From the NCBI GenBank assembly GCA_020161065.1, contig JAIUPH010000037.1:124001-188000 (forward strand): DNA of 64,000 bases, read 5' to 3'. Positions 1 through 64,000 of this stretch are shown here, one piece after another. The DNA is from Pseudomonadota bacterium. GTDB taxonomy: Bacteria; Pseudomonadota; Gammaproteobacteria; Burkholderiales; Burkholderiaceae_C. Below the pieces are notes generated by a model. The model did no database searches, had not been told where the DNA came from, and saw only the letters and a list, made by a program, of their open reading frames with translations. The position numbers and the translations under genes are program-made. Every line of letters begins with the position of its first letter. Position 1 is the stretch's first letter.

Positions 1-1805
1 CGACCACCGCGGTGATCGCCCAGCACCTGGCTTCGCCGGCGGTGCTGGCGGCCATGCGCGCGCCCGAGCAGGTGCCGCTGTCGGTGCGCGTGGGCTCGCA
101 CTACATCGTCTCGCTGCCGATTGTCGGCGAGGGCAAGCCGCTGGGCATGCTGCACCTGGGCGTCGACGTGCGCTTCGTCGACGACGTGATGCTGGAGATG
201 ATGTACGACCTGCTGGTCGTGCTGGTGGTCTCGCTGTTCTTCACGCTGGAGCTGCTGCACTTCATGGCAGGCGCGCGGCTGGAGCAGGCGCTGGCGGCGC
301 TGGGCGACGTGTTCAAGCGCGGCGCGGCGGGCGACTTCGGCACCGCCGGCCGGCCGCCGAAGGCCGAGCTGGCCTTCGGCAGCGTGATCCGGCTGCTGGA
401 GTCGACGCTCGCGCGCGTCAATGCCGCCTACCTGGCGCTGGCCGGCGAGCTGGAGGCGGCGCGCAAGCGCCCGGCGCACGAGCGCCCGCCGGGGCTGGCC
501 GCGGCGCAGGGGCGGCTGCAGGCACTGGGGCGGCGCTTTCGCTTCGGCGCTGGCGGGGCCGACGGCGCACGGCCGGCCGACGGCAGCCTGGCCAAGGTGC
601 GTGCGCCGCTGTTCATCTTCATCCTCGCCGAGGAGCTGACGCGTTCGTTCCTGCCGGGCTACGTGCAGGAGCTGCTGGTGCCGATTCCCGGGCTGTCGCC
701 GCAGATGGTGGTGGGGCTGCCGATCGCGCTGTTCATGCTGATCGTCGCCGTCGGCCAGCCGTATTTCGGCGTGCTGTCCGAGCGCTGGGGCACGCGGCGG
801 CTGATGTTCTGCGGCGCCGCGGTGGCCGCGGTGGGCTTCGTCGCCTCGGCGCTGGCGGCCTCGGTGATCGACCTGCTGGCCTGGCGCTCGCTGTGCGCGC
901 TGGGCTATGCGATGGTCTTCGTCGCCGCCCAGGGCTACGTGCTGGAGCATTCGACGGCCGAGAACCGGGCGGTCAACATGGCCACCTTCGTCGGCGCCAT
1001 CATGGTGGCCACGGTGTGCGGGCCGTCGATCGGCGGCATCCTGGCCGACAACCTGGGCGAGCGCTGGACGCTGGCGCTGGCCGCGCTGCTGGCGGCGGCC
1101 TCGCTGCTGAGCATCCAGCAGCTGCCCGACCGCCCGGCCGCCGGCGCCGACGGCAGCGCCGAGGCGCGACCGCCGGCGCGCGTGCCCAAGCTGTCGGAAG
1201 TGGGCCGGCTGCTGGCCAACCGCCGCTTCCTGACGCTGACCGCGCTGGCCGCGATGCCGGCCAAGATCCTGCTGACCGGGCTGTGCTTCTACCTGATGCC
1301 GCTGTACGTCACCAGCGCCGGCGGCAGCCAGGCGATGGCCGGCCGCGTGCTGATGACCTACGGCGTGATGGTGGTGCTGCTGTCGCCGCTGGCGGCGCGC
1401 TGGGCGTCGTCGCGCGAGCGCATGGAGTGGCTGGTCGGCGGCGGCCTGATGCTGTCGGGCCTGGGCGGGCTGCTGCTGCTGATCGGCCCCGACATCGCCT
1501 TCGTCTTCGGCGCGATGGTGCTCATCGGCGCCGGCCAGGCGATGTCGATCTCGGCGCAGGCGGCGCTGGTCAGCGAGCACTGCGGCCGCTCGATCGCCGA
1601 GCTGGGCGAGGGCGCGGTGTTCGGCGTCTACCGGCTGCTGGAGCGGCTGGGCAACGCCGCCGGCCCGCTGCTCGGCGCCGCGCTGGTGATGGCCTACGGC
1701 TACCGCACCGGCTTCATTGCACTGGGCGGCTTCGTCTGCTGCTGCGGGCTGCTGTTCGTGCTGGCCACGCGGCGGCCGCCGACGCCGGTGCCGGTGCCGG
1801 CCTGA
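1..1805 (+). CDS. Sensor-domain/MFS transporter fusion (5' end outside window)
   Basis: The frame is open to the left edge, with no convincing start, so the gene begins upstream; the first in-frame valine codon is at 12. The visible part has a short extracytoplasmic piece of a sensor-like domain, one membrane segment (about residues 65-85 counted from 12), a HAMP-like or linker cytoplasmic stretch, and then a complete major facilitator domain of about 12 membrane segments starting near residue 195. The GVLSERWGTRR stretch looks like the loop 2-3 motif of MFS carriers. A sensor joined to an MFS carrier is unusual; together with the substrate-binding protein that follows 53 bases later it suggests uptake or sensing of one small molecule. 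Substrate unknown. Confidence 0.75.
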   Translation, partial: TTAVIAQHLASPAVLAAMRAPEQVPLSVRVGSHYIVSLPIVGEGKPLGMLHLGVDVRFVDDVMLEMMYDLLVVLVVSLFFTLELLHFMAGARLEQALAALGDVFKRGAAGDFGTAGRPPKAELAFGSVIRLLESTLARVNAAYLALAGELEAARKRPAHERPPGLAAAQGRLQALGRRFRFGAGGADGARPADGSLAKVRAPLFIFILAEELTRSFLPGYVQELLVPIPGLSPQMVVGLPIALFMLIVAVGQPYFGVLSERWGTRRLMFCGAAVAAVGFVASALAASVIDLLAWRSLCALGYAMVFVAAQGYVLEHSTAENRAVNMATFVGAIMVATVCGPSIGGILADNLGERWTLALAALLAAASLLSIQQLPDRPAAGADGSAEARPPARVPKLSEVGRLLANRRFLTLTALAAMPAKILLTGLCFYLMPLYVTSAGGSQAMAGRVLMTYGVMVVLLSPLAARWASSRERMEWLVGGGLMLSGLGGLLLLIGPDIAFVFGAMVLIGAGQAMSISAQAALVSEHCGRSIAELGEGAVFGVYRLLERLGNAAGPLLGAALVMAYGYRTGFIALGGFVCCCGLLFVLATRRPPTPVPVPA

Positions 1806-1858
1806 AGGCCAGGTCCCAAGGCCGGCCGCTAACCCAGGAATCAAACGGAAGACCCGAC

Positions 1859-2902
1859 ATGACGCTCGAACTGAACCGCCGCCAATGGATGGCCGCTGCG
1901 CTGGGCGGCACGCTGGCCGGCGCCGCCGCGCCCTCGGTGCTGGCCGCCGCGGCGAAGCCGCTGCGCATCTACGCCATCACCTTCCGCGGCATGACCGAGG
2001 TGGAGAAAGGCTTCGAGGAGTACTTCGCCTCGCGCCGCATCCCGGTGCACATCACCTTCCGCGACCTGAACCGCGAGGCCGGCCGCATGGCCGGCTTCCT
2101 CGACGAGATCCGCGCGACGCGGCCCGACCTGGTCTACACCTGGGGCACCTCGGTCACGCTGGGCGTGGTGGGGCCTTACGACGCCGTGGTCAAGGGCCAG
2201 CACATCACCGACATCCCGGTGGTCTTCACGCTGGTGGCGGCGCCGGCGCAGGCCAAGATCGTGATGAACGTCGACGCGCCGCAGCGCAACGTGACCGGCG
2301 TCACCCACGTGGTGCCGACCGACGCGCAGATGCGCGCCATCGCCGCCTACCGGCCGTTCCAGACGCTGGGCGTGCTCTACACCTCGACCGAGAAGAACTC
2401 GGTGGTGGTGCTCGACGAGATCCGCCGCATCGGCCGCGAGCGCGGCTTCCAGACCGTGGAGCGCAGCTTCCGACTGGACGCCCAGCGCAAGCCCACCGCC
2501 GAGGGCGCGGCCGAGCTGGTGCGCGAGATCAAGGACGCCGGCGCGCAGTGGCTGTACCTGCCGCCCGACTCGTTCCTGGGCACGCTGTCCGAAGGCGTGA
2601 TTATCCCGGCGGCGATGGAGCAGGGCCTGCCCACCTTCGCGTCGACCGAGCAGTTGATGCAGGCCGGCGCGCTGTGCGGGCTCGTCAGCCGCTACTACTC
2701 GATCGGCCAGTTCACCGCGCACAAGGCCGAGCAGCTGTTGATCGGCAGGAAGAAGGTCTCCGAGGTGCCGGTGGAAGCGCTCAAGCGCTTCTCGTATCAG
2801 ATCCGCATGACCGCGGCGCACAAGCTGAAAATGCCGCCGCCGCTGCCGATGCTGAACTACGCCGAGGTGATCACCGGCGAGGCGGCGCCGAGCGGCGGCT
2901 GA
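1859..2902 (+). CDS. ABC transporter substrate-binding protein (PF04392-like)
   Basis: The 347-residue product starts with a twin-arginine-like leader (NRRQWMAAALGG, then an alanine-rich segment ending near residue 30), so it is exported. The rest has the alternating two-lobe pattern of periplasmic binding proteins of the ABC substrate-binding family that resembles TrpX/LivK-type proteins, with stretches such as DIPVVFTLVAAP and LGVLYTSTEKNSV. The ATG at 1859 is chosen because it is followed at once by the leader. No permease or ATPase gene is next to it in the window. It may serve the MFS/sensor protein upstream as a ligand sensor rather than a transporter. Ligand unknown. Confidence 0.75.
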   Translation: MTLELNRRQWMAAALGGTLAGAAAPSVLAAAAKPLRIYAITFRGMTEVEKGFEEYFASRRIPVHITFRDLNREAGRMAGFLDEIRATRPDLVYTWGTSVTLGVVGPYDAVVKGQHITDIPVVFTLVAAPAQAKIVMNVDAPQRNVTGVTHVVPTDAQMRAIAAYRPFQTLGVLYTSTEKNSVVVLDEIRRIGRERGFQTVERSFRLDAQRKPTAEGAAELVREIKDAGAQWLYLPPDSFLGTLSEGVIIPAAMEQGLPTFASTEQLMQAGALCGLVSRYYSIGQFTAHKAEQLLIGRKKVSEVPVEALKRFSYQIRMTAAHKLKMPPPLPMLNYAEVITGEAAPSGG

Positions 2903-2947
2903 TCAGGCGGCTGATCAGGCGGTTGATCGGCCGCCGGCCATCTGTGT

Positions 2948-3424
2948 TCAGCCGCCGGCCTTCTTCTTCGCCGAACGCTGCGCCGGCGGCTTGGCGCGCT
3001 TGATCAGCCCGCCGGCCGTGACGCGCTGGTTGCCCAGCAGCTTGACCTTGCGCGACACCGGCGAGCGCGCCGGATGCTTGGGCGGCTGCGTCACGCGCAC
3101 GATGCGCGGCCCGGGCTTGCGGTCTTCGCGCTCGGCCTTGTCCTTGTCGGCCGGCTGCCGCCACAGCACCAGCAGCTTGCCGATGTGCTGCACGGCCGCG
3201 GCGTCGAGCTTGTCGGCCAGCGCCTGCAGCGTGGCCTCGCGCTCGTCGCGCGCGTCGCTGAGCATGCGCACCTTGATCAGGCCGTGCGCCTTGAGCGCGG
3301 CGTCGACTTCGCGCTCGACCGCGGGCGTCAGGCCCTCGGCGCCGATCATCACCACCGGGTCGAGGTGGTGCGCCTCGCCGCGGCGCTGGCGGCGCTCGGC
3401 CGGGGTCAGGGTGAGGGTGGGCAT
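2948..3424 (-). CDS. yhbY: YhbY family RNA-binding protein (CRM domain)
   Basis: The 158-residue protein has an N-terminal CRM/YhbY domain (about residues 1-95): [18 protein letters not shown], then [11 protein letters not shown] with the GxxG-like loop, and a basic C-terminal tail rich in Lys/Arg/Pro. E. coli YhbY is about 97 residues and binds pre-50S particles; the extra ~60 basic residues here are a C-terminal extension. It is divergent from rlmE, also a 50S assembly gene, with only 21 bases between the two start codons, which fits joint use in large-subunit maturation. No Shine-Dalgarno sequence is visible before the ATG at 3424. Confidence 0.9.
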
Positions 3425-3430
3425 GGCGTC

Positions 3431-3437
3431 TATTATC
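3431..3437. promoter_or_regulatory. Overlapping -10-like hexamers of the divergent yhbY/rlmE pair
   Basis: TATTAT (3431-3436) on the plus strand lies 9 bases before the rlmE ATG; GATAAT (3432-3437, minus strand) lies 7 bases before the yhbY ATG. No good -35 box is visible for either. If used, both mRNAs would start at or within a few bases of the start codon. Confidence 0.4.
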
Positions 3438-3445
3438 GCCGCCCG

Positions 3446-4126
3446 ATGAAGATCAAGACCCGCAGCAAGAAGGTCAACAAGGCCTGGCTGCACGACCACC
3501 TGAACGACCCCTACGTGCGCCAGGCGCAGGCCGAGGGCTACCGCGCGCGCGCCGCCTACAAGCTGAAGGAAATCGACGAGGTCTTCGGCCTCATCAAGCC
3601 CGGGCAGGTGGTGGTCGACCTCGGCTCGGCGCCCGGCGCCTGGAGCCAGTACCTGCGGCGGCGCTTCGCGCCCAAGGTGGCCGGCAGCGGCGGCGCGGCC
3701 AGCGGCGAGCTCGGCGGCACGTTGCTGGCGCTGGACGTGCTGCCGATGGAGCCGATCGACGGCGTGCAGTTCCTGCAAGGCGACTTCCGCGACGAGGCCG
3801 TGCTGCGCGCGCTGGAAGCGGCGCTGGCCGGCCGCGCGGTGGACGTGGTGGTCTCCGACATGGCGCCCAACCTCTCGGGCATCGCCAGCGCCGATGCCGC
3901 GCGCATGGCCGACCTGGTCGAACTGGCGATCGACTTCGCGCAGGCCCGGCTGCGGCCGGAGGGCGCGCTGGTCGCCAAGGTCTTCCACGGCAGCGGCTAC
4001 AGCCAGCTGGTCGAGCGCTTCAAGCGCAGCTTTCGCGTCGTCAAGCCGCACAAGCCCAAGGCCTCGCGCGACCGCTCGGCGGAAACCTTCCTCGTCGGCA
4101 TCGGTCTGAAAGCCGCCTCGACCTGA
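3446..4126 (+). CDS. rlmE: 23S rRNA (uridine-2'-O)-methyltransferase RlmE
   Basis: The protein (226 residues) methylates the 2'-O of U2552 in 23S rRNA using SAM, a late step of 50S assembly. It shows the FtsJ/RrmJ fold: the basic N-terminus [16 protein letters not shown] motif [12 protein letters not shown] (about residues 60-70), the SDMAPNLSG motif (about 139-147) and AKVFHG with the catalytic lysine (about 178). Between beta strands 1 and 2 there is a Gly/Ala-rich insertion ([14 protein letters not shown]). The start is the ATG that gives the conserved family N-terminus; there is no clear ribosome binding site. It precedes ftsH, as in most proteobacteria. Confidence 0.96.
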
Positions 4127-4167
4127 GTATGCGGGGGGAAATCCCCTTGTTTCAGGGGCCCCGCAGG

Positions 4168-4195
4168 CTTGACTGAAATAGAATCGCGCCCATAT
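4168..4195 (+). promoter_or_regulatory. Sigma-32 (heat-shock) type promoter of ftsH
   Basis: CTTGACT (4168-4174) and CCCATAT (4189-4195) are separated by 14 bases. This matches the RpoH pattern CTTGAAA-N(13-17)-CCCATNT closely, and ftsH is a known sigma-32 target in E. coli. The second element is 42 bases from the GTG start codon. Confidence 0.6.
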
Positions 4196-4237
4196 GGAAC
4201 GGGGTTAGCGCCGCCGGCGCGGCCCCTAGGAGTCGCA

Positions 4238-6142
<1,905 letters not shown>

Positions 6143-6173
6143 CCCCGTCGCCGCAGGCGACTTTCTCTCGACA

Positions 6174-6195
6174 CGGGGCCTGCGGGCCCCGTTTT
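6174..6195 (+). terminator. Rho-independent terminator of ftsH
   Basis: A perfect 7-bp stem CGGGGCC/GGCCCCG with a 4-base loop is followed by TTTT, 32 bases after the ftsH stop codon. Confidence 0.8.
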
Positions 6196-6310
6196 GCCGA
6201 GCGGTGTCGGACGTAACAAGCGCCGTTCAACTCGTCACGAATTCCCTTCAAGCCACGGCCGACGCGGCGCAGCGGCGCGCCGACAATCAATGCGCGAGGA
6301 GAGCGACCGC

Positions 6311-7642
6311 ATGAGCAGACGATATTTCGGCACCGACGGCATCCGTGGCACCGTGGGCCGCCCGCCCATCACGCCCGACTTCATGCTGCGCCTGGGGCAT
6401 GCCGTGGGCCAGGTGCTGCGGCGCGCCGACGCGCGGCCGACGGTGCTGATTGGCAAGGACACGCGCATTTCGGGCTACATGCTGGAATCGTCGCTGGAAG
6501 CCGGCTTCGCGTCGGCCGGCGTCGACGTGCTGCTGAGCGGCCCGCTGCCGACGCCCGGCGTGGCCTACCTGACGCGCGCGCTGCGGCTCGACCTGGGCGT
6601 GGTGATCAGCGCTTCGCACAACCCCTTTGCCGACAACGGCGTCAAGTTCTTCTCGGCGCAAGGCGAGAAGCTGCCCGACGACTGGGAACTCGAGGTCGAG
6701 GCCGCGCTGGCGCGCGAGCCGCAGTGGGTGGACTCGGCCGGCCTGGGCAAGGCGCGGCGCCTCGACGATGCCGGCGGCCGCTACATCGAGTTCTGCAAGA
6801 GCACGGTGCCGCACAGCCTGTCGCTGCGCGGCATGAAGATCGTCGTCGACGCGGCGCACGGCGCCGCCTACCACGTGGCGCCCGACGTCTTCCACGAACT
6901 GGGCGCGGTGGTGGTGCCCATCGGCGTGCACCCCGACGGCATCAACATCAACCAGGGCGTGGGCGCCACCTCGCCGGGCGCGCTGGTCAAGGCCGTGGCC
7001 GAGCACCAGGCCGACTACGGCATCGCGCTCGACGGCGACGCCGACCGGCTGCAGATGGTCGACGCGCAGGGCCGGCTCTACAACGGCGACGAGCTGCTCT
7101 ACGTGATGGCCGCCGACCGCCTGTTCAAGCGCGAGACGGTGCCCGGCGTGGTCGGCACGCTGATGACCAACATGGCGGTGGAACTGGCGCTCAAGCGGCT
7201 GAACATCGCGCTGGTGCGCGCCAAGGTCGGCGACCGCTACGTGCTGGAAGAGCTGGCGCGCCGCGGCTGGCAGCTGGGCGGCGAAAGCTCGGGCCACCTG
7301 CTGGCGCTGGACCGCCACACCACCGGCGACGGCATCGTCAGCGCGCTGCAGATCATGCAGGCCATCCGCCGCAGCGGCAAGACGCTGGCCGCGCTGCTGG
7401 ACGGCGTGACGCTGTTCCCGCAGACGCTGATCAACGTGCGCCTGCGCGACGGCAGCGACTGGCAGCGCAACGGCCACCTCGACGACGCCCAGCACAGCGC
7501 GGCGCGCGAGCTGGGCGACAGCGGCCGCGTGCTGATCCGCGCCAGCGGCACCGAGCCGGTGCTGCGCGTGATGGTCGAAGCGCGCGACGCCGACATCGGC
7601 CGCCGCTGCGCCGAGCGGCTGGCCGCCGCCGCCGTGGCCTGA
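6311..7642 (+). CDS. glmM: Phosphoglucosamine mutase GlmM
   Basis: Interconverts glucosamine-6-phosphate and glucosamine-1-phosphate in the cytoplasm, the step toward UDP-GlcNAc for peptidoglycan and LPS. The 443 residues match the family length. Visible motifs are the N-terminal YFGTDGIRG, the phosphoserine loop [12 protein letters not shown] (about residues 98-109), the metal loop DGDADR (about 242-247), the sugar-binding GGESSGH (about 324-330) and the phosphate-binding [12 protein letters not shown] near the C-terminus. A good ribosome binding site (GAGGAG) precedes the ATG. It has its own transcription unit, because a terminator separates it from ftsH and a GC hairpin follows it. Confidence 0.97.
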
Positions 7643-7663
7643 GCCAGGCCGCGCGCGTGGCCC

Positions 7664-7682
7664 CGCGGCCCTACGGGCCGCG
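7664..7682 (+). terminator. GC-rich hairpin after glmM
   Basis: A perfect 8-bp stem CGCGGCCC/GGGCCGCG with loop TAC lies 21 bases after the glmM stop. There is no T-run, so it may be a weak terminator or 3'-end stabiliser rather than an intrinsic terminator. Confidence 0.4.
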
Positions 7683-7723
7683 CCGATGACGGTTCGATGA
7701 CCAAGACGACGGCCGCCCGGCGG

Positions 7724-7757
7724 CTGTCACAGAGCCGTCACGACCGTTGCCTAGAGT
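7724..7757 (+). promoter_or_regulatory. PHO box and -10 of the pst operon
   Basis: Two 7-base direct repeats, CTGTCAC (7724-7730) and CCGTCAC (7735-7741), are separated by 4 bases, as in the PhoB site CTGTCAT-N4-CTGTCAC. A -10-like TAGAGT (7752-7757) starts 10 bases after the box, the standard arrangement in which PhoB replaces the -35 element. This predicts induction of pstS and the genes after it under phosphate limitation. Confidence 0.85.
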
Positions 7758-7795
7758 CCCTTCGCATGCAGACCCTCACCGCGAAAGGACGACCC

Positions 7796-8809
7796 ATGTT
7801 GCGCAGATTCTCCGTGCTGGCCGCGGCCGCGCTGGCCTTCACCACCGGCGCCGCGCTGGCCCAGGACGTCACCGGCGCCGGCGCTTCGTTCCCGGCGCCG
7901 GTCTACGCCAAGTGGGCCGACGCCTATCACAAGGCCAGCGGCGCGCGCATCAACTACCAGTCGGTGGGCTCGGGCGCCGGCATCAAGCAGATCAAGGCGA
8001 AGACGGTGGACTTCGGCGCCACCGACGCGCCGCTGAAGGACGACGAACTGGCCCGCGAAGGCCTGGTGCAGTTCCCCACCGTGATCGGCGGCGTGGTGCC
8101 GGTGGTCAACGTCGCCGGCATCAAGCCCGGCCAGTTGAAGCTGACCGGCGCCGTGCTGGGCGACATCTTCCTGGGCAAGATCACCAAGTGGAACGACGCG
8201 GCGATCACCGCGCTGAACCCGGGCGCGCCGCTGCCCGACAGCGCCATCGCCGTGGTGCGCCGCGCCGACGGCTCGGGCACCAGCTTCGTCTTCACGAGCT
8301 ACCTCTCGAAGAGCAACGCCGACTGGAAGGCCAAGGTCGGCGAGGGCACGGCCGTCAACTGGCCCACCGGCGCCGGCGGCAAGGGCAACGAAGGCGTGTC
8401 GGCCTTCGTGCAGCGGCTGCCGGGCAGCATCGGCTACGTCGAATACGCCTATGCCAAGCAGAACCGCATGGCCTTCGTGCAACTGCGCAACCAGGCCGGC
8501 GCCTGGGTCTCGCCCGACGACGCCACCTTCAAGGCCGCGGCCGCCGGCGCCGACTGGAGCAAGAGCTTCGCGCAGGACCTGACCGACAAGCCCGGCCGCG
8601 AGAGCTGGCCGATCACCAGCACCACCTTCATCCTGATCTTCAAGTCGCCCGACAAGCCGGCGCAGGCCGCCGCGGCGCTGAAGTTCTTCGACTGGGCCTA
8701 CGCCAACGGCGACAAGGCCGCCGAAGATCTGGATTATGTGCCGCTGCCCGCCGCGCTGAAGGACCAGGTGCGCCGGCTGTGGGCCGAGCAGGTCAAGGAC
8801 GCGAAGTGA
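7796..8809 (+). CDS. pstS: Phosphate ABC transporter, periplasmic phosphate-binding protein PstS
   Basis: The 337-residue lipid-free PstS has a Sec signal peptide ([15 protein letters not shown], cleavage after ALA near residue 22). The mature protein begins with [16 protein letters not shown], the conserved phosphate-binding N-terminus; further phosphate loops are [20 protein letters not shown] and [12 protein letters not shown]. The ATG at 7796 is chosen over upstream in-frame codons because AAGGA lies 8 bases before it and the signal peptide follows directly. It is first gene of the PhoB-controlled pst operon. Confidence 0.97.
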
Positions 8810-8851
8810 CGCGCTGACGCGCCACCCCGGCCGCGACCGAGAGCCCGAGCC

Positions 8852-9874
8852 ATGGCCGCTACACTGCCCGCCACCTCCTACCCCAGCCCCCCGAGCATGG
8901 CCCGCGCCACGCCCCGCGGGCGTCCGCCGGCGCGGCGCCGCGTGGCGCCCTGGGCCGATACCGTCTTCGCGCTGCTGACGCACGGCGCGGCCTGGCTCAC
9001 GCTGGCGCTGATGGCGGGCATCATCGCCTCGCTGGTGATGGGCGCGATGCCGGCGATCCAGAAGTTCGGCCTCGGCTTCCTGCTCAGCGCCGAGTGGGAT
9101 CCGGTGCAGGAGAAGTTCGGCGGCCTGGCGATGATCGTCGGCACGCTGGCGACCTCGTTCATCGCGCTGCTGATCGCCGTGCCGGTGAGCTTCGGCATCG
9201 CGCTGTTCCTCACCGAGATGGCGCCGGGCTGGCTGAAGCGGCCGCTGGGCATCGCCATCGAGCTGCTCGCCGCCGTGCCCTCCATCGTCTACGGCATGTG
9301 GGGGCTGCTGGTGTTCGGGCCCCTCCTCGCGCGCTTCGTGCAGGCGCCGCTGCAAGCGGCTTTCGGCCAGGTGCCGGGCCTGGGGGCGTTGTTCAGCGGG
9401 CCGCCGGTGGGCATCGGCATTTTGTCGGCGGGCATCATCCTGGCGATCATGGTGATTCCCTTCATCGCCGCGGTGATGCGCGACGTGTTCGAGATGACGC
9501 CGGCGATGCTGAAAGAGTCGGCCTACGGCCTGGGCGCCACCACCTGGGAAGTGGTGTGGAAGGTGGTGCTGCCCTACACCAAGACCGGCGTGGTCGGCGG
9601 CATCATGCTGGGCCTGGGCCGCGCGCTGGGCGAGACGATGGCGGTCACCTTCGTGATCGGCAACTTCAACCAGCTCAACTCGCTGTCGCTGTTCGAGGCG
9701 GCCAACAGCATCACCTCGGCGCTGGCCAACGAGTTCGCCGAGGCCGGCACCGGGCTGCACCAGGCCAGCCTGATCTACCTGGGGCTGGTGCTGTTCTTCA
9801 TCACCTTCTGCGTGCTGGCGCTGTCCAAGCTGCTGCTGGCGCGGCTGCGCCGCGCCGAAGGGGCGCGCTCGTGA
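8852..9874 (+). CDS. pstC: Phosphate ABC transporter permease PstC
   Basis: An inner-membrane subunit of the high-affinity phosphate importer. The 340 residues form about six membrane segments; the EAA-type loop contacting PstB reads [20 protein letters not shown] (about residues 215-234), and the following [16 protein letters not shown] is highly conserved in PstC. The 35 N-terminal residues are Pro/Arg-rich and cytoplasmic; ATG codons at 8852 and 8897 are both possible starts. It overlaps pstA by four bases (GTGA), showing translational coupling. Confidence 0.96.
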
Positions 9875-10737
9875 GCGGCGGCACCGCCCACGCGGCACGG
9901 CTGGCCATGCACCGCCGGCGCAAGCGCATCAACGCCATCGCGCTGACGGCGTCGCTGGCGGCCATGGCCTTCGGCGTGTTCTGGCTGATCTGGATTTTGG
10001 TCGAGACCGTGCGCCTGGGCTGGGGCGGCATGGGTCTCGCCGTGTTCACGCAGATGACGCCGCCGCCGCAGGCCGACGGCGGCGGCCTGGCCAATGCGAT
10101 CTTCGGCTCGCTGACGATGGTGACGCTGGCCACGCTGCTGGGCACGCCGATCGGCGTGCTGGCCGGCATCTACCTGGCGGAGTACGGCCAGAAGAGTGCG
10201 CTGGGGCACACGGTGCGCTTCATCAACGACATCCTGCTGTCGGCGCCGTCGATCGTCATCGGCCTGTTCATCTACGCCGTCGTGGTGGCGCCGTTCAAGG
10301 GCTTCTCGGGCTGGGCCGGCGTGCTGGCGCTGGCGCTGATCGTCATTCCGGTGGTCATCCGCCAGACCGAGAACATGCTGGGCCTGATTCCCAACGCGCT
10401 GCGCGAGGCGGCCTACGCGCTGGGCACGCCGAAGTGGAAAGTTATCCTGGCGGTCACGCTGAAGGCGGCGCGGGCAGGCGTCGTCACCGGCGTGCTGCTG
10501 GCGGTGGCGCGCATCGCGGGCGAGACGGCGCCGCTGCTGTTCACCGCGCTGTCCAACCAGTTCTGGAGCAGCGACATGAGCCAGCCGATGGCCAGCCTGC
10601 CGGTGACGATCTTCAAGTTCGCGATGAGCCCCTACGAAAACTGGCAGCAGCTCGCCTGGGCCGGCGTCTTCCTGATCACGCTGGGCGTGCTGGCGCTGAA
10701 CATCCTGGCGCGGGTGCTGTTCCGCGACAAGCATTGA
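9871..10737 (+). CDS. pstA: Phosphate ABC transporter permease PstA
   Basis: The second permease of the Pst importer (288 residues, about six membrane segments). The PstB-contact loop is [19 protein letters not shown], followed by [15 protein letters not shown], typical of PstA. The GTG start at 9871 overlaps the pstC stop; an alternative is the in-frame ATG at 9907, which gives MHRRRKRIN. The protein forms a heterodimer with PstC in the inner membrane, powered by PstB. Confidence 0.96.
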
Positions 10738-10750
10738 CGAGGCAACGACC

Positions 10751-11536
<786 letters not shown>

Positions 11537-11549
11537 TAAAGGAGTGCAG

Positions 11550-12257
11550 ATGAGCGACAAGCATTTGTCGACCCAGTTCGACGCGGAGCTGTCCGGCATC
11601 TCGGCGCGCGTGCTGGAGATGGGCGGGCTGGTCGAATCGCAGGTGGCGCAGGCGATCGAAGCGCTCACGCAGTTCAGCGGCGAGACCGCCACCCAGGTGC
11701 TGCGCCAGGAAGAGCGCGTCAACCAGATGGAAGTGGAGATCGACCGCGACCTCTCCGGCATCATCGCCCGCCGCCAGCCCACCGCGCGCGACCTGCGGCT
11801 GCTGATCGCGGTGAGCAAGTCGATCGCCAACCTCGAACGCGTGGGCGACGAGGCGGCGCGCATCGCGCGCACCGTGCAGCGGCTGATCAACACCGGCGTC
11901 TCCAGCCGCCTGCGGCTGCCGGTGGCCGACCTCAGCTTCGAAAGCGAGCTGGCCACCGCGCAACTGCGCAAGGCGCTGGATGCCTTCGCGCGGCTGGACA
12001 CCGCGCGCGCGCTGGAAGTGCTGAAGCAGGACGACCAGATCGACCAGGAGTTCGACGGCCTGCTGCGCAAGCTGATCACCTACATGATGGAGGATCCGCG
12101 CACCATCTCGGCCAGCATCGACCTCGTGTTCGTCGCCAAGGCGATCGAGCGCGTCGGCGACCACGCCAAGAACCTGGCCGAGGCCATCATCTACGTCGTC
12201 AAGGGCACGGATGTGCGGCACACCTCGTTGAAGAACGTCGAGAGCGCGGTCAAATGA
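11550..12257 (+). CDS. phoU: Phosphate-signalling regulator PhoU
   Basis: PhoU links the state of the Pst importer to PhoR, keeping PhoB unphosphorylated when phosphate is plentiful. The 235 residues form two similar three-helix bundles, each with the acidic metal-binding pattern E/DxxxD (ERVNQMEVEIDRD in the first, DDQIDQEFDG in the second). The ATG at 11550 sits 6 bases after GGAG; an in-frame GTG at 11544 lies inside that site, so it is rejected. Start MSDKHLSTQFDAEL is typical for the family. Confidence 0.95.
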   Translation: MSDKHLSTQFDAELSGISARVLEMGGLVESQVAQAIEALTQFSGETATQVLRQEERVNQMEVEIDRDLSGIIARRQPTARDLRLLIAVSKSIANLERVGDEAARIARTVQRLINTGVSSRLRLPVADLSFESELATAQLRKALDAFARLDTARALEVLKQDDQIDQEFDGLLRKLITYMMEDPRTISASIDLVFVAKAIERVGDHAKNLAEAIIYVVKGTDVRHTSLKNVESAVK

Positions 12258-12280
12258 GCGCCGCACGATCGCATCGGAGG

Positions 12281-12327
12281 CGCTCGCTCCCCCACGGGGG
12301 GACGGCCCGCAGGGCCGAGGGGGCGCC
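12281..12327. repeat. Intergenic double-hairpin repeat between phoU and phoB
   Basis: Two short palindromes stand next to each other: CCCCC/GGGGG around 12290-12302 and CGGCCC-GCA-GGGCCG (12304-12318). The same C-run/G-run style occurs in the longer repeat at 26384-26470. Such elements are dispersed in Burkholderiales genomes. It could attenuate transcription from pst-phoU into phoB or alter mRNA stability. Confidence 0.5.
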
Positions 12328-13044
12328 ATGAGCAGTGTCCTGGTCGTCGAAGACGAATCGGCGATCGCCGAGCTGATCGCCATCAACCTGCGCCACGCCG
12401 GCCACGACGTGACCGTGGCGGCGACGGCCGAGCAGGCGCAGCACGCGGTGGGTGGCGCCTTGCCCGACCTGGTGCTGCTGGACTGGATGCTGCCCGGCGA
12501 CAGCGGACTGGCGCTCGCCAAACGTTGGCGCGCCGACCCCCGCACGCGCGAGCTGCCGATCATCATGCTGACGGCGCGCGCCGAAGAGGGCGACAAGATC
12601 GTCGGCCTGGACGCCGGCGCCGACGACTACCTGACCAAGCCCTTCTCGACCAAGGAGCTGCTGGCGCGCATCCGCGCCCTGCTGCGCCGCAAGGCGCCCA
12701 ACACGCTGGACGACGCGGTGGCGATGGCCGGCCTGCGGCTGGACCCGGCCACGCGCCGGCTGTCGCACCAGATCGACGGCCAGCCTTGCGAGCTGAAGAT
12801 CGGGCCCACCGAGTTCAGGCTGCTGCACTTCCTGATGACGCACCCCGAGCGCGTGCACAGCCGTGCGCAACTGCTCGACCGCGTCTGGGGCGACCATGTG
12901 TTCATCGAGGAGCGCACGGTCGACGTGCACATCAAGCGCCTGCGCGAGGCGCTGGCGCCGGCCGGCGCCGCGGCGCTGATCGAGACGGTGCGCGGCGTGG
13001 GCTACCGGCTGACCCAGGCCGACCTGCCGCGGCAGGCCGCCTGA
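12328..13044 (+). CDS. phoB: Phosphate regulon response regulator PhoB
   Basis: The 238-residue protein is an OmpR-family response regulator that activates genes with PHO boxes, such as the one upstream of pstS. It has a receiver domain (residues 1-120) with phosphoacceptor aspartate in LVLLDWMLPG (about residue 54), the conserved Thr in MLTARAEE, Lys in YLTKPF, and a winged-helix DNA-binding domain (about 135-235) with GPTEFRLLHFLMTHPERVHSR and the recognition helix RTVDVHIKRLREAL. It follows phoU by 70 bases and precedes phoR by 46 bases. Confidence 0.96.
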   Translation: MSSVLVVEDESAIAELIAINLRHAGHDVTVAATAEQAQHAVGGALPDLVLLDWMLPGDSGLALAKRWRADPRTRELPIIMLTARAEEGDKIVGLDAGADDYLTKPFSTKELLARIRALLRRKAPNTLDDAVAMAGLRLDPATRRLSHQIDGQPCELKIGPTEFRLLHFLMTHPERVHSRAQLLDRVWGDHVFIEERTVDVHIKRLREALAPAGAAALIETVRGVGYRLTQADLPRQAA

Positions 13045-13090
13045 GCAAGCCGCACCGACGATCGCGAAGATCACGACGGCGCCGACGACG

Positions 13091-14455
13091 ATGCATCCCC
13101 TGCTGGCCCGCGCGCTGCTGGCATTGGCGCTGGTGCTGGCCGGCGGCCTGCTGGGCGGCTGGGCGGGCCAGGCCTGGCACGAGGCGGCGCCCGGCGTGCT
13201 GGCCGGCGCGGTGCTGGGGCTGGCGCTGTTCGGCGCGCAGGACGCCTGGCGCGCCGGCCGGCTGCTGCAGTGGCTGCGCGGCCCGCAGGACGAGGCCGCG
13301 CCGCGCGACACCGGGTTGTGGGGCGAGCTGGGCTACCGCGTCGAGCGCAGCCTGCGCCAGCGCGACCAGGCGCTGCGCAGCGAAGGCCAGCGGCTGGCGC
13401 AGTTCCTGTCGGCGATCGAGGCGTCGCCCAACGGCGTGGTGTTGCTCGACGCGCAGGACCAGATCGAGTGGTGCAGCCATGTCGCGGCCGACCATTTCGG
13501 CCTCGACCCGCAGCGCGACCGGTTGCAGCGCATCACCAACCTCGTGCGCGCGCCCAGCTTCGTGGCCTACCTGCAGGGTTCGGTGGCTGCCGGCGAGGCG
13601 CTGATCCTGCCCGCGCCGCGCGCGGCGCGCACGCTGTCGGTCACCGTGCGCGCCTACGGCGATGGCCAGCGCCTGCTGCTGACGCAGGACATCACCGACC
13701 GCGAGCGCTCCGACGCGATGCGGCGCGACTTCGTCGCCAACGTGTCGCACGAGATCCGCACGCCGCTGACCGTGCTGGCCGGCTTCGTCGAGACCATGGC
13801 CAGCCTGCCGCTGAGTGACGTGGAACGTCAACGCATGCTGGCGTTGATGACGCAGCAGACGGCGCGCATGCAGGCCCTGGTGGCCGACCTGCTGACGCTG
13901 GCGCGGCTGGAAGGCAGCCCGCGGCCGGCCACCGACCAGTGGGTGGACGCCGCCGCCTTGCTGGAACAGGCGCTGGCCGACGGCCGCGCGCTGTCGGGCG
14001 GGCGCCACCGGATCGAGCTGTCGCTGCAGGCCGCCGGCGAGCTGGCGGGCAACCGCGGCGAGCTGCTCAGCGCGGTCGGCAACCTCGTCAACAACGCCGT
14101 GCGCTACACGCCCGACGGCGGCCGCATCGGCGTGCGCTTCGCGCTGCGCGACGGCGGCGGCGCCGAGATCGAGGTCAGCGACGACGGCCCCGGCATCGCT
14201 CGCGAGCACCTGCCGCGGCTGGCCCAGCGCTTCTACCGCGTGGACGGCAGCCGCTCGCGCGAGACCGGCGGCACTGGCCTGGGGCTGGCCATCGTCAAGC
14301 ACGTGGTGCAGCGCCACGGCGGCGAACTGGCGATCGACAGCGAGCCGGGCAAAGGCTCGCGCTTTCGGCTGCTGCTGCCGCCGGCGCGGCTGCGCGCCGC
14401 CGAGACGCTGCCGCGCCGCGATGCGGCCACGCCGACGCTGCCGCAGCTAACGTGA
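13091..14455 (+). CDS. phoR: Phosphate regulon sensor histidine kinase PhoR
   Basis: The 454-residue inner-membrane kinase has two N-terminal membrane segments with almost no periplasmic loop (residues 5-45), which is typical of PhoR because it senses phosphate through PstSCAB-PhoU rather than directly. A PAS domain follows (about 110-200), then the H-box NVSHEIRTPLTVL (about 217-229), the N-box NLVNNAVRYTPDG and the G boxes DDGPGIA and TGLGLAI. Its last 9 bases overlap the 3' end of the convergent gene on the other strand. Confidence 0.95.
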   Translation: MHPLLARALLALALVLAGGLLGGWAGQAWHEAAPGVLAGAVLGLALFGAQDAWRAGRLLQWLRGPQDEAAPRDTGLWGELGYRVERSLRQRDQALRSEGQRLAQFLSAIEASPNGVVLLDAQDQIEWCSHVAADHFGLDPQRDRLQRITNLVRAPSFVAYLQGSVAAGEALILPAPRAARTLSVTVRAYGDGQRLLLTQDITDRERSDAMRRDFVANVSHEIRTPLTVLAGFVETMASLPLSDVERQRMLALMTQQTARMQALVADLLTLARLEGSPRPATDQWVDAAALLEQALADGRALSGGRHRIELSLQAAGELAGNRGELLSAVGNLVNNAVRYTPDGGRIGVRFALRDGGGAEIEVSDDGPGIAREHLPRLAQRFYRVDGSRSRETGGTGLGLAIVKHVVQRHGGELAIDSEPGKGSRFRLLLPPARLRAAETLPRRDAATPTLPQLT

Positions 14456-16114
14456 CGGTTGGGCGGCTTCGCGCTGGTAGAGCAGGCTGCGCTCGTCGCG
14501 GTCGGTGGGGCGGCGCAGCACGGCCTTGAGCGTCCAGCCCGGCGGCACCGGCACCGTGCGCGCGCGCGTCACCAGCAGCATCACGTCGCAGCGGCCGGCG
14601 GCGGCGCCGGCGCGGGCATCGACCGTCCAGCGCCCCCAGAACTCCAGCGAGGCGACGATCGCCGGCGACTGCTTGGGCGCCGCGATGCAGGCGCCCGGCG
14701 GCACATGCGCGGCGATGCGCTCGACCAGGATGCGGTTGCTGCGCGCGTAGTCCAGCGGCGGCAGCAGCAGCGTCATCGTCAGCAACCAGCCCAGGGCCAC
14801 GCCGCCGGCCGGCAGCACCAGGCTCTTCCAAAGCGCCTCGCGGTGGCGGCCGGTGCGCCAGCGCAGCAGCCAGGCCCAGGCCAGCGTGCCGGCCGCGGCG
14901 GCGGCCAGCGCCAGCGCGGAGAAGCTGGGTGAGAAGCCGGGCGCCAGGCGCTCGATGTTGGCCGCCGGTTTGGCCGGCACGCCCAGTTGCATGGAACTGT
15001 AGATGACCCAGATCGCGATCGCCGAGCCGGTGAAGAAGAACATCGAGAACCAGTCGATCGCCGCCGCCGCGCTGCGCTTGAGCGTGGGCAGCGCAAAGGC
15101 CGCCAGCGCCGCCATGCCGGGCAGCGTGAGCATCAGCGCGCGGTCCTGGCCGGCCATCGCCAGGCTGGCGAGCAGGGCGCTGAGCACCACCACCAGCGGC
15201 ACCGCCAGGTGGCGATGGCTGAGGAAGTGCCGCCAGCGCCACAGCGTCCACAAGGCCAGCGGCCAGGCCGGCCACAGGAACCACAGCCATTGGCGCGGGA
15301 TGCCGATCAGGTCCGACGGCATCGGCGCCAGCAGCCGCCAGCGCCAGGCGCCCAGCGCCCAGGCCAGCACGGCGGCCGCGGCGGTGGCGGCCAGCACCCA
15401 GCGGCTGAAGGCCAGCACGGCGGGGTAGCTGGAGCGGCGGCAGACTTCGGCGCCGCCCAGGCCCATCACCAGCGCAATGGTCGGCGCGCCGCTGCCGGCC
15501 AGCAGCGGCAGCGCGGCCAGCACCGCGGCGCGCGGCTGCCAGCGGCGAAAGGGCGCGGCGGCCAGCGCATAGGCGAACAGCGCGACGGCGGCCAGTTGCG
15601 CCAGCTCGGGCGTGGTCTCGTGGCCGAGTTGCAGCAGGCCCAGCGTGGCCATCAGCGCCAGCACGGCGGCATCGGCGATGGCGCGCGCGTAGTCGACCGG
15701 GTCGGCCTCGCCGCCGAAGGCAAAGGGCAGCGGCTGGGCGGCGTCGGTCAGCGCCAGGTGATAGGTGGTTGCCCAGGTCAGCAGCAGCGCCAGCGCCAGC
15801 AGCCCGGCAAAGGCCAGCCGCGCGGCCAGCGGCGCGCTGACCAGCGGCGACAGCAAGGCGATGAAGGCGGCGCCCAGCCAGTGGGGGAACAGCGCCGCGT
15901 CGCCCGCCACGCCGCCGAGCGTGGGGTTGAGCCAGCTGCTGCGCCCTTCGGCGATGGCCAGCATCTGGCCGAAGGCGGCGAGGTCGGCGTTGCGCCAGGG
16001 GTCGCGCCCGAACAGGCCGGGCAGCAGGTAGGCGGCGCACAAGGCCAGCAAGGCCGGCCGCGGCAGGCGGCGCGCGCCGCGCAGCGTGACGAGGGCAGGG
16101 ACGGGGCTGGTCAC
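14447..16114 (-). CDS. Glycosyltransferase 39-like integral membrane protein
   Basis: The 555-residue protein has about 11 membrane segments. The N-terminal periplasmic loop GLFGRDPWRNADLAAFGQML carries the acidic pair that, in polyprenol-dependent GT-C glycosyltransferases of the ArnT/PMT group, acts in catalysis. A soluble C-terminal part follows from about residue 450 (YARSNRILVERIAAHVPPGAC). The likely role is transfer of a sugar from a lipid carrier at the outer face of the inner membrane; acceptor unknown. GTG at 16114 is chosen because it precedes the first hydrophobic stretch; no strong ribosome binding site helps. It lies downstream of rpmE beyond a terminator and converges with phoR. 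Confidence 0.7.
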   Translation of the reverse strand: MTSPVPALVTLRGARRLPRPALLALCAAYLLPGLFGRDPWRNADLAAFGQMLAIAEGRSSWLNPTLGGVAGDAALFPHWLGAAFIALLSPLVSAPLAARLAFAGLLALALLLTWATTYHLALTDAAQPLPFAFGGEADPVDYARAIADAAVLALMATLGLLQLGHETTPELAQLAAVALFAYALAAAPFRRWQPRAAVLAALPLLAGSGAPTIALVMGLGGAEVCRRSSYPAVLAFSRWVLAATAAAAVLAWALGAWRWRLLAPMPSDLIGIPRQWLWFLWPAWPLALWTLWRWRHFLSHRHLAVPLVVVLSALLASLAMAGQDRALMLTLPGMAALAAFALPTLKRSAAAAIDWFSMFFFTGSAIAIWVIYSSMQLGVPAKPAANIERLAPGFSPSFSALALAAAAAGTLAWAWLLRWRTGRHREALWKSLVLPAGGVALGWLLTMTLLLPPLDYARSNRILVERIAAHVPPGACIAAPKQSPAIVASLEFWGRWTVDARAGAAAGRCDVMLLVTRARTVPVPPGWTLKAVLRRPTDRDERSLLYQREAAQPSR

Positions 16115-16150
16115 GAAGGCGATGATGCCCGAGGCCTGCGTCCGCTCAAC

Positions 16151-16172
16151 AAAAAAGGCAGCCGGGGCTGCC
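16151..16172 (-). terminator. Rho-independent terminator of rpmE
   Basis: Read on the minus strand: GGCAGC, loop CCCG, GCTGCC, then TTTTTT. It begins 26 bases after the rpmE stop codon. Confidence 0.85.
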
Positions 16173-16197
16173 TTCTTCGGGTGCAAGCCGCGCGGGC

Positions 16198-16452
16198 TTA
16201 CTTCTTCAGGTGGGCAAACTTGTTGCGGAACTTCTCGACGCGGCCGCCCAGGTTGTCCACGCTCTTTTGCGTGCCGGTGTAGAACGGGTGCGTCTCGCTG
16301 GTGGTTTCCAGCTTCACCAGCGGCAGCTCGCGGCCGTCGTCCAGCTTGACGGTTTCCTTGCTCTGCACGCACGAGCGCGTGACGAACTTGAAGCCGTTGG
16401 ACAGGTCCTGGAAGCAGACCTCGCGGTAGGTGGGGTGAATGCCTTCTTTCAT
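16198..16452 (-). CDS. rpmE2: 50S ribosomal protein L31, type B
   Basis: The 84-residue protein starts [16 protein letters not shown] and contains [18 protein letters not shown] and [10 protein letters not shown], the marks of type B L31. The paired CXXC zinc ligands of type A L31 are missing; the two cysteines present (residues 13 and 28) are not in that arrangement. In many bacteria type B is the zinc-independent version induced by ZnuR/Zur when zinc is short, but in Burkholderiales it is often the main form. It sits 98 bases downstream of rho, the classic position of rpmE. Confidence 0.93.
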
Positions 16453-16550
16453 CGGTGCCTCGAAGTTCAGGGTCGGCAGCCACGCTGCAAAAAAGCTCAG
16501 CGCACTTGCCGGGTTGGCGAAAAGCTGCGGATTCTAGCGCGACTCGCGGC

Positions 16551-17813
16551 TCAGCCGCCGCGGCGCATCATGTCGAAGAAGTCGAGGTTGTTCTTGCTCG
16601 ACTTCATCTTGTCGAGGATGAACTCCATCGCCTCGATCTCGTCCATGTTGTAGAGCAGTTTGCGCAGGATCCAGGTCTTCTGCAGGATCTCGGGCTTGAG
16701 CAGCAGCTCCTCGCGCCGCGTGCCGCTCTTGTTGATCAGGATCGAGGGGTAGACGCGCTTCTCGGCCATGCGGCGGTCGAGGTGGATCTCGCAGTTGCCG
16801 GTGCCCTTGAACTCTTCGTAGATCACCTCGTCCATGCGGCTGCCGGTGTCGATCAGCGCGGTGCCGATGATGGTCAGGCTGCCGCCTTCTTCCACGTTGC
16901 GCGCGGCGCCGAAGAAGCGCTTCGGTCTTTGCAGTGCGTTGGCGTCGACGCCGCCGGTCAACACCTTGCCTGAGCTGGGCAGCACGTTGTTGTAGGCGCG
17001 CGCCAGGCGGGTGATGCTGTCGAGCAGGATCACCACGTCCTTTTTCATCTCCACCAGGCGCTTGGCGCGCTCGATCACCATCTCGGCCACCTGCACGTGG
17101 CGCGCGGCGGGCTCGTCGAAGGTGGAACTGATGACCTCACCGCGCACGGTGCGCAGCATCTCGGTCACTTCCTCGGGCCGCTCGTCGACGAGCAGCACGA
17201 TCAGGTGGATGTCGGGGTGGTTGGCGACGATGGCGTGCGCCAGGTGCTGCATCATCACCGTCTTGCCGGTCTTGGGCTGGGCCACCAGCAGCGCGCGCTG
17301 GCCTTTGCCGATCGGCGCCACCAGGTCGATGATGCGGCTGGTGATGTTCTCTTCGCTCTTGATGTCGCGCTCGAGCTTGAACTGCTCCTTGGGGAACAAG
17401 GGCGTCAGGTTCTCGAACATGATCTTGTGCTTGCTCTCCTCGGGCGTCACGCCGTTCACGCGGTCGACCTTGACCAGCGCGAAGTAGCGTTCGCCGTCCT
17501 TGGGCACGCGCACCTCGCCCTCGATCATGTCGCCGGTGTGCAGGTTGAAGCGGCGGATCTGGCTGGGGCTGAGGTAGATGTCGTCGGTGGAGGCCATGTA
17601 GCTGGCCTCGATCGAGCGCAGGAAGCCGAAGCCATCGGGCAGCACTTCGAGCACGCCGTCGCCGAAGACCTGCTCGCCGGCCTTGGCGCGCTTCTTCATG
17701 ATCGCGAACATCAGCTCCTGCTTGCGCAAGCGGGTGACGTTCTCGATCTCCAGCGCTTCGCCCATCTTGATGAGCTCGCTGACGTGCTGCGCCTTCAGTT
17801 CGGAAAGATGCAT
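16551..17813 (-). CDS. rho: Transcription termination factor Rho
   Basis: A hexameric RNA-dependent ATPase/helicase (420 residues) that ends transcription at Rho-dependent sites. Domains: N-terminal helix bundle with [19 protein letters not shown], the cold-shock RNA-binding domain (about 50-120; DGFGFLRS), Walker A QPKTGKT (about 177-183), Walker [17 protein letters not shown], the Q-loop/R-loop region [23 protein letters not shown]. The ATG at 17813 gives the standard N-terminus; an in-frame upstream extension to 17843 is unlike the family. The 244-base leader up to trxA may hold Rho autoregulation, as in E. coli, but I see no diagnostic element. Confidence 0.97.
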
Positions 17814-18057
17814 GGGGAAAAGTCCCTCGGGGTCGGCCGCCACAGCCGGGGGCGGCGTTCAGGGCCGGCACCGACGATCGCCGCGCCGCCGCACAGCAGG
17901 CCTTCGCGGGGCCTGGCCGTGTGGGATGCACGCTTGGAGTGTCGGGCCGGATCCGCGTGGACCCGGCATCGAGGCCGGAGGAGTCCGGCAGCCGGGGGCG
18001 CGGTGGCTGTCACACGGGGCCTGGCGCGCAGCGCGCTGCCGGTCCCGTGGAAGGTGA

Positions 18058-18387
18058 TTATAGGTGGCCGTCGACGAAGGCCGTCAACTCGCGCTTGGGA
18101 CGGGCGCCGGTCAGCTCGGCAACCTTCTGTCCGCCCTTGAAGATCATCAGCGTCGGGATGCCGCGGATGCCGAACTTGGCCGGCACCTCGCGGTTGTCGT
18201 CGACGTTCATCTTGGCGATCTGCAGGCGGCCGCCGTAGTCCTTGGACATCTCGTCGAGGATGGGGGCGATCATCTTGCAGGGGCCGCACCATTCCGCCCA
18301 GTAGTCCACCAGCACCGGCACGTCGGACTTGATGACGTCGCTCTCGAACGAGTCGTCGGTGATGTGTTTGATCAGTTCGCTGCTCAT
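18058..18387 (-). CDS. trxA: Thioredoxin
   Basis: The 109-residue protein reduces disulfides in cytoplasmic proteins with electrons from thioredoxin reductase. The active site WCGPCK is at about residues 33-38, the cis-proline in GIPTLMIF at about 77, and the buried Asp in VDYWAEW at about 28. The whole is the length of E. coli Trx1. It is transcribed towards rho, the common trxA-rho arrangement of proteobacteria. The 200 bases between its start and the divergent HDOD gene hold both promoters, but I can only see weak -10-like elements. Confidence 0.96.
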   Translation of the reverse strand: MSSELIKHITDDSFESDVIKSDVPVLVDYWAEWCGPCKMIAPILDEMSKDYGGRLQIAKMNVDDNREVPAKFGIRGIPTLMIFKGGQKVAELTGARPKRELTAFVDGHL

Positions 18388-18587
18388 GCGAGGGTCTCCA
18401 TGGCCACTCGTCGAAGGGACTCTGTGGACGAGGCGGCGGCGATTCTGTCATATCGGGTTTGCCGCTGCTGCCGGCGCGGGCGGCGGCCCGAAACCGAAAT
18501 GGATGCGGCAATGAAAACGGAAATGGCAGGCAAGGGCGTGGCTGTTCGTCGCATGCGGTTCGCGGCGGCGGCGCTCCAATCGAAGGC

Positions 18588-20420
18588 ATGTCATCCGCCA
18601 CCCCGTCGGCCGGCAGCCCTGCCGGCGCGCGCAACGGCACGCCGCGCCGCTTTTCGCGCTTTGCCTTGCAACGCCTGCTGGGCAAGAGCGTGCGTACGAT
18701 GGCGTGGCAGGTCACCGACACGCGGCTGGGCCAGGAACTGGTGCTGATGCTGCCGCGCCTGGTGCCGCAAGGTGCCGATGGGCTGGAGCGCTGGCTGCAG
18801 CGCGCCCGCAAGGCGGCGCGGCTGAACCATCCGCAGCTGGCGCCCGCCGTCGAATTGGGCGCCCACGACGGCTGGCCCTACGTCACCTACGAGCTGGGCG
18901 AGGCGGCCACGCTGACCGACCGCATCGGCAGCCAGGGCCTGCAGCCCGAAGAGGTGGCGCAGATCGGCTGCCAGTTGCTGGGCGCGCTGGCCTACGCCCA
19001 CGATGCCGGCGCCGCGCACCGCGACCTGCAGACCTACAGCGTGCTCGTCAACGACAAAGGCCAGGCGCGGCTGCTCGGGCTGGAGATCGTGTGCCTCGAA
19101 GACGCGCCGCACGCCGGCTTCGACACGCTGTCGCTGCGCGCGCAGCGCGAAGCCGCCGAAGCCGACGTGCTGCAGCTCGGCGTGCTGATGCACGCCATGC
19201 TCACTGGCCACCCGGCGCTGGACGAGCCCGACGCCGGCAAGGCCGCCGAGCGGCTGCCGCCGCAGGGCCGCGAGATCCTGCGCCTGGCCTTCAGCACGCC
19301 GCGCCCGGTGCCCGAGGCGCTGCGCGTCATCGTCAACCGCGCCACCGACCGCCAGGAACGCCAGCGCTACCGCAGCGCGCGCACGCTGGCCCATGCGCTG
19401 GAAGGCTGGCTGCGCAGCAACGCCGGCAACGACGGCGGGCCGCTGGCGCTGCTGCTCGACCGCATGCGCATCGCCGGCGTGCTGCCGGCGTCGCCCGGCG
19501 GCGCCGAGCGCGCCGCGCGGCTGGCGTTGATGGAGCGCGGCCGCAACGACGAACTGGCCGAGGTGCTGCTGGAAGACGTGGCGCTGGCGCTGGAGCTGCT
19601 GCGGGCCGTCAACATGGCGCAGTTGCGCAGCGGCCAGGTGGCCGGCGCCGGCCCGGTGCTGACGGTGCGCCGCGCCGTCGCCATGTTGGGCCTGGAGGGC
19701 GTGCGCCGCGTCGCGCTGGCGCTCAAGCCCTGGCCCGGCCCGCAGGCCGAAGACTTGTCGCAGGCGATGGCGCGCGTTCGGCGCGCCGGCCGCGTGGCGG
19801 TGGCCATCCGCCCGGCGGGCTACGACAGCGAAGTGGTCTACCTCGTCACGCTGTTGCAGAACCTGGGGCGGCTGGTCGTGCAGTACCACCAGCCCGACGA
19901 TGCGGCGCAGATCCGCCGCCTGATGCAGCCCGCGCCCGGCGAGCCCGGCCACCCCGAAGACCCTGGCATGAACGAGCAGGCCGCGTCGATGGCGGTGCTG
20001 GGCGTCGACCTGGAGGCCCTGGCCGCCGCGGTGGCGCGCTGGTGGGGCCTGGATGAAAGCGTGGTGCACATGATGCGCCGCCAGTCGCCGAGCGCCGGCG
20101 TGCGCCAGCCGGAGAACGACGACGAGTGGATCCGCATCACCGCCAGCTGCGCCAACGAGGTGGTGGACGCCGCCGCGCTGCCCGCCGTGCGCACGCTGCC
20201 GGCGCTGCAGGCCGTGGTGCAGCGCTACGGCCGCGCGCTCAACCTCAGCCTGCGCGACCTGCAGGCGGTGCTGCAAGGCGCGCCGCTGGGTGACGATCGC
20301 AGCGCCGTATCCGCCACCGCATCCGCCACCGCATCCGCCGCCGCACCGACCGCCGCGCCAAGAGCCGCACCCACCGCCCACGCGCGCGGCGTCGGCCACG
20401 GCGCCGAGACCTTGCCGTGA
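18588..20420 (+). CDS. Pseudokinase-HDOD signalling protein
   Basis: The 610-residue protein joins a degenerate Ser/Thr kinase-like domain (about residues 20-275) to an HDOD domain (about 300-520) and an Ala/Pro-rich tail. The kinase part keeps HRDLQ (His144-Asp146), but the ATP-binding lysine of the VAVK motif is missing (the equivalent reads LVLMLPR) and DFG is replaced by LGL. It is therefore probably catalytically dead. HDOD domains resemble HD phosphohydrolases without metal ligands and act in c-di-GMP and stress signalling. The next gene overlaps by four bases and encodes an intact kinase of the same architecture, so the two are probably partners. The start is the ATG giving MSSATPSAG; the ribosome binding site is weak. 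Confidence 0.8.
   Translation: MSSATPSAGSPAGARNGTPRRFSRFALQRLLGKSVRTMAWQVTDTRLGQELVLMLPRLVPQGADGLERWLQRARKAARLNHPQLAPAVELGAHDGWPYVTYELGEAATLTDRIGSQGLQPEEVAQIGCQLLGALAYAHDAGAAHRDLQTYSVLVNDKGQARLLGLEIVCLEDAPHAGFDTLSLRAQREAAEADVLQLGVLMHAMLTGHPALDEPDAGKAAERLPPQGREILRLAFSTPRPVPEALRVIVNRATDRQERQRYRSARTLAHALEGWLRSNAGNDGGPLALLLDRMRIAGVLPASPGGAERAARLALMERGRNDELAEVLLEDVALALELLRAVNMAQLRSGQVAGAGPVLTVRRAVAMLGLEGVRRVALALKPWPGPQAEDLSQAMARVRRAGRVAVAIRPAGYDSEVVYLVTLLQNLGRLVVQYHQPDDAAQIRRLMQPAPGEPGHPEDPGMNEQAASMAVLGVDLEALAAAVARWWGLDESVVHMMRRQSPSAGVRQPENDDEWIRITASCANEVVDAAALPAVRTLPALQAVVQRYGRALNLSLRDLQAVLQGAPLGDDRSAVSATASATASAAAPTAAPRAAPTAHARGVGHGAETLP
20307..20354 (+). repeat. 12-bp tandem repeat in the HDOD gene tail
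   Basis: Four consecutive 12-base units (GTATCCGCCACC, GCATCCGCCACC, GCATCCGCCGCC, GCACCGACCGCC) encode an Ala/Ser/Thr-rich tail. The first three units differ by one base each; the fourth is more diverged. Copy number could vary by slippage without breaking the frame. Confidence 0.75.
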
Positions 20421-22774
20421 CGGCCACCGCTCCCGTGGCGGCGCCCGCGATGGAGCGCCGCGTCGGCCGCTTCGAGCTGCAGCGCCTGCTCGGCCACGGC
20501 GCGCACGCCAGCGTGTGGCTGGCGCACGACCCGCGGCTCAAGCGCGAGGTGGCGGTCAAGCTGCTGGAGGCCGATGCCGCCAACGTCGCCGATCCCGTCG
20601 ATCCCGCGGCCGCCGGCCGCTGGCTGCAGGCGGCACAGGCGGCGGCGCGCCTGGCGCATCCGCACGTCGTGCCGATGCTCGACGCTGGCGTGGACGAAGG
20701 CCAGCCCTACCTGGTGTTCGAGTACGTGCCCGGCGGCAGCTTGGCGCAGCGGCTGGCGCGCAGCGGCAAGCTGGCGCCGCGGGCGGCGGCCGAGCTGATG
20801 GTCGGCGTGCTCGACGCGCTGGCCGCCGCGCATGAACAAGGCATCCTGCACCGCGACCTCAAGCCGTCCAGCGTGCTGCTGGGCAAGGACGGCCGCGCGC
20901 GGGTGATGGACTTCGGCATCGCGGCGCGCGCCGCGCAAGGTGCCGACGCGCGCATCGTCGGCACGCCGGGCTATTTGTCGCCGGAAGCCGCGCGCGGCGA
21001 GCCGGCGAACCCGCGCATGGACGTCTTTGCCGCCGGCGCCTTGCTGGGCGAGCTGCTGAGCGGCCAGCGGCTGCTGCACGAGGCCGACCCGCTGCGCGCC
21101 TTGCAGCGCGTGCAGGACGAAGACCTGCTGCTGCCGGCCGATGCTGCCATCGACGACCACCTGCGCAGCGTGGTGCAGCGCGCGCTGGCGCGCCAGCCTG
21201 AACGCCGCTTCGACAGCGCGGCCGACCTGCGCGACGCGCTGGCCGCCTGGCTTGCCGCCGGCTCGCAGCCGGCACCGGCCAGCGCCGGCCATGCCCGGCT
21301 GGACCTGCTGCTGCGGCGCATGCGCGAGAAGAGCGACTTCCCCGCGCTGGGCGACGCCGTCGTGCGCATCCAGCGCACCACCAATTCCGAGACCGAAAGC
21401 CTGTCCAGCCTGGCCGCCGACATCCAGCAGGACGTGGCGCTGACCAACAAGCTGCTGCGCCTGGTCAACAGCGTCACCTTCATGCACGCCGGCGGCGGCA
21501 GCGTCGCCACCGTGTCGCGTGCGGTGCAGCTCATCGGCTTCGGCGGCGTGCGCAACATGGCCTTGTCGCTGGTGCTGCTGGACCACATGCAGAACAAGCC
21601 GCATGCCGAGCAGCTGAAGGGCGAGTTCCTGCGCGCGCTGATGGCCGGCAGCGTGGCCGGTGCGCTGGCGCCGCTGCTGCGCGAGAGCGAAGAGGTCTTC
21701 ATCGGCGCGCTGTTCCAGAACCTCGGCCGCTTGCTGACCGAGTTCTACTTTCCCGAAGAAGCGCAGCAGATCCGCGAACGCGTGGCCGCCGGCGACGACC
21801 GCGAAGACGCCGCCCGCGAGGTGCTGGGCCTGGGCCTGCAGGACCTCGGCGCCGGCGTCGCCAAGGCCTGGGACTTGCCCGAAAGCCTGCAGCGCACGAT
21901 GCGCGCGCCCGAAGGCGAACTGCCGCCGCGCGCGGTGGAGCCGGGCGCCGAGCGCTTGCGCTGGATCGGCCGTTGCGCCGGCGAGATGAGCGACTGCCTG
22001 CTGGCCCACGAGCCGGCCCAAGCCGAAGCCGCGCTGGCCGAACTGGCCGCGCGGCAAGCCCCCGCGCTGGGCCTGCCGCCGCAGGCCTTGCTGCAGGCGG
22101 CCGCCACCGCGCGCGGGCAGATCAGCGACTTCGCGCGCGCGATGGGCCTGGACCTGGCGCGTGGCCCGGCGGCGCGCCGTCTGGGCCCCGATGGCGCGCC
22201 GCTGGAGGGGCAGGCCGAGGCGGCGCCGCCGCGCTCGTCGGAGGCGGTGACCAAGGCCTTGAGCGCCGGCATTGCCGACATCGCCCACCGCCTGGCCAGC
22301 GGCGACTTCAAGCTCAACGAGCTGCTGCAAAGCGTGCTGCAGACCATGCGCCAGGCGCTGGACCTGCAGCGCATCGTGCTGTGCCTGCGCGACCCGCGCA
22401 CCGACACCATGACCGGCCGCCTGGCGCTCGGCGCCGGGGGCGCGCAGGCGTGCAAGCCGTTCGCCTTCGCGCTGCGCGATGCGCCGGGCGCGCCGCTGGA
22501 CCTGTTCGCGGCCATTTGCCGCAAGGGCGCCGACACCGTGATCGCCGACGCCACGCGCGCCGGGCGCGCCTCGCGGCTGCCGCCGTGGTACGTGCAATCG
22601 TTGAACGCGCCGAGCTTTCTGCTGCTGCCGCTGATGATGAAGACCGCGCCCTTCGGGCTGATCTACGCCGATGCCGCGCGGCCCGGCGCATTGGCGCCCG
22701 AGGAAAAGGAACTGGCGCTGTTGCGCGAGCTGCGCAACCAGGTGGTGATGGCCTTCCGCCAGGTCGGCGCCTAA
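20417..22774 (+). CDS. Ser/Thr kinase-HDOD-GAF signalling protein
   Basis: The 785-residue protein has an intact Hanks-type kinase domain (about residues 17-285): Gly-rich loop LGHGAHASV, Lys48 in VAVKLL, catalytic HRDLKPSS (His145, Asp147), DFG with Asp165, and the GTPGYLSPE activation segment. An HDOD domain follows (about 300-500), then a linker, and a GAF-like domain (about 615-775) with LPLMMKTAPFGLIYAD. No membrane segment is visible, so it acts in the cytoplasm. GTG at 20417 overlaps the stop of the pseudokinase gene, giving translational coupling. Expected role: phosphorylation-controlled signalling; ligand of the GAF domain and targets unknown. Confidence 0.85.
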   Translation: MTATAPVAAPAMERRVGRFELQRLLGHGAHASVWLAHDPRLKREVAVKLLEADAANVADPVDPAAAGRWLQAAQAAARLAHPHVVPMLDAGVDEGQPYLVFEYVPGGSLAQRLARSGKLAPRAAAELMVGVLDALAAAHEQGILHRDLKPSSVLLGKDGRARVMDFGIAARAAQGADARIVGTPGYLSPEAARGEPANPRMDVFAAGALLGELLSGQRLLHEADPLRALQRVQDEDLLLPADAAIDDHLRSVVQRALARQPERRFDSAADLRDALAAWLAAGSQPAPASAGHARLDLLLRRMREKSDFPALGDAVVRIQRTTNSETESLSSLAADIQQDVALTNKLLRLVNSVTFMHAGGGSVATVSRAVQLIGFGGVRNMALSLVLLDHMQNKPHAEQLKGEFLRALMAGSVAGALAPLLRESEEVFIGALFQNLGRLLTEFYFPEEAQQIRERVAAGDDREDAAREVLGLGLQDLGAGVAKAWDLPESLQRTMRAPEGELPPRAVEPGAERLRWIGRCAGEMSDCLLAHEPAQAEAALAELAARQAPALGLPPQALLQAAATARGQISDFARAMGLDLARGPAARRLGPDGAPLEGQAEAAPPRSSEAVTKALSAGIADIAHRLASGDFKLNELLQSVLQTMRQALDLQRIVLCLRDPRTDTMTGRLALGAGGAQACKPFAFALRDAPGAPLDLFAAICRKGADTVIADATRAGRASRLPPWYVQSLNAPSFLLLPLMMKTAPFGLIYADAARPGALAPEEKELALLRELRNQVVMAFRQVGA

Positions 22775-22835
22775 GCAGGGTGCGCAACATGCGCGCGAGT
22801 CGCGCTGCGCGCCGGCGCCATGCGGCGCAAAGGTG

Positions 22836-22929
22836 ACGAGCCTTACCCCCGGCACTGGTGGCAACGGTTAGGGCTGCTTGGTTCCCCACCTGACCCGGTT
22901 GGCCGCGCTCCCATGCGGGGAGGCCCGTC
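22836..22929 (-). ncRNA. ffs: Signal recognition particle 4.5S RNA
   Basis: The minus strand contains GGTCAGGTGGGGAACCAAGC followed by AGCCCTAACCG. This has the SRP domain IV architecture (GGUCAGGU...GGA..AAGCAGCC) in the form found in betaproteobacteria. The ends pair: GACGGGCCT at the 5' end with AGGCTCGTC at the 3' end (one G-U pair), then CCCCG with CGGGG. A -10-like TACAAT lies at 22938-22943, 8 bases before the proposed 5' end. Ends are set from the pairing and could be off by a few bases. It pairs with Ffh to target membrane proteins. Confidence 0.88.
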
Positions 22930-23000
22930 GGGGGCGGATTGTAGGGGGGAGGCGCGACCAGCCCTCGTGATAGCCCCTCGTGAGCTCCGGGGCCGGCCCT

Positions 23001-24116
23001 TCAGCGCAATTGCAGCGCGTCGTCGCCGAAGTGCAGGTCCAGCGGCTCGATGATCAACTCCTTCGGCCCGGCCTCCACCACGCCGGCCACGCGCGCGCCC
23101 ACGCCTTGGGCCTGCGCCACCTGCACCGTGCGCTCGGCGTCGGCCGCCGCGACGAACAGTGCGAAGCCGGCGCCCATGTTCAGCGTGCCGTAGGCTTCCT
23201 CGTCGTCCTGCCCGGCTTGCTGCTGGATGAAGCGCAGCACCGGCGGCACCGGCGGCAGCGTGTGGATGCGGTAGCGCAAGGCCTTGGCGTGGCGCAGCAG
23301 CTTGCGCCAGCCGTGGCCGGTGATGTTGGCGCAGTAATGCGGCGCGATGCCGGCCTTCCACAGCGCCTCGGTCACCGGGCTGTACAGCACCGTGGGCGCC
23401 AGCAGCGCCGCGCCGTAGCTCAAGTCGGGCGCCACCTCGGTCAGCCAGCCGTCGGGGAGGCGCTCCACCAGCTTGCGCGCCAGGCTCAGGCCGTTGGCGT
23501 GGATGCCGCTGCTGTCCAGCAGCACGATGGCGTCGCCGGGGCCCAAGGCGTCGCCGACCGACAGCCGCGTCTTCGGGTTGACGATGCCGGTGCAGGCCGC
23601 CGCCAGGTCGATGCGCCCGGCCTCGACGATGCCGGCCAGCGCCGGCGTCTCGCCGCCGCCCCAGGCCACGCCGCAGGCGTCGCAAGCGGCCTTCCAGCCC
23701 TGCACCAGTGCCTGCGCGCGCTGGCCGTCGCCGAACCAGTCGGAGCCGCCGGCCGCCCAGTAGGCCTGCACCACCAGCGGCGTGGCGCCTACGGTGATGA
23801 GGTCGTTGACCGCCATCGCGATGGTGTCCTGCGCGATCGCGCCGTACCAGCTGTGGCCGGTCAGCTTGGCCATCTCGTCGGCCACCAGCGCCTTGGAGCC
23901 CAGGCATTCGACGATCGAGGCCAGGTAGAAAGGTCCCACGTCGACCACGTAGGCCGACTCGCCGCGCGACGCCGCCACCTCGGCGAAACCATGCGCGCCC
24001 AGGTGCGAAGCGGTGGCCGCCGCGGCGCGCTGGGCGCTGACCTTCAGCGGGTCGATCAAGTCATAGTCGACGCCCGACTGGCGGTAGCTGAGCGTGGTGG
24101 GGGCGGGGCTCGTCAT
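23001..24116 (-). CDS. PurM-like (AIR synthase-related) protein
   Basis: The 371-residue protein has the two-domain AIR synthase/selenophosphate synthetase fold. Recognisable stretches are [19 protein letters not shown] (about residues 98-116), [24 protein letters not shown] (PurM has GIHSNGYSLVR) and [12 protein letters not shown] (PurM has ITGGGL). The conserved GTDGVGTKL ATP/substrate loop of real PurM is replaced by a quite different stretch ([14 protein letters not shown]). It is therefore a diverged paralog; the genuine purM probably lies elsewhere. Function unknown, perhaps an ATP-dependent amide- or phosphate-transfer reaction. It is divergent from dnaX with 40 bases between the start codons. 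Confidence 0.75.
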
Positions 24117-24124
24117 GGGCCGGG

Positions 24125-24148
24125 ATTATCGGCGGCGCTCCGTAGAAT
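24125..24148. promoter_or_regulatory. Divergent -10-like elements of purM-like gene and dnaX
   Basis: GATAAT (minus strand, 24125-24130) is 8 bases before the purM-like ATG; TAGAAT (plus strand, 24143-24148) is 8 bases before the dnaX ATG. Neither gene has a visible Shine-Dalgarno sequence. Transcripts starting at the usual distance would be leaderless or nearly so. Confidence 0.45.
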
Positions 24149-24156
24149 GCCCCGCG

Positions 24157-26019
24157 ATGAGCACAGTCGTTCTGGCGCGCAAGTACCGGCCCAAGAGCTT
24201 CGACCAGATGGTCGGGCAGGAGCACGTCGTGCGCGCGCTGACGAACGCGCTGCAGAACAACCGCCTGCACCATGCCTACCTGTTCACCGGCACGCGCGGC
24301 ATCGGCAAGACCACGGTGTCGCGCATCCTGGCCAAGTCGCTCAACTGCACCGGGCCGGACGGGCAGGGCGGCGTCACCGCGCACCCCTGCGGCGTGTGCA
24401 GCGCCTGCACGCAGATCGACGCCGACCGCTACATCGACTACCTCGAGCTCGACGCCGCCAGCAACCGCAGCATCGACGAGATCCGCGACCTGATCGAGCG
24501 CGCCGCCTACAAGCCCGGCGTCGGCCGCTTCAAGGTCTTCATGATCGACGAGGCGCACCAGCTCACCAAGGACGCCTTCAACGCGCTGCTGAAGACGCTG
24601 GAAGAGCCGCCCGAGTACCTGAAGTTCGTGCTGGCCACCACCGACCCCGACAAGATGCTGCCCACGGTGCTGAGCCGCTGCCTGCAGTTCAACCTGCGGC
24701 CGATGGCGCCCGAGGTGGTGCGCGAGCACCTGGCGCGCGTGCTGCAGGCCGAGGGCGTGGCCAGCGACGACGGCGCGCTGCGCCTGCTGGGCCGCGCGGC
24801 GCGCGGCTCGATGCGCGACGCGCTGTCGCTCACCGACCAGGCCATCGCCTACGGCGGCGGCCGGCTCGAAGAAGCCGTGGTGCGCACGATGCTGGGCACG
24901 GTGGACCGTCGCCACGCCGCGCAGCTGGTGCAGGCGCTGGCCGCGCGCGATGGCCGCGCGGTGCTGGCGGCCGTCGACGCGCTGCGCGTGCAAGGCTTGT
25001 CGGCCGCCGGCACGTTGGAAGAGATGGCCGCGCTGCTGCAGCAGATGGCCGTCGCCCAGGCCGTGCCCGATGCGCTGGACGCTGCCGACCCCGAGCACGA
25101 GGCGCCGCTAGCGCTGGCGCCGCTGCTCGCTGCCGACGAGACGCAATTGCTCTACAGCATCGCCTTGCAAGGGCGCGCCGAGATCGCGCTGATGAGCGAC
25201 GAGTACGCGGCGCTGACCATGGTGCTGTTGCGCTTCCTGGCCTTCCCGGCGGCCGGCCCGGCGGTGGCCAGGGCGCCGGCGGCGCCGGTCGCCGCGGCGC
25301 CGCGGCGCGCTCCGGCGCCGGTGGCGGCGGCGCCCGTTGCCGCACCGGCCGCCACACCGGTCACCGCTTCGGTCGCTGCACCCAACGCCGCCGCGGCGCC
25401 GGCCGCCGCGCGCCCGGCGGCGCTGTATCGCCCGGCGCCACCGCCGGCGCCCTTGCGTGTCGCCGAGCCCGAGCCGCCGCCCTGGGTCGACGACGGCCCG
25501 CCGCCGGAGTTCGACGCCGAGCCGCGCACCGCGCCCTTGCGCGCGCCGGCCCCGCCGGCGTTGACGGTGCCGGCGCCGCGCCCGGCCGCCGCGCCGCTGG
25601 CCGCGCCCGAGACCACGCCGCTGGGCGACCGCTGGGCCGCCACCGTGCGTCGCCTGTCCGAGCAGGGCCGCATCGCCGCGCTGGTGCGCGAGCTGGCCTG
25701 GCAGGCAGGCGTGCGCGCCGCTGCCGACGAGGCCGACGGCGGCTGCTGCTGGACGCTGCTGGTCGAGCGCGACTCGCTGCGCAGCGACGGCACGCGCGAC
25801 AAGCTGGCCGCCGCTCTGACGGCCGAACTCGGCGTACCGCAGCGGCTGGTGCTGGAAGCCGGCGTGCCCGCCGATTCCGTCGCCCGCCGCGACGCCTGGG
25901 ACCGCCAGCGCCGCCAGGCCGAGGCCGAGCACATCATCCGCGGCGACCCCGCGGTGCAGGAACTGCTGTCGCAGTTCAAGACCGCGCGCATCGTGCCCGA
26001 CAGCATCCGCCCGCTCTGA
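24157..26019 (+). CDS. dnaX: DNA polymerase III subunit gamma/tau
   Basis: The clamp-loader ATPase (620 residues) with an N-terminal AAA+ module: [17 protein letters not shown], Walker [10 protein letters not shown] (about 45-53), the four-cysteine zinc module (CTGPDG...CGVCSAC), Walker [10 protein letters not shown] and sensor 1 ATTDPDKM. An Ala/Pro-rich disordered linker runs about 370-490, then the tau-specific C-terminal domain. I see no A-rich slippery heptamer in the gene, so frameshifting to make a short gamma form, as in E. coli, is not supported. The start gives the standard [12 protein letters not shown]. It leads the dnaX-ybaB-recR cluster. Confidence 0.96.
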
Positions 26020-26048
26020 ACGTTATCCACCCTCTCAGGAGAAGCACC

Positions 26049-26375
26049 ATGATGAAAGGCCAGCTCGCCGGTCTGATGAAGCAGGCCCAGGCCATGCAGG
26101 ACAACCTCAAGAAGGCCCAGGACGAACTGGCCACGATCGAGGTCGAAGGCCAGTCCGGCGCCGGCCTGGTGAAGGTGACGATGACGTGCAAGCACGACGT
26201 CAAGCGCGTGGCCATCGATCCCAGCCTGCTGGCCGACGACAAGGACATGCTCGAAGACCTGGTGGCCGCCGCCTTCAACGACGCGGTGCGCCGCGCCGAG
26301 GCCGTCAGCACCGAGAAGATGGGCAAGCTCACCGCCGGCATGCCGTTGCCGCCCGGCATGAAATTCCCGTTCTGA
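26049..26375 (+). CDS. ybaB: YbaB/EbfC family nucleoid-associated protein
   Basis: The 108-residue protein is a small dimeric DNA-binding protein. It has the helix [25 protein letters not shown], the sheet core ([18 protein letters not shown]) and a Met/Pro-rich end ([13 protein letters not shown]) typical of the family. AGGAGA lies 5-8 bases before the ATG at 26049; the second ATG at 26052 could also be used. It stands between dnaX and recR as in most bacteria, which suggests a role near replication repair. Confidence 0.94.
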
Positions 26376-26383
26376 TGTCCCAC

Positions 26384-26470
26384 CCCCGAAGCGCCTTCGG
26401 CGCCTCCCCCTCAAGGGGGCGCCGCCAGCGGCCCGGCAAAGCCGGTTCCGCGGCGGCCGCTTGGGGCCGA
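26384..26470. repeat. Multi-hairpin intergenic repeat between ybaB and recR
   Basis: Three palindromes follow one another: GCGCC-TTC-GGCGC, CCCCCT-CA-AGGGGG and CCGGC-AAA-GCCGG, the last enclosed by GCCGCC/GGCGGC. The pattern with its C-run/G-run core and the CGGCCCGGCAAAGCCGG section is one I know as a dispersed intergenic element of Burkholderiales. A related shorter form lies at 12281-12327. It is not a classical T-tailed terminator. Confidence 0.6.
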
Positions 26471-26520
26471 CTGGCTCATGCCGGGCGAGTGCCGCTGCGC
26501 TGCCTGTGCGGCATGGACCC

Positions 26521-27108
26521 ATGGCCGAAGCCGCGCTCGACGACCTGATCGAAGCCCTGCGCCGGCTGCCCGGCGTGGGCGCCAAGTCGGCGCAGCGCAT
26601 GGCCTTCCACCTGCTGCAGCACGACCGCGACGGCGCGCGCCGGCTGGCGCAGGCGCTGCAGCAGGCGGTGCAGCGCATGCACCATTGCGCGCGCTGCCAC
26701 ACCTTCACCGAAGCCGAGGTCTGCGCCACCTGCCGGGATCCGCAGCGCGACGCGCGGCTGCTGTGCGTGGTGGAGACGCCGGCCGACCAGGCGGCGCTGG
26801 AACGCAGCGGCAGCTTCAAAGGGCTGTACTTCGTGCTGATGGGGCGGCTATCGCCGCTGGACGGCGTGGGCCTGGCCGACATCGGCGCCAGCCAGTTGCT
26901 GCAGCGCGCGGCCGACGGCGGGGTGCAGGAGGTGATCCTGGCCACCGGCTTCAGCGCCGAAGGCGAGGCCACGGCGCACGCGCTGGGCGAGGCGTTGCGC
27001 ACGCGCGGCCTCAAGGTCACGCGGCTGGCGCGCGGCGTGCCGGTGGGCAGCGAGTTGGAGTACGTCGACCTCGGCACCATCGCGCACGCGCTGGCCGACC
27101 GGCGCTGA
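26521..27108 (+). CDS. recR: Recombination mediator protein RecR
   Basis: RecR (195 residues) acts with RecF/RecO to load RecA at single-strand gaps. Domains in order: helix-hairpin-helix [20 protein letters not shown] (about 12-31), the C4 zinc finger [16 protein letters not shown] (about 58-73), the Toprim domain with [13 protein letters not shown], and the Walker B-like end. The ATG at 26521 gives the family's N-terminus [13 protein letters not shown]; the upstream in-frame extension is repeat sequence. It is separated from ybaB by the hairpin repeat and may still be co-transcribed. Confidence 0.96.
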
Positions 27109-27131
27109 ACGGCGAAAGCGGCACCGCTTCC

Positions 27132-28163
27132 GTGAAAGTCATCGGCATCGAATCCTCGTGCGACGAGACCGGCGTCGCCCTCGTCGACGCCGGCGCCAGC
27201 GGCACGCCGCGGCTGCTGGCGCACGCGCTGCACAGCCAGGCCGAGATGCACCAGGCCTACGGCGGCGTGGTGCCCGAGCTGGCCTCGCGCGACCACGTGC
27301 GGCGCGTGATCCCGCTGCTGCGCCAGGTGCTGGACGAGGCCGGCAGCCGGCCGGCCGACATCGACCTCGTCGCCTACACGCGCGGCCCGGGGCTGGCCGG
27401 CGCGCTGCTGGTCGGCGCCGGCGTGGCCGAGGCGTTGGGCGTCGCGCTCGACCGGCCGACGCTGGGCGTGCACCACCTCGAAGGCCATCTGCTGTCGCCC
27501 TTTCTGGCGGCCGACGCGCCGGCCTTTCCCTTCATCGCGCTGCTGGTCTCCGGCGGCCACACGCAGCTGATGCGGGTCGACGAGGTCGGGCGTTATGCGC
27601 TGCTCGGCGAGACCATCGACGACGCCGCCGGTGAGGCCTTCGACAAGAGCGCCAAGCTGCTGGGCCTGGGCTACCCCGGCGGCCCGGCGCTGGCGCGGCT
27701 GGCCGAAAGCGGCCGCGCCGACGCCGTGCCGCTGCCGCGGCCGCTGCTGCACAGCGGCGACCTCGATTTCTCCTTCGCCGGCCTCAAGACCGCAGTGATG
27801 ACGCGGCTGCGCGCGTTGGGCCCGCAGCCCACCGAGGCCGCGCGCGCCGACCTCGCGGCTTCGGCGCAGGCCGCCATCGTCGACGTGCTGGTGGCCAAGA
27901 CGCTGCGCGCGCTGGCCGACAGTGGCCTGCAACGCCTGGTGGTGGCCGGCGGCGTCGGCGCCAACCGGCGGCTGCGCGCGCAACTCGACGCGGCGGCCGC
28001 GCGGCGCGGCTTTCGCGTCCACTACCCGCCGCTGGACCTGTGCACCGACAACGGCGCGATGATTGCGCTGGCCGGCGCCTTGCGCGCGCAGCGCGGGCTG
28101 GATCGCGGCCGCCGCGCCGGCCCCTTCGACGTGCGGCCGCGCTGGCCGCTGGACCAGATCTGA
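27132..28163 (+). CDS. tsaD: tRNA N6-adenosine threonylcarbamoyltransferase TsaD
   Basis: Transfers the threonylcarbamoyl group to A37 of ANN-decoding tRNAs, together with TsaB and TsaE (neither in this window). The 343 residues show the ASKHA fold: [19 protein letters not shown] at the N-terminus (start codon GTG), [16 protein letters not shown], the iron-binding HHLEGH (about 112-117), the nucleotide loop [10 protein letters not shown], and [10 protein letters not shown] near the C-terminus. It starts 23 bases after recR, so it may be read from the same mRNA. Confidence 0.96.
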
Positions 28164-28176
28164 AAGAACGACTGCC

Positions 28177-29346
28177 ATGAGACCCGAGATCCAGGCCCTG
28201 CCGGGCTCCCGCATCCGCGAGGTGGCCAACGCCGCGATGGGCCGCAGCGACGTGCTGGCCTTCTGGTTCGGCGAGAGCGACGAAGTCACGCCGCAGCCGA
28301 TCCGCGACGCCGCGGTGCGCTCGCTGCAGGCCGGCGAGACCTTCTACGCGCACAACCTCGGCCTGCCCGAGTTGCGCGCCGAGCTGGCGGGTTATGTCGG
28401 CGGCCTGCATGGTGGAGCTCATGGCGCCGTGGGCGACGAGCGCATCGCCGTCACCTCCTCGGGCGTCAACGCGCTGATGCTGGCCGTGCAGATGCTGGCC
28501 GGCGCCGGCGACGAGGTGGTGGCCGTGGTGCCGGTGTGGCCCAACCTGACGGCGCAGCCGGCGATCCTGGGCGCCCACGTGCGCTGCGTCGCGCTGCGGC
28601 CCGGCGCCGACGGCGCCTGGCGGCTCGACCTCGACGAGCTGCTGGCCGCGCTGACGCCGCGCACCCGCGTGCTGGTGGTCAACGCGCCGAACAACCCCAC
28701 CGGCTGGACGCTGACGCGCGACGAGCAGCAGGCCTTGCTGGCGCATTGCCGGCGCACCGGCACCTGGATCCTGGCCGACGAGGTCTACGAGCGGCTGTCG
28801 TACGCCGGCGGGGCCTGCGCGCCCAGCTTCCTGGACATCGCCGGGCCGGACGACCGCCTGGTCGTCGCGCACAGCTTTTCCAAGAGCTTTCTGATGACGG
28901 GCTGGCGGCTGGGCTGGCTGGTGCTGCCGCGCGGGCACCTGGACGCCATCGGCAAGCTCATCGAGTTCAACACCTCGTGCGCGCCGGTCTTCGTGCAGCG
29001 CGGCGCGCTGGCCGGGCTGGCGATGGCCGAGACCTTCGTGCCCGGCCTGGTGCAACGCCTGCAGGCCTGCCGCGACCGCCTGGTGGCGGGGCTGCAGGCC
29101 TTGCCGGGCGTGCGCGCGGCGCCGGCGCCGGGCGGCATGTATGCGTTCTTTCGCATCGAAGGGCAGGACGATTCGCTGGCGCTGGCCAAGCGGCTGGTCA
29201 CCGAGCATGGCCTGGGCCTGGCGCCGGGCGTGGCCTTCGGCGCGGCCGGCGAGGGCTGGCTGCGCTGGTGCTTTGCCTCGCGCGACCCGGCGCGGCTGGA
29301 CCAGGGCTTGCAGCGGCTGGCCGGCGCGCTGCGCGCAATGGCATAA
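28177..29346 (+). CDS. Pyridoxal phosphate-dependent aminotransferase (class I/II)
   Basis: The 389-residue fold-type I aminotransferase has the N-terminal [18 protein letters not shown], the substrate/PLP loop [11 protein letters not shown], the aspartate stretch [10 protein letters not shown] and the Schiff-base lysine in [15 protein letters not shown]. The C-terminal [10 protein letters not shown] arm is typical of aspartate/alanine-type enzymes. The exact amino acid substrate cannot be told from sequence alone. It starts 13 bases after tsaD and ends 160 bases before rpsO. Confidence 0.88.
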
Positions 29347-29506
29347 TCGCGCGTTCCCTCGGCAGCGATGCCAAGGGAATTCCAAGCACGGCGCCGGTCG
29401 GTTTCACTGGCGTCCGCAAGTCGAAACCGGAAACCGTCCAAGGCCAGCGGCGCTCTTGCGCCCGTCGTCATGGCGGCTTCCTCCCCACCGGAACACAGGA
29501 AATCCC

Positions 29507-29776
29507 ATGAGCCTGGCTACCACCCAGAAGGCCGAGATCGTCAAGGCCAACGCCCGTGCCGCCAACGACACCGGCAGCCCCGAAGTGCAGGTTGCGCTGC
29601 TCACCGCGCGCATCAACGAGCTGACGCCGCACTTCAAGCAGCACCTGAAAGACCACCACGGCCGCCGCGGCCTGCTGAAGATGGTCAACCAGCGCAAGCG
29701 CCTGCTGGCCTACCTGAAGGACCGCGACGCCGACCGCTACACCGCGCTGATCGCCAAGCTGGGCCTGCGCAAGTAA
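29507..29776 (+). CDS. rpsO: 30S ribosomal protein S15
   Basis: The 89-residue protein is the primary binder of the 16S rRNA central domain. The four-helix pattern and signature [22 protein letters not shown] and [22 protein letters not shown] are complete. AGGAAA lies before the ATG, 6 bases away. It precedes pnp as in E. coli. In E. coli S15 represses its own translation through a leader pseudoknot; I could not identify one here. Confidence 0.98.
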
Positions 29777-29785
29777 GACCCGCGC

Positions 29786-29809
29786 CGCCGCGGGGCGTGC
29801 CCCGCGGCG
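29786..29809 (+). terminator. Strong GC hairpin after rpsO (terminator or attenuator)
   Basis: A perfect 11-bp stem CGCCGCGGGGC/GCCCCGCGGCG with a 2-base apex stands 9 bases after the rpsO stop. No T-run follows, so partial termination or protection of the rpsO 3' end is more likely than complete stop. Confidence 0.55.
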
Positions 29810-29834
29810 AACGCCGCTTTCCGGAGACGGCAAG

Positions 29835-29908
29835 GACGCAACGCTGCTGTGTCATTCCACTGGCGCCCGGCCTCGCAGCCGCGGGCCCCGCTGGAATGGC
29901 ATTGCGTC
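29835..29908 (+). promoter_or_regulatory. Long imperfect hairpin in the pnp leader
   Basis: GACGCAA (29835-29841) pairs with TTGCGTC (29902-29908) and CATTCCA (29853-29859) with TGGAATG (29892-29898); the inner part is GC-rich and can pair further. It lies 45 bases before the pnp start codon. In E. coli a long rpsO-pnp hairpin is cut by RNase III and then used by PNPase to limit its own synthesis; position and shape suggest the same here. Confidence 0.6.
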
Positions 29909-29952
29909 GTGCCGAACCGCCTCCGCCACCCACCCGCAACGGAGACATCCGC

Positions 29953-32298
29953 ATGAGCATCTTCAACAAGGTCAGCAAGACCTTCCAATGGGGCCAGCAC
30001 ACCGTCACGCTGGAGACCGGCGAGATCGCCCGCCAGAGCGGCGGCGCCGTCGTCTGCAGCATCGGCGACACCGTGGTCCTGGCCACCGTGGTGGCCAAGA
30101 GCGAAGCCAAGGCGGGGCAGGACTTCTTCCCGCTGACCGTCGACTACATCGAGAAGACCTACGCCGCCGGCAAGATCCCCGGCAGCTTCTTCAAGCGCGA
30201 AGGCCGCCCCAGCGAGCTGGAGACGCTGACCAGCCGCCTGATCGACCGCCCGATCCGCCCGCTGTTCCCCGACGGCTTCTTCAACGAAGTGCAGGTCGTC
30301 GTCCACGTGCTGAGCCTGGACCCCGAGATCCAGGCCGACATCGCCGCGCTGATCGGCACCAGCGCCGCGCTGGCGATCAGCGGCATTCCGTTCAACGGGC
30401 CGGTCGGCGCCGCGCGCGTGGGCTACGTCAACGGCGAATACGTGCTGAACCCGGGCAAGGGCCAGCTCGCCGACAGCAAGCTCGACCTGGTGGTCGCCGG
30501 CACCGAAGCCGCGGTGCTGATGGTCGAATCCGAAGCCGACCAGCTCTCCGAAGAGGTGATGCTGGGCGCCGTGGTCTTCGGCCACGACCAGGGCAAGATC
30601 GCGATCGCTGCCATCAACGACCTGGTGCGCGAAGCCGGCAAGCCCGAGTGGGCCTGGCAGGCGCCGGCCAAGGACGAAGCCTTCATCGCCAAGGTCACCG
30701 CGCTGGCCGAAGACCCGCTGCGCGCGGCCTACCAGATCCGCAGCAAGCAGGCCCGCACCCAGGCCTGCCGCGACGCCTACGGCGCGACGATGAACGCGCT
30801 GAAGGCCGAAGGCGTGGAGTTCGACAGCGTCAAGGTCGAAGGCCTGCTGTTCGAGATCGAGAGCCGCATCGTGCGCGGCCAGATCCTCGCCGGCGAGCCG
30901 CGCATCGACGGCCGCGACACGCGCACCGTGCGCCCGATCGAGATCCGCTCCGGCGTGCTGCCGCGCGCCCACGGCTCGGCGCTGTTCACGCGTGGTGAAA
31001 CGCAGGCCCTGGTGGTCGCCACGCTCGGCACCGAGCGCGACGCGCAGCGCATCGACGCGCTGGCCGGCGAGTTCGAAGACCGCTTCATGCTCCACTACAA
31101 CATGCCGCCTTTCGCCACCGGCGAGACCGGCCGCGTGGGCAGCCCCAAGCGGCGCGAGATCGGCCACGGCCGGCTGGCCAAGCGCGCGCTGATCGCCGTG
31201 CTGCCGAGCAAGGAAGATTTCCCGTACACGCTGCGCGTGGTGTCGGAGATCACCGAGAGCAACGGCTCGTCGTCGATGGCCAGCGTCTGCGGCGGCTGCC
31301 TCAGCCTGATGGACGCCGGCGTGCCGATGAAGGCGCACGTGGCCGGCATCGCGATGGGCCTGATCAAGGAAGGCAACCGCTTCGCGGTGCTGACCGACAT
31401 CCTGGGCGACGAGGACCACCTGGGCGACATGGACTTCAAGGTGGCCGGCACCACCAGCGGCGTCACGGCGCTGCAGATGGACATCAAGATCCAGGGCATC
31501 ACCAAGGAAATCATGCAGGTCGCGCTGGCGCAGGCCAAGGAAGCGCGGCTGCACATCCTCGGCAAGATGGTCGACGCGGTGGGCGGCGCCAAGACCGAGG
31601 TGAGCCAGTTCGCGCCGCGCCTGTACACGATGAAGATCAACCCGGAGAAGATCCGCGACGTCATCGGCAAGGGCGGCGCCACCATCCGCGCGCTGACCGA
31701 GGAGACCGGCTGCACGATCGACATCGGCGAAGACGGCACCATCACCATCGCCAGCACCGATGCCGACAAGGCCGAGTTCGCCAAGAAGCGCATCACCGAG
31801 ATCACGGCCGAGGCCGAGATCGGCAAGGTCTACGAAGGCCCGGTGACCAAGATCCTGGACTTCGGCGCGCTGATCAACATCCTGCCCGGCAAGGACGGCC
31901 TGCTGCACATCAGCCAGATCGCGCACCAGCGCGTTGAGCGCGTCGAAGACTTCCTCAAGGAAGGCCAGGTCGTGCAGGTGAAGGTGCTGGAGACCGACGA
32001 GAAGGGCCGCATCAAGCTCAGCATGAAGGCGCTGCTCGAAAAGCCCGAGGGCTATGTCGAGCCCGAGCGCCGCGAGCGCGGCGACCGCGACGACCGCCCG
32101 CGCCGTGACCGCGACGACCGCCCCCGCCGCGACCGTGGCGACCGCGGTGATCGTGGCGAGCGCAGCGACCGCCCGCGCCGCGAATCGTTCGACGAAGGCG
32201 CGCCGCCCAGCACCGAGGCCCCGGCGCACGCCGACGGCGCGCCGGCTCCGGCCGCCGCCGCTCCGGCGACCGCGCCCGAGGCACCGAAGGCCGAATAA
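29953..32298 (+). CDS. pnp: Polyribonucleotide nucleotidyltransferase (PNPase)
   Basis: A 3'-5' phosphorolytic exoribonuclease (781 residues) active as a trimer. Domains in order: first RNase PH domain (about 5-145), helical domain (about 150-235), second RNase PH domain with [20 protein letters not shown] and the catalytic aspartates (about 320-540; [19 protein letters not shown]), KH domain (about 555-620; [14 protein letters not shown]), S1 domain (about 625-695). The last ~75 residues are an RD/RG-rich then Pro/Ala-rich tail absent from E. coli PNPase (711 residues). This basic-acidic tail is likely disordered and could bind RNA or the degradosome. Confidence 0.97.
32083..32130 (+). repeat. 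24-bp tandem duplication in the pnp tail
   Basis: Two adjacent 24-base copies, each encoding DRDDRPRR, differ at two bases. They form part of the arginine/aspartate-rich C-terminal extension and are followed by further degenerate RGD-type units. Confidence 0.7.
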
Positions 32299-32318
32299 CG
32301 CCGAAAGCGCGAGACACC

Positions 32319-33305
32319 ATGCGTGCGATCGAAATCGCCCAGCCCGGCGGCCCCGAAGTGCTGCGCGAGGTGCAGCGGCCCGACCCGGCCCCGCAGCCGG
32401 GCGAGTTGCTGATCGCGGTGCAGGCCTCGGGCGTCAACCGCCCCGATGTGCTGCAACGCAAGGGCCTGTACCCGATGCCGCCCGGCGTCTCCGACCTGCC
32501 GGGGCTGGAGATCGCCGGCACCGTGAAGGCCGGCGCGGCGGCCGACCTGGCGGCCGCGGGGCTGCAGGTCGGCGACGCGGTTTGCGCGCTGGTGGCCGGC
32601 GGCGGCTACGCCGAGTTGTGCGTGGCGCCCGCCGGCCAGTGCCTGCTCGTGCCGCGCGGGCTGTCGATGGTGGAAGCGGCCAGCCTGCCGGAGACCTGCT
32701 TCACCGTCTGGCAGAACGTCTTCGAGATCGCCCGCCTGCAGCCCGGCGAGACGCTGCTGGTGCAGGGCGGCTCCAGCGGCATTGGCGTCACCGCCACGCT
32801 GCTGGCGAAGGCGCTCGGGTCGAACGTTATCGTCACCGCCGGCAGCGACGACAAGTGCGCCGCCTGCATCGCCATCGGTGCCGACCACGCGATCAACTAC
32901 CGCACGCAGGACTTCGTGGCCGAGGCCAAGCGCCTGACCGGCGGCAAGGGCGTCGACGTGGTGCTGGACATGGTGGCCGGCGACTACCTCGGCCGCGAAC
33001 TCGAATGCCTGGCCGACGACGGCCGCGTGGCCGTCATCGCGGTGCAGGGCGGCAGCAAGAGCGCCATCGATTCGGGGCTGCTGCTGCGCAAGCGGCTGGC
33101 CATCAGCGGCAGCACGCTGCGGCCGCGCAGCGTGGCCTACAAGACGGCGCTGGCCCAGGCTTTGCGCGCCAAGGTCTGGCCCCTGATCGAGAACGGGCGC
33201 ATCAAGCCGGTGATCCACCAGGTGTTCCCGGCCGCGCAGGCGGCGGCCGCGCATGCGCTGATGGAATCGAGCGCGCACGTCGGCAAGATCGTGCTGAGCT
33301 GGTAA
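32319..33305 (+). CDS. NAD(P)H:quinone oxidoreductase (QOR, zinc-free MDR family)
   Basis: The 328-residue medium-chain reductase uses NADPH to reduce quinones or similar electrophiles. The N-terminal GroES-like part has EVLREVQRPDPAPQPGE and SGVNRPDVLQRKGLYPMPPGVSDLPGLE; the Rossmann part has the AxxGxxG-type motif VQGGSSGIGVTATLLAKALG (about 145-164). The zinc-binding cysteines of alcohol dehydrogenases are missing, as in QOR/TIGR02824 proteins. It lies between pnp and tpiA, 20 and 12 bases from them, a conserved cluster in Burkholderiales. Confidence 0.9.
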   Translation: MRAIEIAQPGGPEVLREVQRPDPAPQPGELLIAVQASGVNRPDVLQRKGLYPMPPGVSDLPGLEIAGTVKAGAAADLAAAGLQVGDAVCALVAGGGYAELCVAPAGQCLLVPRGLSMVEAASLPETCFTVWQNVFEIARLQPGETLLVQGGSSGIGVTATLLAKALGSNVIVTAGSDDKCAACIAIGADHAINYRTQDFVAEAKRLTGGKGVDVVLDMVAGDYLGRELECLADDGRVAVIAVQGGSKSAIDSGLLLRKRLAISGSTLRPRSVAYKTALAQALRAKVWPLIENGRIKPVIHQVFPAAQAAAAHALMESSAHVGKIVLSW

Positions 33306-33317
33306 GGAGTGAGTGCG

Positions 33318-34058
33318 ATGCGACGCAAGCTGGTGGTGGGCAACTGGAAGATGCACGGCAGCCATGCGGCCAATGCCGAGCTGCTGGCCGCGGTGATCGG
33401 CGCGCGGCCCTACGGCTGCGACCTCGCGGTCTGCGTGCCCTATCCCTATCTGACCGAGACGGCCGCCTCGCTGGCCGGCAGCGACGTGCGCTGGGGCGCG
33501 CAGGACTGCTCGGCGCACGAGCAGGGCGCCTACACCGGCGAGGTGTCGGCGGCGATGCTGCGCGAGTTCGGCTGCCGCTACGCGATCGTCGGGCATAGCG
33601 AGCGACGTGCGTATCACGCCGAGAGCGACCTGCTGGTCGCGCAGAAGGCGCAGGCGGCGCTCGCCACCGGCATCACGCCCATCGTCTGCGTCGGCGAGAC
33701 GCTGGCCCAGCGCGAGGCCGGCGAGACCGACCTCGTCGTCAAGCGCCAGCTCGCCGCCGTGATCCATTTGCTGGCGCATTGCGCCGGCGAGATCGTCGTC
33801 GCGTACGAGCCCGTGTGGGCCATCGGCACCGGCCGCACCGCCACGCCCGAACAGGCGCAGGCCGTGCATGCGGTGCTGCGCGCACAGTTGCAGGCCGCCA
33901 CCGGCCACGGCGAGCGCATGCGCATCCTCTACGGCGGCAGCGTCAAGGCCGACAACGCGGCCACGCTGTTCGCGCAGGCCGACATCGACGGCGGCCTGAT
34001 CGGCGGCGCCTCGCTGAAGGCCGCCGACTTCATCGCCATCGCCCGCGCCGCGGGTTGA
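33318..34058 (+). CDS. tpiA: Triose-phosphate isomerase
   Basis: The glycolytic enzyme (246 residues) interconverts dihydroxyacetone phosphate and glyceraldehyde-3-phosphate. It has the catalytic Lys in VVGNWKMHG (about residue 11), the electrophile His in IVGHSERR (about 93), Glu in [12 protein letters not shown] (about 162) and the phosphate loop [10 protein letters not shown]. The ATG at 33318 is chosen because AAGGAG lies 8 bases upstream; an in-frame GTG at 33309 falls within that site. secG follows 33 bases later. Confidence 0.97.
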
Positions 34059-34091
34059 TCGACTGGCCCGTTTCCCGGAGAACTCTCAGTT

Positions 34092-34517
34092 ATGCAGATC
34101 TGGATGACCCTCGTGCTTGCGCTGCAGTTGCTGTCGGCGCTGGCGATGATCGGCCTCGTGCTGATCCAGCACGGCAAGGGCGCGGACATGGGCGCCTCGT
34201 TCGGCAGCGGTGCCTCGGGCAGCCTGTTCGGCGCCACCGGCAGCGCCAACTTCCTGTCGCGCTCGACGGCGGCCTGTGCCACCGTTTTCTTCGTCAGCAC
34301 GCTGGCGCTGGCGCTGATGTCCAACGCCGGCAGCAACCGCGCCGCCAACAGCGGCGGCACCGTGCTCGACCGCCCGGCAGCTGCCGCCAGCGCCGCCGTG
34401 CCGGCCACCGCGCCGGCCTTGCCGAGCGGCGTGCCGATGCCGGCGGCCACCACCCGTACGGAACCGGCGGCGGCGCCCGCCGCGGCTTCGGCGCCGGCGG
34501 CCGCGGCCAGCCAGTGA
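34092..34517 (+). CDS. secG: Preprotein translocase subunit SecG
   Basis: A small inner-membrane subunit of the SecYEG channel (141 residues). It has two membrane segments (about 3-25 and 58-77) and the conserved cytoplasmic loop LIQHGKGADMGASFGSGASGSLFGATGSANFL. The Ala/Pro-rich tail after residue 80 makes it longer than the E. coli protein (110). GGAG precedes the ATG by 10 bases. The tpiA-secG-tRNA-Leu-nuoA order is the usual one in Burkholderiales. Confidence 0.96.
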   Translation: MQIWMTLVLALQLLSALAMIGLVLIQHGKGADMGASFGSGASGSLFGATGSANFLSRSTAACATVFFVSTLALALMSNAGSNRAANSGGTVLDRPAAAASAAVPATAPALPSGVPMPAATTRTEPAAAPAAASAPAAAASQ

Positions 34518-34532
34518 CGAGGGGCCTCGGGT

Positions 34533-34551
34533 CAGGGAAGTCCCTGGTTTT
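34533..34551 (+). terminator. Probable terminator of secG
   Basis: CAGGG, loop AAGT, CCCTG, then GTTTT, 15 bases after the secG stop codon. The stem is short (5 bp), so read-through is possible. Confidence 0.5.
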
Positions 34552-34628
34552 GAGGCTAGAATTTCCAGTCGTTCGACGAGCCAACCTCATGCCGTCGAAC
34601 GTTGCCGCGCAAGCGGTTTTCACGTCCT

Positions 34629-34713
34629 GCCGACGTGGTGAAATTGGTAGACACGCTATCTTGAGGGGGTAGTGGCGAAAGCTGTGCGAGTTCGAGTCTC
34701 GCCGTCGGCACCA
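34629..34713 (+). tRNA. tRNA-Leu(GAG)
   Basis: 85 nucleotides including an encoded CCA. The acceptor stem GCCGACG/CGTCGGC is perfect, with discriminator A. The D-arm begins TGGTGAAATTGGTAGACAC, typical of leucine tRNAs; the anticodon arm CTATC-TTGAGGG-GGTAG carries GAG, followed by a long variable arm and the T-arm GAGTTCGAGTCTC. It decodes CUC/CUU. It sits between secG and nuoA. Between it and nuoA (131 bases) I see a CCGCC-AA-GGCGG hairpin and a T-run near 34791 but no clear nuo promoter. Confidence 0.97.
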
Positions 34714-34844
34714 ACGATCGGATGAAGGGTTTGATCGGGCAGGTCAGCGCGTCCCGAGGGCACCGCCAAGGCGGGGTCCGGCAGGCGCGCTTTTTTACGG
34801 CCGGATCGCACCTGACGTTGAACTGACTGCGAGTTGACGACGCC

Positions 34845-35204
34845 ATGGATCTGCAACCCTACGTGCCCGTGATCCTGTTCATCCTGGTCGGCGTGGCGGT
34901 CGGCGTGCTGCCGCAGGTGCTGGGCTTCGTGTTCGGCCCCAACCGGCCCGACCCGGCGAAGAACAGCCCCTACGAATGCGGCTTCGACGCCTTCGAGGAC
35001 GCGCGCATGAAGTTCGACGTGCGCTACTACCTCGTGGCCATCCTGTTCATCCTGTTCGACCTCGAGATCGCCTTCCTCTTTCCGTGGGCGGTGTCGCTGC
35101 GCGACATCGGCGCGTCAGGCTTCTGGGCCATGATGCTGTTCCTCGCCATCCTCGTCGTGGGCTTCGTCTACGAGTGGAAAAAGGGCGCCTTGGATTGGGA
35201 GTGA
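34845..35204 (+). CDS. nuoA: NADH-quinone oxidoreductase subunit A
   Basis: The 119-residue membrane subunit of complex I has three membrane segments (about 8-30, 62-84, 90-110). The conserved loop [20 protein letters not shown] holds the quinone-gate cysteine (about residue 45), and [11 protein letters not shown] is invariant in the family. It heads the 14-gene nuo operon, which runs without gaps in the order A to N. nuoB begins directly after its stop codon. Confidence 0.97.
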
Positions 35205-35207
35205 ATG

Positions 35208-35684
35208 ATGGGCATTGAAGGCGTTCTGAAAGAAGGCTTCGTCACCACCTCGGTCGACACGCTGATCAACTGGTCGAAGACCGGCTCGCTGTGGCCGATG
35301 ACCTTCGGCCTGGCCTGCTGCGCGGTGGAGATGATGCACGCCGGCGCGGCGCGCTACGACATCGACCGCTTCGGCATGCTGTTCCGTCCCAGCCCGCGGC
35401 AGAGCGATTTGATGATCGTGGCCGGCACGCTGTGCAACAAGATGGCGCCGGCGCTGCGCAAGGTCTACGACCAGATGGCCGAGCCGCGCTGGGTGCTGAG
35501 CATGGGCTCGTGCGCCAACGGCGGCGGCTACTACCACTACAGCTACAGCGTGGTGCGCGGCTGCGACCGCATCGTGCCGGTGGACGTCTACGTGCCGGGC
35601 TGTCCGCCCACGGCCGAGGCGCTGCTCTACGGCATCCTGCAGCTGCAGGCCAAGATCCGCCGCGAGAACACCATCGCCCGCTGA
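35208..35684 (+). CDS. nuoB: NADH-quinone oxidoreductase subunit B
   Basis: The 158-residue subunit holds the terminal Fe-S cluster N2, which passes electrons to ubiquinone. Ligands are the adjacent pair in [10 protein letters not shown] (about 37-38), the cysteine in [13 protein letters not shown] (about 102) and [11 protein letters not shown] (about 132). Two ATG codons stand in tandem at 35205 and 35208; the second is better spaced from GGGAG and gives the family N-terminus [15 protein letters not shown]. Confidence 0.97.
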
Positions 35685-35694
35685 AGACCCGGCC

Positions 35695-36294
35695 ATGACA
35701 CAAAGACTCGACAAGCTGCAGGCGGCGCTGGAAGCGGTGCTGGGCGACGCCATCCGGCAACTCGTGCGCGAGCGCGGCGAGATCACCATCACCGTCGCCG
35801 CCGAGCGCTACCTCGCCACCGCGCGAACCCTGCGCGACGACCCGCGGCTGCGCTTCGAGCAGTTGATCGACCTGTGCGGCGTCGACTACTCCGACTACCG
35901 CAACCGGCCCTGGGAGGGCCTGCGCTTCTGCGTCGTCTCGCACCTGCTGTCGATCACCCACAACTGGCGGGTGCGGCTGAAGGTCTTCGCGCCCGACGAC
36001 GATCTGCCCGAGGTGGCCTCGCTGACCGAGGTCTGGAATTCCGCCAACTGGTTCGAGCGCGAGGCCTTCGACCTCTACGGCATCTTGTTCGACGGCCACG
36101 TCGACCTGCGCCGCATCCTCACCGATTACGGCTTCATCGGCCACCCGATGCGCAAGGACTTCCCGGTCTCCGGCCAGGTCGAGATGATCTACGACGCCGA
36201 GGCCCGCCGCGTGGTCTACCAGCCGGTGTCGATCGAGCCGCGCGAGAACACGCCGCGCGTGGTGCGTGAAGACAACTACGGCGGCTTGCACTGA
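35695..36294 (+). CDS. nuoC: NADH-quinone oxidoreductase subunit C
   Basis: The 199-residue peripheral subunit (30-kDa type) of the Q module. It ends with the conserved segment [17 protein letters not shown], then [25 protein letters not shown] (about 115-155). nuoC and nuoD are separate genes here, unlike the fused nuoCD of E. coli. nuoD begins one base after its stop. Confidence 0.97.
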
Positions 36295-36295
36295 C

Positions 36296-37549
36296 ATGGC
36301 CGAGATCAAGAACTACACGCTCAACTTCGGTCCCCAGCACCCGGCTGCGCACGGCGTGCTGCGGCTGGTGCTGGAACTCGACGGCGAGGTCATCCAGCGC
36401 GCCGACCCGCACATCGGGCTGCTGCACCGCGCCACCGAGAAGCTGGCCGAGACCAAGACCTTCATCCAGAGCCTGCCGTACATGGACCGCCTCGACTACG
36501 TGTCGATGATGTCCAACGAGCACGCCTACTGCCTGGCGATCGAGAAGCTGCTGGGCATCGAGGTGCCGATCCGCGCGCAGTACATCCGCGTGATGTTCTC
36601 CGAGCTGACGCGGCTGCTCAACCACCTGCTGTGGCTGGGCGCGCACGGCCTCGACTGCGGGGCGATGAACATCCTCATCTACTGCTTCCGCGAGCGCGAG
36701 GACATCTTCGACATGTACGAGGCGGTGTCGGGCGCGCGCATGCACGCGGCCTACTTCCGCCCCGGCGGCGTCTACCGCGACCTGCCAGAGCGCATGGCGC
36801 AGTACCAGGCCAGCCGCATCCACAACCAGAAGGCGGTGGACGGACTCAACAAGAACCGCCAGGGCACGCTGCTCGACTTCATCGAAGACTTCTGCGAGCG
36901 CTTCCCGGCCAACGTCGACGACTACGAGACGCTGCTCACCGACAACCGCATCTGGAAGCAGCGCACCGTGGGCGTCGGCGTGGTCACGCCCGAGCGCGCG
37001 CTCAACCTCGGCCTCACCGGCCCGATGCTGCGCGGCAGCGGCATCGCCTGGGACCTGCGCAAGCATCAGCCCTACGAGGTCTACGACCAGATGGACTTCG
37101 ACGTGCCGGTCGGCGTCAACGGCGACACCTACGACCGCTACCTGGTGCGCATCGAGGAGATGCGCCAGGCCAACCGCATCATCCGGCAATGCGTGCAGTG
37201 GCTGCGCGCCAACCCGGGCCCGGTGATCATCGACAACCACAAGGTGGCGCCGCCGCCGCGCGTGGACATGAAGTCCAGCATGGAAGAGCTGATCCACCAC
37301 TTCAAGCTCTTCACCGAAGGCTTCCACGTGCCCGAAGGCGAAGCCTACGCGGCGGTGGAGCATCCGAAGGGCGAGTTCGGCATCTACCTGATCAGCGACG
37401 GCGCCAACAAGCCCTACCGGCTGAAGATCCGCCCGCCCGGCTTCGCGCACCTGGCCGCGCTGGACGAGATGGCGCGCGGCCACATGATTGCGGACGCGGT
37501 GGCGATCATCGGCACCATGGACATCGTGTTCGGCGAGATCGATCGATGA
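36296..37549 (+). CDS. nuoD: NADH-quinone oxidoreductase subunit D
   Basis: The 417-residue 49-kDa-type subunit forms the quinone-binding site with NuoB. It keeps [22 protein letters not shown] with the quinone-site His (about residue 16), [16 protein letters not shown], and the C-terminal FGEIDR. The ATG at 36296 is chosen over an upstream in-frame extension because it gives the standard start [16 protein letters not shown]. It overlaps nuoE by four bases (ATGA). Confidence 0.97.
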
Positions 37550-38028
37550 ACTTCAGCGAACAAACCCTGGCGCGCTTCGCCCAGGAAGTGGCCAAGTACC
37601 CCGCCGACCAGAAGCAGTCGGCCGTGATGGCCTGCCTGGCCATCGTGCAGCACGAGCACGGCCACGTCTCGCCCGAGGCCGAGGAAGGCATCGCCCAGGT
37701 GCTGGGCATGCCGCCGATCGCCGTGCACGAGGTGACCAGCTTCTACAACATGTACAACCAGCAGCCGGTGGGCAAGTTCAAGCTCAACGTCTGCACCAAC
37801 CTGCCGTGCCAGTTGCGCCACGGCCAGGCGGCGCTGGACCACCTGTGCCACACGCTCGGCGTGGAGCCCTACGGCACCACCGCCGACGGCCGCATCACCG
37901 TGCAGCCCAGCGAATGCCTGGGCGCCTGCGCCGACGCGCCGGTGCTGCTGGTCAACGACCGCCAGATGCTGAGCTTCATGACCGGGCCGCGGCTGGACGA
38001 GTTGATCGACACCTTGAAGAAGGCCTGA
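37546..38028 (+). CDS. nuoE: NADH-quinone oxidoreductase subunit E
   Basis: The 160-residue 24-kDa-type subunit has a thioredoxin-like fold binding the [2Fe-2S] cluster N1a. Ligands are in [12 protein letters not shown] (about 83 and 88) and [16 protein letters not shown] (about 124 and 128). It belongs to the NADH-dehydrogenase module with NuoF and NuoG. The start overlaps the nuoD stop, indicating coupled translation. Confidence 0.97.
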
Positions 38029-38031
38029 GGC

Positions 38032-39390
38032 ATGACCGCGCAGCTCGATCTCTCCAGGTTCCAGGCCACCGGCGCCGAGACCTGCTTCCACGGCCGCCAC
38101 ATCAACCCGCAGATCTATGCCGGCCTCGACGGCCGCAACTGGCGGCTGGCCGACTACGTGCAACGCGGCGGTTATGCCGCGCTGAAGAAGATCCTCGGCC
38201 ACGGCCCGCAAGGCGCCGACGGCGCGATGACGCCCGACCAGGTGATCGCCGAGGTCAAGCTCAGCGCCTTGCGCGGCCGCGGCGGCGCCGGCTTTCCCAG
38301 CGGGCTGAAGTGGAGCTTCATGCCGCGCGCCTTTCCCGGGCCGAAGTACCTGGTGTGCAACAGCGACGAAGGCGAGCCCGGCACCTGCAAGGACCGCGAC
38401 ATCCTGCGCTACAACCCGCACATCGTGATCGAGGGCATGGCCATCGCCGCCTACGCGATGGGCGTGAAGACGGCCTACAACTACATCCACGGCGAGATCT
38501 TCGAGGTCTACCAGCGCTTCGAAGAAGCGCTGGACGAAGCGCGCGCCGCCGGCCTGCTGGGCGACAAGATCCTCGGCAGCGAGTTCAGCTTCCAGCTGCA
38601 CGCCCACCACGGCTTCGGCGCCTACATCTGCGGCGAAGAGACCGCCTTGCTTGAATCGTTGGAAGGCAAGAAGGGCCAGCCGCGCTTCAAGCCGCCGTTC
38701 CCGGCCAGCTTCGGCCTCTACGGCAAGCCGACGACGATCAACAACACCGAGACCTTCGCCGCGGTGCCGTGGATCATCAACCACGGCGGCCAGGCCTACC
38801 TGGAGTGCGGCAAGCCCAACAACGGCGGCACCAAGATCTTCTCGGTGGTCGCCGTAGTATTAAAAAAAAAAAACTTCGAGATCCCGCTGGGAACGCCGTT
38901 TGCCAAGCTGCTGGAACTGGCCGGCGGCGTGAAGGGCGGGGCGCTGAAGGCGGTGATTCCCGGCGGCTCGTCGGCGCCGGTGCTGCCGGCCAAGCTGATG
39001 ATGGAGCTGACGATGGACTACGACGCCATCGCCAAGGCCGGCTCGATGCTGGGCTCCGGCGCGGTGATCGTGATGAACGAATCGCGCTGCATGGTCAAGA
39101 GCCTGCTGCGCCTGTCGTACTTCTACCAGCACGAAAGCTGCGGCCAGTGCACGCCCTGCCGCGAAGGCACCGGCTGGCTGTGGCGGCTGGTCGACCGCAT
39201 CGAGCATGGCAAGGGCCGCCCGGAAGACCTGGAACTGCTGGACTCGGTGGCCGAGAACATCAAGGGCCGCACCATCTGCGCCTTGGGCGACGCCGCGGCG
39301 ATGCCGGTGCAAGGCATGCTCAAGCACTTCCGCGACGAGTTCGTCCACCACGTCGAACACAAGACCTGCAAGGTCGCCCAGCCGGCCTGA
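38032..39390 (+). CDS. nuoF: NADH-quinone oxidoreductase subunit F (with a suspect internal segment)
   Basis: The 452-residue 51-kDa-type subunit binds NADH, FMN and cluster N3. It has the FMN/NADH loops [14 protein letters not shown] (about 81-94) and [17 protein letters not shown], the stretch [20 protein letters not shown] and the N3 ligands [15 protein letters not shown]. Residues 274-280 read AVVLKKK, where relatives have a sequence like GDVERPG; this is encoded by an adapter-like stretch with 12 A in a row and is probably an assembly artefact (see 38841-38873). The frame and length are preserved, so the rest of the protein is intact. Confidence 0.95.
38841..38873 (+). other. Suspected Illumina adapter/poly-A sequence inside nuoF
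   Basis: CTCGGTGGTCGCCGTA (38841-38856) matches 16 bases of the reverse complement of the Illumina universal adapter, which continues TCATT and then poly-A in reads that run past the insert. Here GTATT and a 12-base A run (38862-38873) follow. A run of 12 A is alien to this GC-rich gene and encodes an AVVLKKK block not expected in NuoF. The first ~11 bases (CTCGGTGGTCG) could be native and would explain why the adapter joined here. Confidence 0.8.
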
Positions 39391-39407
39391 CGGCGCCAAC
39401 CGACACC

Positions 39408-41753
39408 ATGATCGAAATCGAACTCGACGGCCAGAAGGTCAGCGTGCCGCCCGGCAGCATGGTGATGCATGCGGCCGACGCCGCCGGCACCTACATCCCG
39501 CACTTCTGCTACCACAAGAAGCTGTCCATCGCGGCCAACTGCCGCATGTGCCTGGTCGAGGTCGAGAAGGCGCCCAAGCCGATGCCGGCCTGCGCCACGC
39601 CGGTCACCCAAGGCATGGTGGTGCACACGCAAAGCGCCAAGGCGCAGGCGGCGCAGAAGGGGGTGATGGAGTTCCTGCTGATCAACCACCCGCTCGACTG
39701 CCCGATCTGCGACCAGGGCGGCGAATGCCAGCTGCAGGACCTGGCGGTGGGCTACGGCAAGTCGGCCTCGCGCTACACGGAAGAAAAGCGCGTGGTCTTC
39801 CACAAGAGCGTGGGCCCGCTGATCAGCATGGAGGAAATGAGCCGCTGCATCCACTGCACCCGCTGCGTGCGCTTCGGCCAGGAAATCGCCGGCGTGATGG
39901 AGCTGGGCATGGTCAACCGCGGCGAGCACAGCGAGATCGAGACCTTCGTCGGCCGCACGGTGGACAGCGAGCTGTCGGGCAACATGATCGACATCTGCCC
40001 CGTCGGCGCGCTGACCAGCAAGCCCTTCCGCTACAGCGCCCGCACCTGGGAGCTGCAGCGCCGCAAGAGCGTGAGCCCGCACGACAGCACCGGCGCCAAC
40101 CTGATCGTGCAGATCAAGGGCAGCAAGGTGATGCGCGTCGTGCCGCTGGAAAACGAGGACGTCAACGAATGCTGGATCGCCGACCGCGACCGCTTCAGCT
40201 ACGAGGCGCTGAACAGTGAGCAGCGCCTGACGCAGCCGATGCTCAAGCAGGGCGGGCAGTGGCAGACGGTGGACTGGAACACCGCGCTCGGCTACGTGGC
40301 CGACGGCCTCAAGCGCGTGAAGGCCGAGTTCGGCACCGCGGGCATCGGCGCCGTCGGCAGCGCGCACGCCACCGCGGAAGAGCTGCACCTGCTGGCCAAG
40401 CTGGTGCGCGGCCTGGGCAGCGAGAACGTCGACGTGCGCAGCCGCCACGCCGATGCCGGCAACCTGCCCGCGCCCGGCAAGGCGCGCTGGCTGGGGCGCT
40501 CGATCGCCTCGCTGGCCACGCTGGACAGCGCCCTGGTCGTCGGCTCGTTCCTGCGCAAGGACCATCCGCTGTTCGCCCAACGCCTGAGGCAAGCCGCCCG
40601 CCGCGGCGCCCAGGTGCACAGCCTGCACGCGGTGCACGACGACTGGCTGCTGCCGGTGGCCACCCGACTGACGGCCGCGCCCTCGGCCTGGCCCGCGGCG
40701 CTGGCCGAGGTGGCGGCCGCGGTGGCCGGCGCCAAGGGCATCGCCGCGCCGGTGGGCGCCGCGTCGCAGCCCGGCGCGGCGGCGCAGGCCATCGCGCAAT
40801 CGCTGCTGGCGGGCGAGCACAAGGCCGTGCTGCTGGGCAACGCCGCCGCGCAGCATCCGCAGGCCGGCGGCTTGCTGGCGCTGGCCGACTGGATCGCCGC
40901 GCAATGCGGCGCCAGCGTCGGCTACCTTGGCGATGCGGCCAACACGGTGGGCGCGCAACTGGTCGGCGCGGTGCCGCGCAACGGCGGCCTGAGCGCCGCG
41001 CAGATGCTGGCGCAGCCGATGAAGGCGCTGCTGCTGCTCGATGTCGAGCCCGTGCTCGACGCCGCCGACGCGGCGGCCGCCAAGGCCGCGCTGCAGGGCT
41101 CGGGCCTCGTCGTCGCGCTGACGGCGTTCAAGGACGCCGCGGTCGACCATGCCGACGTGCTGCTGCCGATCGCCCCGTTCACCGAGACCTCGGGCACTTT
41201 CGTCAATGCCGAGGGCCGCGCGCAAAGCTTCACCGGCGTGGTCAAGCCGCTGGGCGACGCGCGCCCGGCCTGGAAGGTGCTGCGCGTGCTGGGCAACCTG
41301 CTGGGGCTGGACGGCTTCGAGCAGGACTCCAGCGAAGACGTGCGCGCCGAAGCCCTGGGCGACCCGGCAACGCTGGCCGAGCGGCTGGACAACGCCGCGC
41401 CGGCCGCACCGTCGCTGCCGCCCGCGGCGGCCCATGACGCCGGCGCCGGCGGCCTGGAGCGCGTGGCCGACGTGCCGATCTACGCCGCCGACCCCCTGGT
41501 GCGCCGCGCCGCGTCGCTGCAACTGACGGCCGACGCGCGGCCGCCGGTCGTCGGCCTGCCCAGCGCGCTGTGGCACCACCTGGGCCTGCGGCCCGGCGCG
41601 CGCGTGCTGGTGGCGCAGGGCCAGACGGCGGCGCTGCTGCCGGCGCGAGAAGACGCCACGCTGGCGCCCGGCGCGGTGCGCGTCGCCGCCGGCCATCCCA
41701 GCACCGCCACGCTGGGCGCGATGTTCGGCCCGTTGACGGTCGAGAAGGCTTGA
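39408..41753 (+). CDS. nuoG: NADH-quinone oxidoreductase subunit G
   Basis: The 781-residue 75-kDa-type subunit carries several Fe-S clusters. The N-terminal [2Fe-2S] ligands are in [19 protein letters not shown]; the His-Cys3 cluster follows in [19 protein letters not shown]; the next 4Fe-4S cluster in [16 protein letters not shown] with [10 protein letters not shown]. The C-terminal two-thirds is a molybdopterin-oxidoreductase-like domain that has lost its cofactor and is very Ala-rich (about 340-760). The ATG at 39408 gives [17 protein letters not shown]. nuoH follows 13 bases later. Confidence 0.97.
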
Positions 41754-41766
41754 TCGAGGCAGCCCC

Positions 41767-42828
41767 ATGTTCGATTCCCTGCACCAAGCCGCCAACGCCG
41801 CCCTGGGCCCGAACCTGTGGTTCGTGATCTGGAGCCTGATCAAGATCGTCGTCGTCGTCGCGCCGCTGATGGGCTGCGTGGCTTACCTCACGCTGTGGGA
41901 ACGCAAGGCCATCGGCTGGACGCAGATCCGCCCCGGCCCCAACCGCGTGGGCCCGTTCGGGCTGCTGACGCCGATCGCCGATGCGGTCAAGCTGATCTTC
42001 AAGGAGATCATCCGCCCGACCGCGGCCAACAAGGGCCTGTTCTTCCTGGGCCCCATCATGACCATCATGCCGGCGCTGGCCGCCTGGGCGGTGGTGCCCT
42101 TCGGGCCCGACGTGGCGCTGGCCAACGTCAACGCGGGGCTGCTGTTCCTGATGGCCATCACCTCGCTGGAGGTCTACGGCGTCATCATCGCCGGCTGGGC
42201 CAGCAACTCGAAGTACGCCTTCCTCGGCGCGCTGCGTGCCTCCGCCCAGATGGTCAGTTATGAAATCGCCATGGGCTTCGCGCTGGTGGTCGTGCTGATG
42301 GTCAGCGGCAGCATGAACATGAGCGCCATCGTGATGAGCCAGGGCCGCGGCCTGGGCGCCGACATGGGCGTGGGCCTGCTGTCGTGGAACTGGCTGCCGC
42401 TGCTGCCGATCTTCCTGGTCTACTTCATCTCGGGCCTGGCCGAGACCAACCGCCACCCCTTCGACGTGGTGGAAGGCGAGTCGGAGATCGTCGCCGGCCA
42501 CATGATCGAGTACTCGGGGATGTCGTTCGCGATGTTCTTCCTGGCCGAGTACGCCAACATGATCCTGGTCTCGACGCTGACCGTGGTCCTGTTCCTCGGC
42601 GGCTGGCTGCCGCCGTTCGCCTTCCTCTCGTTCATCCCGGGCTGGATCTGGCTGGCCGCCAAGGTCTTCGTGGTCGTCACCATGTTCCTGTGGGTGCGCT
42701 CGACCTTCCCGCGCTACCGCTACGACCAGATCATGCGCCTGGGCTGGAAGATCTTCATCCCGGTGACGCTGGTCTGGCTGGTCGTGGTCGGCCTGTGGAT
42801 CCAGTCGCCCTTCAACATCTGGAAGTGA
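41767..42828 (+). CDS. nuoH: NADH-quinone oxidoreductase subunit H
   Basis: The 353-residue ND1-type membrane subunit couples the Q site to the proton channel and has eight or nine membrane segments. Conserved loops are [24 protein letters not shown] (about 39-62), [13 protein letters not shown] and [27 protein letters not shown], with the acidic residues lining the quinone chamber. It ends with FNIWK. nuoI starts 13 bases downstream. Confidence 0.97.
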
Positions 42829-42841
42829 GGCAGCGAGCATC

Positions 42842-43336
42842 ATGAGTCTCACCGCCGTCAAGGAGCTGTTCTCCAGCTTCATGCTGATCGAGCTGTTCAA
42901 GGGCCTGCGAATCACCGGCAAGCACTTCCTGTCGCCGCACATCACGATCCAGTTCCCGGAAGAGAAGACGCCGCTGTCGCCGCGCTTCCGCGGCCTGCAC
43001 GCGCTGCGCCGCTATGAAAACGGCGAGGAGCGCTGCATCGCCTGCAAGCTGTGCGAGGCGGTGTGCCCGGCGATGGCGATCACCATCGAGTCCGACGTGC
43101 GCGCCGACGGCAGCCGCCGCACCACGCGCTACGACATCGACCTCACCAAGTGCATCTTCTGCGGCTTCTGCGAGGAAAGCTGCCCGGTCGACTCGATCGT
43201 CGAGACCCAGGTGTTCGAGTACCACGGCGAGAAGCGCGGCGACCTGTACTTCACCAAGGACATGCTGCTGGCCGTGGGCGACCGCTACGAAAAAGAGATC
43301 GCTGCAGCGCGCGCGGCCGACGCCAAGTACCGCTGA
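42842..43336 (+). CDS. nuoI: NADH-quinone oxidoreductase subunit I
   Basis: The 164-residue peripheral subunit with two [4Fe-4S] clusters (N6a, N6b). Ligand motifs are [12 protein letters not shown] (about 61-72) and [16 protein letters not shown] (about 104-119). An amphipathic N-terminal helix [19 protein letters not shown] attaches it to the membrane arm. The length and motifs are those of the betaproteobacterial family. Confidence 0.97.
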
Positions 43337-43355
43337 ACGGGGCTCCAGGACACGC

Positions 43356-44006
43356 ATGAACACGATCACCGTTCTCTTCTACGTCTTCTCGGCCGTGCTG
43401 CTGTTCGCGGCGTTCCGCGTCATCACGGCGCGCGGCACGGTGCACGCGGCGCTGTTCCTGGTGCTCGCGTTCTTCAACGCCGCCTGCATCTGGATGCTGC
43501 TGCGCGCCGAGTTCCTGGCCATCGCGCTGGTGCTGGTCTACGTCGGCGCCGTGATGGTGCTGTTCCTGTTCGTCGTGATGATGCTCGACATCGACACCGA
43601 GCAGTTCCGCGAAGGCTTCTGGACGCACTTCCCGCTGGCCGCCACGGTGGGCGTGGTGATCGCGCTGGAAATGGCCTTCGTGCTGATGAACGGCTTCCAG
43701 ACCGACCAGGCCGCGCCGCCCGACGCCAAGCTGGCGCAGTTCGGCAACAGCCGGCTGCTGGGCATCGAGGTTTACACCCACTACCTGTACCCGCTGCAGA
43801 TTGCCGCGGTGCTGCTGCTGGTGGCCATCATCGCGGCGATTGCGCTGACCCTGCGCCGCCGCAAGGACGCGCGCTACGTCAACCCTGCCGACCAGGTGCG
43901 GGCCAAGAAGGCCGACCGCGTGCGCCTGATCAAGCTGCCGCCGGTGGTGGATGCGCCGTCGGCGCCCGCCGCGCCCGCCGCCAACAAGGAAGGGGGGGCC
44001 GCGTGA
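43356..44006 (+). CDS. nuoJ: NADH-quinone oxidoreductase subunit J
   Basis: The 216-residue membrane subunit has five membrane segments within the first 165 residues and the conserved [18 protein letters not shown]. The tail is basic then Ala/Pro-rich and cytoplasmic or disordered. The ATG at 43356 gives [19 protein letters not shown]. It overlaps nuoK by one base (TGATG), so translation is coupled. Confidence 0.96.
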
Positions 44007-44329
44007 TGGGCACCTTGACGGGATCGCTGACGCTGGGGCACTACCTGTCGCTGGGCGGCGTGCTGTTCGCGCTGTCGGTGGTGGGCATCTTCCTGAACCG
44101 CCGCAACCTGATCGTGCTGCTGATGGCCATCGAGCTGATGCTGCTGGCGGTCAACCTGAACTTCGTCGCCTTCTCGCATTTCCTCGGCGACATGGCGGGC
44201 CAGGTCTTCGTCTTCTTCATCCTCACCGTCGCCGCGGCCGAGTCGGCCATCGGGCTGGCGATCCTGGTCGTGCTGTTCCGCAACCGCGCCTCGATCAATG
44301 TGGCCGAACTCGACGAACTAAAAGGCTGA
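44006..44329 (+). CDS. nuoK: NADH-quinone oxidoreductase subunit K
   Basis: The 107-residue ND4L-type subunit with three membrane segments. The conserved glutamates of the proton path are in [16 protein letters not shown] (about residue 39) and [15 protein letters not shown] (about 75). The ATG at 44006 overlaps the nuoJ stop; an in-frame GTG three bases earlier is less likely. nuoL starts 9 bases after the stop. Confidence 0.97.
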
Positions 44330-44338
44330 GTGCGCACC

Positions 44339-46375
44339 ATGGCTGCTGCAAGCATCTCCCAGAACCTGCTGCTCGCCGTGCCGCTGGCGCCGCTGGCCGG
44401 CGCGCTGGTCGCCGGCCTGGCCGGCAAGGCGGTGGGCCGCAAGGGCGCGCACACGGTCACCATCCTCGGCGTGCTGATCTCGTTCCTGTGCTCGGCGGCG
44501 GTGCTGATGCAGGTGATCGACGGCGCGCGCTTCGCCGGCACCATCTACGAATGGGCGGTGCTCGGCGGGCTGAAGATGGAGGTCGGCTTCCTCGTCGACG
44601 GCCTCACCGCGATGATGATGGTCGTCGTCACCTTCGTCTCGCTGATGGTGCACGTCTACACCGTCGGCTACATGGCCGACGACCCGGGCTACCAGCGCTT
44701 CTTCTCCTACATCAGCCTGTTCACGTTCTCGATGCTGATGCTGGTGATGAGCAACAACTTCCTCCAGCTCTTCTTCGGCTGGGAGGCGGTGGGCCTGGTC
44801 AGCTACCTGCTGATCGGCTTCTGGTTCAAGCGGCCGACGGCGATCTTCGCCAACCTCAAGGCTTTCCTGGTCAACCGCGTCGGCGACTTCGGCTTCATCC
44901 TGGGCATCGGCCTGATCGTCGCCTACACCGGCTCGCTGAATTACGCCGAGGTCTTCGCCAAGGGGCCCGACCTGGCCAAGCTGGTGTTCCCCTATGCCAC
45001 CTGGGGCGGCGACTGGATGCTGATCACGGTGATCTGCATCTGCCTGTTCATCGGCGCCATGGGCAAGAGCGCGCAGTTCCCGCTGCACGTGTGGCTGCCC
45101 GATTCGATGGAAGGCCCGACGCCGATCTCCGCGCTCATCCACGCCGCGACGATGGTGACGGCCGGCATCTTCATGGTGGCGCGCATGAGCCCGCTGTTCG
45201 AGCTGTCGGACACCGCGCTCAACGTGGTGCTCGTCATCGGCGCCATCACCGCGCTGTTCATGGGCTTCCTGGGCATCATCCAGAACGACATCAAGCGCGT
45301 GGTGGCCTATTCCACGCTGAGCCAGCTCGGCTACATGACGGTGGCGCTCGGCGTCTCGGCCTACTCGGTGGCGGTGTTCCACCTGATGACGCACGCCTTC
45401 TTCAAGGCGCTGCTGTTCCTGGGCGCCGGCAGCGTGATCATCGGCATGCACCACGACCAGGACATCCGCAACATGGGCGGCCTGCGCAAGTACATGCCCA
45501 TCACCTGGATCACCTCGCTGCTCGGCAGCCTGGCGCTGATCGGCACGCCGTTCTTCAGCGGCTTCTACAGCAAGGACAGCATCATCGAGGCGGTGCACGC
45601 CAGCCGGCTGCCCGGCGCCGGCTTCGCGCTGTTCGCGGTGACGGCGGGCGTGTTCGTGACGGCGTTCTATTCCTTCCGCATGTACTTCCTGGTCTTCCAC
45701 GGCAAGGAACGCTTCCGCCACAAGCCCTTCCCCGGCCCGCACGATCACCACGACGAGCATGGCCACGGCCACGCCCACGAGCCGCACGAATCGCCCTGGG
45801 TGGTGTGGGTGCCGCTGGTGCTGCTGGCCATCCCCTCGGTGGTGATCGGCTACCTGACGATCCAGCCGATGCTGTATGGCGAGTTCTTCAAGGACAGCAT
45901 CTTCGTCGACGTGCACCGCCACCCGGCGATGGAAGAGCTGGCGCAGGCCTTCCACGGCGCCGCCGCGATGGCGATGCACGCCTTCAGCACGCTGCCGTTC
46001 TGGCTGGCGCTGGGCGGCGTGGTGCTGGCCTACGTGTTCTACCTGGTGGCGCCGGCCATTCCGGCGGCGCTGGACCGCGTGTTCAAGCCGCTGCGCGTGC
46101 TGCTGGAGAACAAGTACTACATCGACTGGTTCTACGAGAACGTGCTCGCCGCCGGCGCCCGCGCGCTGGGCCGCGGCCTGTGGAAGGGCGGCGACCAGGG
46201 CCTGATCGACGGCCTGGTGATCAACGGCTCGGCACGCGTGGTGGGCGCGGTGGCCGGCGTCGTGCGGCTGGTGCAGACCGGCCACCTCTACTGGTACGCC
46301 TTGGTGATGGTGCTGGGCATCTTCGGCTTCCTGACGTGGCGGCTGTGGCCGTCGCTGAGCGGCGTGCTGCACTGA
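44339..46375 (+). CDS. nuoL: NADH-quinone oxidoreductase subunit L
   Basis: The 678-residue ND5-type antiporter-like subunit with about 16 membrane segments and the long lateral helix at the C-terminus. Key residues lie in LFFGWEAVGLVSYLLIGFW, VNRVGDFGF, KSAQFPLHVWLPDSMEGPTPISALIHAATMVTAG and AYSTLSQLGYM. A His-rich loop at about 467-485 (PHDHHDEHGHGHAHEPHE) interrupts the region between late membrane segments. The ATG at 44339 is preferred to GTG at 44330 because it gives a start matching relatives. Confidence 0.96.
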   Translation: MAAASISQNLLLAVPLAPLAGALVAGLAGKAVGRKGAHTVTILGVLISFLCSAAVLMQVIDGARFAGTIYEWAVLGGLKMEVGFLVDGLTAMMMVVVTFVSLMVHVYTVGYMADDPGYQRFFSYISLFTFSMLMLVMSNNFLQLFFGWEAVGLVSYLLIGFWFKRPTAIFANLKAFLVNRVGDFGFILGIGLIVAYTGSLNYAEVFAKGPDLAKLVFPYATWGGDWMLITVICICLFIGAMGKSAQFPLHVWLPDSMEGPTPISALIHAATMVTAGIFMVARMSPLFELSDTALNVVLVIGAITALFMGFLGIIQNDIKRVVAYSTLSQLGYMTVALGVSAYSVAVFHLMTHAFFKALLFLGAGSVIIGMHHDQDIRNMGGLRKYMPITWITSLLGSLALIGTPFFSGFYSKDSIIEAVHASRLPGAGFALFAVTAGVFVTAFYSFRMYFLVFHGKERFRHKPFPGPHDHHDEHGHGHAHEPHESPWVVWVPLVLLAIPSVVIGYLTIQPMLYGEFFKDSIFVDVHRHPAMEELAQAFHGAAAMAMHAFSTLPFWLALGGVVLAYVFYLVAPAIPAALDRVFKPLRVLLENKYYIDWFYENVLAAGARALGRGLWKGGDQGLIDGLVINGSARVVGAVAGVVRLVQTGHLYWYALVMVLGIFGFLTWRLWPSLSGVLH

Positions 46376-46403
46376 CGCGACCGAAGGCAACGAGAGAACA
46401 ACA

Positions 46404-47882
46404 ATGGGTTTGCTGAGCCTTTCCATCTGGATGCCGATCGCCTTCGGCGTGCTGCTGCTGGTGATCGGCAGCGACCGCAACGCCGGCCTCGTGCGCATGC
46501 TGGCGCTCGTCGGCTCGCTGCTGTCGTTCGTCGTCACGTTGCCGCTCATCAGCGGCTTCGACCGCAAGACCGCGGCGCTGCAGTTCGTCGAGAAGCAGCC
46601 CTGGATCGACCGCCTCAACGTCTTCTACCACCTCGGCGTCGACGGCCTGTCGGTGTGGTTCGTGCTGCTCACCGCCTTCATCACGGTGATCGTGGTCATC
46701 GCCGGCTGGGAGGTCATCACCGAGAAGGTGGCGCAGTACATGGGCGCCTTCCTGATCCTCTCGGGCCTGATGGTGGGCGTGTTCTGCGCCGCCGACGGGC
46801 TGCTGTTCTACGTGTTCTTCGAAGCCACGCTGATCCCGATGTACATCATCATCGGCGTCTGGGGCGGCCCCAAGCGCGTCTACGCGGCGTTCAAGTTCTT
46901 CCTCTACACGCTGGCCGGCTCGCTGCTGATGCTGGTGGCGCTGGTCTACCTGTACTTCAAGTCGGGCGGCAGCTTCGACATCTTCACCTGGCACAAGCTG
47001 CCGCTGCCGCTGCAGGCGCAGGCGGTGCTGTTCTTCGCCTTCTTCGCGGCGTTCTCGGTCAAGGTGCCGATGTGGCCGGTGCACACCTGGCTGCCCGATG
47101 CCCACGTCGAGGCGCCCACCGGCGGCTCGGTGGTGCTGGCGGCCATCATGCTGAAGCTGGGCGCCTACGGCTTCCTGCGCTTCTCGATGCCGATCGCGCC
47201 CGACGCCAGCCGCGAGTACGCCTGGTTCATCATCACGCTGAGCCTGATCGCGGTGGTCTACATCGGCCTGGTGGCGCTGGTGCAGCAGGACATGAAGAAG
47301 CTGGTGGCCTACAGCTCGATCGCGCACATGGGCTTCGTGACGCTCGGCTTCTTCATCTTCAACGAGCTGGGCGTGGCCGGCGGCATCGTGCAGATGATCA
47401 GCCACGGCTTCGTCTCGGGCGCCATGTTCCTGTGCATCGGCGTGCTCTACGACCGCGTGCACAGCCGCGACATCGCGGCCTACGGCGGCGTCACCAACAC
47501 CATGCCCAAGTTCGCCGCCTTCGCCGTGCTGTTCGCGATGGCCAACTGCGGCCTGCCGGGCACGGCCGGCTTCATCGGCGAGTGGATGGTCATCCTCGGC
47601 GCCGTGCAATACAACTTCTTCATCGGCGCGCTGGCCGCCACCGCGCTGATCTCCGGCGCCGCCTACACGCTGTGGATGGTCAAGCGCGTGTACTTCGGCG
47701 AGGTGGCCAACCGCCAGGTCGGCGAGCTGGCCGACATCAACTGGCGCGAATTCCTGATGCTGGCGCTGCTGGCGGTGGCCGTGCTGTGGATGGGCCTGCA
47801 GCCCAAGCCCTTCACCGACGTGATGCAGACCTCGGTGACCGAGCTGCTCCGGCACGTGGCCCTCTCCAAGCTTCCAAGCTGA
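46404..47882 (+). CDS. nuoM: NADH-quinone oxidoreductase subunit M
   Basis: The 492-residue ND4-type antiporter-like subunit, about 14 membrane segments, one of the proton-pumping units. Conserved parts are YVFFEATLIPMYIIIGVWGG with the essential Glu (about 141), FSVKVPMWPVHTWLPDAHVEAPTGGSVVLAAIMLKLGAYG, and AYSSIAHMGFVTLG. The start at 46404 follows GAGAGAACAACA. nuoN begins 21 bases after its stop. Confidence 0.97.
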   Translation: MGLLSLSIWMPIAFGVLLLVIGSDRNAGLVRMLALVGSLLSFVVTLPLISGFDRKTAALQFVEKQPWIDRLNVFYHLGVDGLSVWFVLLTAFITVIVVIAGWEVITEKVAQYMGAFLILSGLMVGVFCAADGLLFYVFFEATLIPMYIIIGVWGGPKRVYAAFKFFLYTLAGSLLMLVALVYLYFKSGGSFDIFTWHKLPLPLQAQAVLFFAFFAAFSVKVPMWPVHTWLPDAHVEAPTGGSVVLAAIMLKLGAYGFLRFSMPIAPDASREYAWFIITLSLIAVVYIGLVALVQQDMKKLVAYSSIAHMGFVTLGFFIFNELGVAGGIVQMISHGFVSGAMFLCIGVLYDRVHSRDIAAYGGVTNTMPKFAAFAVLFAMANCGLPGTAGFIGEWMVILGAVQYNFFIGALAATALISGAAYTLWMVKRVYFGEVANRQVGELADINWREFLMLALLAVAVLWMGLQPKPFTDVMQTSVTELLRHVALSKLPS

Positions 47883-47903
47883 ACTGACGGACCCCTTCCG
47901 AAC

Positions 47904-49385
47904 ATGAACAACGTCAACTGGACCGTCATCCAGGCCGAGGCCTGGCTGCTGCTGGCCGCCTGCGTGATCATCATCGTCGACGTGCTGGACCGCGGCGCCG
48001 AGCGGCGGCTGACCTTCTGGCTGTCGCAGCTGGCGGCGGCCGTGTTCTCGTGGCTGCACCTCGCCGAGGTGGGCGGCGCCACCGTCTACGGCATGGCCGG
48101 CATGGTCGTCGCCGACCCCATGGGCCACCTGCTGGCGGGCTTCGGCGGCATCGCGGTGATGGTGGCGCTGGCCTATGCGCGGCCGACGCTGGCCGCGCGC
48201 GAGATGGACAAGGGCGAGTTCTACACGCTCAGCCTGTTCGTGCTGCTGGGCATCGGCGTGATGTGCTCGGCCAACAACTTCCTCGTGGTCTACCTGGGCC
48301 TGGAGGTGATGAGCCTGTCGCTGTACGCGCTGGCCGCGCTGCGCCGCGACCATGCGCTGGCCACCGAGGCGGCGATGAAGTACTTCGTGCTCGGCGCGCT
48401 GGCCAGCGGCTTCCTGCTGTACGGGCTGAGCATGATCTACGGCGCCACCGGCACGCTGGAGATGCCGCGCATGTTCGAGCGCATCGCCACCGGCCGCATC
48501 AACAAGGACGTGCTGGTGTTCGGCGTCGTCTTCGTGGTCGCCGGCCTGGGCTTCAAGCTCGGCGCCGTGCCCTTCCACATGTGGGTGCCCGACGTCTACC
48601 AGGGCGCGCCCACCGCGGTCACGCTGCTGATCGGCGGCGCGCCCAAGCTGGCGGCCTTCGCCATCACCATCCGGCTGCTGGTCGACGGCCTGCTCGGCCT
48701 GGCGATCGACTGGCAGCAGATGCTGATCGTGCTGGCCGTCGCCTCGCTGGTGATCGGCAACCTCGCGGCCATCGCGCAGAGCAACTTGAAGCGCATGCTG
48801 GCCTACTCGACCATCTCGCAGATGGGCTTCGTGCTGCTCGGCCTGTCGGCCGGCGTCGTCACCGGCAACACCTTGTCGGCCGGCAACGCCTACAGCTCGG
48901 CGATGTTCTACATGGTGGCCTACGTGCTCACCACGCTGGGCACCTTCGGCATGATCATGTACCTCTCGCGCCAGGGCTTCGAGAGCGAGGAGATCGACGA
49001 CTTCGCCGGCCTCAACCAGCGCAGCCCCTGGGCCGCCGGGGTGATGGCGATCTTCCTGTTCTCGCTGGCCGGCATTCCGCCGATGGTGGGCTTCTACGCC
49101 AAGCTGGCGGTGCTGCAGGCGCTGGTGACGACCAACGTCACCAGCTACATCGTGCTGGCCGTGGTGGCGGTGCTGATGTCGTTGGTCGGCGCCTTCTACT
49201 ACCTGCGCGTCGTCAAGGTCATGTACTTCGACGCGCCGCGCGGCGCCGTGCCGGCGCCGGTGCGCTCGGCCGGCGTCTCGGCGCTGCTGGCCGCCAACGG
49301 CCTGGCGGTGCTGCTGTTCGGCGTGCTGCCGGGCGGGCTGATGGCCTTGTGCCGCGACGCCATCGTCAAGGCGCTGACGACCTGA
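47904..49385 (+). CDS. nuoN: NADH-quinone oxidoreductase subunit N
   Basis: The 493-residue ND2-type antiporter-like subunit, last gene of the operon, with about 14 membrane segments. Conserved motifs include VVYLGLEVMSLSLYALAALRRD (proton-path Glu about 134), KLGAVPFHMWVPDVYQGAPTAVTLLIGGAPKLAAF and AYSTISQMGFVLLGLSAG. A Rho-independent terminator follows 22 bases after the stop codon. Confidence 0.97.
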   Translation: MNNVNWTVIQAEAWLLLAACVIIIVDVLDRGAERRLTFWLSQLAAAVFSWLHLAEVGGATVYGMAGMVVADPMGHLLAGFGGIAVMVALAYARPTLAAREMDKGEFYTLSLFVLLGIGVMCSANNFLVVYLGLEVMSLSLYALAALRRDHALATEAAMKYFVLGALASGFLLYGLSMIYGATGTLEMPRMFERIATGRINKDVLVFGVVFVVAGLGFKLGAVPFHMWVPDVYQGAPTAVTLLIGGAPKLAAFAITIRLLVDGLLGLAIDWQQMLIVLAVASLVIGNLAAIAQSNLKRMLAYSTISQMGFVLLGLSAGVVTGNTLSAGNAYSSAMFYMVAYVLTTLGTFGMIMYLSRQGFESEEIDDFAGLNQRSPWAAGVMAIFLFSLAGIPPMVGFYAKLAVLQALVTTNVTSYIVLAVVAVLMSLVGAFYYLRVVKVMYFDAPRGAVPAPVRSAGVSALLAANGLAVLLFGVLPGGLMALCRDAIVKALTT

Positions 49386-49407
49386 TCGCAGTCTGAGGGG
49401 CCGGCGG

Positions 49408-49435
49408 CAGCGTCGCCGGCGGACGCTGTTTCTTT
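49408..49435 (+). terminator. Rho-independent terminator of the nuo operon
   Basis: A perfect 7-bp stem CAGCGTC/GACGCTG with a 7-base loop GCCGGCG is followed by TTTCTTT. Confidence 0.85.
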
Positions 49436-49524
49436 GCGGATACATCGGCGCAGGGGCATGCCCCTTGCGCCTTGGCACACGCTGAAGATCGCGGTTACAG
49501 TGCCCGCAAGGAGAGAGCAGGAAC

Positions 49525-50469
49525 GTGCTTGGCGGGATGGTGCCGCGCTATCACACCTTGCAGGTCGAGCCCGACGACCGGGTCGACTATTGGCGTGGCG
49601 CGATGATCAATTCCTTGTCGGCCGAGTGCAGCATCGAGCCCACCGGCGACGGGCCTTTCGATGCCGCGATGGCCGGGCTCGACTGCGGCCCGCTGCAACT
49701 GCTGCAGGTCAGCGGCACGCCGTTCTGGATCGACCGCCACGGCCCCGGCCGCCCCGACTGGGTGTCGCTGCTGGTGCAGCTCGAAGGCCAGTCGATGGTG
49801 GCCGACCGCCGCAGCCAGGCGCAACTGGGGCCGGGCGACCTGTGCCTCGTGGCCCCCGACCGCGACATCTGCGTGCACCGCCAGACCAATTTCCGCCAGG
49901 TGCTGATCGACTTGCCGGCCGGCGTGCTGAACGAGGCCTGGCCCGATTGGACGCATCATTTGATGCAGCGGCTCGACGGCGCGCGGCCCGCGGCGCAGGC
50001 GGCCGCCGCGCTCACGCGTTTCATCGCCGGCCACGGCCAGCAACTCGGTGACGACGGCCGCGAAGCCATCGGCGAAGCCGCGCTGCGCCTGATCGAGAAG
50101 CTGGCCGGCCCGCGCCGGCGCGGCCGCGCGCCCGGCGAGGCGTCGGCGCCCGCCGTCTCGGCGGCGCTGCGCCAGCGGCGCCGCGCCGAGGCGTTCATCC
50201 GCGAGAACCTGCACGACTCGCAGCTCGACGTGGCGCGCATCGCCGCGCACCTGGGCGTGTCCACCCGCTACCTGCACCGCCTGTTCGCCGACGGCCCGCA
50301 GGTCATGCAATGGGTGCTGGGGCAGCGGCTGCAGGCCTGCCGCGAAGAGCTGGCCCACCGCGGCACGCGCTCGGTGGCCGACATCGCCTGGGCGTGGGGC
50401 TTCGCCAGCCCGGCGCACTTCAGCCGCGCGTTCAAGAAGCGCTTCGGCGTGCCGCCCAGCGCGGCCTGA
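49525..50469 (+). CDS. AraC family transcriptional regulator
   Basis: The 314-residue protein has an N-terminal cupin-like ligand/dimer domain of the AraC-binding-domain-2 type (about 1-185) and a C-terminal AraC/XylS DNA-binding domain (about 215-312) with two helix-turn-helix units: LDVARIAAHLGVSTRYLHRLF and VADIAWAWGFASPAHFSRAFKKRFG. GTG at 49525 has GGA 5 bases upstream; ATG at 49537 is an alternative. It lies 190 bases upstream of the decaheme cytochrome operon in the same direction, so it is a candidate activator of it. Confidence 0.9.
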   Translation: MLGGMVPRYHTLQVEPDDRVDYWRGAMINSLSAECSIEPTGDGPFDAAMAGLDCGPLQLLQVSGTPFWIDRHGPGRPDWVSLLVQLEGQSMVADRRSQAQLGPGDLCLVAPDRDICVHRQTNFRQVLIDLPAGVLNEAWPDWTHHLMQRLDGARPAAQAAAALTRFIAGHGQQLGDDGREAIGEAALRLIEKLAGPRRRGRAPGEASAPAVSAALRQRRRAEAFIRENLHDSQLDVARIAAHLGVSTRYLHRLFADGPQVMQWVLGQRLQACREELAHRGTRSVADIAWAWGFASPAHFSRAFKKRFGVPPSAA

Positions 50470-50550
50470 TCCCCCCAACGTTCTCGACCTTCCCGGGCGG
50501 CCGCCGGCCGCGGCACCGCCGCGCCCGCCTGCGGGAAAGTCCCCAGCCCC

Positions 50551-50579
50551 GCGGTTCGCTTGCAGTCAAGCGGCGGTTC
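50551..50579 (+). promoter_or_regulatory. Repeat and palindrome upstream of the decaheme operon
   Basis: GCGGTTC occurs at 50551-50557 and again at 50573-50579, 22 bases (two helix turns) apart on the same face. Between them lies the palindrome CGCTTG-CAGT-CAAGCG (50557-50572). The ATG of the cytochrome gene is 80 bases downstream. This is a candidate operator, possibly for the neighbouring AraC-type protein, which usually binds direct repeats. No clear -35/-10 pair is visible. Confidence 0.4.
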
Positions 50580-50659
50580 AGCCGCGGGCAAGGCGCGGCG
50601 CGGGCGCCACCTATCTTTGGTGTCAGGCGAGATCAGCGAGTCAAGCACCGAGGAGCGAG

Positions 50660-51688
50660 ATGAACAACAAGCGTTCAGGTCCCGGCTGGTGGCGCGTGGC
50701 GGTGCAGGCCATCGGTGCGGTGCTGTGCGGCGTGAGCCTCGGCTCGCCGGCATGGGCCCAGCAGGGCGCCGGCCCGGCCGCCGCGTCTGCCACCACCGCC
50801 AGCACCACGGCGATGGCCGCCCCGCGGCCGGCGGCCACCACCATCGGCGAAAAGGCGTGCATCGGCTGCCACGGGCAGGAGAACCGCCACTTCACCGAGA
50901 CGCTGCACGCCAAGGCCTTCCGCGCCAACCCGCGCAACGACCGCGAGCGCCAGGTCTGCGAGGCCTGCCACGGCCCCGGCTCGCTGCACGCCAAGAACAC
51001 CAAGGACAAGTCGCTGATCATCGGCTTCACCAAGGGCTGGAACACGCCGCTGGAGCAGCAGAACGAGTCCTGCCTGAGCTGCCACCAGGGCGGCAACCGG
51101 CTGCACTGGCCGGGCTCCACGCACGCCGGCAACCAGGTCGGCTGCGCCGACTGCCACAACCCCATGCAGAAGGTCGGCAACAGCCCGCTGCTGGCGCGCG
51201 CCACCATCAACGAGACCTGCGCCAGCTGCCACCAGCAGCAGCGCGCCGAGTTCAACAAGCGCTCGCACATGCCGCTGCCCGAGGGCAAGATGAGCTGCGT
51301 CGACTGCCACAACCCGCACGGCACCACCACCAAGCCGCTGCTCAAGGCCGATAGCGTCAACTTCGTGTGTTATGCCTGCCACGCCGAGAAGCGCGGCCCC
51401 ATGCTGTGGGAGCACGCGCCGGTGCGCGAGAACTGCGTCAACTGCCACAGCCCGCACGGCTCCAACCACGACAAGCTGCTGGTCGCCTCGCGCCCGCAGC
51501 TGTGCCAGCAGTGCCACAGCCCGTCGGTCGGCCACCCGGGGCAGTTCTACCGCAACGACCAGACGGCCGCCGCCGGCCAGCTGCTCGGCGGCACCACCAG
51601 CCAGCGCGTCGTGGGCCGCAGCTGCCAGAACTGCCACACGCAGATCCACGGCAGCAACCATCCCGCAGGCGCCCGCTTCCAGCGTTAG
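50660..51688 (+). CDS. Decaheme c-type cytochrome, MtrA/PioA/DmsE family
   Basis: The 342-residue periplasmic cytochrome has a signal peptide (AVQAIGAVLCGVSLGSPAWA, cleavage near residue 33) and ten CXXCH haem sites in order: CIGCH, CEACH, CLSCH, CADCH, CASCH, CVDCH, CYACH, CVNCH, CQQCH, CQNCH. Length and haem number are those of MtrA of Shewanella and PioA/MtoA of iron oxidisers. These cytochromes sit inside an outer-membrane barrel and conduct electrons across the membrane. The barrel gene follows 29 bases later, giving a porin-cytochrome pair. GAGGAG precedes the ATG. Direction of electron flow (Fe(II) oxidation or metal/DMSO reduction) cannot be decided from sequence. Confidence 0.93.
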   Translation: MNNKRSGPGWWRVAVQAIGAVLCGVSLGSPAWAQQGAGPAAASATTASTTAMAAPRPAATTIGEKACIGCHGQENRHFTETLHAKAFRANPRNDRERQVCEACHGPGSLHAKNTKDKSLIIGFTKGWNTPLEQQNESCLSCHQGGNRLHWPGSTHAGNQVGCADCHNPMQKVGNSPLLARATINETCASCHQQQRAEFNKRSHMPLPEGKMSCVDCHNPHGTTTKPLLKADSVNFVCYACHAEKRGPMLWEHAPVRENCVNCHSPHGSNHDKLLVASRPQLCQQCHSPSVGHPGQFYRNDQTAAAGQLLGGTTSQRVVGRSCQNCHTQIHGSNHPAGARFQR

Positions 51689-51717
51689 CCCTCAACCGCA
51701 AGCCAGGAGTGATCGAC

Positions 51718-54507
51718 ATGCGTGGTTCGACTTCGCGCCGCGGCCCACGGGGCTTGAGCCCGCTGGCGCTGCTGATCGGCGCCGCGTGCGCGCAGATGGC
51801 GGCGCCGGCGGCGCGCGCCGATTCCGGCACCGGCACCGACACCGCCGTCGGCAACCTGCTGATGCCCGGCGGCGGCCTGCGGCTGCGCGCCCTCGACCCC
51901 GACGGCATCGGCGAGGCGGTGGGCAGCCGCAGCCCGACCGGCTTCCTCAACGCCCAGCCCGGGCTCATCGTCGACCCCTCGCGCTTCGGCGACTGGCGCG
52001 TGCGCGGCGAGGTCGAGCTGGGCGGCATCGCCATCGACGGCGACCGCCACGCGGCCAAGTTCCTGGAGTACAAGTCGCTGGAAAGCGGCTTCCTGCTCGG
52101 CAGCCTGAGCCTGCAGGCCGACAGCGCCGACGGCCGCAGCTACGTCGACGCCAGCGCCGCCTCGCTGGGCCGCGACGACGGCTTCGCGCAGGTGGCGCTG
52201 GGCCGCTACAACGGCTGGCGGCTGAAGGGCTTCTACAACGAGACGCCGCACGTCTTCACCACCACCTACCGCAGCCTGTGGGACGGCGTGGGCAGCGGGC
52301 GGCTCACGCTGTCGCGGCTGCCGGCCGGCCCGACGGCGCCGGCCACCGCGGCCAGCACCGACATCGCCATCGGCAACGACGCGCTGGCCGCGCCGACCAG
52401 CACGCTGTCGGTGCTGCGCCAAAAGGGCGGGCTGCGGCTCGACCTGCCGTTCAGCGAAACGCTCAAGGCCTTCGCCTCGCTGTCGAGCGAGAAGCGCCAG
52501 GGCGCGCGGCCCTTCGGCCTGGTCAGCGCCGGCGGCGGCGGCACCGGCGGGATCGAGACGGCCGAGTCGGTCGACTACGACACGCACGAGGTCATCGCCG
52601 GGCTGCAATGGGCGACGGCGCGCACCAGCGCCAACGTGCAGGTGTCGGCCTCGCTGTTCCGCAACAACATCGACACCCAGACCGTCGACAACCCGATGTT
52701 CCTGGCCGCCGCCAACGGCATCACGCGCTTTCCGCAGGCGGTGTTCGACCTCGTGCCCGACAACGACTTCTACGGCGTGAAGGCCGAGTTCGCGCACGCC
52801 ATGCCCGAGCTGGCCAAGGCGCGCGTCACCGGCGTGCTGTCGTGGTCCAGCTCGCGCCAGAACGACGCATTGATCCCGTCCACGCCGTACGCCGGCGCGG
52901 TGGTCAACGGCATCGCCGGCGGCGCCTGGGACACCACGGCCTCGCTCAGCCGCGACCACGCGCAGCGGCGCATCGACACGCGGCTGTTCGACTTCAGCGC
53001 CGCGATGCAGCCGCTGGCGGCGCTGGACGTCAAGGCGCGCTGGCGCCGCTTCGAGACGATCGACCACTCGCCCGAGTACTGGGCCTGCAACCCGCTCACC
53101 GGCCAATGGGGCCGGCTGATCAACGACGGCAGCGGCTCGGCCTTCGTCACCGCCAACACCACGGCCGGCGTCAACCCCGCCGGCACCGCGGCCACGGCGT
53201 ACGACGTGCTCCGCTGCAACGTCGAGGCGCTGAAGGCGCTGAACCTCGTGCCCAGCGCCGGCAACATCAACATCGCCTCGGCGCAGTACGAGGTGCAGCA
53301 GGACAACGCCAGCCTGAGCGGCGACTGGCGCGTGGCCAAGGGGCAGAACGTCACGCTGCTGCTGGAGCGCGAGACCATCGACCGCACCAACCGCGAGCGC
53401 GCCAGCACCTGGGAAGACCGCATCAAGGCCGGCTACGTCAACCGCGCGCTGACGGGCGGCACGCTGCGGCTGTCGGCCGAGGCCGGCCGCCGCCGCGGCA
53501 GCACCTACGTCTCCGACCCCTACGACGAGTTCTACAGCGCCTCGTTCGGCCCGCTGCCCACGGTGGCCGGCACCAACATGACGAGCTGGATCCACGTCAA
53601 CGACCTGCACCGCAAGTTCGACCTCGCCGACCGCGACAGCCGCGTGCTCAACGCGCGCTTCAACCAGGCACTGGGCGAGGCGATGGAGATGGCGTTCAGC
53701 GCCCAGCTCAAGGAGCAGCGCTACCCCGACTCGTCCTACGGCCGCAGCGGCGTGCAGCGCCTGAACTCGTTCAACGCCGAATGGAACTGGCGGCCGACGC
53801 CGGTGACCGCGGTGTCGGCCACGCTGGGCACGCAGGACGGTCGCATGGCGCAGATCGGCGTGCAGCAGAACGCCTGCGTACTGGGCAGCACCTACTACTT
53901 CTTCAGCGACGGCTCGATGGCCACCAGCGCCACGCTGACGGCGGCGCAGCAGGCGGCCGGCATCACCGTGGTGGGCAACAGCGGCGTCGTCACCGCGGCC
54001 AACTTCGCGGCGCTGTGCGGCACCGCCTCGGCCGTCAGCCCGCTGTACCCGACCGGCCGCACCTGGAAGACGGTGCAGGACGACCACACCATCTCGGCCG
54101 GCTTCGGCGTGCGCCACGAGTTCGGCCGCGTGCGCGCCGAAGCGAACTACGGCTACACCGACGGCCGCACCAGCACCCGCTACACCTACAACGCCGCCGC
54201 GCTGGGCCTGGTGACCAGCGGCGCGCCAACCGCCACGCAACTGGCGACGCTGGCGCTGATCGGCGCCGGCATGCCCGACCTGCGCTACCGCCAGCACGTG
54301 CTGGACCTCAACGTCATCGTGCCGGTGTCGCCCAAGGTCTCGCTGCGCGGGCTGCTGCGCCACGAACGCACGCGCATCGTCGACTGGCACTACGACGGCG
54401 TCGAAGCCAACCCGACGCCGGCGGCCAACCAGCAGACCTACCTGGACAGCGGCCCGCAGAGCTACCGCACCACGGTGATCGGCCTGCTGCTGGGGGTGGC
54501 GTTCTGA
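51718..54507 (+). CDS. MtrB/PioB family outer-membrane beta-barrel
   Basis: The 929-residue protein has a signal peptide (SPLALLIGAACAQMAAPAARA, cleavage near residue 33) and many alternating polar/aromatic beta strands, ending with the terminal strand TTVIGLLLGVAF with a C-terminal Phe typical of outer-membrane proteins. It is longer than Shewanella MtrB (about 700). The N-terminal CXXC of Shewanella MtrB is absent; four cysteines lie internally (about residues 458, 500, 719 and 767). AGGAG lies before the ATG at 51718. It is expected to hold the decaheme cytochrome as a sheath through the outer membrane. No surface cytochrome of the MtrC/OmcA type is present. Confidence 0.9.
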   Translation: MRGSTSRRGPRGLSPLALLIGAACAQMAAPAARADSGTGTDTAVGNLLMPGGGLRLRALDPDGIGEAVGSRSPTGFLNAQPGLIVDPSRFGDWRVRGEVELGGIAIDGDRHAAKFLEYKSLESGFLLGSLSLQADSADGRSYVDASAASLGRDDGFAQVALGRYNGWRLKGFYNETPHVFTTTYRSLWDGVGSGRLTLSRLPAGPTAPATAASTDIAIGNDALAAPTSTLSVLRQKGGLRLDLPFSETLKAFASLSSEKRQGARPFGLVSAGGGGTGGIETAESVDYDTHEVIAGLQWATARTSANVQVSASLFRNNIDTQTVDNPMFLAAANGITRFPQAVFDLVPDNDFYGVKAEFAHAMPELAKARVTGVLSWSSSRQNDALIPSTPYAGAVVNGIAGGAWDTTASLSRDHAQRRIDTRLFDFSAAMQPLAALDVKARWRRFETIDHSPEYWACNPLTGQWGRLINDGSGSAFVTANTTAGVNPAGTAATAYDVLRCNVEALKALNLVPSAGNINIASAQYEVQQDNASLSGDWRVAKGQNVTLLLERETIDRTNRERASTWEDRIKAGYVNRALTGGTLRLSAEAGRRRGSTYVSDPYDEFYSASFGPLPTVAGTNMTSWIHVNDLHRKFDLADRDSRVLNARFNQALGEAMEMAFSAQLKEQRYPDSSYGRSGVQRLNSFNAEWNWRPTPVTAVSATLGTQDGRMAQIGVQQNACVLGSTYYFFSDGSMATSATLTAAQQAAGITVVGNSGVVTAANFAALCGTASAVSPLYPTGRTWKTVQDDHTISAGFGVRHEFGRVRAEANYGYTDGRTSTRYTYNAAALGLVTSGAPTATQLATLALIGAGMPDLRYRQHVLDLNVIVPVSPKVSLRGLLRHERTRIVDWHYDGVEANPTPAANQQTYLDSGPQSYRTTVIGLLLGVAF

Positions 54508-55106
54508 TGCGGGCGCCGGCATCGGTTGCCGCGTTGGTGTCGCTGGCGTCGTTGCTCGGCGGCGCCGCGCAGGCCGCCGACACCGCGTCCATCGTCGCCT
54601 CGCAATGCATCGCCTGCCACGGCGAGGGCGGCAACAGCGTGGTGCCGATGTTTCCGCGGCTGGCCGGCCAGCACGCCGAATACCTCGACAAGCAGTTGAA
54701 GGACTTCCTGGCGGGCAAGCGCAAGAACGACGTCATGGCCCCGGCGCTTGCGCAGATCAAGGAGGGCGACGTGGCCGGCCTGGCGGCCTATTACGCGGCG
54801 CAGAAGCCGACGCCGATCAAGCCCGACAACGATAAGCTGCTGGCCGCCGGCAAGGCGATGTACGACGACGGCAACACGCAAAGCGGCGTGCCGGCTTGCG
54901 TGGGCTGCCACCAGGCCGAAGGCGCCGGCAACGAACGCTACCCGCGCCTGGCGGCTCAATTCCCCAGTTATGCCGCGGCGCAGATCAAGGCTTTCAAGAG
55001 CGGCGCCCGCAACAACGACCGCGCCAAGGTCATGCGCGCGGTGGCCGAGCGCATGACCGACGACGAGATCGCCGCCGTCTCCGAATACCTGGCGAGCCTG
55101 CCGTGA
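54507..55106 (+). CDS. Diheme cytochrome c4-type protein
   Basis: The 199-residue protein has a signal peptide (VAALVSLASLLGGAAQAA) and two class I cytochrome c domains with CIACH (about residues 35-39) and CVGCH (about 132-136). The Met ligands are likely in VVPMFPRLAGQ and VMRAVAERM. The layout matches cytochrome c4, a periplasmic carrier between bc1 complex or other donors and terminal acceptors. Its ATG overlaps the stop of the barrel gene by one base (TGATG), so it is translated with the porin-cytochrome pair. Confidence 0.9.
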   Translation: MRAPASVAALVSLASLLGGAAQAADTASIVASQCIACHGEGGNSVVPMFPRLAGQHAEYLDKQLKDFLAGKRKNDVMAPALAQIKEGDVAGLAAYYAAQKPTPIKPDNDKLLAAGKAMYDDGNTQSGVPACVGCHQAEGAGNERYPRLAAQFPSYAAAQIKAFKSGARNNDRAKVMRAVAERMTDDEIAAVSEYLASLP

Positions 55107-55138
55107 CGCGCGGCCGGCCGCGCAACGAGGAACCCACC

Positions 55139-55843
55139 GTGACCCGACGCCCGAGCCCGTGCTTGTTGCTGCCGCTGCTGCTGGCCTGCGCCTTCGGCGC
55201 CGCGGCGCAGACGGCGGCGCCGGCCGCCGCCGCCAGCGATGCCGACGGCGCCTACGTCTGGAACGCGATGCAGGGCGAGAAGCTGCAGGCCCTCAGCGCC
55301 ACCGGCGACGCGGCGCGCGGCGAGATCACCTTCGAAATCTGCCAGGGCTGCCATCGCGCACACGCGCTGGGCCGGCCCGACGGCAGCTATCCGCGGCTGG
55401 CCGGGCAGCACGGCACGGTGCTGATCAAGCAGATGACCGACGTGCGGGCCGGCCGCCGCCGCAACGACAAGATGCTGCCGTTCATCGACAAGCACGTCAC
55501 CAGCCCGCAGGACATCGCCGACATCGCCGCCTACCTGACCAAGCTGCCGTCGCCGGCCAACAACGGCCACGGCCCCGGCACCGAGCTGGCGCGCGGCGAG
55601 AAGATCTACGCCGCCGACTGCGCCAGCTGCCACGGCAAGGCCGGCGAGGGCGACGCGGCCAGGTTCTACCCGCGCCTGAATGGCCAGCACTACAAGTACA
55701 TGCTGCGCGAGATGATCGACATCCGCAGCGGCGTGCGCGGCAACTCCAACCCGCAGATGGTGGAAGTGGTCAAGAAGCTGTCCGACGCCGACCTCGACGC
55801 GGCGGCCGATTACGTGTCGCGGCTGCCGACCGGCCAGCGCTGA
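55139..55843 (+). CDS. Second diheme cytochrome c (c4-like)
   Basis: The 234-residue protein has a signal peptide (CLLLPLLLACAFGAAAQ) and two haem motifs, CQGCH (about 64-68) and CASCH (about 161-165), each followed by a PRLAGQ or PRLNGQ stretch and a Met-containing helix, as in c4-type proteins. GTG at 55139 is chosen: GAGGA is about 8 bases upstream and the signal peptide follows at once; an in-frame GTG at 55103 would put a charged tail before it. Last gene of the porin-cytochrome operon; likely links the decaheme cytochrome with the inner-membrane chain. Confidence 0.88.
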   Translation: MTRRPSPCLLLPLLLACAFGAAAQTAAPAAAASDADGAYVWNAMQGEKLQALSATGDAARGEITFEICQGCHRAHALGRPDGSYPRLAGQHGTVLIKQMTDVRAGRRRNDKMLPFIDKHVTSPQDIADIAAYLTKLPSPANNGHGPGTELARGEKIYAADCASCHGKAGEGDAARFYPRLNGQHYKYMLREMIDIRSGVRGNSNPQMVEVVKKLSDADLDAAADYVSRLPTGQR

Positions 55844-55893
55844 ACGGCCAGCGCGGAACGCCGGCCGCGCCGGCCGCGCCTGGCACCGCGCCG

Positions 55894-56595
55894 CTACGAC
55901 GGCCAGGCCGTGAAGGCTATCAGCGCGGCCATCAGCGCGGCCAGCACCGCGGCCAGCAACGCCATCGCCAGCCAGGCGCGGTTGTGCGTCACCGGGCTCG
56001 GCCCGGCGCCTTCGATGCGGCCGGTGAGCATTGGCAGCGCCAGGTTGCGCCGCCGCAGCCGACTCAGCAGCACGATCAGGCCCAGGTGCGCGAGTGCCAG
56101 CGCCAGCAAGGTGTTGCCGAGGAACTCGTGCACGTCCTCCAGCCAGTCGCCGCTGAGCGCGCCGCCCCATTCCTCGTACGTGGCCCAGCCGCTCAACGCC
56201 AGCGGCGCCACCAGCGCCATCATCGAGACGACGACCAGCGCCATGCCCAGGTTCTGGCCGCGGCGCCAGTCGATCGCCGACACCGTGCGCGCGGCCGGCA
56301 AGGCGCGCAGCCAGGCCGTCGCGCCGGCCAGGCGCCGTCCCAACGCCGACAGCCGCGCATGCCGCGGCCCGACCAGCCCGTACAGCAGGCGAAACGCCAG
56401 CAGGCCGGCGAAGCTGTAGCCCAGCGTGACGTGCAGCAGCCGCCAGCGTTCGCCATCGGCCGTGAGGTAGGCGCCGATAAAACTCAGGGCGAACAGCCCG
56501 TGGAACATGCGCGTCGGCGCGTCGGTCACCAGGCGGCGGCCCGCCGCGGCGATGCCGCGACTCTCGCTGGAGTGGAGGGACGGTGATGCTGACAT
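55894..56595 (-). CDS. Cytochrome b561-like membrane protein of the SHP operon
   Basis: The 233-residue protein has four membrane segments with His residues placed to bind two b haems: His33 in RMFHGLFALSF, LLHVTLGYSFAGLLAFR, and HEFLGNTLLALALAHLGLI with two more. It belongs to the prokaryotic cytochrome b561 (Ni-Fe hydrogenase cyt b-like) group. It is the third gene of an operon with DHC and SHP, and in Rhodobacter the same three genes occur together. Likely role: quinol oxidation in the inner membrane and transfer of electrons to the diheme cytochrome. AAGGAA precedes the ATG. Confidence 0.87.
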   Translation of the reverse strand: MSASPSLHSSESRGIAAAGRRLVTDAPTRMFHGLFALSFIGAYLTADGERWRLLHVTLGYSFAGLLAFRLLYGLVGPRHARLSALGRRLAGATAWLRALPAARTVSAIDWRRGQNLGMALVVVSMMALVAPLALSGWATYEEWGGALSGDWLEDVHEFLGNTLLALALAHLGLIVLLSRLRRRNLALPMLTGRIEGAGPSPVTHNRAWLAMALLAAVLAALMAALIAFTAWPS

Positions 56596-56609
56596 CTCGG
56601 GTTCCTTGT

Positions 56610-57122
56610 TCAGTCGTGCCAGGCGCGGCGCTGCTGGTCACTCAGGCCGGCCGGCGTGCGCAGTTCGTCGTCGCTGAAGCGGCCCTGCTCGGCGCGCGGG
56701 TGACAGGCGGCGCAGTTCGCAGCGCTCTTCACTCTGGCCAGTGGCCACACGGCGGGGTCGACCTTGCGATGCTTGCGCGTGAACCAGGCGCTGCGGGTGA
56801 TTCGGTCGTCGGGCGACGTGTCGGCGGCGCGCCGGCCGCTGGCGGCATGCGCCTGGAGCCAGCCGACGATCGACTGCGCCGTCGTCGCGTCGACCGCGGC
56901 ATCGGTGCCGTAGTGCCGATCCAGGCCGCCCATCAGGCGCTGCCAGCTGGCCGCCGGCAGCAGTCCGGGCGCATACGCCAGGTGGCAGGAGCCGCATTCC
57001 TCGGTGTAGGCGCTCGGCACGCTGCGCGGCATCGCGCGGATGCCGTCGGCGAGCGCGGCGCTCATCGGCAGCAGGTACAGGCCTGCTGCCATCAGGATGG
57101 ACAAGCGGCGATCGGGGTTCAT
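56610..57122 (-). CDS. dhc: Diheme cytochrome c (DHC family)
   Basis: The 170-residue protein has a signal peptide (LSILMAAGLYLLPMSAALA) and two haem motifs CGSCH (about 43-47) and CAACH (about 138-142). The stretch SAYTEECGSCHLAYAPGLLPAASW fits the diheme cytochrome c family first seen in Rhodobacter sphaeroides next to SHP. The ATG at 57122 is selected because AGGAGG is 7 bases upstream; an in-frame ATG at 57155 lies upstream of this site. It probably relays electrons from the b-type cytochrome to SHP. Confidence 0.87.
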   Translation of the reverse strand: MNPDRRLSILMAAGLYLLPMSAALADGIRAMPRSVPSAYTEECGSCHLAYAPGLLPAASWQRLMGGLDRHYGTDAAVDATTAQSIVGWLQAHAASGRRAADTSPDDRITRSAWFTRKHRKVDPAVWPLARVKSAANCAACHPRAEQGRFSDDELRTPAGLSDQQRRAWHD

Positions 57123-57151
57123 GGCAAGCCTCCTTGGCGTGCGGGTCGTAG

Positions 57152-57559
57152 TCACTTGAAGCCGTTCAAATAAGCCATTACGTCAGCCTTCTCCGCAGCG
57201 CTGCACTCGCGCTTGAGCACGTCGTTGCAGTTGCGGCGCAACCACTTGTCGACGCGGGCGGTGCTGGTGAAGGCCTTCGGGTTGAAGGCCGGCGCCAGCG
57301 GCTGGATGGCCTTGCCGGTGTCGGCATGGCGGCCGGGGCCGGTGGGCGGCTTGCCGTGGCAAGACGAGCAGGACCACTCGCCGCCGTGCGTGCCGTCGAA
57401 GAAGCGCTGGCCGCGCGCCGCGTCGCCGGCGGCGCCGGCCTGCGTGCTGAAGCGGGCGAGCTGCTGCGCCGGCGTGGTGTCGGCCGCCAGCGCCGGCAGG
57501 CCGAGGCCGGCGACGAGCGCGGCGCCCAGCGCGGCGAGGGTGGATGTGCGGACCATCAT
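57152..57559 (-). CDS. shp: SHP-type monoheme cytochrome c (DUF1924)
   Basis: The 135-residue periplasmic protein has a signal peptide (ALGAALVAGLGLPALA) and one haem motif CSSCH (about 64-68). Near the C-terminus RRNCNDVLKREC has two cysteines that in SHP form a disulfide, with an asparagine next to the first one that is a candidate for the labile sixth haem ligand. SHP of Rhodobacter binds oxygen and nitric oxide through this unusual Asn ligation. The ATG at 57559 is 7 bases after GGAG. First gene of the three-gene operon facing the two-component system. Confidence 0.88.
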   Translation of the reverse strand: MMVRTSTLAALGAALVAGLGLPALAADTTPAQQLARFSTQAGAAGDAARGQRFFDGTHGGEWSCSSCHGKPPTGPGRHADTGKAIQPLAPAFNPKAFTSTARVDKWLRRNCNDVLKRECSAAEKADVMAYLNGFK

Positions 57560-57607
57560 GGTCGGGCTCCAGGGGTGGTTGACGGCGCCCAGTCTGCGAA
57601 GCCGCGC

Positions 57608-57646
57608 TTGAACCCCGGCTGAAGCCGCCGTTCATCGGGCATTCAG
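57608..57646. promoter_or_regulatory. Fourfold 11-bp-spaced operator between shp and the PepSY/TCS operon
   Basis: TGAA at 57609 and 57620 and TTCA at 57631 and 57642 are all exactly 11 bases apart, so two direct repeats on one strand face two on the other. OmpR/PhoB-type regulators bind as head-to-tail dimers to such 11-bp repeats. The motif is about 49 bases from the shp start and 24 bases before the PepSY gene. It is a good candidate for the response regulator encoded at 58034. Confidence 0.6.
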
Positions 57647-57669
57647 CTGCCGGCCCGAACAATGGCCGC

Positions 57670-58020
57670 ATGACTCGCCTCACAGCCGCCCCACTTCCCA
57701 TTCGCGCCACGCTGGCCGCGCTGCTGGCGCTGGCCCTGGCCAGCCCGCTGGCGCTGGCCGACAGCGACCAGGACCGCGCGCGCGCGGCCGTGCAGGCCGG
57801 CAAGGTGCTGCCGCTGAAGGCCGTGCTCGAACGGCTGGAGCGCGAGCAACCCGGCCAGGTGCTGGCGATCGAGCTCGAGCAGGACGACGACGGCCGCTGG
57901 ATCTACGAGATCAAGCTGCTGCAGCCGGGCGGCCGGCTGGTCAAGCTGGAGCTCGACGCCGCCAGCGCCGAGCTGCTGCGGCGCAAGGAGCGCCAGCGCC
58001 GGCACGACGGCCGCCGCTGA
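57670..58020 (+). CDS. PepSY domain-containing periplasmic protein
   Basis: The 116-residue protein has a signal peptide (ATLAALLALALASPLALA, cleavage near residue 30) and one PepSY domain: ARAAVQAGKVLPLKAVLERLEREQPGQVLAIELEQ followed by the WIYEIKLL strand. It ends in a basic tail. Such small PepSY proteins often stand beside two-component systems of the QseBC/PmrAB group and are thought to modulate the sensor. The response regulator follows 13 bases later. Confidence 0.87.
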   Translation: MTRLTAAPLPIRATLAALLALALASPLALADSDQDRARAAVQAGKVLPLKAVLERLEREQPGQVLAIELEQDDDGRWIYEIKLLQPGGRLVKLELDAASAELLRRKERQRRHDGRR

Positions 58021-58033
58021 TACGCTCGACGCC

Positions 58034-58702
58034 GTGCGATTGCTGCTGGTCGAAGACGAGCCCACGCTGCGCGCCCAGCTGCGCGCGGGCCTGCAGGCCG
58101 CCGGCTACGCGGTGGACGAGGCCGGCGACGGCCGCGAGGCGCAGTTCCTCGGCGACACCGAGGCCTACGACGCCGTCGTGCTCGACCTCGGCCTGCCGCT
58201 GCTCGACGGCTTGTCGGTGCTCAAGCGCTGGCGCGATGGCGGCCGCGCGCTGCCGGTGCTGATCCTCACCGCGCGCGACAACTGGAGCGAGAAGGTCGCC
58301 GGCATCGACGCCGGTGCCGACGACTACCTGACCAAGCCCTTCCACATGGAAGAGCTGCTGGCGCGGCTGCGCGGCCTGATCCGCCGCGCCGCCGGCCAGG
58401 CCTCGCCGGTGCTGCGCTGCGGCGACGTGGCGCTGGACACGCGCAGCGGCCGCGTCACGCGGGGCGGGCAGGCGGTGGCGCTGACCAGCCATGAGTACAA
58501 GCTGCTGGATTACCTGATGCACCGGCCGGGCGCCGTGGTCTCGCGCGGCGAGCTCACCGAGCACCTCTACGCGCAGGACTTCGACCGCGACTCCAACACC
58601 ATCGAGGTCTTCGTCGGCCGCCTGCGCAAGAAGCTGCCGCCGGGGCTGATCGAGACCGTGCGCGGCCGCGGCTACCGGCTGGCGGCGCCGGTGAGCCCGT
58701 AG
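58034..58702 (+). CDS. OmpR-family response regulator (QseB/PmrA-like)
   Basis: The 222-residue regulator has a receiver domain with phosphoacceptor Asp in AVVLDLGLPLLDG (about residue 51), the conserved Thr in LTARDNW and Lys in YLTKPFHMEELLAR, and a winged helix (about 125-220) with SHEYKLLDYLMHRPGAVVSR and SNTIEVFVGRLRKKL. The start codon is GTG at 58034 (VRLLLVEDE). It lies in a PepSY-regulator-kinase operon divergent from the SHP operon and probably controls both. Confidence 0.92.
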   Translation: MRLLLVEDEPTLRAQLRAGLQAAGYAVDEAGDGREAQFLGDTEAYDAVVLDLGLPLLDGLSVLKRWRDGGRALPVLILTARDNWSEKVAGIDAGADDYLTKPFHMEELLARLRGLIRRAAGQASPVLRCGDVALDTRSGRVTRGGQAVALTSHEYKLLDYLMHRPGAVVSRGELTEHLYAQDFDRDSNTIEVFVGRLRKKLPPGLIETVRGRGYRLAAPVSP

Positions 58703-58711
58703 GCTGCAGCG

Positions 58712-60100
58712 ATGAGCCCTTGGCCGTGGACCGGCTCGCTGCGCCTGCGGCTGCTCGGCGCCACGCTGGTGACGCTGGCGCTGGCGCTGGTCGGCGCGCA
58801 CGGCTGGCTGACCAGCCTGTTCCGCGACCACGTGATGCAGCAGTTCGACCTCGGCCTCGCGCAGCAGCTCGACCAGTTGACGGCGCGGCTGGAGTTCGAC
58901 GCCGCCGGCCGGCCGCAGATCGACCGCGGCAGCATGACCGACCCGCGCTGGGAGCAGCCGTACGCGGGCCTGTACTGGCAGATCGAGTCGCTCGACGGCG
59001 CGCCGGGCCGGCGCCCGGCGGTGCTGCTGCGCTCGCGCTCGCTGTGGGACGCCGAGCTGCAACTGCCGGCCGATGCCCTGGCCAACGGCGAACGCCACCA
59101 GCACGACACCACCGGGCCGCGCGGCGAGGCCTTGCGCGCCGTCGAGCGCTCGCTGCAGGCCGGCGAGCCGGCCGCGTCGCGCTGGCGGCTGATCGTCGCC
59201 GGCGACCCGCGCGAGGCGATGGCCGCGGTGGCCCGCTTCAACGGCGTGCTGGCCGCCTCGCTCGCCGCGCTGGGCCTGCTGCTGGTGCTGGCGGCGCTGG
59301 CGCAGGTGGCCGTCGGGCTGGCGCCGCTGCGCGCCATGCAACGCGCGCTGCAGCAACTGCGCCAAGGCCGCTCGCAGCGCCTGCAGGGGCGCTTTCCGGC
59401 CGAAGTGCAGCCGCTGATCGACGACTTCAACGGCGTGCTCGAACGCAACGACGAGGTGGTGACGCGCGCCCGCGCGCAGGCCGGCAACCTGGCGCATGCG
59501 CTGAAGACGCCGCTGGCCATCCTCGGCCAGGCGGCGCGCGACGCCACGCCGGGCGGCGAGTTGCCGGCGCTGGTGGCCGAGCAGGTCGACCTTGCGCAAC
59601 GCCAGTTGAATTGGCACCTGGCCCGTGCGCGGGCGGCCGCCGCGCCGCACCGGCCGGGGCAGCGCACGGCGCTGGCCCCGGTGCTGGCCGGCCTGCTGCG
59701 CGCCATGGCCAAGCTGCACGCCGACCGCGACCTGCAACTGGCGGCCGCCGAGCCGACGGCCGGGCTGGCCTTCGCCGGCGAGGCGCAGGACCTGCAGGAG
59801 ATGCTGGGCAACCTGCTGGACAACGCCTGCCGCAGCGCGCGCCAGGCCGTCGGCGTGCGTGCCGAGCGGCAGGGGCCTTGGCTGCGCATCACCGTCGACG
59901 ACGACGGCCCCGGCATCGCGCCCGAGCAGCGCGAGGTTGTGCTGCAGCGCGGCGTGCGGCTCGACGAATCGCGCGCCGGCAGCGGGCTCGGCCTGGCGAT
60001 CGTGGTCGACCTGGCGCAAGGCTATGGCGGCGCGCTGACGTTGGGCACGGCGCCCGCCGGCGGGCTCAGCGCCTGCCTGTCGCTGCCGGCGGCCGATTGA
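58712..60100 (+). CDS. Sensor histidine kinase (QseC/PmrB-like)
   Basis: The 462-residue inner-membrane kinase has two membrane segments (about 10-32 and 174-196) enclosing a periplasmic sensor region of about 140 residues, a HAMP linker, the H-box in NLAHALKTPLAILGQA (about residue 257), the N-box NLLDNACRSARQAVG and the G boxes DDDGPGIAP and GSGLGLAIV. It pairs with the response regulator 9 bases upstream. The signal is unknown; the operon context suggests redox, oxygen or metal. Confidence 0.92.
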   Translation: MSPWPWTGSLRLRLLGATLVTLALALVGAHGWLTSLFRDHVMQQFDLGLAQQLDQLTARLEFDAAGRPQIDRGSMTDPRWEQPYAGLYWQIESLDGAPGRRPAVLLRSRSLWDAELQLPADALANGERHQHDTTGPRGEALRAVERSLQAGEPAASRWRLIVAGDPREAMAAVARFNGVLAASLAALGLLLVLAALAQVAVGLAPLRAMQRALQQLRQGRSQRLQGRFPAEVQPLIDDFNGVLERNDEVVTRARAQAGNLAHALKTPLAILGQAARDATPGGELPALVAEQVDLAQRQLNWHLARARAAAAPHRPGQRTALAPVLAGLLRAMAKLHADRDLQLAAAEPTAGLAFAGEAQDLQEMLGNLLDNACRSARQAVGVRAERQGPWLRITVDDDGPGIAPEQREVVLQRGVRLDESRAGSGLGLAIVVDLAQGYGGALTLGTAPAGGLSACLSLPAAD

Positions 60101-60141
60101 TCGTCCACGCCGATGCCGGCGTGGCACCGGCCCCGCCCCCT

Positions 60142-60147
60142 TAAGAT
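60142..60147 (+). promoter_or_regulatory. -10-like element close to the DUF1178 start codon
   Basis: TAAGAT ends 6 bases before the ATG at 60154 and no ribosome binding site is visible, which suggests a leaderless or nearly leaderless mRNA. Confidence 0.4.
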
Positions 60148-60153
60148 GGCGGC

Positions 60154-60639
60154 ATGAAAGTGCTGAACCTGCGTTGCGCCAGCGGCCACGGCTTCGAGGG
60201 CTGGTTCGCCTCGGAGGACGACTTCCTGACCCAGAACGGCCGCGGCCTGATCGAGTGCCCGGTCTGCGCCGACCGCACGGTGGTGCGGCTGCCCAGCGCG
60301 CCGCGGCTGAACCTGTCGGGCGCCAGCGAACCGCCGGCGCCGCCCGCCGCCCGCCCGCCCGCGAACCCCGCCCAGGCCGAACCGCGGACGACCGAGGGCC
60401 GCCCCCTGCCGCCCGAAATGCAGGCCGCCTGGCTGCAGGCGGTGCGCCACCTGATGGCCAACACCGAAGACGTGGGCGAGCGCTTTGCCGAAGAGGCGCG
60501 CCGCATCCACTATGGCGAGACGCCGCAGCGCGGCATCCGCGGCCAGACCACCGACGAAGAACGCCGCTCGCTCAGCGACGAAGGCATCGAGGTGGTCTCG
60601 ATCCCCGTGCCGCGGGCGCTGAAAGAGCCGCTGCAGTAG
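60154..60639 (+). CDS. DUF1178 family protein
   Basis: The 161-residue protein begins MKVLNLRCASGHGFEGWFAS, with a cysteine/histidine pair and a second pair ECPVCAD (about 35-38), suggesting a zinc ribbon. A Pro/Ala linker follows (about 58-85), then a conserved helical end (WLQAVRHLMANTEDVGERFAEEARRIHYGE, RGIRGQTTDEERRSL). It belongs to the DUF1178 family, common in alpha- and betaproteobacteria; function unknown. It stands alone between the sensor kinase and the convergent flavoprotein gene. Confidence 0.88.
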   Translation: MKVLNLRCASGHGFEGWFASEDDFLTQNGRGLIECPVCADRTVVRLPSAPRLNLSGASEPPAPPAARPPANPAQAEPRTTEGRPLPPEMQAAWLQAVRHLMANTEDVGERFAEEARRIHYGETPQRGIRGQTTDEERRSLSDEGIEVVSIPVPRALKEPLQ

Positions 60640-60701
60640 CCGCCGCAAGCGCGGCGGCGGCGATGACGGCGATGGCGCCGCCGACGACCAGCGCCGTTCT
60701 T

Positions 60702-62123
60702 TTAGCGCGTTAGCACGCGGTTCGGGTTGAGCCGGTTGTCGGGGTCCAGCGCGCGCTTGATCTGCCGCATCAGCGCGATGGCCACCGCGCTCTTGCGCTC
60801 GACGATCTCCTCGCGCTTGAGTTCGCCCACGCCATGCTCGGCGCTGATCGAGCCGCCGAAGCGCTGCACCGCGTCGTAGACGATGGTGTTGACCTCGTGC
60901 TCGCGCTCGGCCAGAAAGCGCCTGGCATCGCCGCCGGCCGGCGCCTGCACGTTGTAGTGCAGGTTGCCGTCGCCCAGGTGGCCGAAGTCGACCAGGCGCA
61001 CGCCGTCGATGCGCGCTTGCAGCGCGGCGTCGGTCTGCTCGACGAACTCGGGAATCGCCGACACCGGCAGCGCGATGTCGTGCTTGATGTTGAGCCCTTC
61101 CTCGGCCTGCGCCAGCGGGATCGACTCGCGCACCTGCCACAGGCCCTGGCTTTGCGCCAGGCTCTCGGCCACCGCGGCGTCGCCGATCAGGCCGCGCTCC
61201 AGCGCCTCGCCCAGCAGCGATTCGAAGCGCGCGCGCGCCTGCGCCTCGCCTTCGTTGTCGCTTTGCTCCAGCAGCACGGTCCAGGCGGCGCCCGGCAGCG
61301 GCGCCGGCAACTGCGGGAAATGCCGCGCCACCAGGTCCAGCGAGAAGCGGTTCATCAGCTCGAAGCCGGTGAGCCCGGCGCCCAGCCGCGCGCGCGCCAG
61401 CTCCAGCAGCGCCACCGCGTCGCGCACCGAGGCCAGCGCCGCCAGCGCCGTGGTGATGGCCGCTGGCTGCGGCACCAGCACCATGGTTGCCGCGGTGATG
61501 ACGCCCAGCGTGCCTTCGCTGCCGATGAAAAGGTCGCGCAGGTCGTAGCCGGTGTTGTCCTTGCGCAGGCCCGACAAGCCGTCCCACACCTCGCCGGCGG
61601 CGGTGACGACCTCCAGCCCCAGGCACAGCGCGCGTGCGTTGCCATAACGCAATACCTGCGTGCCACCGGCATTGGTGGCCAGGTTGCCGCCGATGGTGCA
61701 GCTGCCTTCGGCCGCCAGGCTCAGGGGCAGCAGCAGGCCTTGCGCGGCCGCCGCCTCCTGCGCGGCCTGCAGCACGCAGCCGGCCTCCACCGTCATCGCC
61801 AGGTTGGCCGCATCGATGCGGCGCACGCGGTTCAGCCGCTGCAGGCTCAGCAGCACCTGGGTGCCGCTGCCGTCGGGCACGCCGCCGCCCACCAGGCCGG
61901 TGTTGCCGCCCTGCGGCACCAGCGACAGGCCTTGCGCCGCGCACACGCGCAGCACCGCGGCCACCTCGGCCGTGCTGCCGGGCCGCACCACGGCCAGCGC
62001 CTTGCCGCGCCAGCGGCGGCGCCAGTCCTGCTCGTACGCGGCGAGGTCGCCTTCGGCCAGTACCTGGTCGGCGCCGACGGCGCTGCGCAGCGCCGCCAGC
62101 GCGGCGGTCTTGGCTATCGTCAT
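60702..62123 (-). CDS. FAD-binding oxidoreductase, GlcD/D-2-hydroxyacid dehydrogenase type
   Basis: The 473-residue flavoprotein has the PCMH FAD-binding domain (about 35-215) with VPQGGNTGLVGGGVPDG, AAEGSCTIGGNLATNAGG and DLFIGSEGTLGVIT, and the FAD-oxidase C-terminal domain with FGHLGDGNLHYNV and SAEHGVGELKREEI. It is of the D-lactate/glycolate/D-2-hydroxyglutarate dehydrogenase group; the actual 2-hydroxy acid cannot be told. The ATG at 62123 overlaps the stop of the DUF2069 gene by four bases, so the two are co-translated. Confidence 0.9.
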   Translation of the reverse strand: MTIAKTAALAALRSAVGADQVLAEGDLAAYEQDWRRRWRGKALAVVRPGSTAEVAAVLRVCAAQGLSLVPQGGNTGLVGGGVPDGSGTQVLLSLQRLNRVRRIDAANLAMTVEAGCVLQAAQEAAAAQGLLLPLSLAAEGSCTIGGNLATNAGGTQVLRYGNARALCLGLEVVTAAGEVWDGLSGLRKDNTGYDLRDLFIGSEGTLGVITAATMVLVPQPAAITTALAALASVRDAVALLELARARLGAGLTGFELMNRFSLDLVARHFPQLPAPLPGAAWTVLLEQSDNEGEAQARARFESLLGEALERGLIGDAAVAESLAQSQGLWQVRESIPLAQAEEGLNIKHDIALPVSAIPEFVEQTDAALQARIDGVRLVDFGHLGDGNLHYNVQAPAGGDARRFLAEREHEVNTIVYDAVQRFGGSISAEHGVGELKREEIVERKSAVAIALMRQIKRALDPDNRLNPNRVLTR

Positions 62124-62557
62124 GGGGCGGCGGCCTTGCGGCCTTTGGTCTTGGGCACGCGCAGCCGGATGTAGCGCACGCACAGCGCGAACAGCGCCAG
62201 CGCCAGCACCACCTCCGCCGCGGCCAAGGCTTGAGACAAGCCGTGCTCGCTGGTGGCGCGCACCAGCCCTTCGGTGACGTACAGCCACAGCAGCAGGCTC
62301 AACCAACGGTAGGTGTACAGCCGGTGGCGCAGCAAGCCGATGCCGCACAACGCCAGCGGCAGCGCCTTCAGCGCCAGCGTGCCGCGGCCGGTGGGCGCCA
62401 GCCACAGCTCCCAGGCCAAGCACAGCAGCAGCAGTGCCGCCAGCAGCGCCAGCGCCGCGCCGCGCGCCTGCCGCACCGCGGGCGGCGCCGGCCGGCTGGC
62501 ATCGGCCGACGCGACGGGGGCGGGTACGGGCGCGGGCGCGGGGGCTGACAAAGGCAT
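62120..62557 (-). CDS. DUF2069 family membrane protein
   Basis: The 145-residue protein has a Pro/Ala-rich N-terminus and four membrane segments (about 33-52, 60-78, 84-98, 110-128). Residues such as GIGLLRHRLYTYRWLSLLLWLYVTEGLVRA are typical of the DUF2069 inner-membrane family; function unknown. Its ATG lies 18 bases from the divergent yihY-like gene. In relatives wrbA often lies between the two; it is missing here. Confidence 0.87.
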   Translation of the reverse strand: MPLSAPAPAPVPAPVASADASRPAPPAVRQARGAALALLAALLLLCLAWELWLAPTGRGTLALKALPLALCGIGLLRHRLYTYRWLSLLLWLYVTEGLVRATSEHGLSQALAAAEVVLALALFALCVRYIRLRVPKTKGRKAAAP

Positions 62558-62575
62558 GCTGGCATCATAGCCAGC

Positions 62576-63862
62576 ATGCCCCCACCCGAAGAGCGGGCCG
62601 TGGTGAAGCCCGGCTCGCGGCTGGCCACCCAGGTCGCCACCCAGACCGCCGCGCTGCTGGACACGCTGCGCGACTGGCCCTGGGCCGACACCGTGCGCAC
62701 GCTGGGCCAGCGCTTCCGCGAAGACCGCCTGGGCTTGTCGGCCGGCAGCCTGACCTTCACGACGCTGATCGCGCTGGTGCCGCTGCTCACCGTGATGCTG
62801 GCCGTGTTCACCGCGTTCCCGATGTTCGGCAGCTTCCAGGGCGCGCTGGAGAAGTACTTCCTGCAAAGCCTGGTGCCCGAGGGCATCGCGCGGCCCGTGC
62901 TGCGCGCGCTGACGCAGTTCGCGGCCAAGGCGCGCAGCATGGGGTCGGTGGGCCTGCTGCTGTTGTGCAGCACGGCGCTGGCGATGATGCTGACCATCGA
63001 CCGCACGCTCAACGGCATCTGGCGCGTGCGCCGGCCGCGGCCGATCGCGCAGCGCGTGCTGGTCTACTGGGCCGGCCTCACGCTGGGCCCGCTGGCGGTG
63101 GGCATCAGCCTGACGGCCACCAGCTACGTGCTGTCGGCTTCGCGCGGGCTGGTCGGCGCGCTGCCGGGCGGCGTGGAGTTCGCCGTCGAGCTGCTGCAGT
63201 TCGCGCTGCTGGCCGCGGCGATGGCGGGGCTGTTCCACTACGTGCCCAACACCTTCGTGCGCTGGTCGCATGCCTGGGCCGGCGGGCTGTTCGTCGCCGT
63301 CGCCTTCGAGGCCGCGAAGAAAGGCCTGGCCTGGTACGTCGACGCGATGGGCACCTTCTCGGCCGTCTACGGCGCCTTTGCCGCGGTGCCCATCCTGCTG
63401 CTGTGGATCTACCTGGTGTGGCTGATCGTGCTGTTCGGCGCCGTCGTCGCGGCCTACGCGCCCAGCCTGCAGATGCGGCTGCTGCGCCGCCCCGAGGCGC
63501 CGGGCGACCGCTTCGCGCTGGCGCTGGAACTGCTGGCCCAGTTGCAGGTCGCGCGCAGCGGCGCGGCGCGCGGGCTGTCGCTGCACCAGATGGCCGCCGC
63601 GCTGCGCCAGGACCCGCTGCAGATCGAGCCGGTGCTCGACCGCCTGGTCGAGCTCGGCTGGGTCGGCCGCCTGGAAGAAGCCGGCGAACAACGCCTGGTG
63701 CTGCTGGCCGAACCGCAGACGCAGGCGCTGGGCCCGCTGGTCGACGCCTTGCTGCTGGCGCCGCGCGGCCTGGCGGCCGGGCTGGCGCAGGGCAGCGGGC
63801 TGTCGGACTGGACGCTGGCGCAGGCGCTGGCGACGAAATCGACGTCGAGTCGGGGCGCATGA
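62576..63862 (+). CDS. YihY/BrkB family membrane protein
   Basis: The 428-residue inner-membrane protein has six membrane segments in residues 40-300 with the family features RLGLSAGSLTFTTLIALVPLLTVMLAVFTAFP and FRVR/WRVRRPRPIAQRVLVYWAGLTLGP, PNTFVRWSHAWAGGLFVAVAFEAAKKGLAWYV and AAVPILLLWIYLVWLIVLFGAVVAA. A ~130-residue C-terminal extension after 300 looks like a winged-helix fold (LSLHQMAAALRQDPLQIEPVLDRLVELGWVGRLEE) and is absent from E. coli YihY. Earlier names (ribonuclease BN) are now considered wrong; function unknown. It overlaps the next gene by four bases. Confidence 0.88.
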   Translation: MPPPEERAVVKPGSRLATQVATQTAALLDTLRDWPWADTVRTLGQRFREDRLGLSAGSLTFTTLIALVPLLTVMLAVFTAFPMFGSFQGALEKYFLQSLVPEGIARPVLRALTQFAAKARSMGSVGLLLLCSTALAMMLTIDRTLNGIWRVRRPRPIAQRVLVYWAGLTLGPLAVGISLTATSYVLSASRGLVGALPGGVEFAVELLQFALLAAAMAGLFHYVPNTFVRWSHAWAGGLFVAVAFEAAKKGLAWYVDAMGTFSAVYGAFAAVPILLLWIYLVWLIVLFGAVVAAYAPSLQMRLLRRPEAPGDRFALALELLAQLQVARSGAARGLSLHQMAAALRQDPLQIEPVLDRLVELGWVGRLEEAGEQRLVLLAEPQTQALGPLVDALLLAPRGLAAGLAQGSGLSDWTLAQALATKSTSSRGA

Positions 63863-64000
63863 AGCACGCCGGGGCCGACACGCTGCGCCGGCTCGAGCCG
63901 CTGCTGCAGCGTCTGCGCGCGCTGCCGGATCTGGCCGAACGCAAGCCGGGCATCTTCTATCGCGGCGCATCGGCCTTTCTGCATTTCCACGACGATCCCG
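63859..64000 (+). CDS. Hypothetical protein (3' end outside window)
   Basis: The ATG at 63859 overlaps the yihY stop (ATGA) and the frame stays open to the window edge. The visible 47 residues contain LQRLRALPDLAERKPGIFYR and SAFLHFHDDP, a pattern I recall from small uncharacterised bacterial proteins, but I cannot name the family. The overlap with yihY suggests co-translation. Confidence 0.6.
   Translation, partial: MKHAGADTLRRLEPLLQRLRALPDLAERKPGIFYRGASAFLHFHDDP

Follow-up and report, generated by a model that had tools for sequence, protein, structure and literature searches.

A patch in the window (the whole 64,000-nucleotide stretch of DNA analysed here) is almost certainly a sequencing artefact and not genomic DNA. 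It lies within nuoF, the gene for the NADH-binding subunit of complex I (38032..39390, plus strand, 452 codons), where 38841..38871 (plus strand) agrees at 29 of 31 bases with 21 bases of Illumina P5 in reverse complement followed by ten A. The best explanation overall, and one that we consider probable, is mispriming by a flow-cell oligo that would have produced mixed clusters; the mechanism in itself is given a slightly lower, still favourable likelihood. As biology, the AVVLKKK block that the patch encodes is not a real feature of NuoF.

Composition of the nuoF patch

The patch opens with the 16-mer CTCGGTGGTCGCCGTA (38841-38856), continues with GTATT (38857-38861) and passes into a run of exactly 12 A (38862..38873, plus strand). 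Ten of these A are assigned to the oligo linker, and the last two (38872-38873), which are A in 29/29 aligned relatives as well, are probably native. Measured against the P5 reverse complement followed by A12, positions 38841-38873 match at 31 of 33 bases (19 of 21 in the oligo portion before the A-run), which bears out the claim of the initial annotation that adapter and poly-A sequence stands in place of seven nuoF codons. That annotation had allowed for two or three bases off the adapter. There are two, GT at 38857..38858 (plus strand) where the adapter has TC, and these same positions are G and T in 29/29 relatives. From these alignments, the best reading of the patch is a stretch of 31 bases, 21 from the oligo and then ten A, in which two calls are native. 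Random error would place both adapter mismatches on the native base about once in nine cases, making the coincidence a modest clue, a hint rather than proof. Once the first 11 and the last two positions, which are possibly native, are excluded, 18 of 20 bases match the adapter, against a chance expectation of about 4e-5 (base frequencies, 6.29 Mb, both strands).

The earlier identification of this sequence as the Illumina universal adapter stands as to its maker and is refined as to its part. The oligo is the outer P5 portion, which does not identify the kit because it is common to the iTru and iNext i5 primers in the excerpted text of PMC6791352. The nuoF sequence adjoins the P5 piece directly, and the inner adapter and index do not lie upstream of the patch. 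The patch is located at position 162841 of contig 26, which extends to at least 287147, and is therefore not at a contig end.

The patch is foreign to the genome around it. It holds the only run of ten or more A in 6,291,011 bases, and in a search for 12 A that allowed mismatches, all other places in the genome have two mismatches. Of the 2,662 codons in nuoA-D and nuoF-I, eight nuo genes that the window carries, one is TTA and two are GTA, and each of these lies within the patch block; the initial annotation had called the A-run and these codons foreign to the gene. At up to two mismatches CTCGGTGGTCGCCGTA is found at 13 places in the genome, with the exact sequence at nuoF only. The P5 reverse complement followed by A8, sought at up to three mismatches, occurs in one of 399 genomes of the order, which is the window's own. 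At the same tolerance, neither the 33-base inner TruSeq adapter nor a 20-base piece of P7 is present in this genome. The frame is kept, as had been noted from the start, and nuoF is open throughout.

The initial annotation also proposed that native sequence shares about 11 bases with the adapter and that this would explain the junction. Part of this proposal survives. A stretch of 12 bases common to the P5 reverse complement, TCTCGGTGGTCG at 38840..38851 (plus strand), is by sequence match possibly native, since all 12 bases occur at the site in 3/29 relatives; TCTCGGT occurs there in 11/29. From this we infer that the first 12 native bases at the start of the patch may have read TCTCGGTGGTCG. 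The shared 11 bases are rejected as a sufficient cause, given that CTCGGTGGTCG is present 35 times in this genome and that 34 of these places, all but the one in nuoF, have no A-run of ten. Two of the 35 places have 13 bases in common with P5. With one place affected among 35, other factors must matter (coverage, position within fragments).

NuoF in relatives

A NuoF match is found in 60 of the 61 genomes searched, the window's own genome included, several of these matches being merely distant paralogues. The window's genome encodes a single NuoF, the second match there being 38% identical. The aligned set consists of the best-scoring 29 other loci (L003-L031), 28 from the same genus and one from the same order. 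At codons 274-280 (38851..38871, plus strand), where the window encodes AVVLKKK, all 29 aligned relatives have GDVxxPG at equal length and with no gap, and AVVLKKK is present in none of them. Both the same-length, GDVERPG-like block expected at this position and the homologue alignment suggested as a check therefore come out as the initial annotation anticipated. The top-scoring solved chain, 8x9v_F, likewise aligns over the block without a gap. The window NuoF scores 20.4 bits for the Pfam family SLBB, where the gathering cut-off is 27, and has no SLBB_2 entry; four relatives (L007, L014, L013 and L010) score 38.6-41.6 bits for SLBB and 32.7-37.4 bits for SLBB_2.

P5 patches in other records

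By sequence comparison, eight further tested loci have length-neutral patches, five of P5 and three of P7. With similar patches in these loci, the nuoF case is more than a single accidental join from read-through. The scan of genome contigs yields at least 83 P5 tails in at least 80 loci. Among the matches listed, 79 of 83 lie within 300 bases of the end of the sequence stretch examined and four are interior, with over 300 bases to either end. The search pattern left free the two positions that mismatch the adapter in nuoF; among the 83 listed tails they read TC in 77, GC in three, AC in two and CC in one, and never GT. The scan of viral contigs yields 72 matches to P5 followed by A10, six of them interior, with a pattern that required at least ten A and leaves run lengths informative on the upper side only.

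Two of these patches fall in recognizable genes. In xerD of a Rhodobacteraceae MAG (L122), the frame, which is on the minus strand, crosses an interior P5 patch (2319-2350), and the block aligns ungapped with E. coli XerD (1a0p). The translation of the oligo here, NDTATTEIYT, resembles the native XerD motif and so hides the patch. In a viral contig (L179), a P5 patch at 6746-6776 lies in the gene for a glucose-1-phosphate thymidylyltransferase (RmlA), and the block is ungapped against solved homologues, including 4ho0.

Other loci can be compared with relatives at the DNA level. L182 is identical to L237 at 442 of 457 positions outside the patch, a count that omits the patch and the ten bases preceding it, and at 14 of 31 inside, with no gap nearby. 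L215 and L269 are identical at 254 of 301 positions outside and 13 of 34 inside, again with no gap. L174 is ungapped against L239 and L241 and has a 3-base gap against L240, at 58-66% identity outside in all three comparisons. No frame of at least 60 codons is open across the patch in L183 or L192. The interior case in L114 has the full inner adapter and represents ordinary read-through.

A-runs are 10-12 long in 48 of the 83 listed P5 matches from genome contigs; among single loci, runs of 11 occur in L122 and L192 and a run of 13 in L328. A rule of ten A, with any extra A being native, would hold for the A12 of the window and for the A13 of L215, which can be read as A10 plus an AAA that is also present in L269. 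The rule fails or stays unexplained at L103 (A7) and at L307, which has an 11th A. L103 is an interior P5 tail in a Desulfobulbaceae MAG (minus strand, 1679) with seven A only.

Three further records show P5 in other settings. In a scaffold of Protaetiibacter mangrovi (L121, minus strand, 4348), a contig end becomes P5 at a 12-base match and then gives way to N's, past which the record continues with a native copy having GTGTAGATCTCG in common. In two records of named isolates, P5 followed by an A-run lies near an end of the sequence stretch examined: Rubrivivax sp. A210 (L043, 3301-3327) and Flavobacterium bizetiae CIP 105534 (L107, 7196-7222).

P7 patches and a phage portal gene

P7 was examined because the other oligo of the flow cell should act alike. 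The P7 scan yields at least 81 matches in at least 80 loci, and four of the 81 matches listed are interior. The A-runs at these four interior sites are 10, 10, 11 and 13 long, though the pattern required only six. The notion that A-runs are mere absence of signal is weakened by these lengths, taken with those of the listed P5 matches. L274 and L395 are identical at 442 of 443 positions outside the patch and 17 of 34 inside, with no gap, and L274 is likewise ungapped against two more relatives. L280 shows no gap nearby against L393, to which it is weakly related (206 of 377 positions identical outside). The search for relatives of L328 returned L328 itself only.

The portal gene of Klebsiella phage Marfa (L307; MN044033/NC_048798.1) carries the P7 reverse complement followed by A10 at 592-626. 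Against phage Clarke_MM3 (L400), the locus is identical at 591 of 601 positions outside the patch and 17 of 34 inside, with no gap, and the first 13 patch bases are present in Clarke_MM3 as well. Phage EI (L398, MN106245.1) has an identical 34-base patch at the same portal-gene site as Marfa, and the relative Clarke_MM3 is without it. The 11th A of Marfa is G in both EI and Clarke_MM3. No CDS is annotated over the site in Marfa, and two portal CDS meet there in EI. Marfa and EI are 97% identical, and their locus tags follow one style (CPT); they may come from one centre and hence are perhaps not independent sequencing efforts. The portal region matched 1,355 phage records, and the comparison with Marfa covered two of them, EI and Clarke_MM3. 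A narrower search returned Marfa twice together with Clarke_MM3 and missed EI, making it unfit for counting carriers.

T4-like phages cannot do without their portal protein, which makes a real portal lesion in propagated phages implausible. To our knowledge, SPAdes at default settings performs no post-assembly mismatch correction. Marfa was sequenced from a TruSeq Nano library as MiSeq 250-bp pairs and assembled with SPAdes 3.5.0 under default settings, and the excerpted text mentions no polishing step (PMC6639630). Given that assembly route, the reads themselves probably contained the Marfa patch before assembly. The extract of PMC13119998 makes no mention of the portal patch.

Proposed mechanism and alternatives

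In the mechanism that we favour, a surface-bound P5 oligo, consisting of a T10 linker and then P5, would misprime at a chance match within nuoF and give rise to shortened strands inside clusters, which would then be mixed. A read from such a cluster would be native as far as the priming site and would continue into the P5 reverse complement and then A10 from the linker; the shortened strands would stop there, and the full-length strands would be read again in register. Mixed clusters of this kind would explain why the length is unchanged, why there are ten A, why inner adapter and index are missing, and why two native bases stand inside the patch. The mechanism takes Illumina's own grafted surface oligos to bear T10, and P5 to be cut back, ahead of read 2, to a stub that ends in CCGAGA. 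In the excerpted texts, P5 and P7 are described as grafted on Illumina flow cells (PMC6791352) and P5 oligos with a T10 tail are described on a home-made surface (PMC11123353). Among the open-licence papers listed, the titles and the opening lines of the abstracts hold no description of in-register surface-oligo patches, and mispriming appears in the extract of PMC3163567 in one passage, on mixed sequencing primers.

Mispriming demands a match between native DNA and the 3' end of the oligo, and such a match at the start of the patch, present in four of the seven loci with a DNA comparison, fits it. The matches, whose lengths were read off afterwards, are 13/13 (in L400), 10/11 (L395) and 11/12 (L393) for P7 and 9/9 (L269) for P5. 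In the window, two of the eight bases upstream of the patch agree with full P5 at its 3' end. Because of this mismatch, the priming oligo at nuoF is proposed to be the cleaved P5 stub ending ...CCGAGA, which would be used in the paired-end turn; 12 bases match this stub if the native sequence is as in 3/29 relatives. At L182, five of eight bases of the full P5 3' end are matched in L237. L174 is also without a match to the full P5 3' end, and its relatives, at 58-66% identity, are uninformative on the point. The stub idea would rescue the window and fits L182 poorly; L182 suits neither oligo well.

A fair rival, if an unlikely one, is that reads containing adapter aligned to a correct contig and that a column-wise consensus or polishing vote then overwrote the bases while keeping the length. 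Such voting would leave a length-neutral patch with two native bases within it, and it could draw on a common source, as adapter tails with A-runs abound near ends (79 of the 83 listed matches within 300 bases). Reads of that origin would, however, be expected to bring the inner adapter and the index, as ordinary read-through does, and both are missing upstream of the nuoF patch. Nor does voting predict the match to the oligo 3' end on the native side that is seen in four of seven loci, and the Marfa patch comes from default SPAdes with no polishing mentioned in the extract of PMC6639630.

Mispriming could instead have occurred during library amplification, with P5-bearing PCR primers annealing to native DNA and the chimaeric fragments entering the assembly. 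We regard this as quite improbable. In its favour is the stretch in common where native sequence and oligo join, which reaches 12 bases should the native gene be like that of 3/29 relatives, but fragments of this kind stop at the primer, and the resumption of native sequence in register after A10 would need a second computational step; the eight other tested loci resume in register likewise. That the genome really contains the A-run and AVVLKKK, through natural or deliberate alteration of a nuoF whose frame is open and whose remainder is well conserved, is scarcely credible in the face of a 31/33 match to a sequencing oligo, the sole A10 in the genome, the sole TTA and GTA codons of eight nuo genes, an SLBB score under the cut-off and nothing similar in 29 relatives.

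Implications

Block 274-280 of NuoF from this genome is unfit for evolutionary or structural work, and the value of the nuoF case lies in its membership of a small set of length-neutral patches. On balance, we incline slightly to the wider view that flow-cell surface oligos misprime at chance template matches and, by way of mixed clusters, leave otherwise good reads with patches some 31-39 bases long that keep the length and consist of P5 or P7 in reverse complement followed by A10. If this is true, trimming of the inner adapter misses such patches; being sequence-directed, they may recur at one site in different genomes; and public records, RefSeq included, hold false in-frame substitutions or broken genes. 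The signature itself stands in other public records, namely xerD of the Rhodobacteraceae MAG, several viral-contig genes with RmlA among them, and the portal gene in two Klebsiella phage records, where the effect is plausible-looking proteins or split genes. Screening for oligo plus A10 at unchanged length is easy, and deposited raw reads allow a direct test of the mechanism.

Comparison with known systems

NuoF of the window and of its relatives is alike over the whole protein, including the Pfam families Complex1_51K and NADH_4Fe-4S in the four relatives scanned. It differs from them in block 274-280, which is destroyed in the window, and in SLBB score (20.4 against 38.6-41.6 bits in the four). 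The patch of Marfa and EI resembles that of nuoF as an oligo reverse complement plus A10 that replaces native bases, with no gap against Clarke_MM3. It is unlike the nuoF patch in deriving from P7 and not P5, and in leaving its gene unannotated or split, whereas nuoF remains in frame. Ordinary adapter read-through gives the same oligo sequence and then an A-run, and adapter at read ends is described in the excerpted text of PMC3163567. Unlike ordinary read-through, the nuoF patch lies mid-contig without inner adapter or index, the length and frame of the gene are kept, and native sequence resumes straight after A10.
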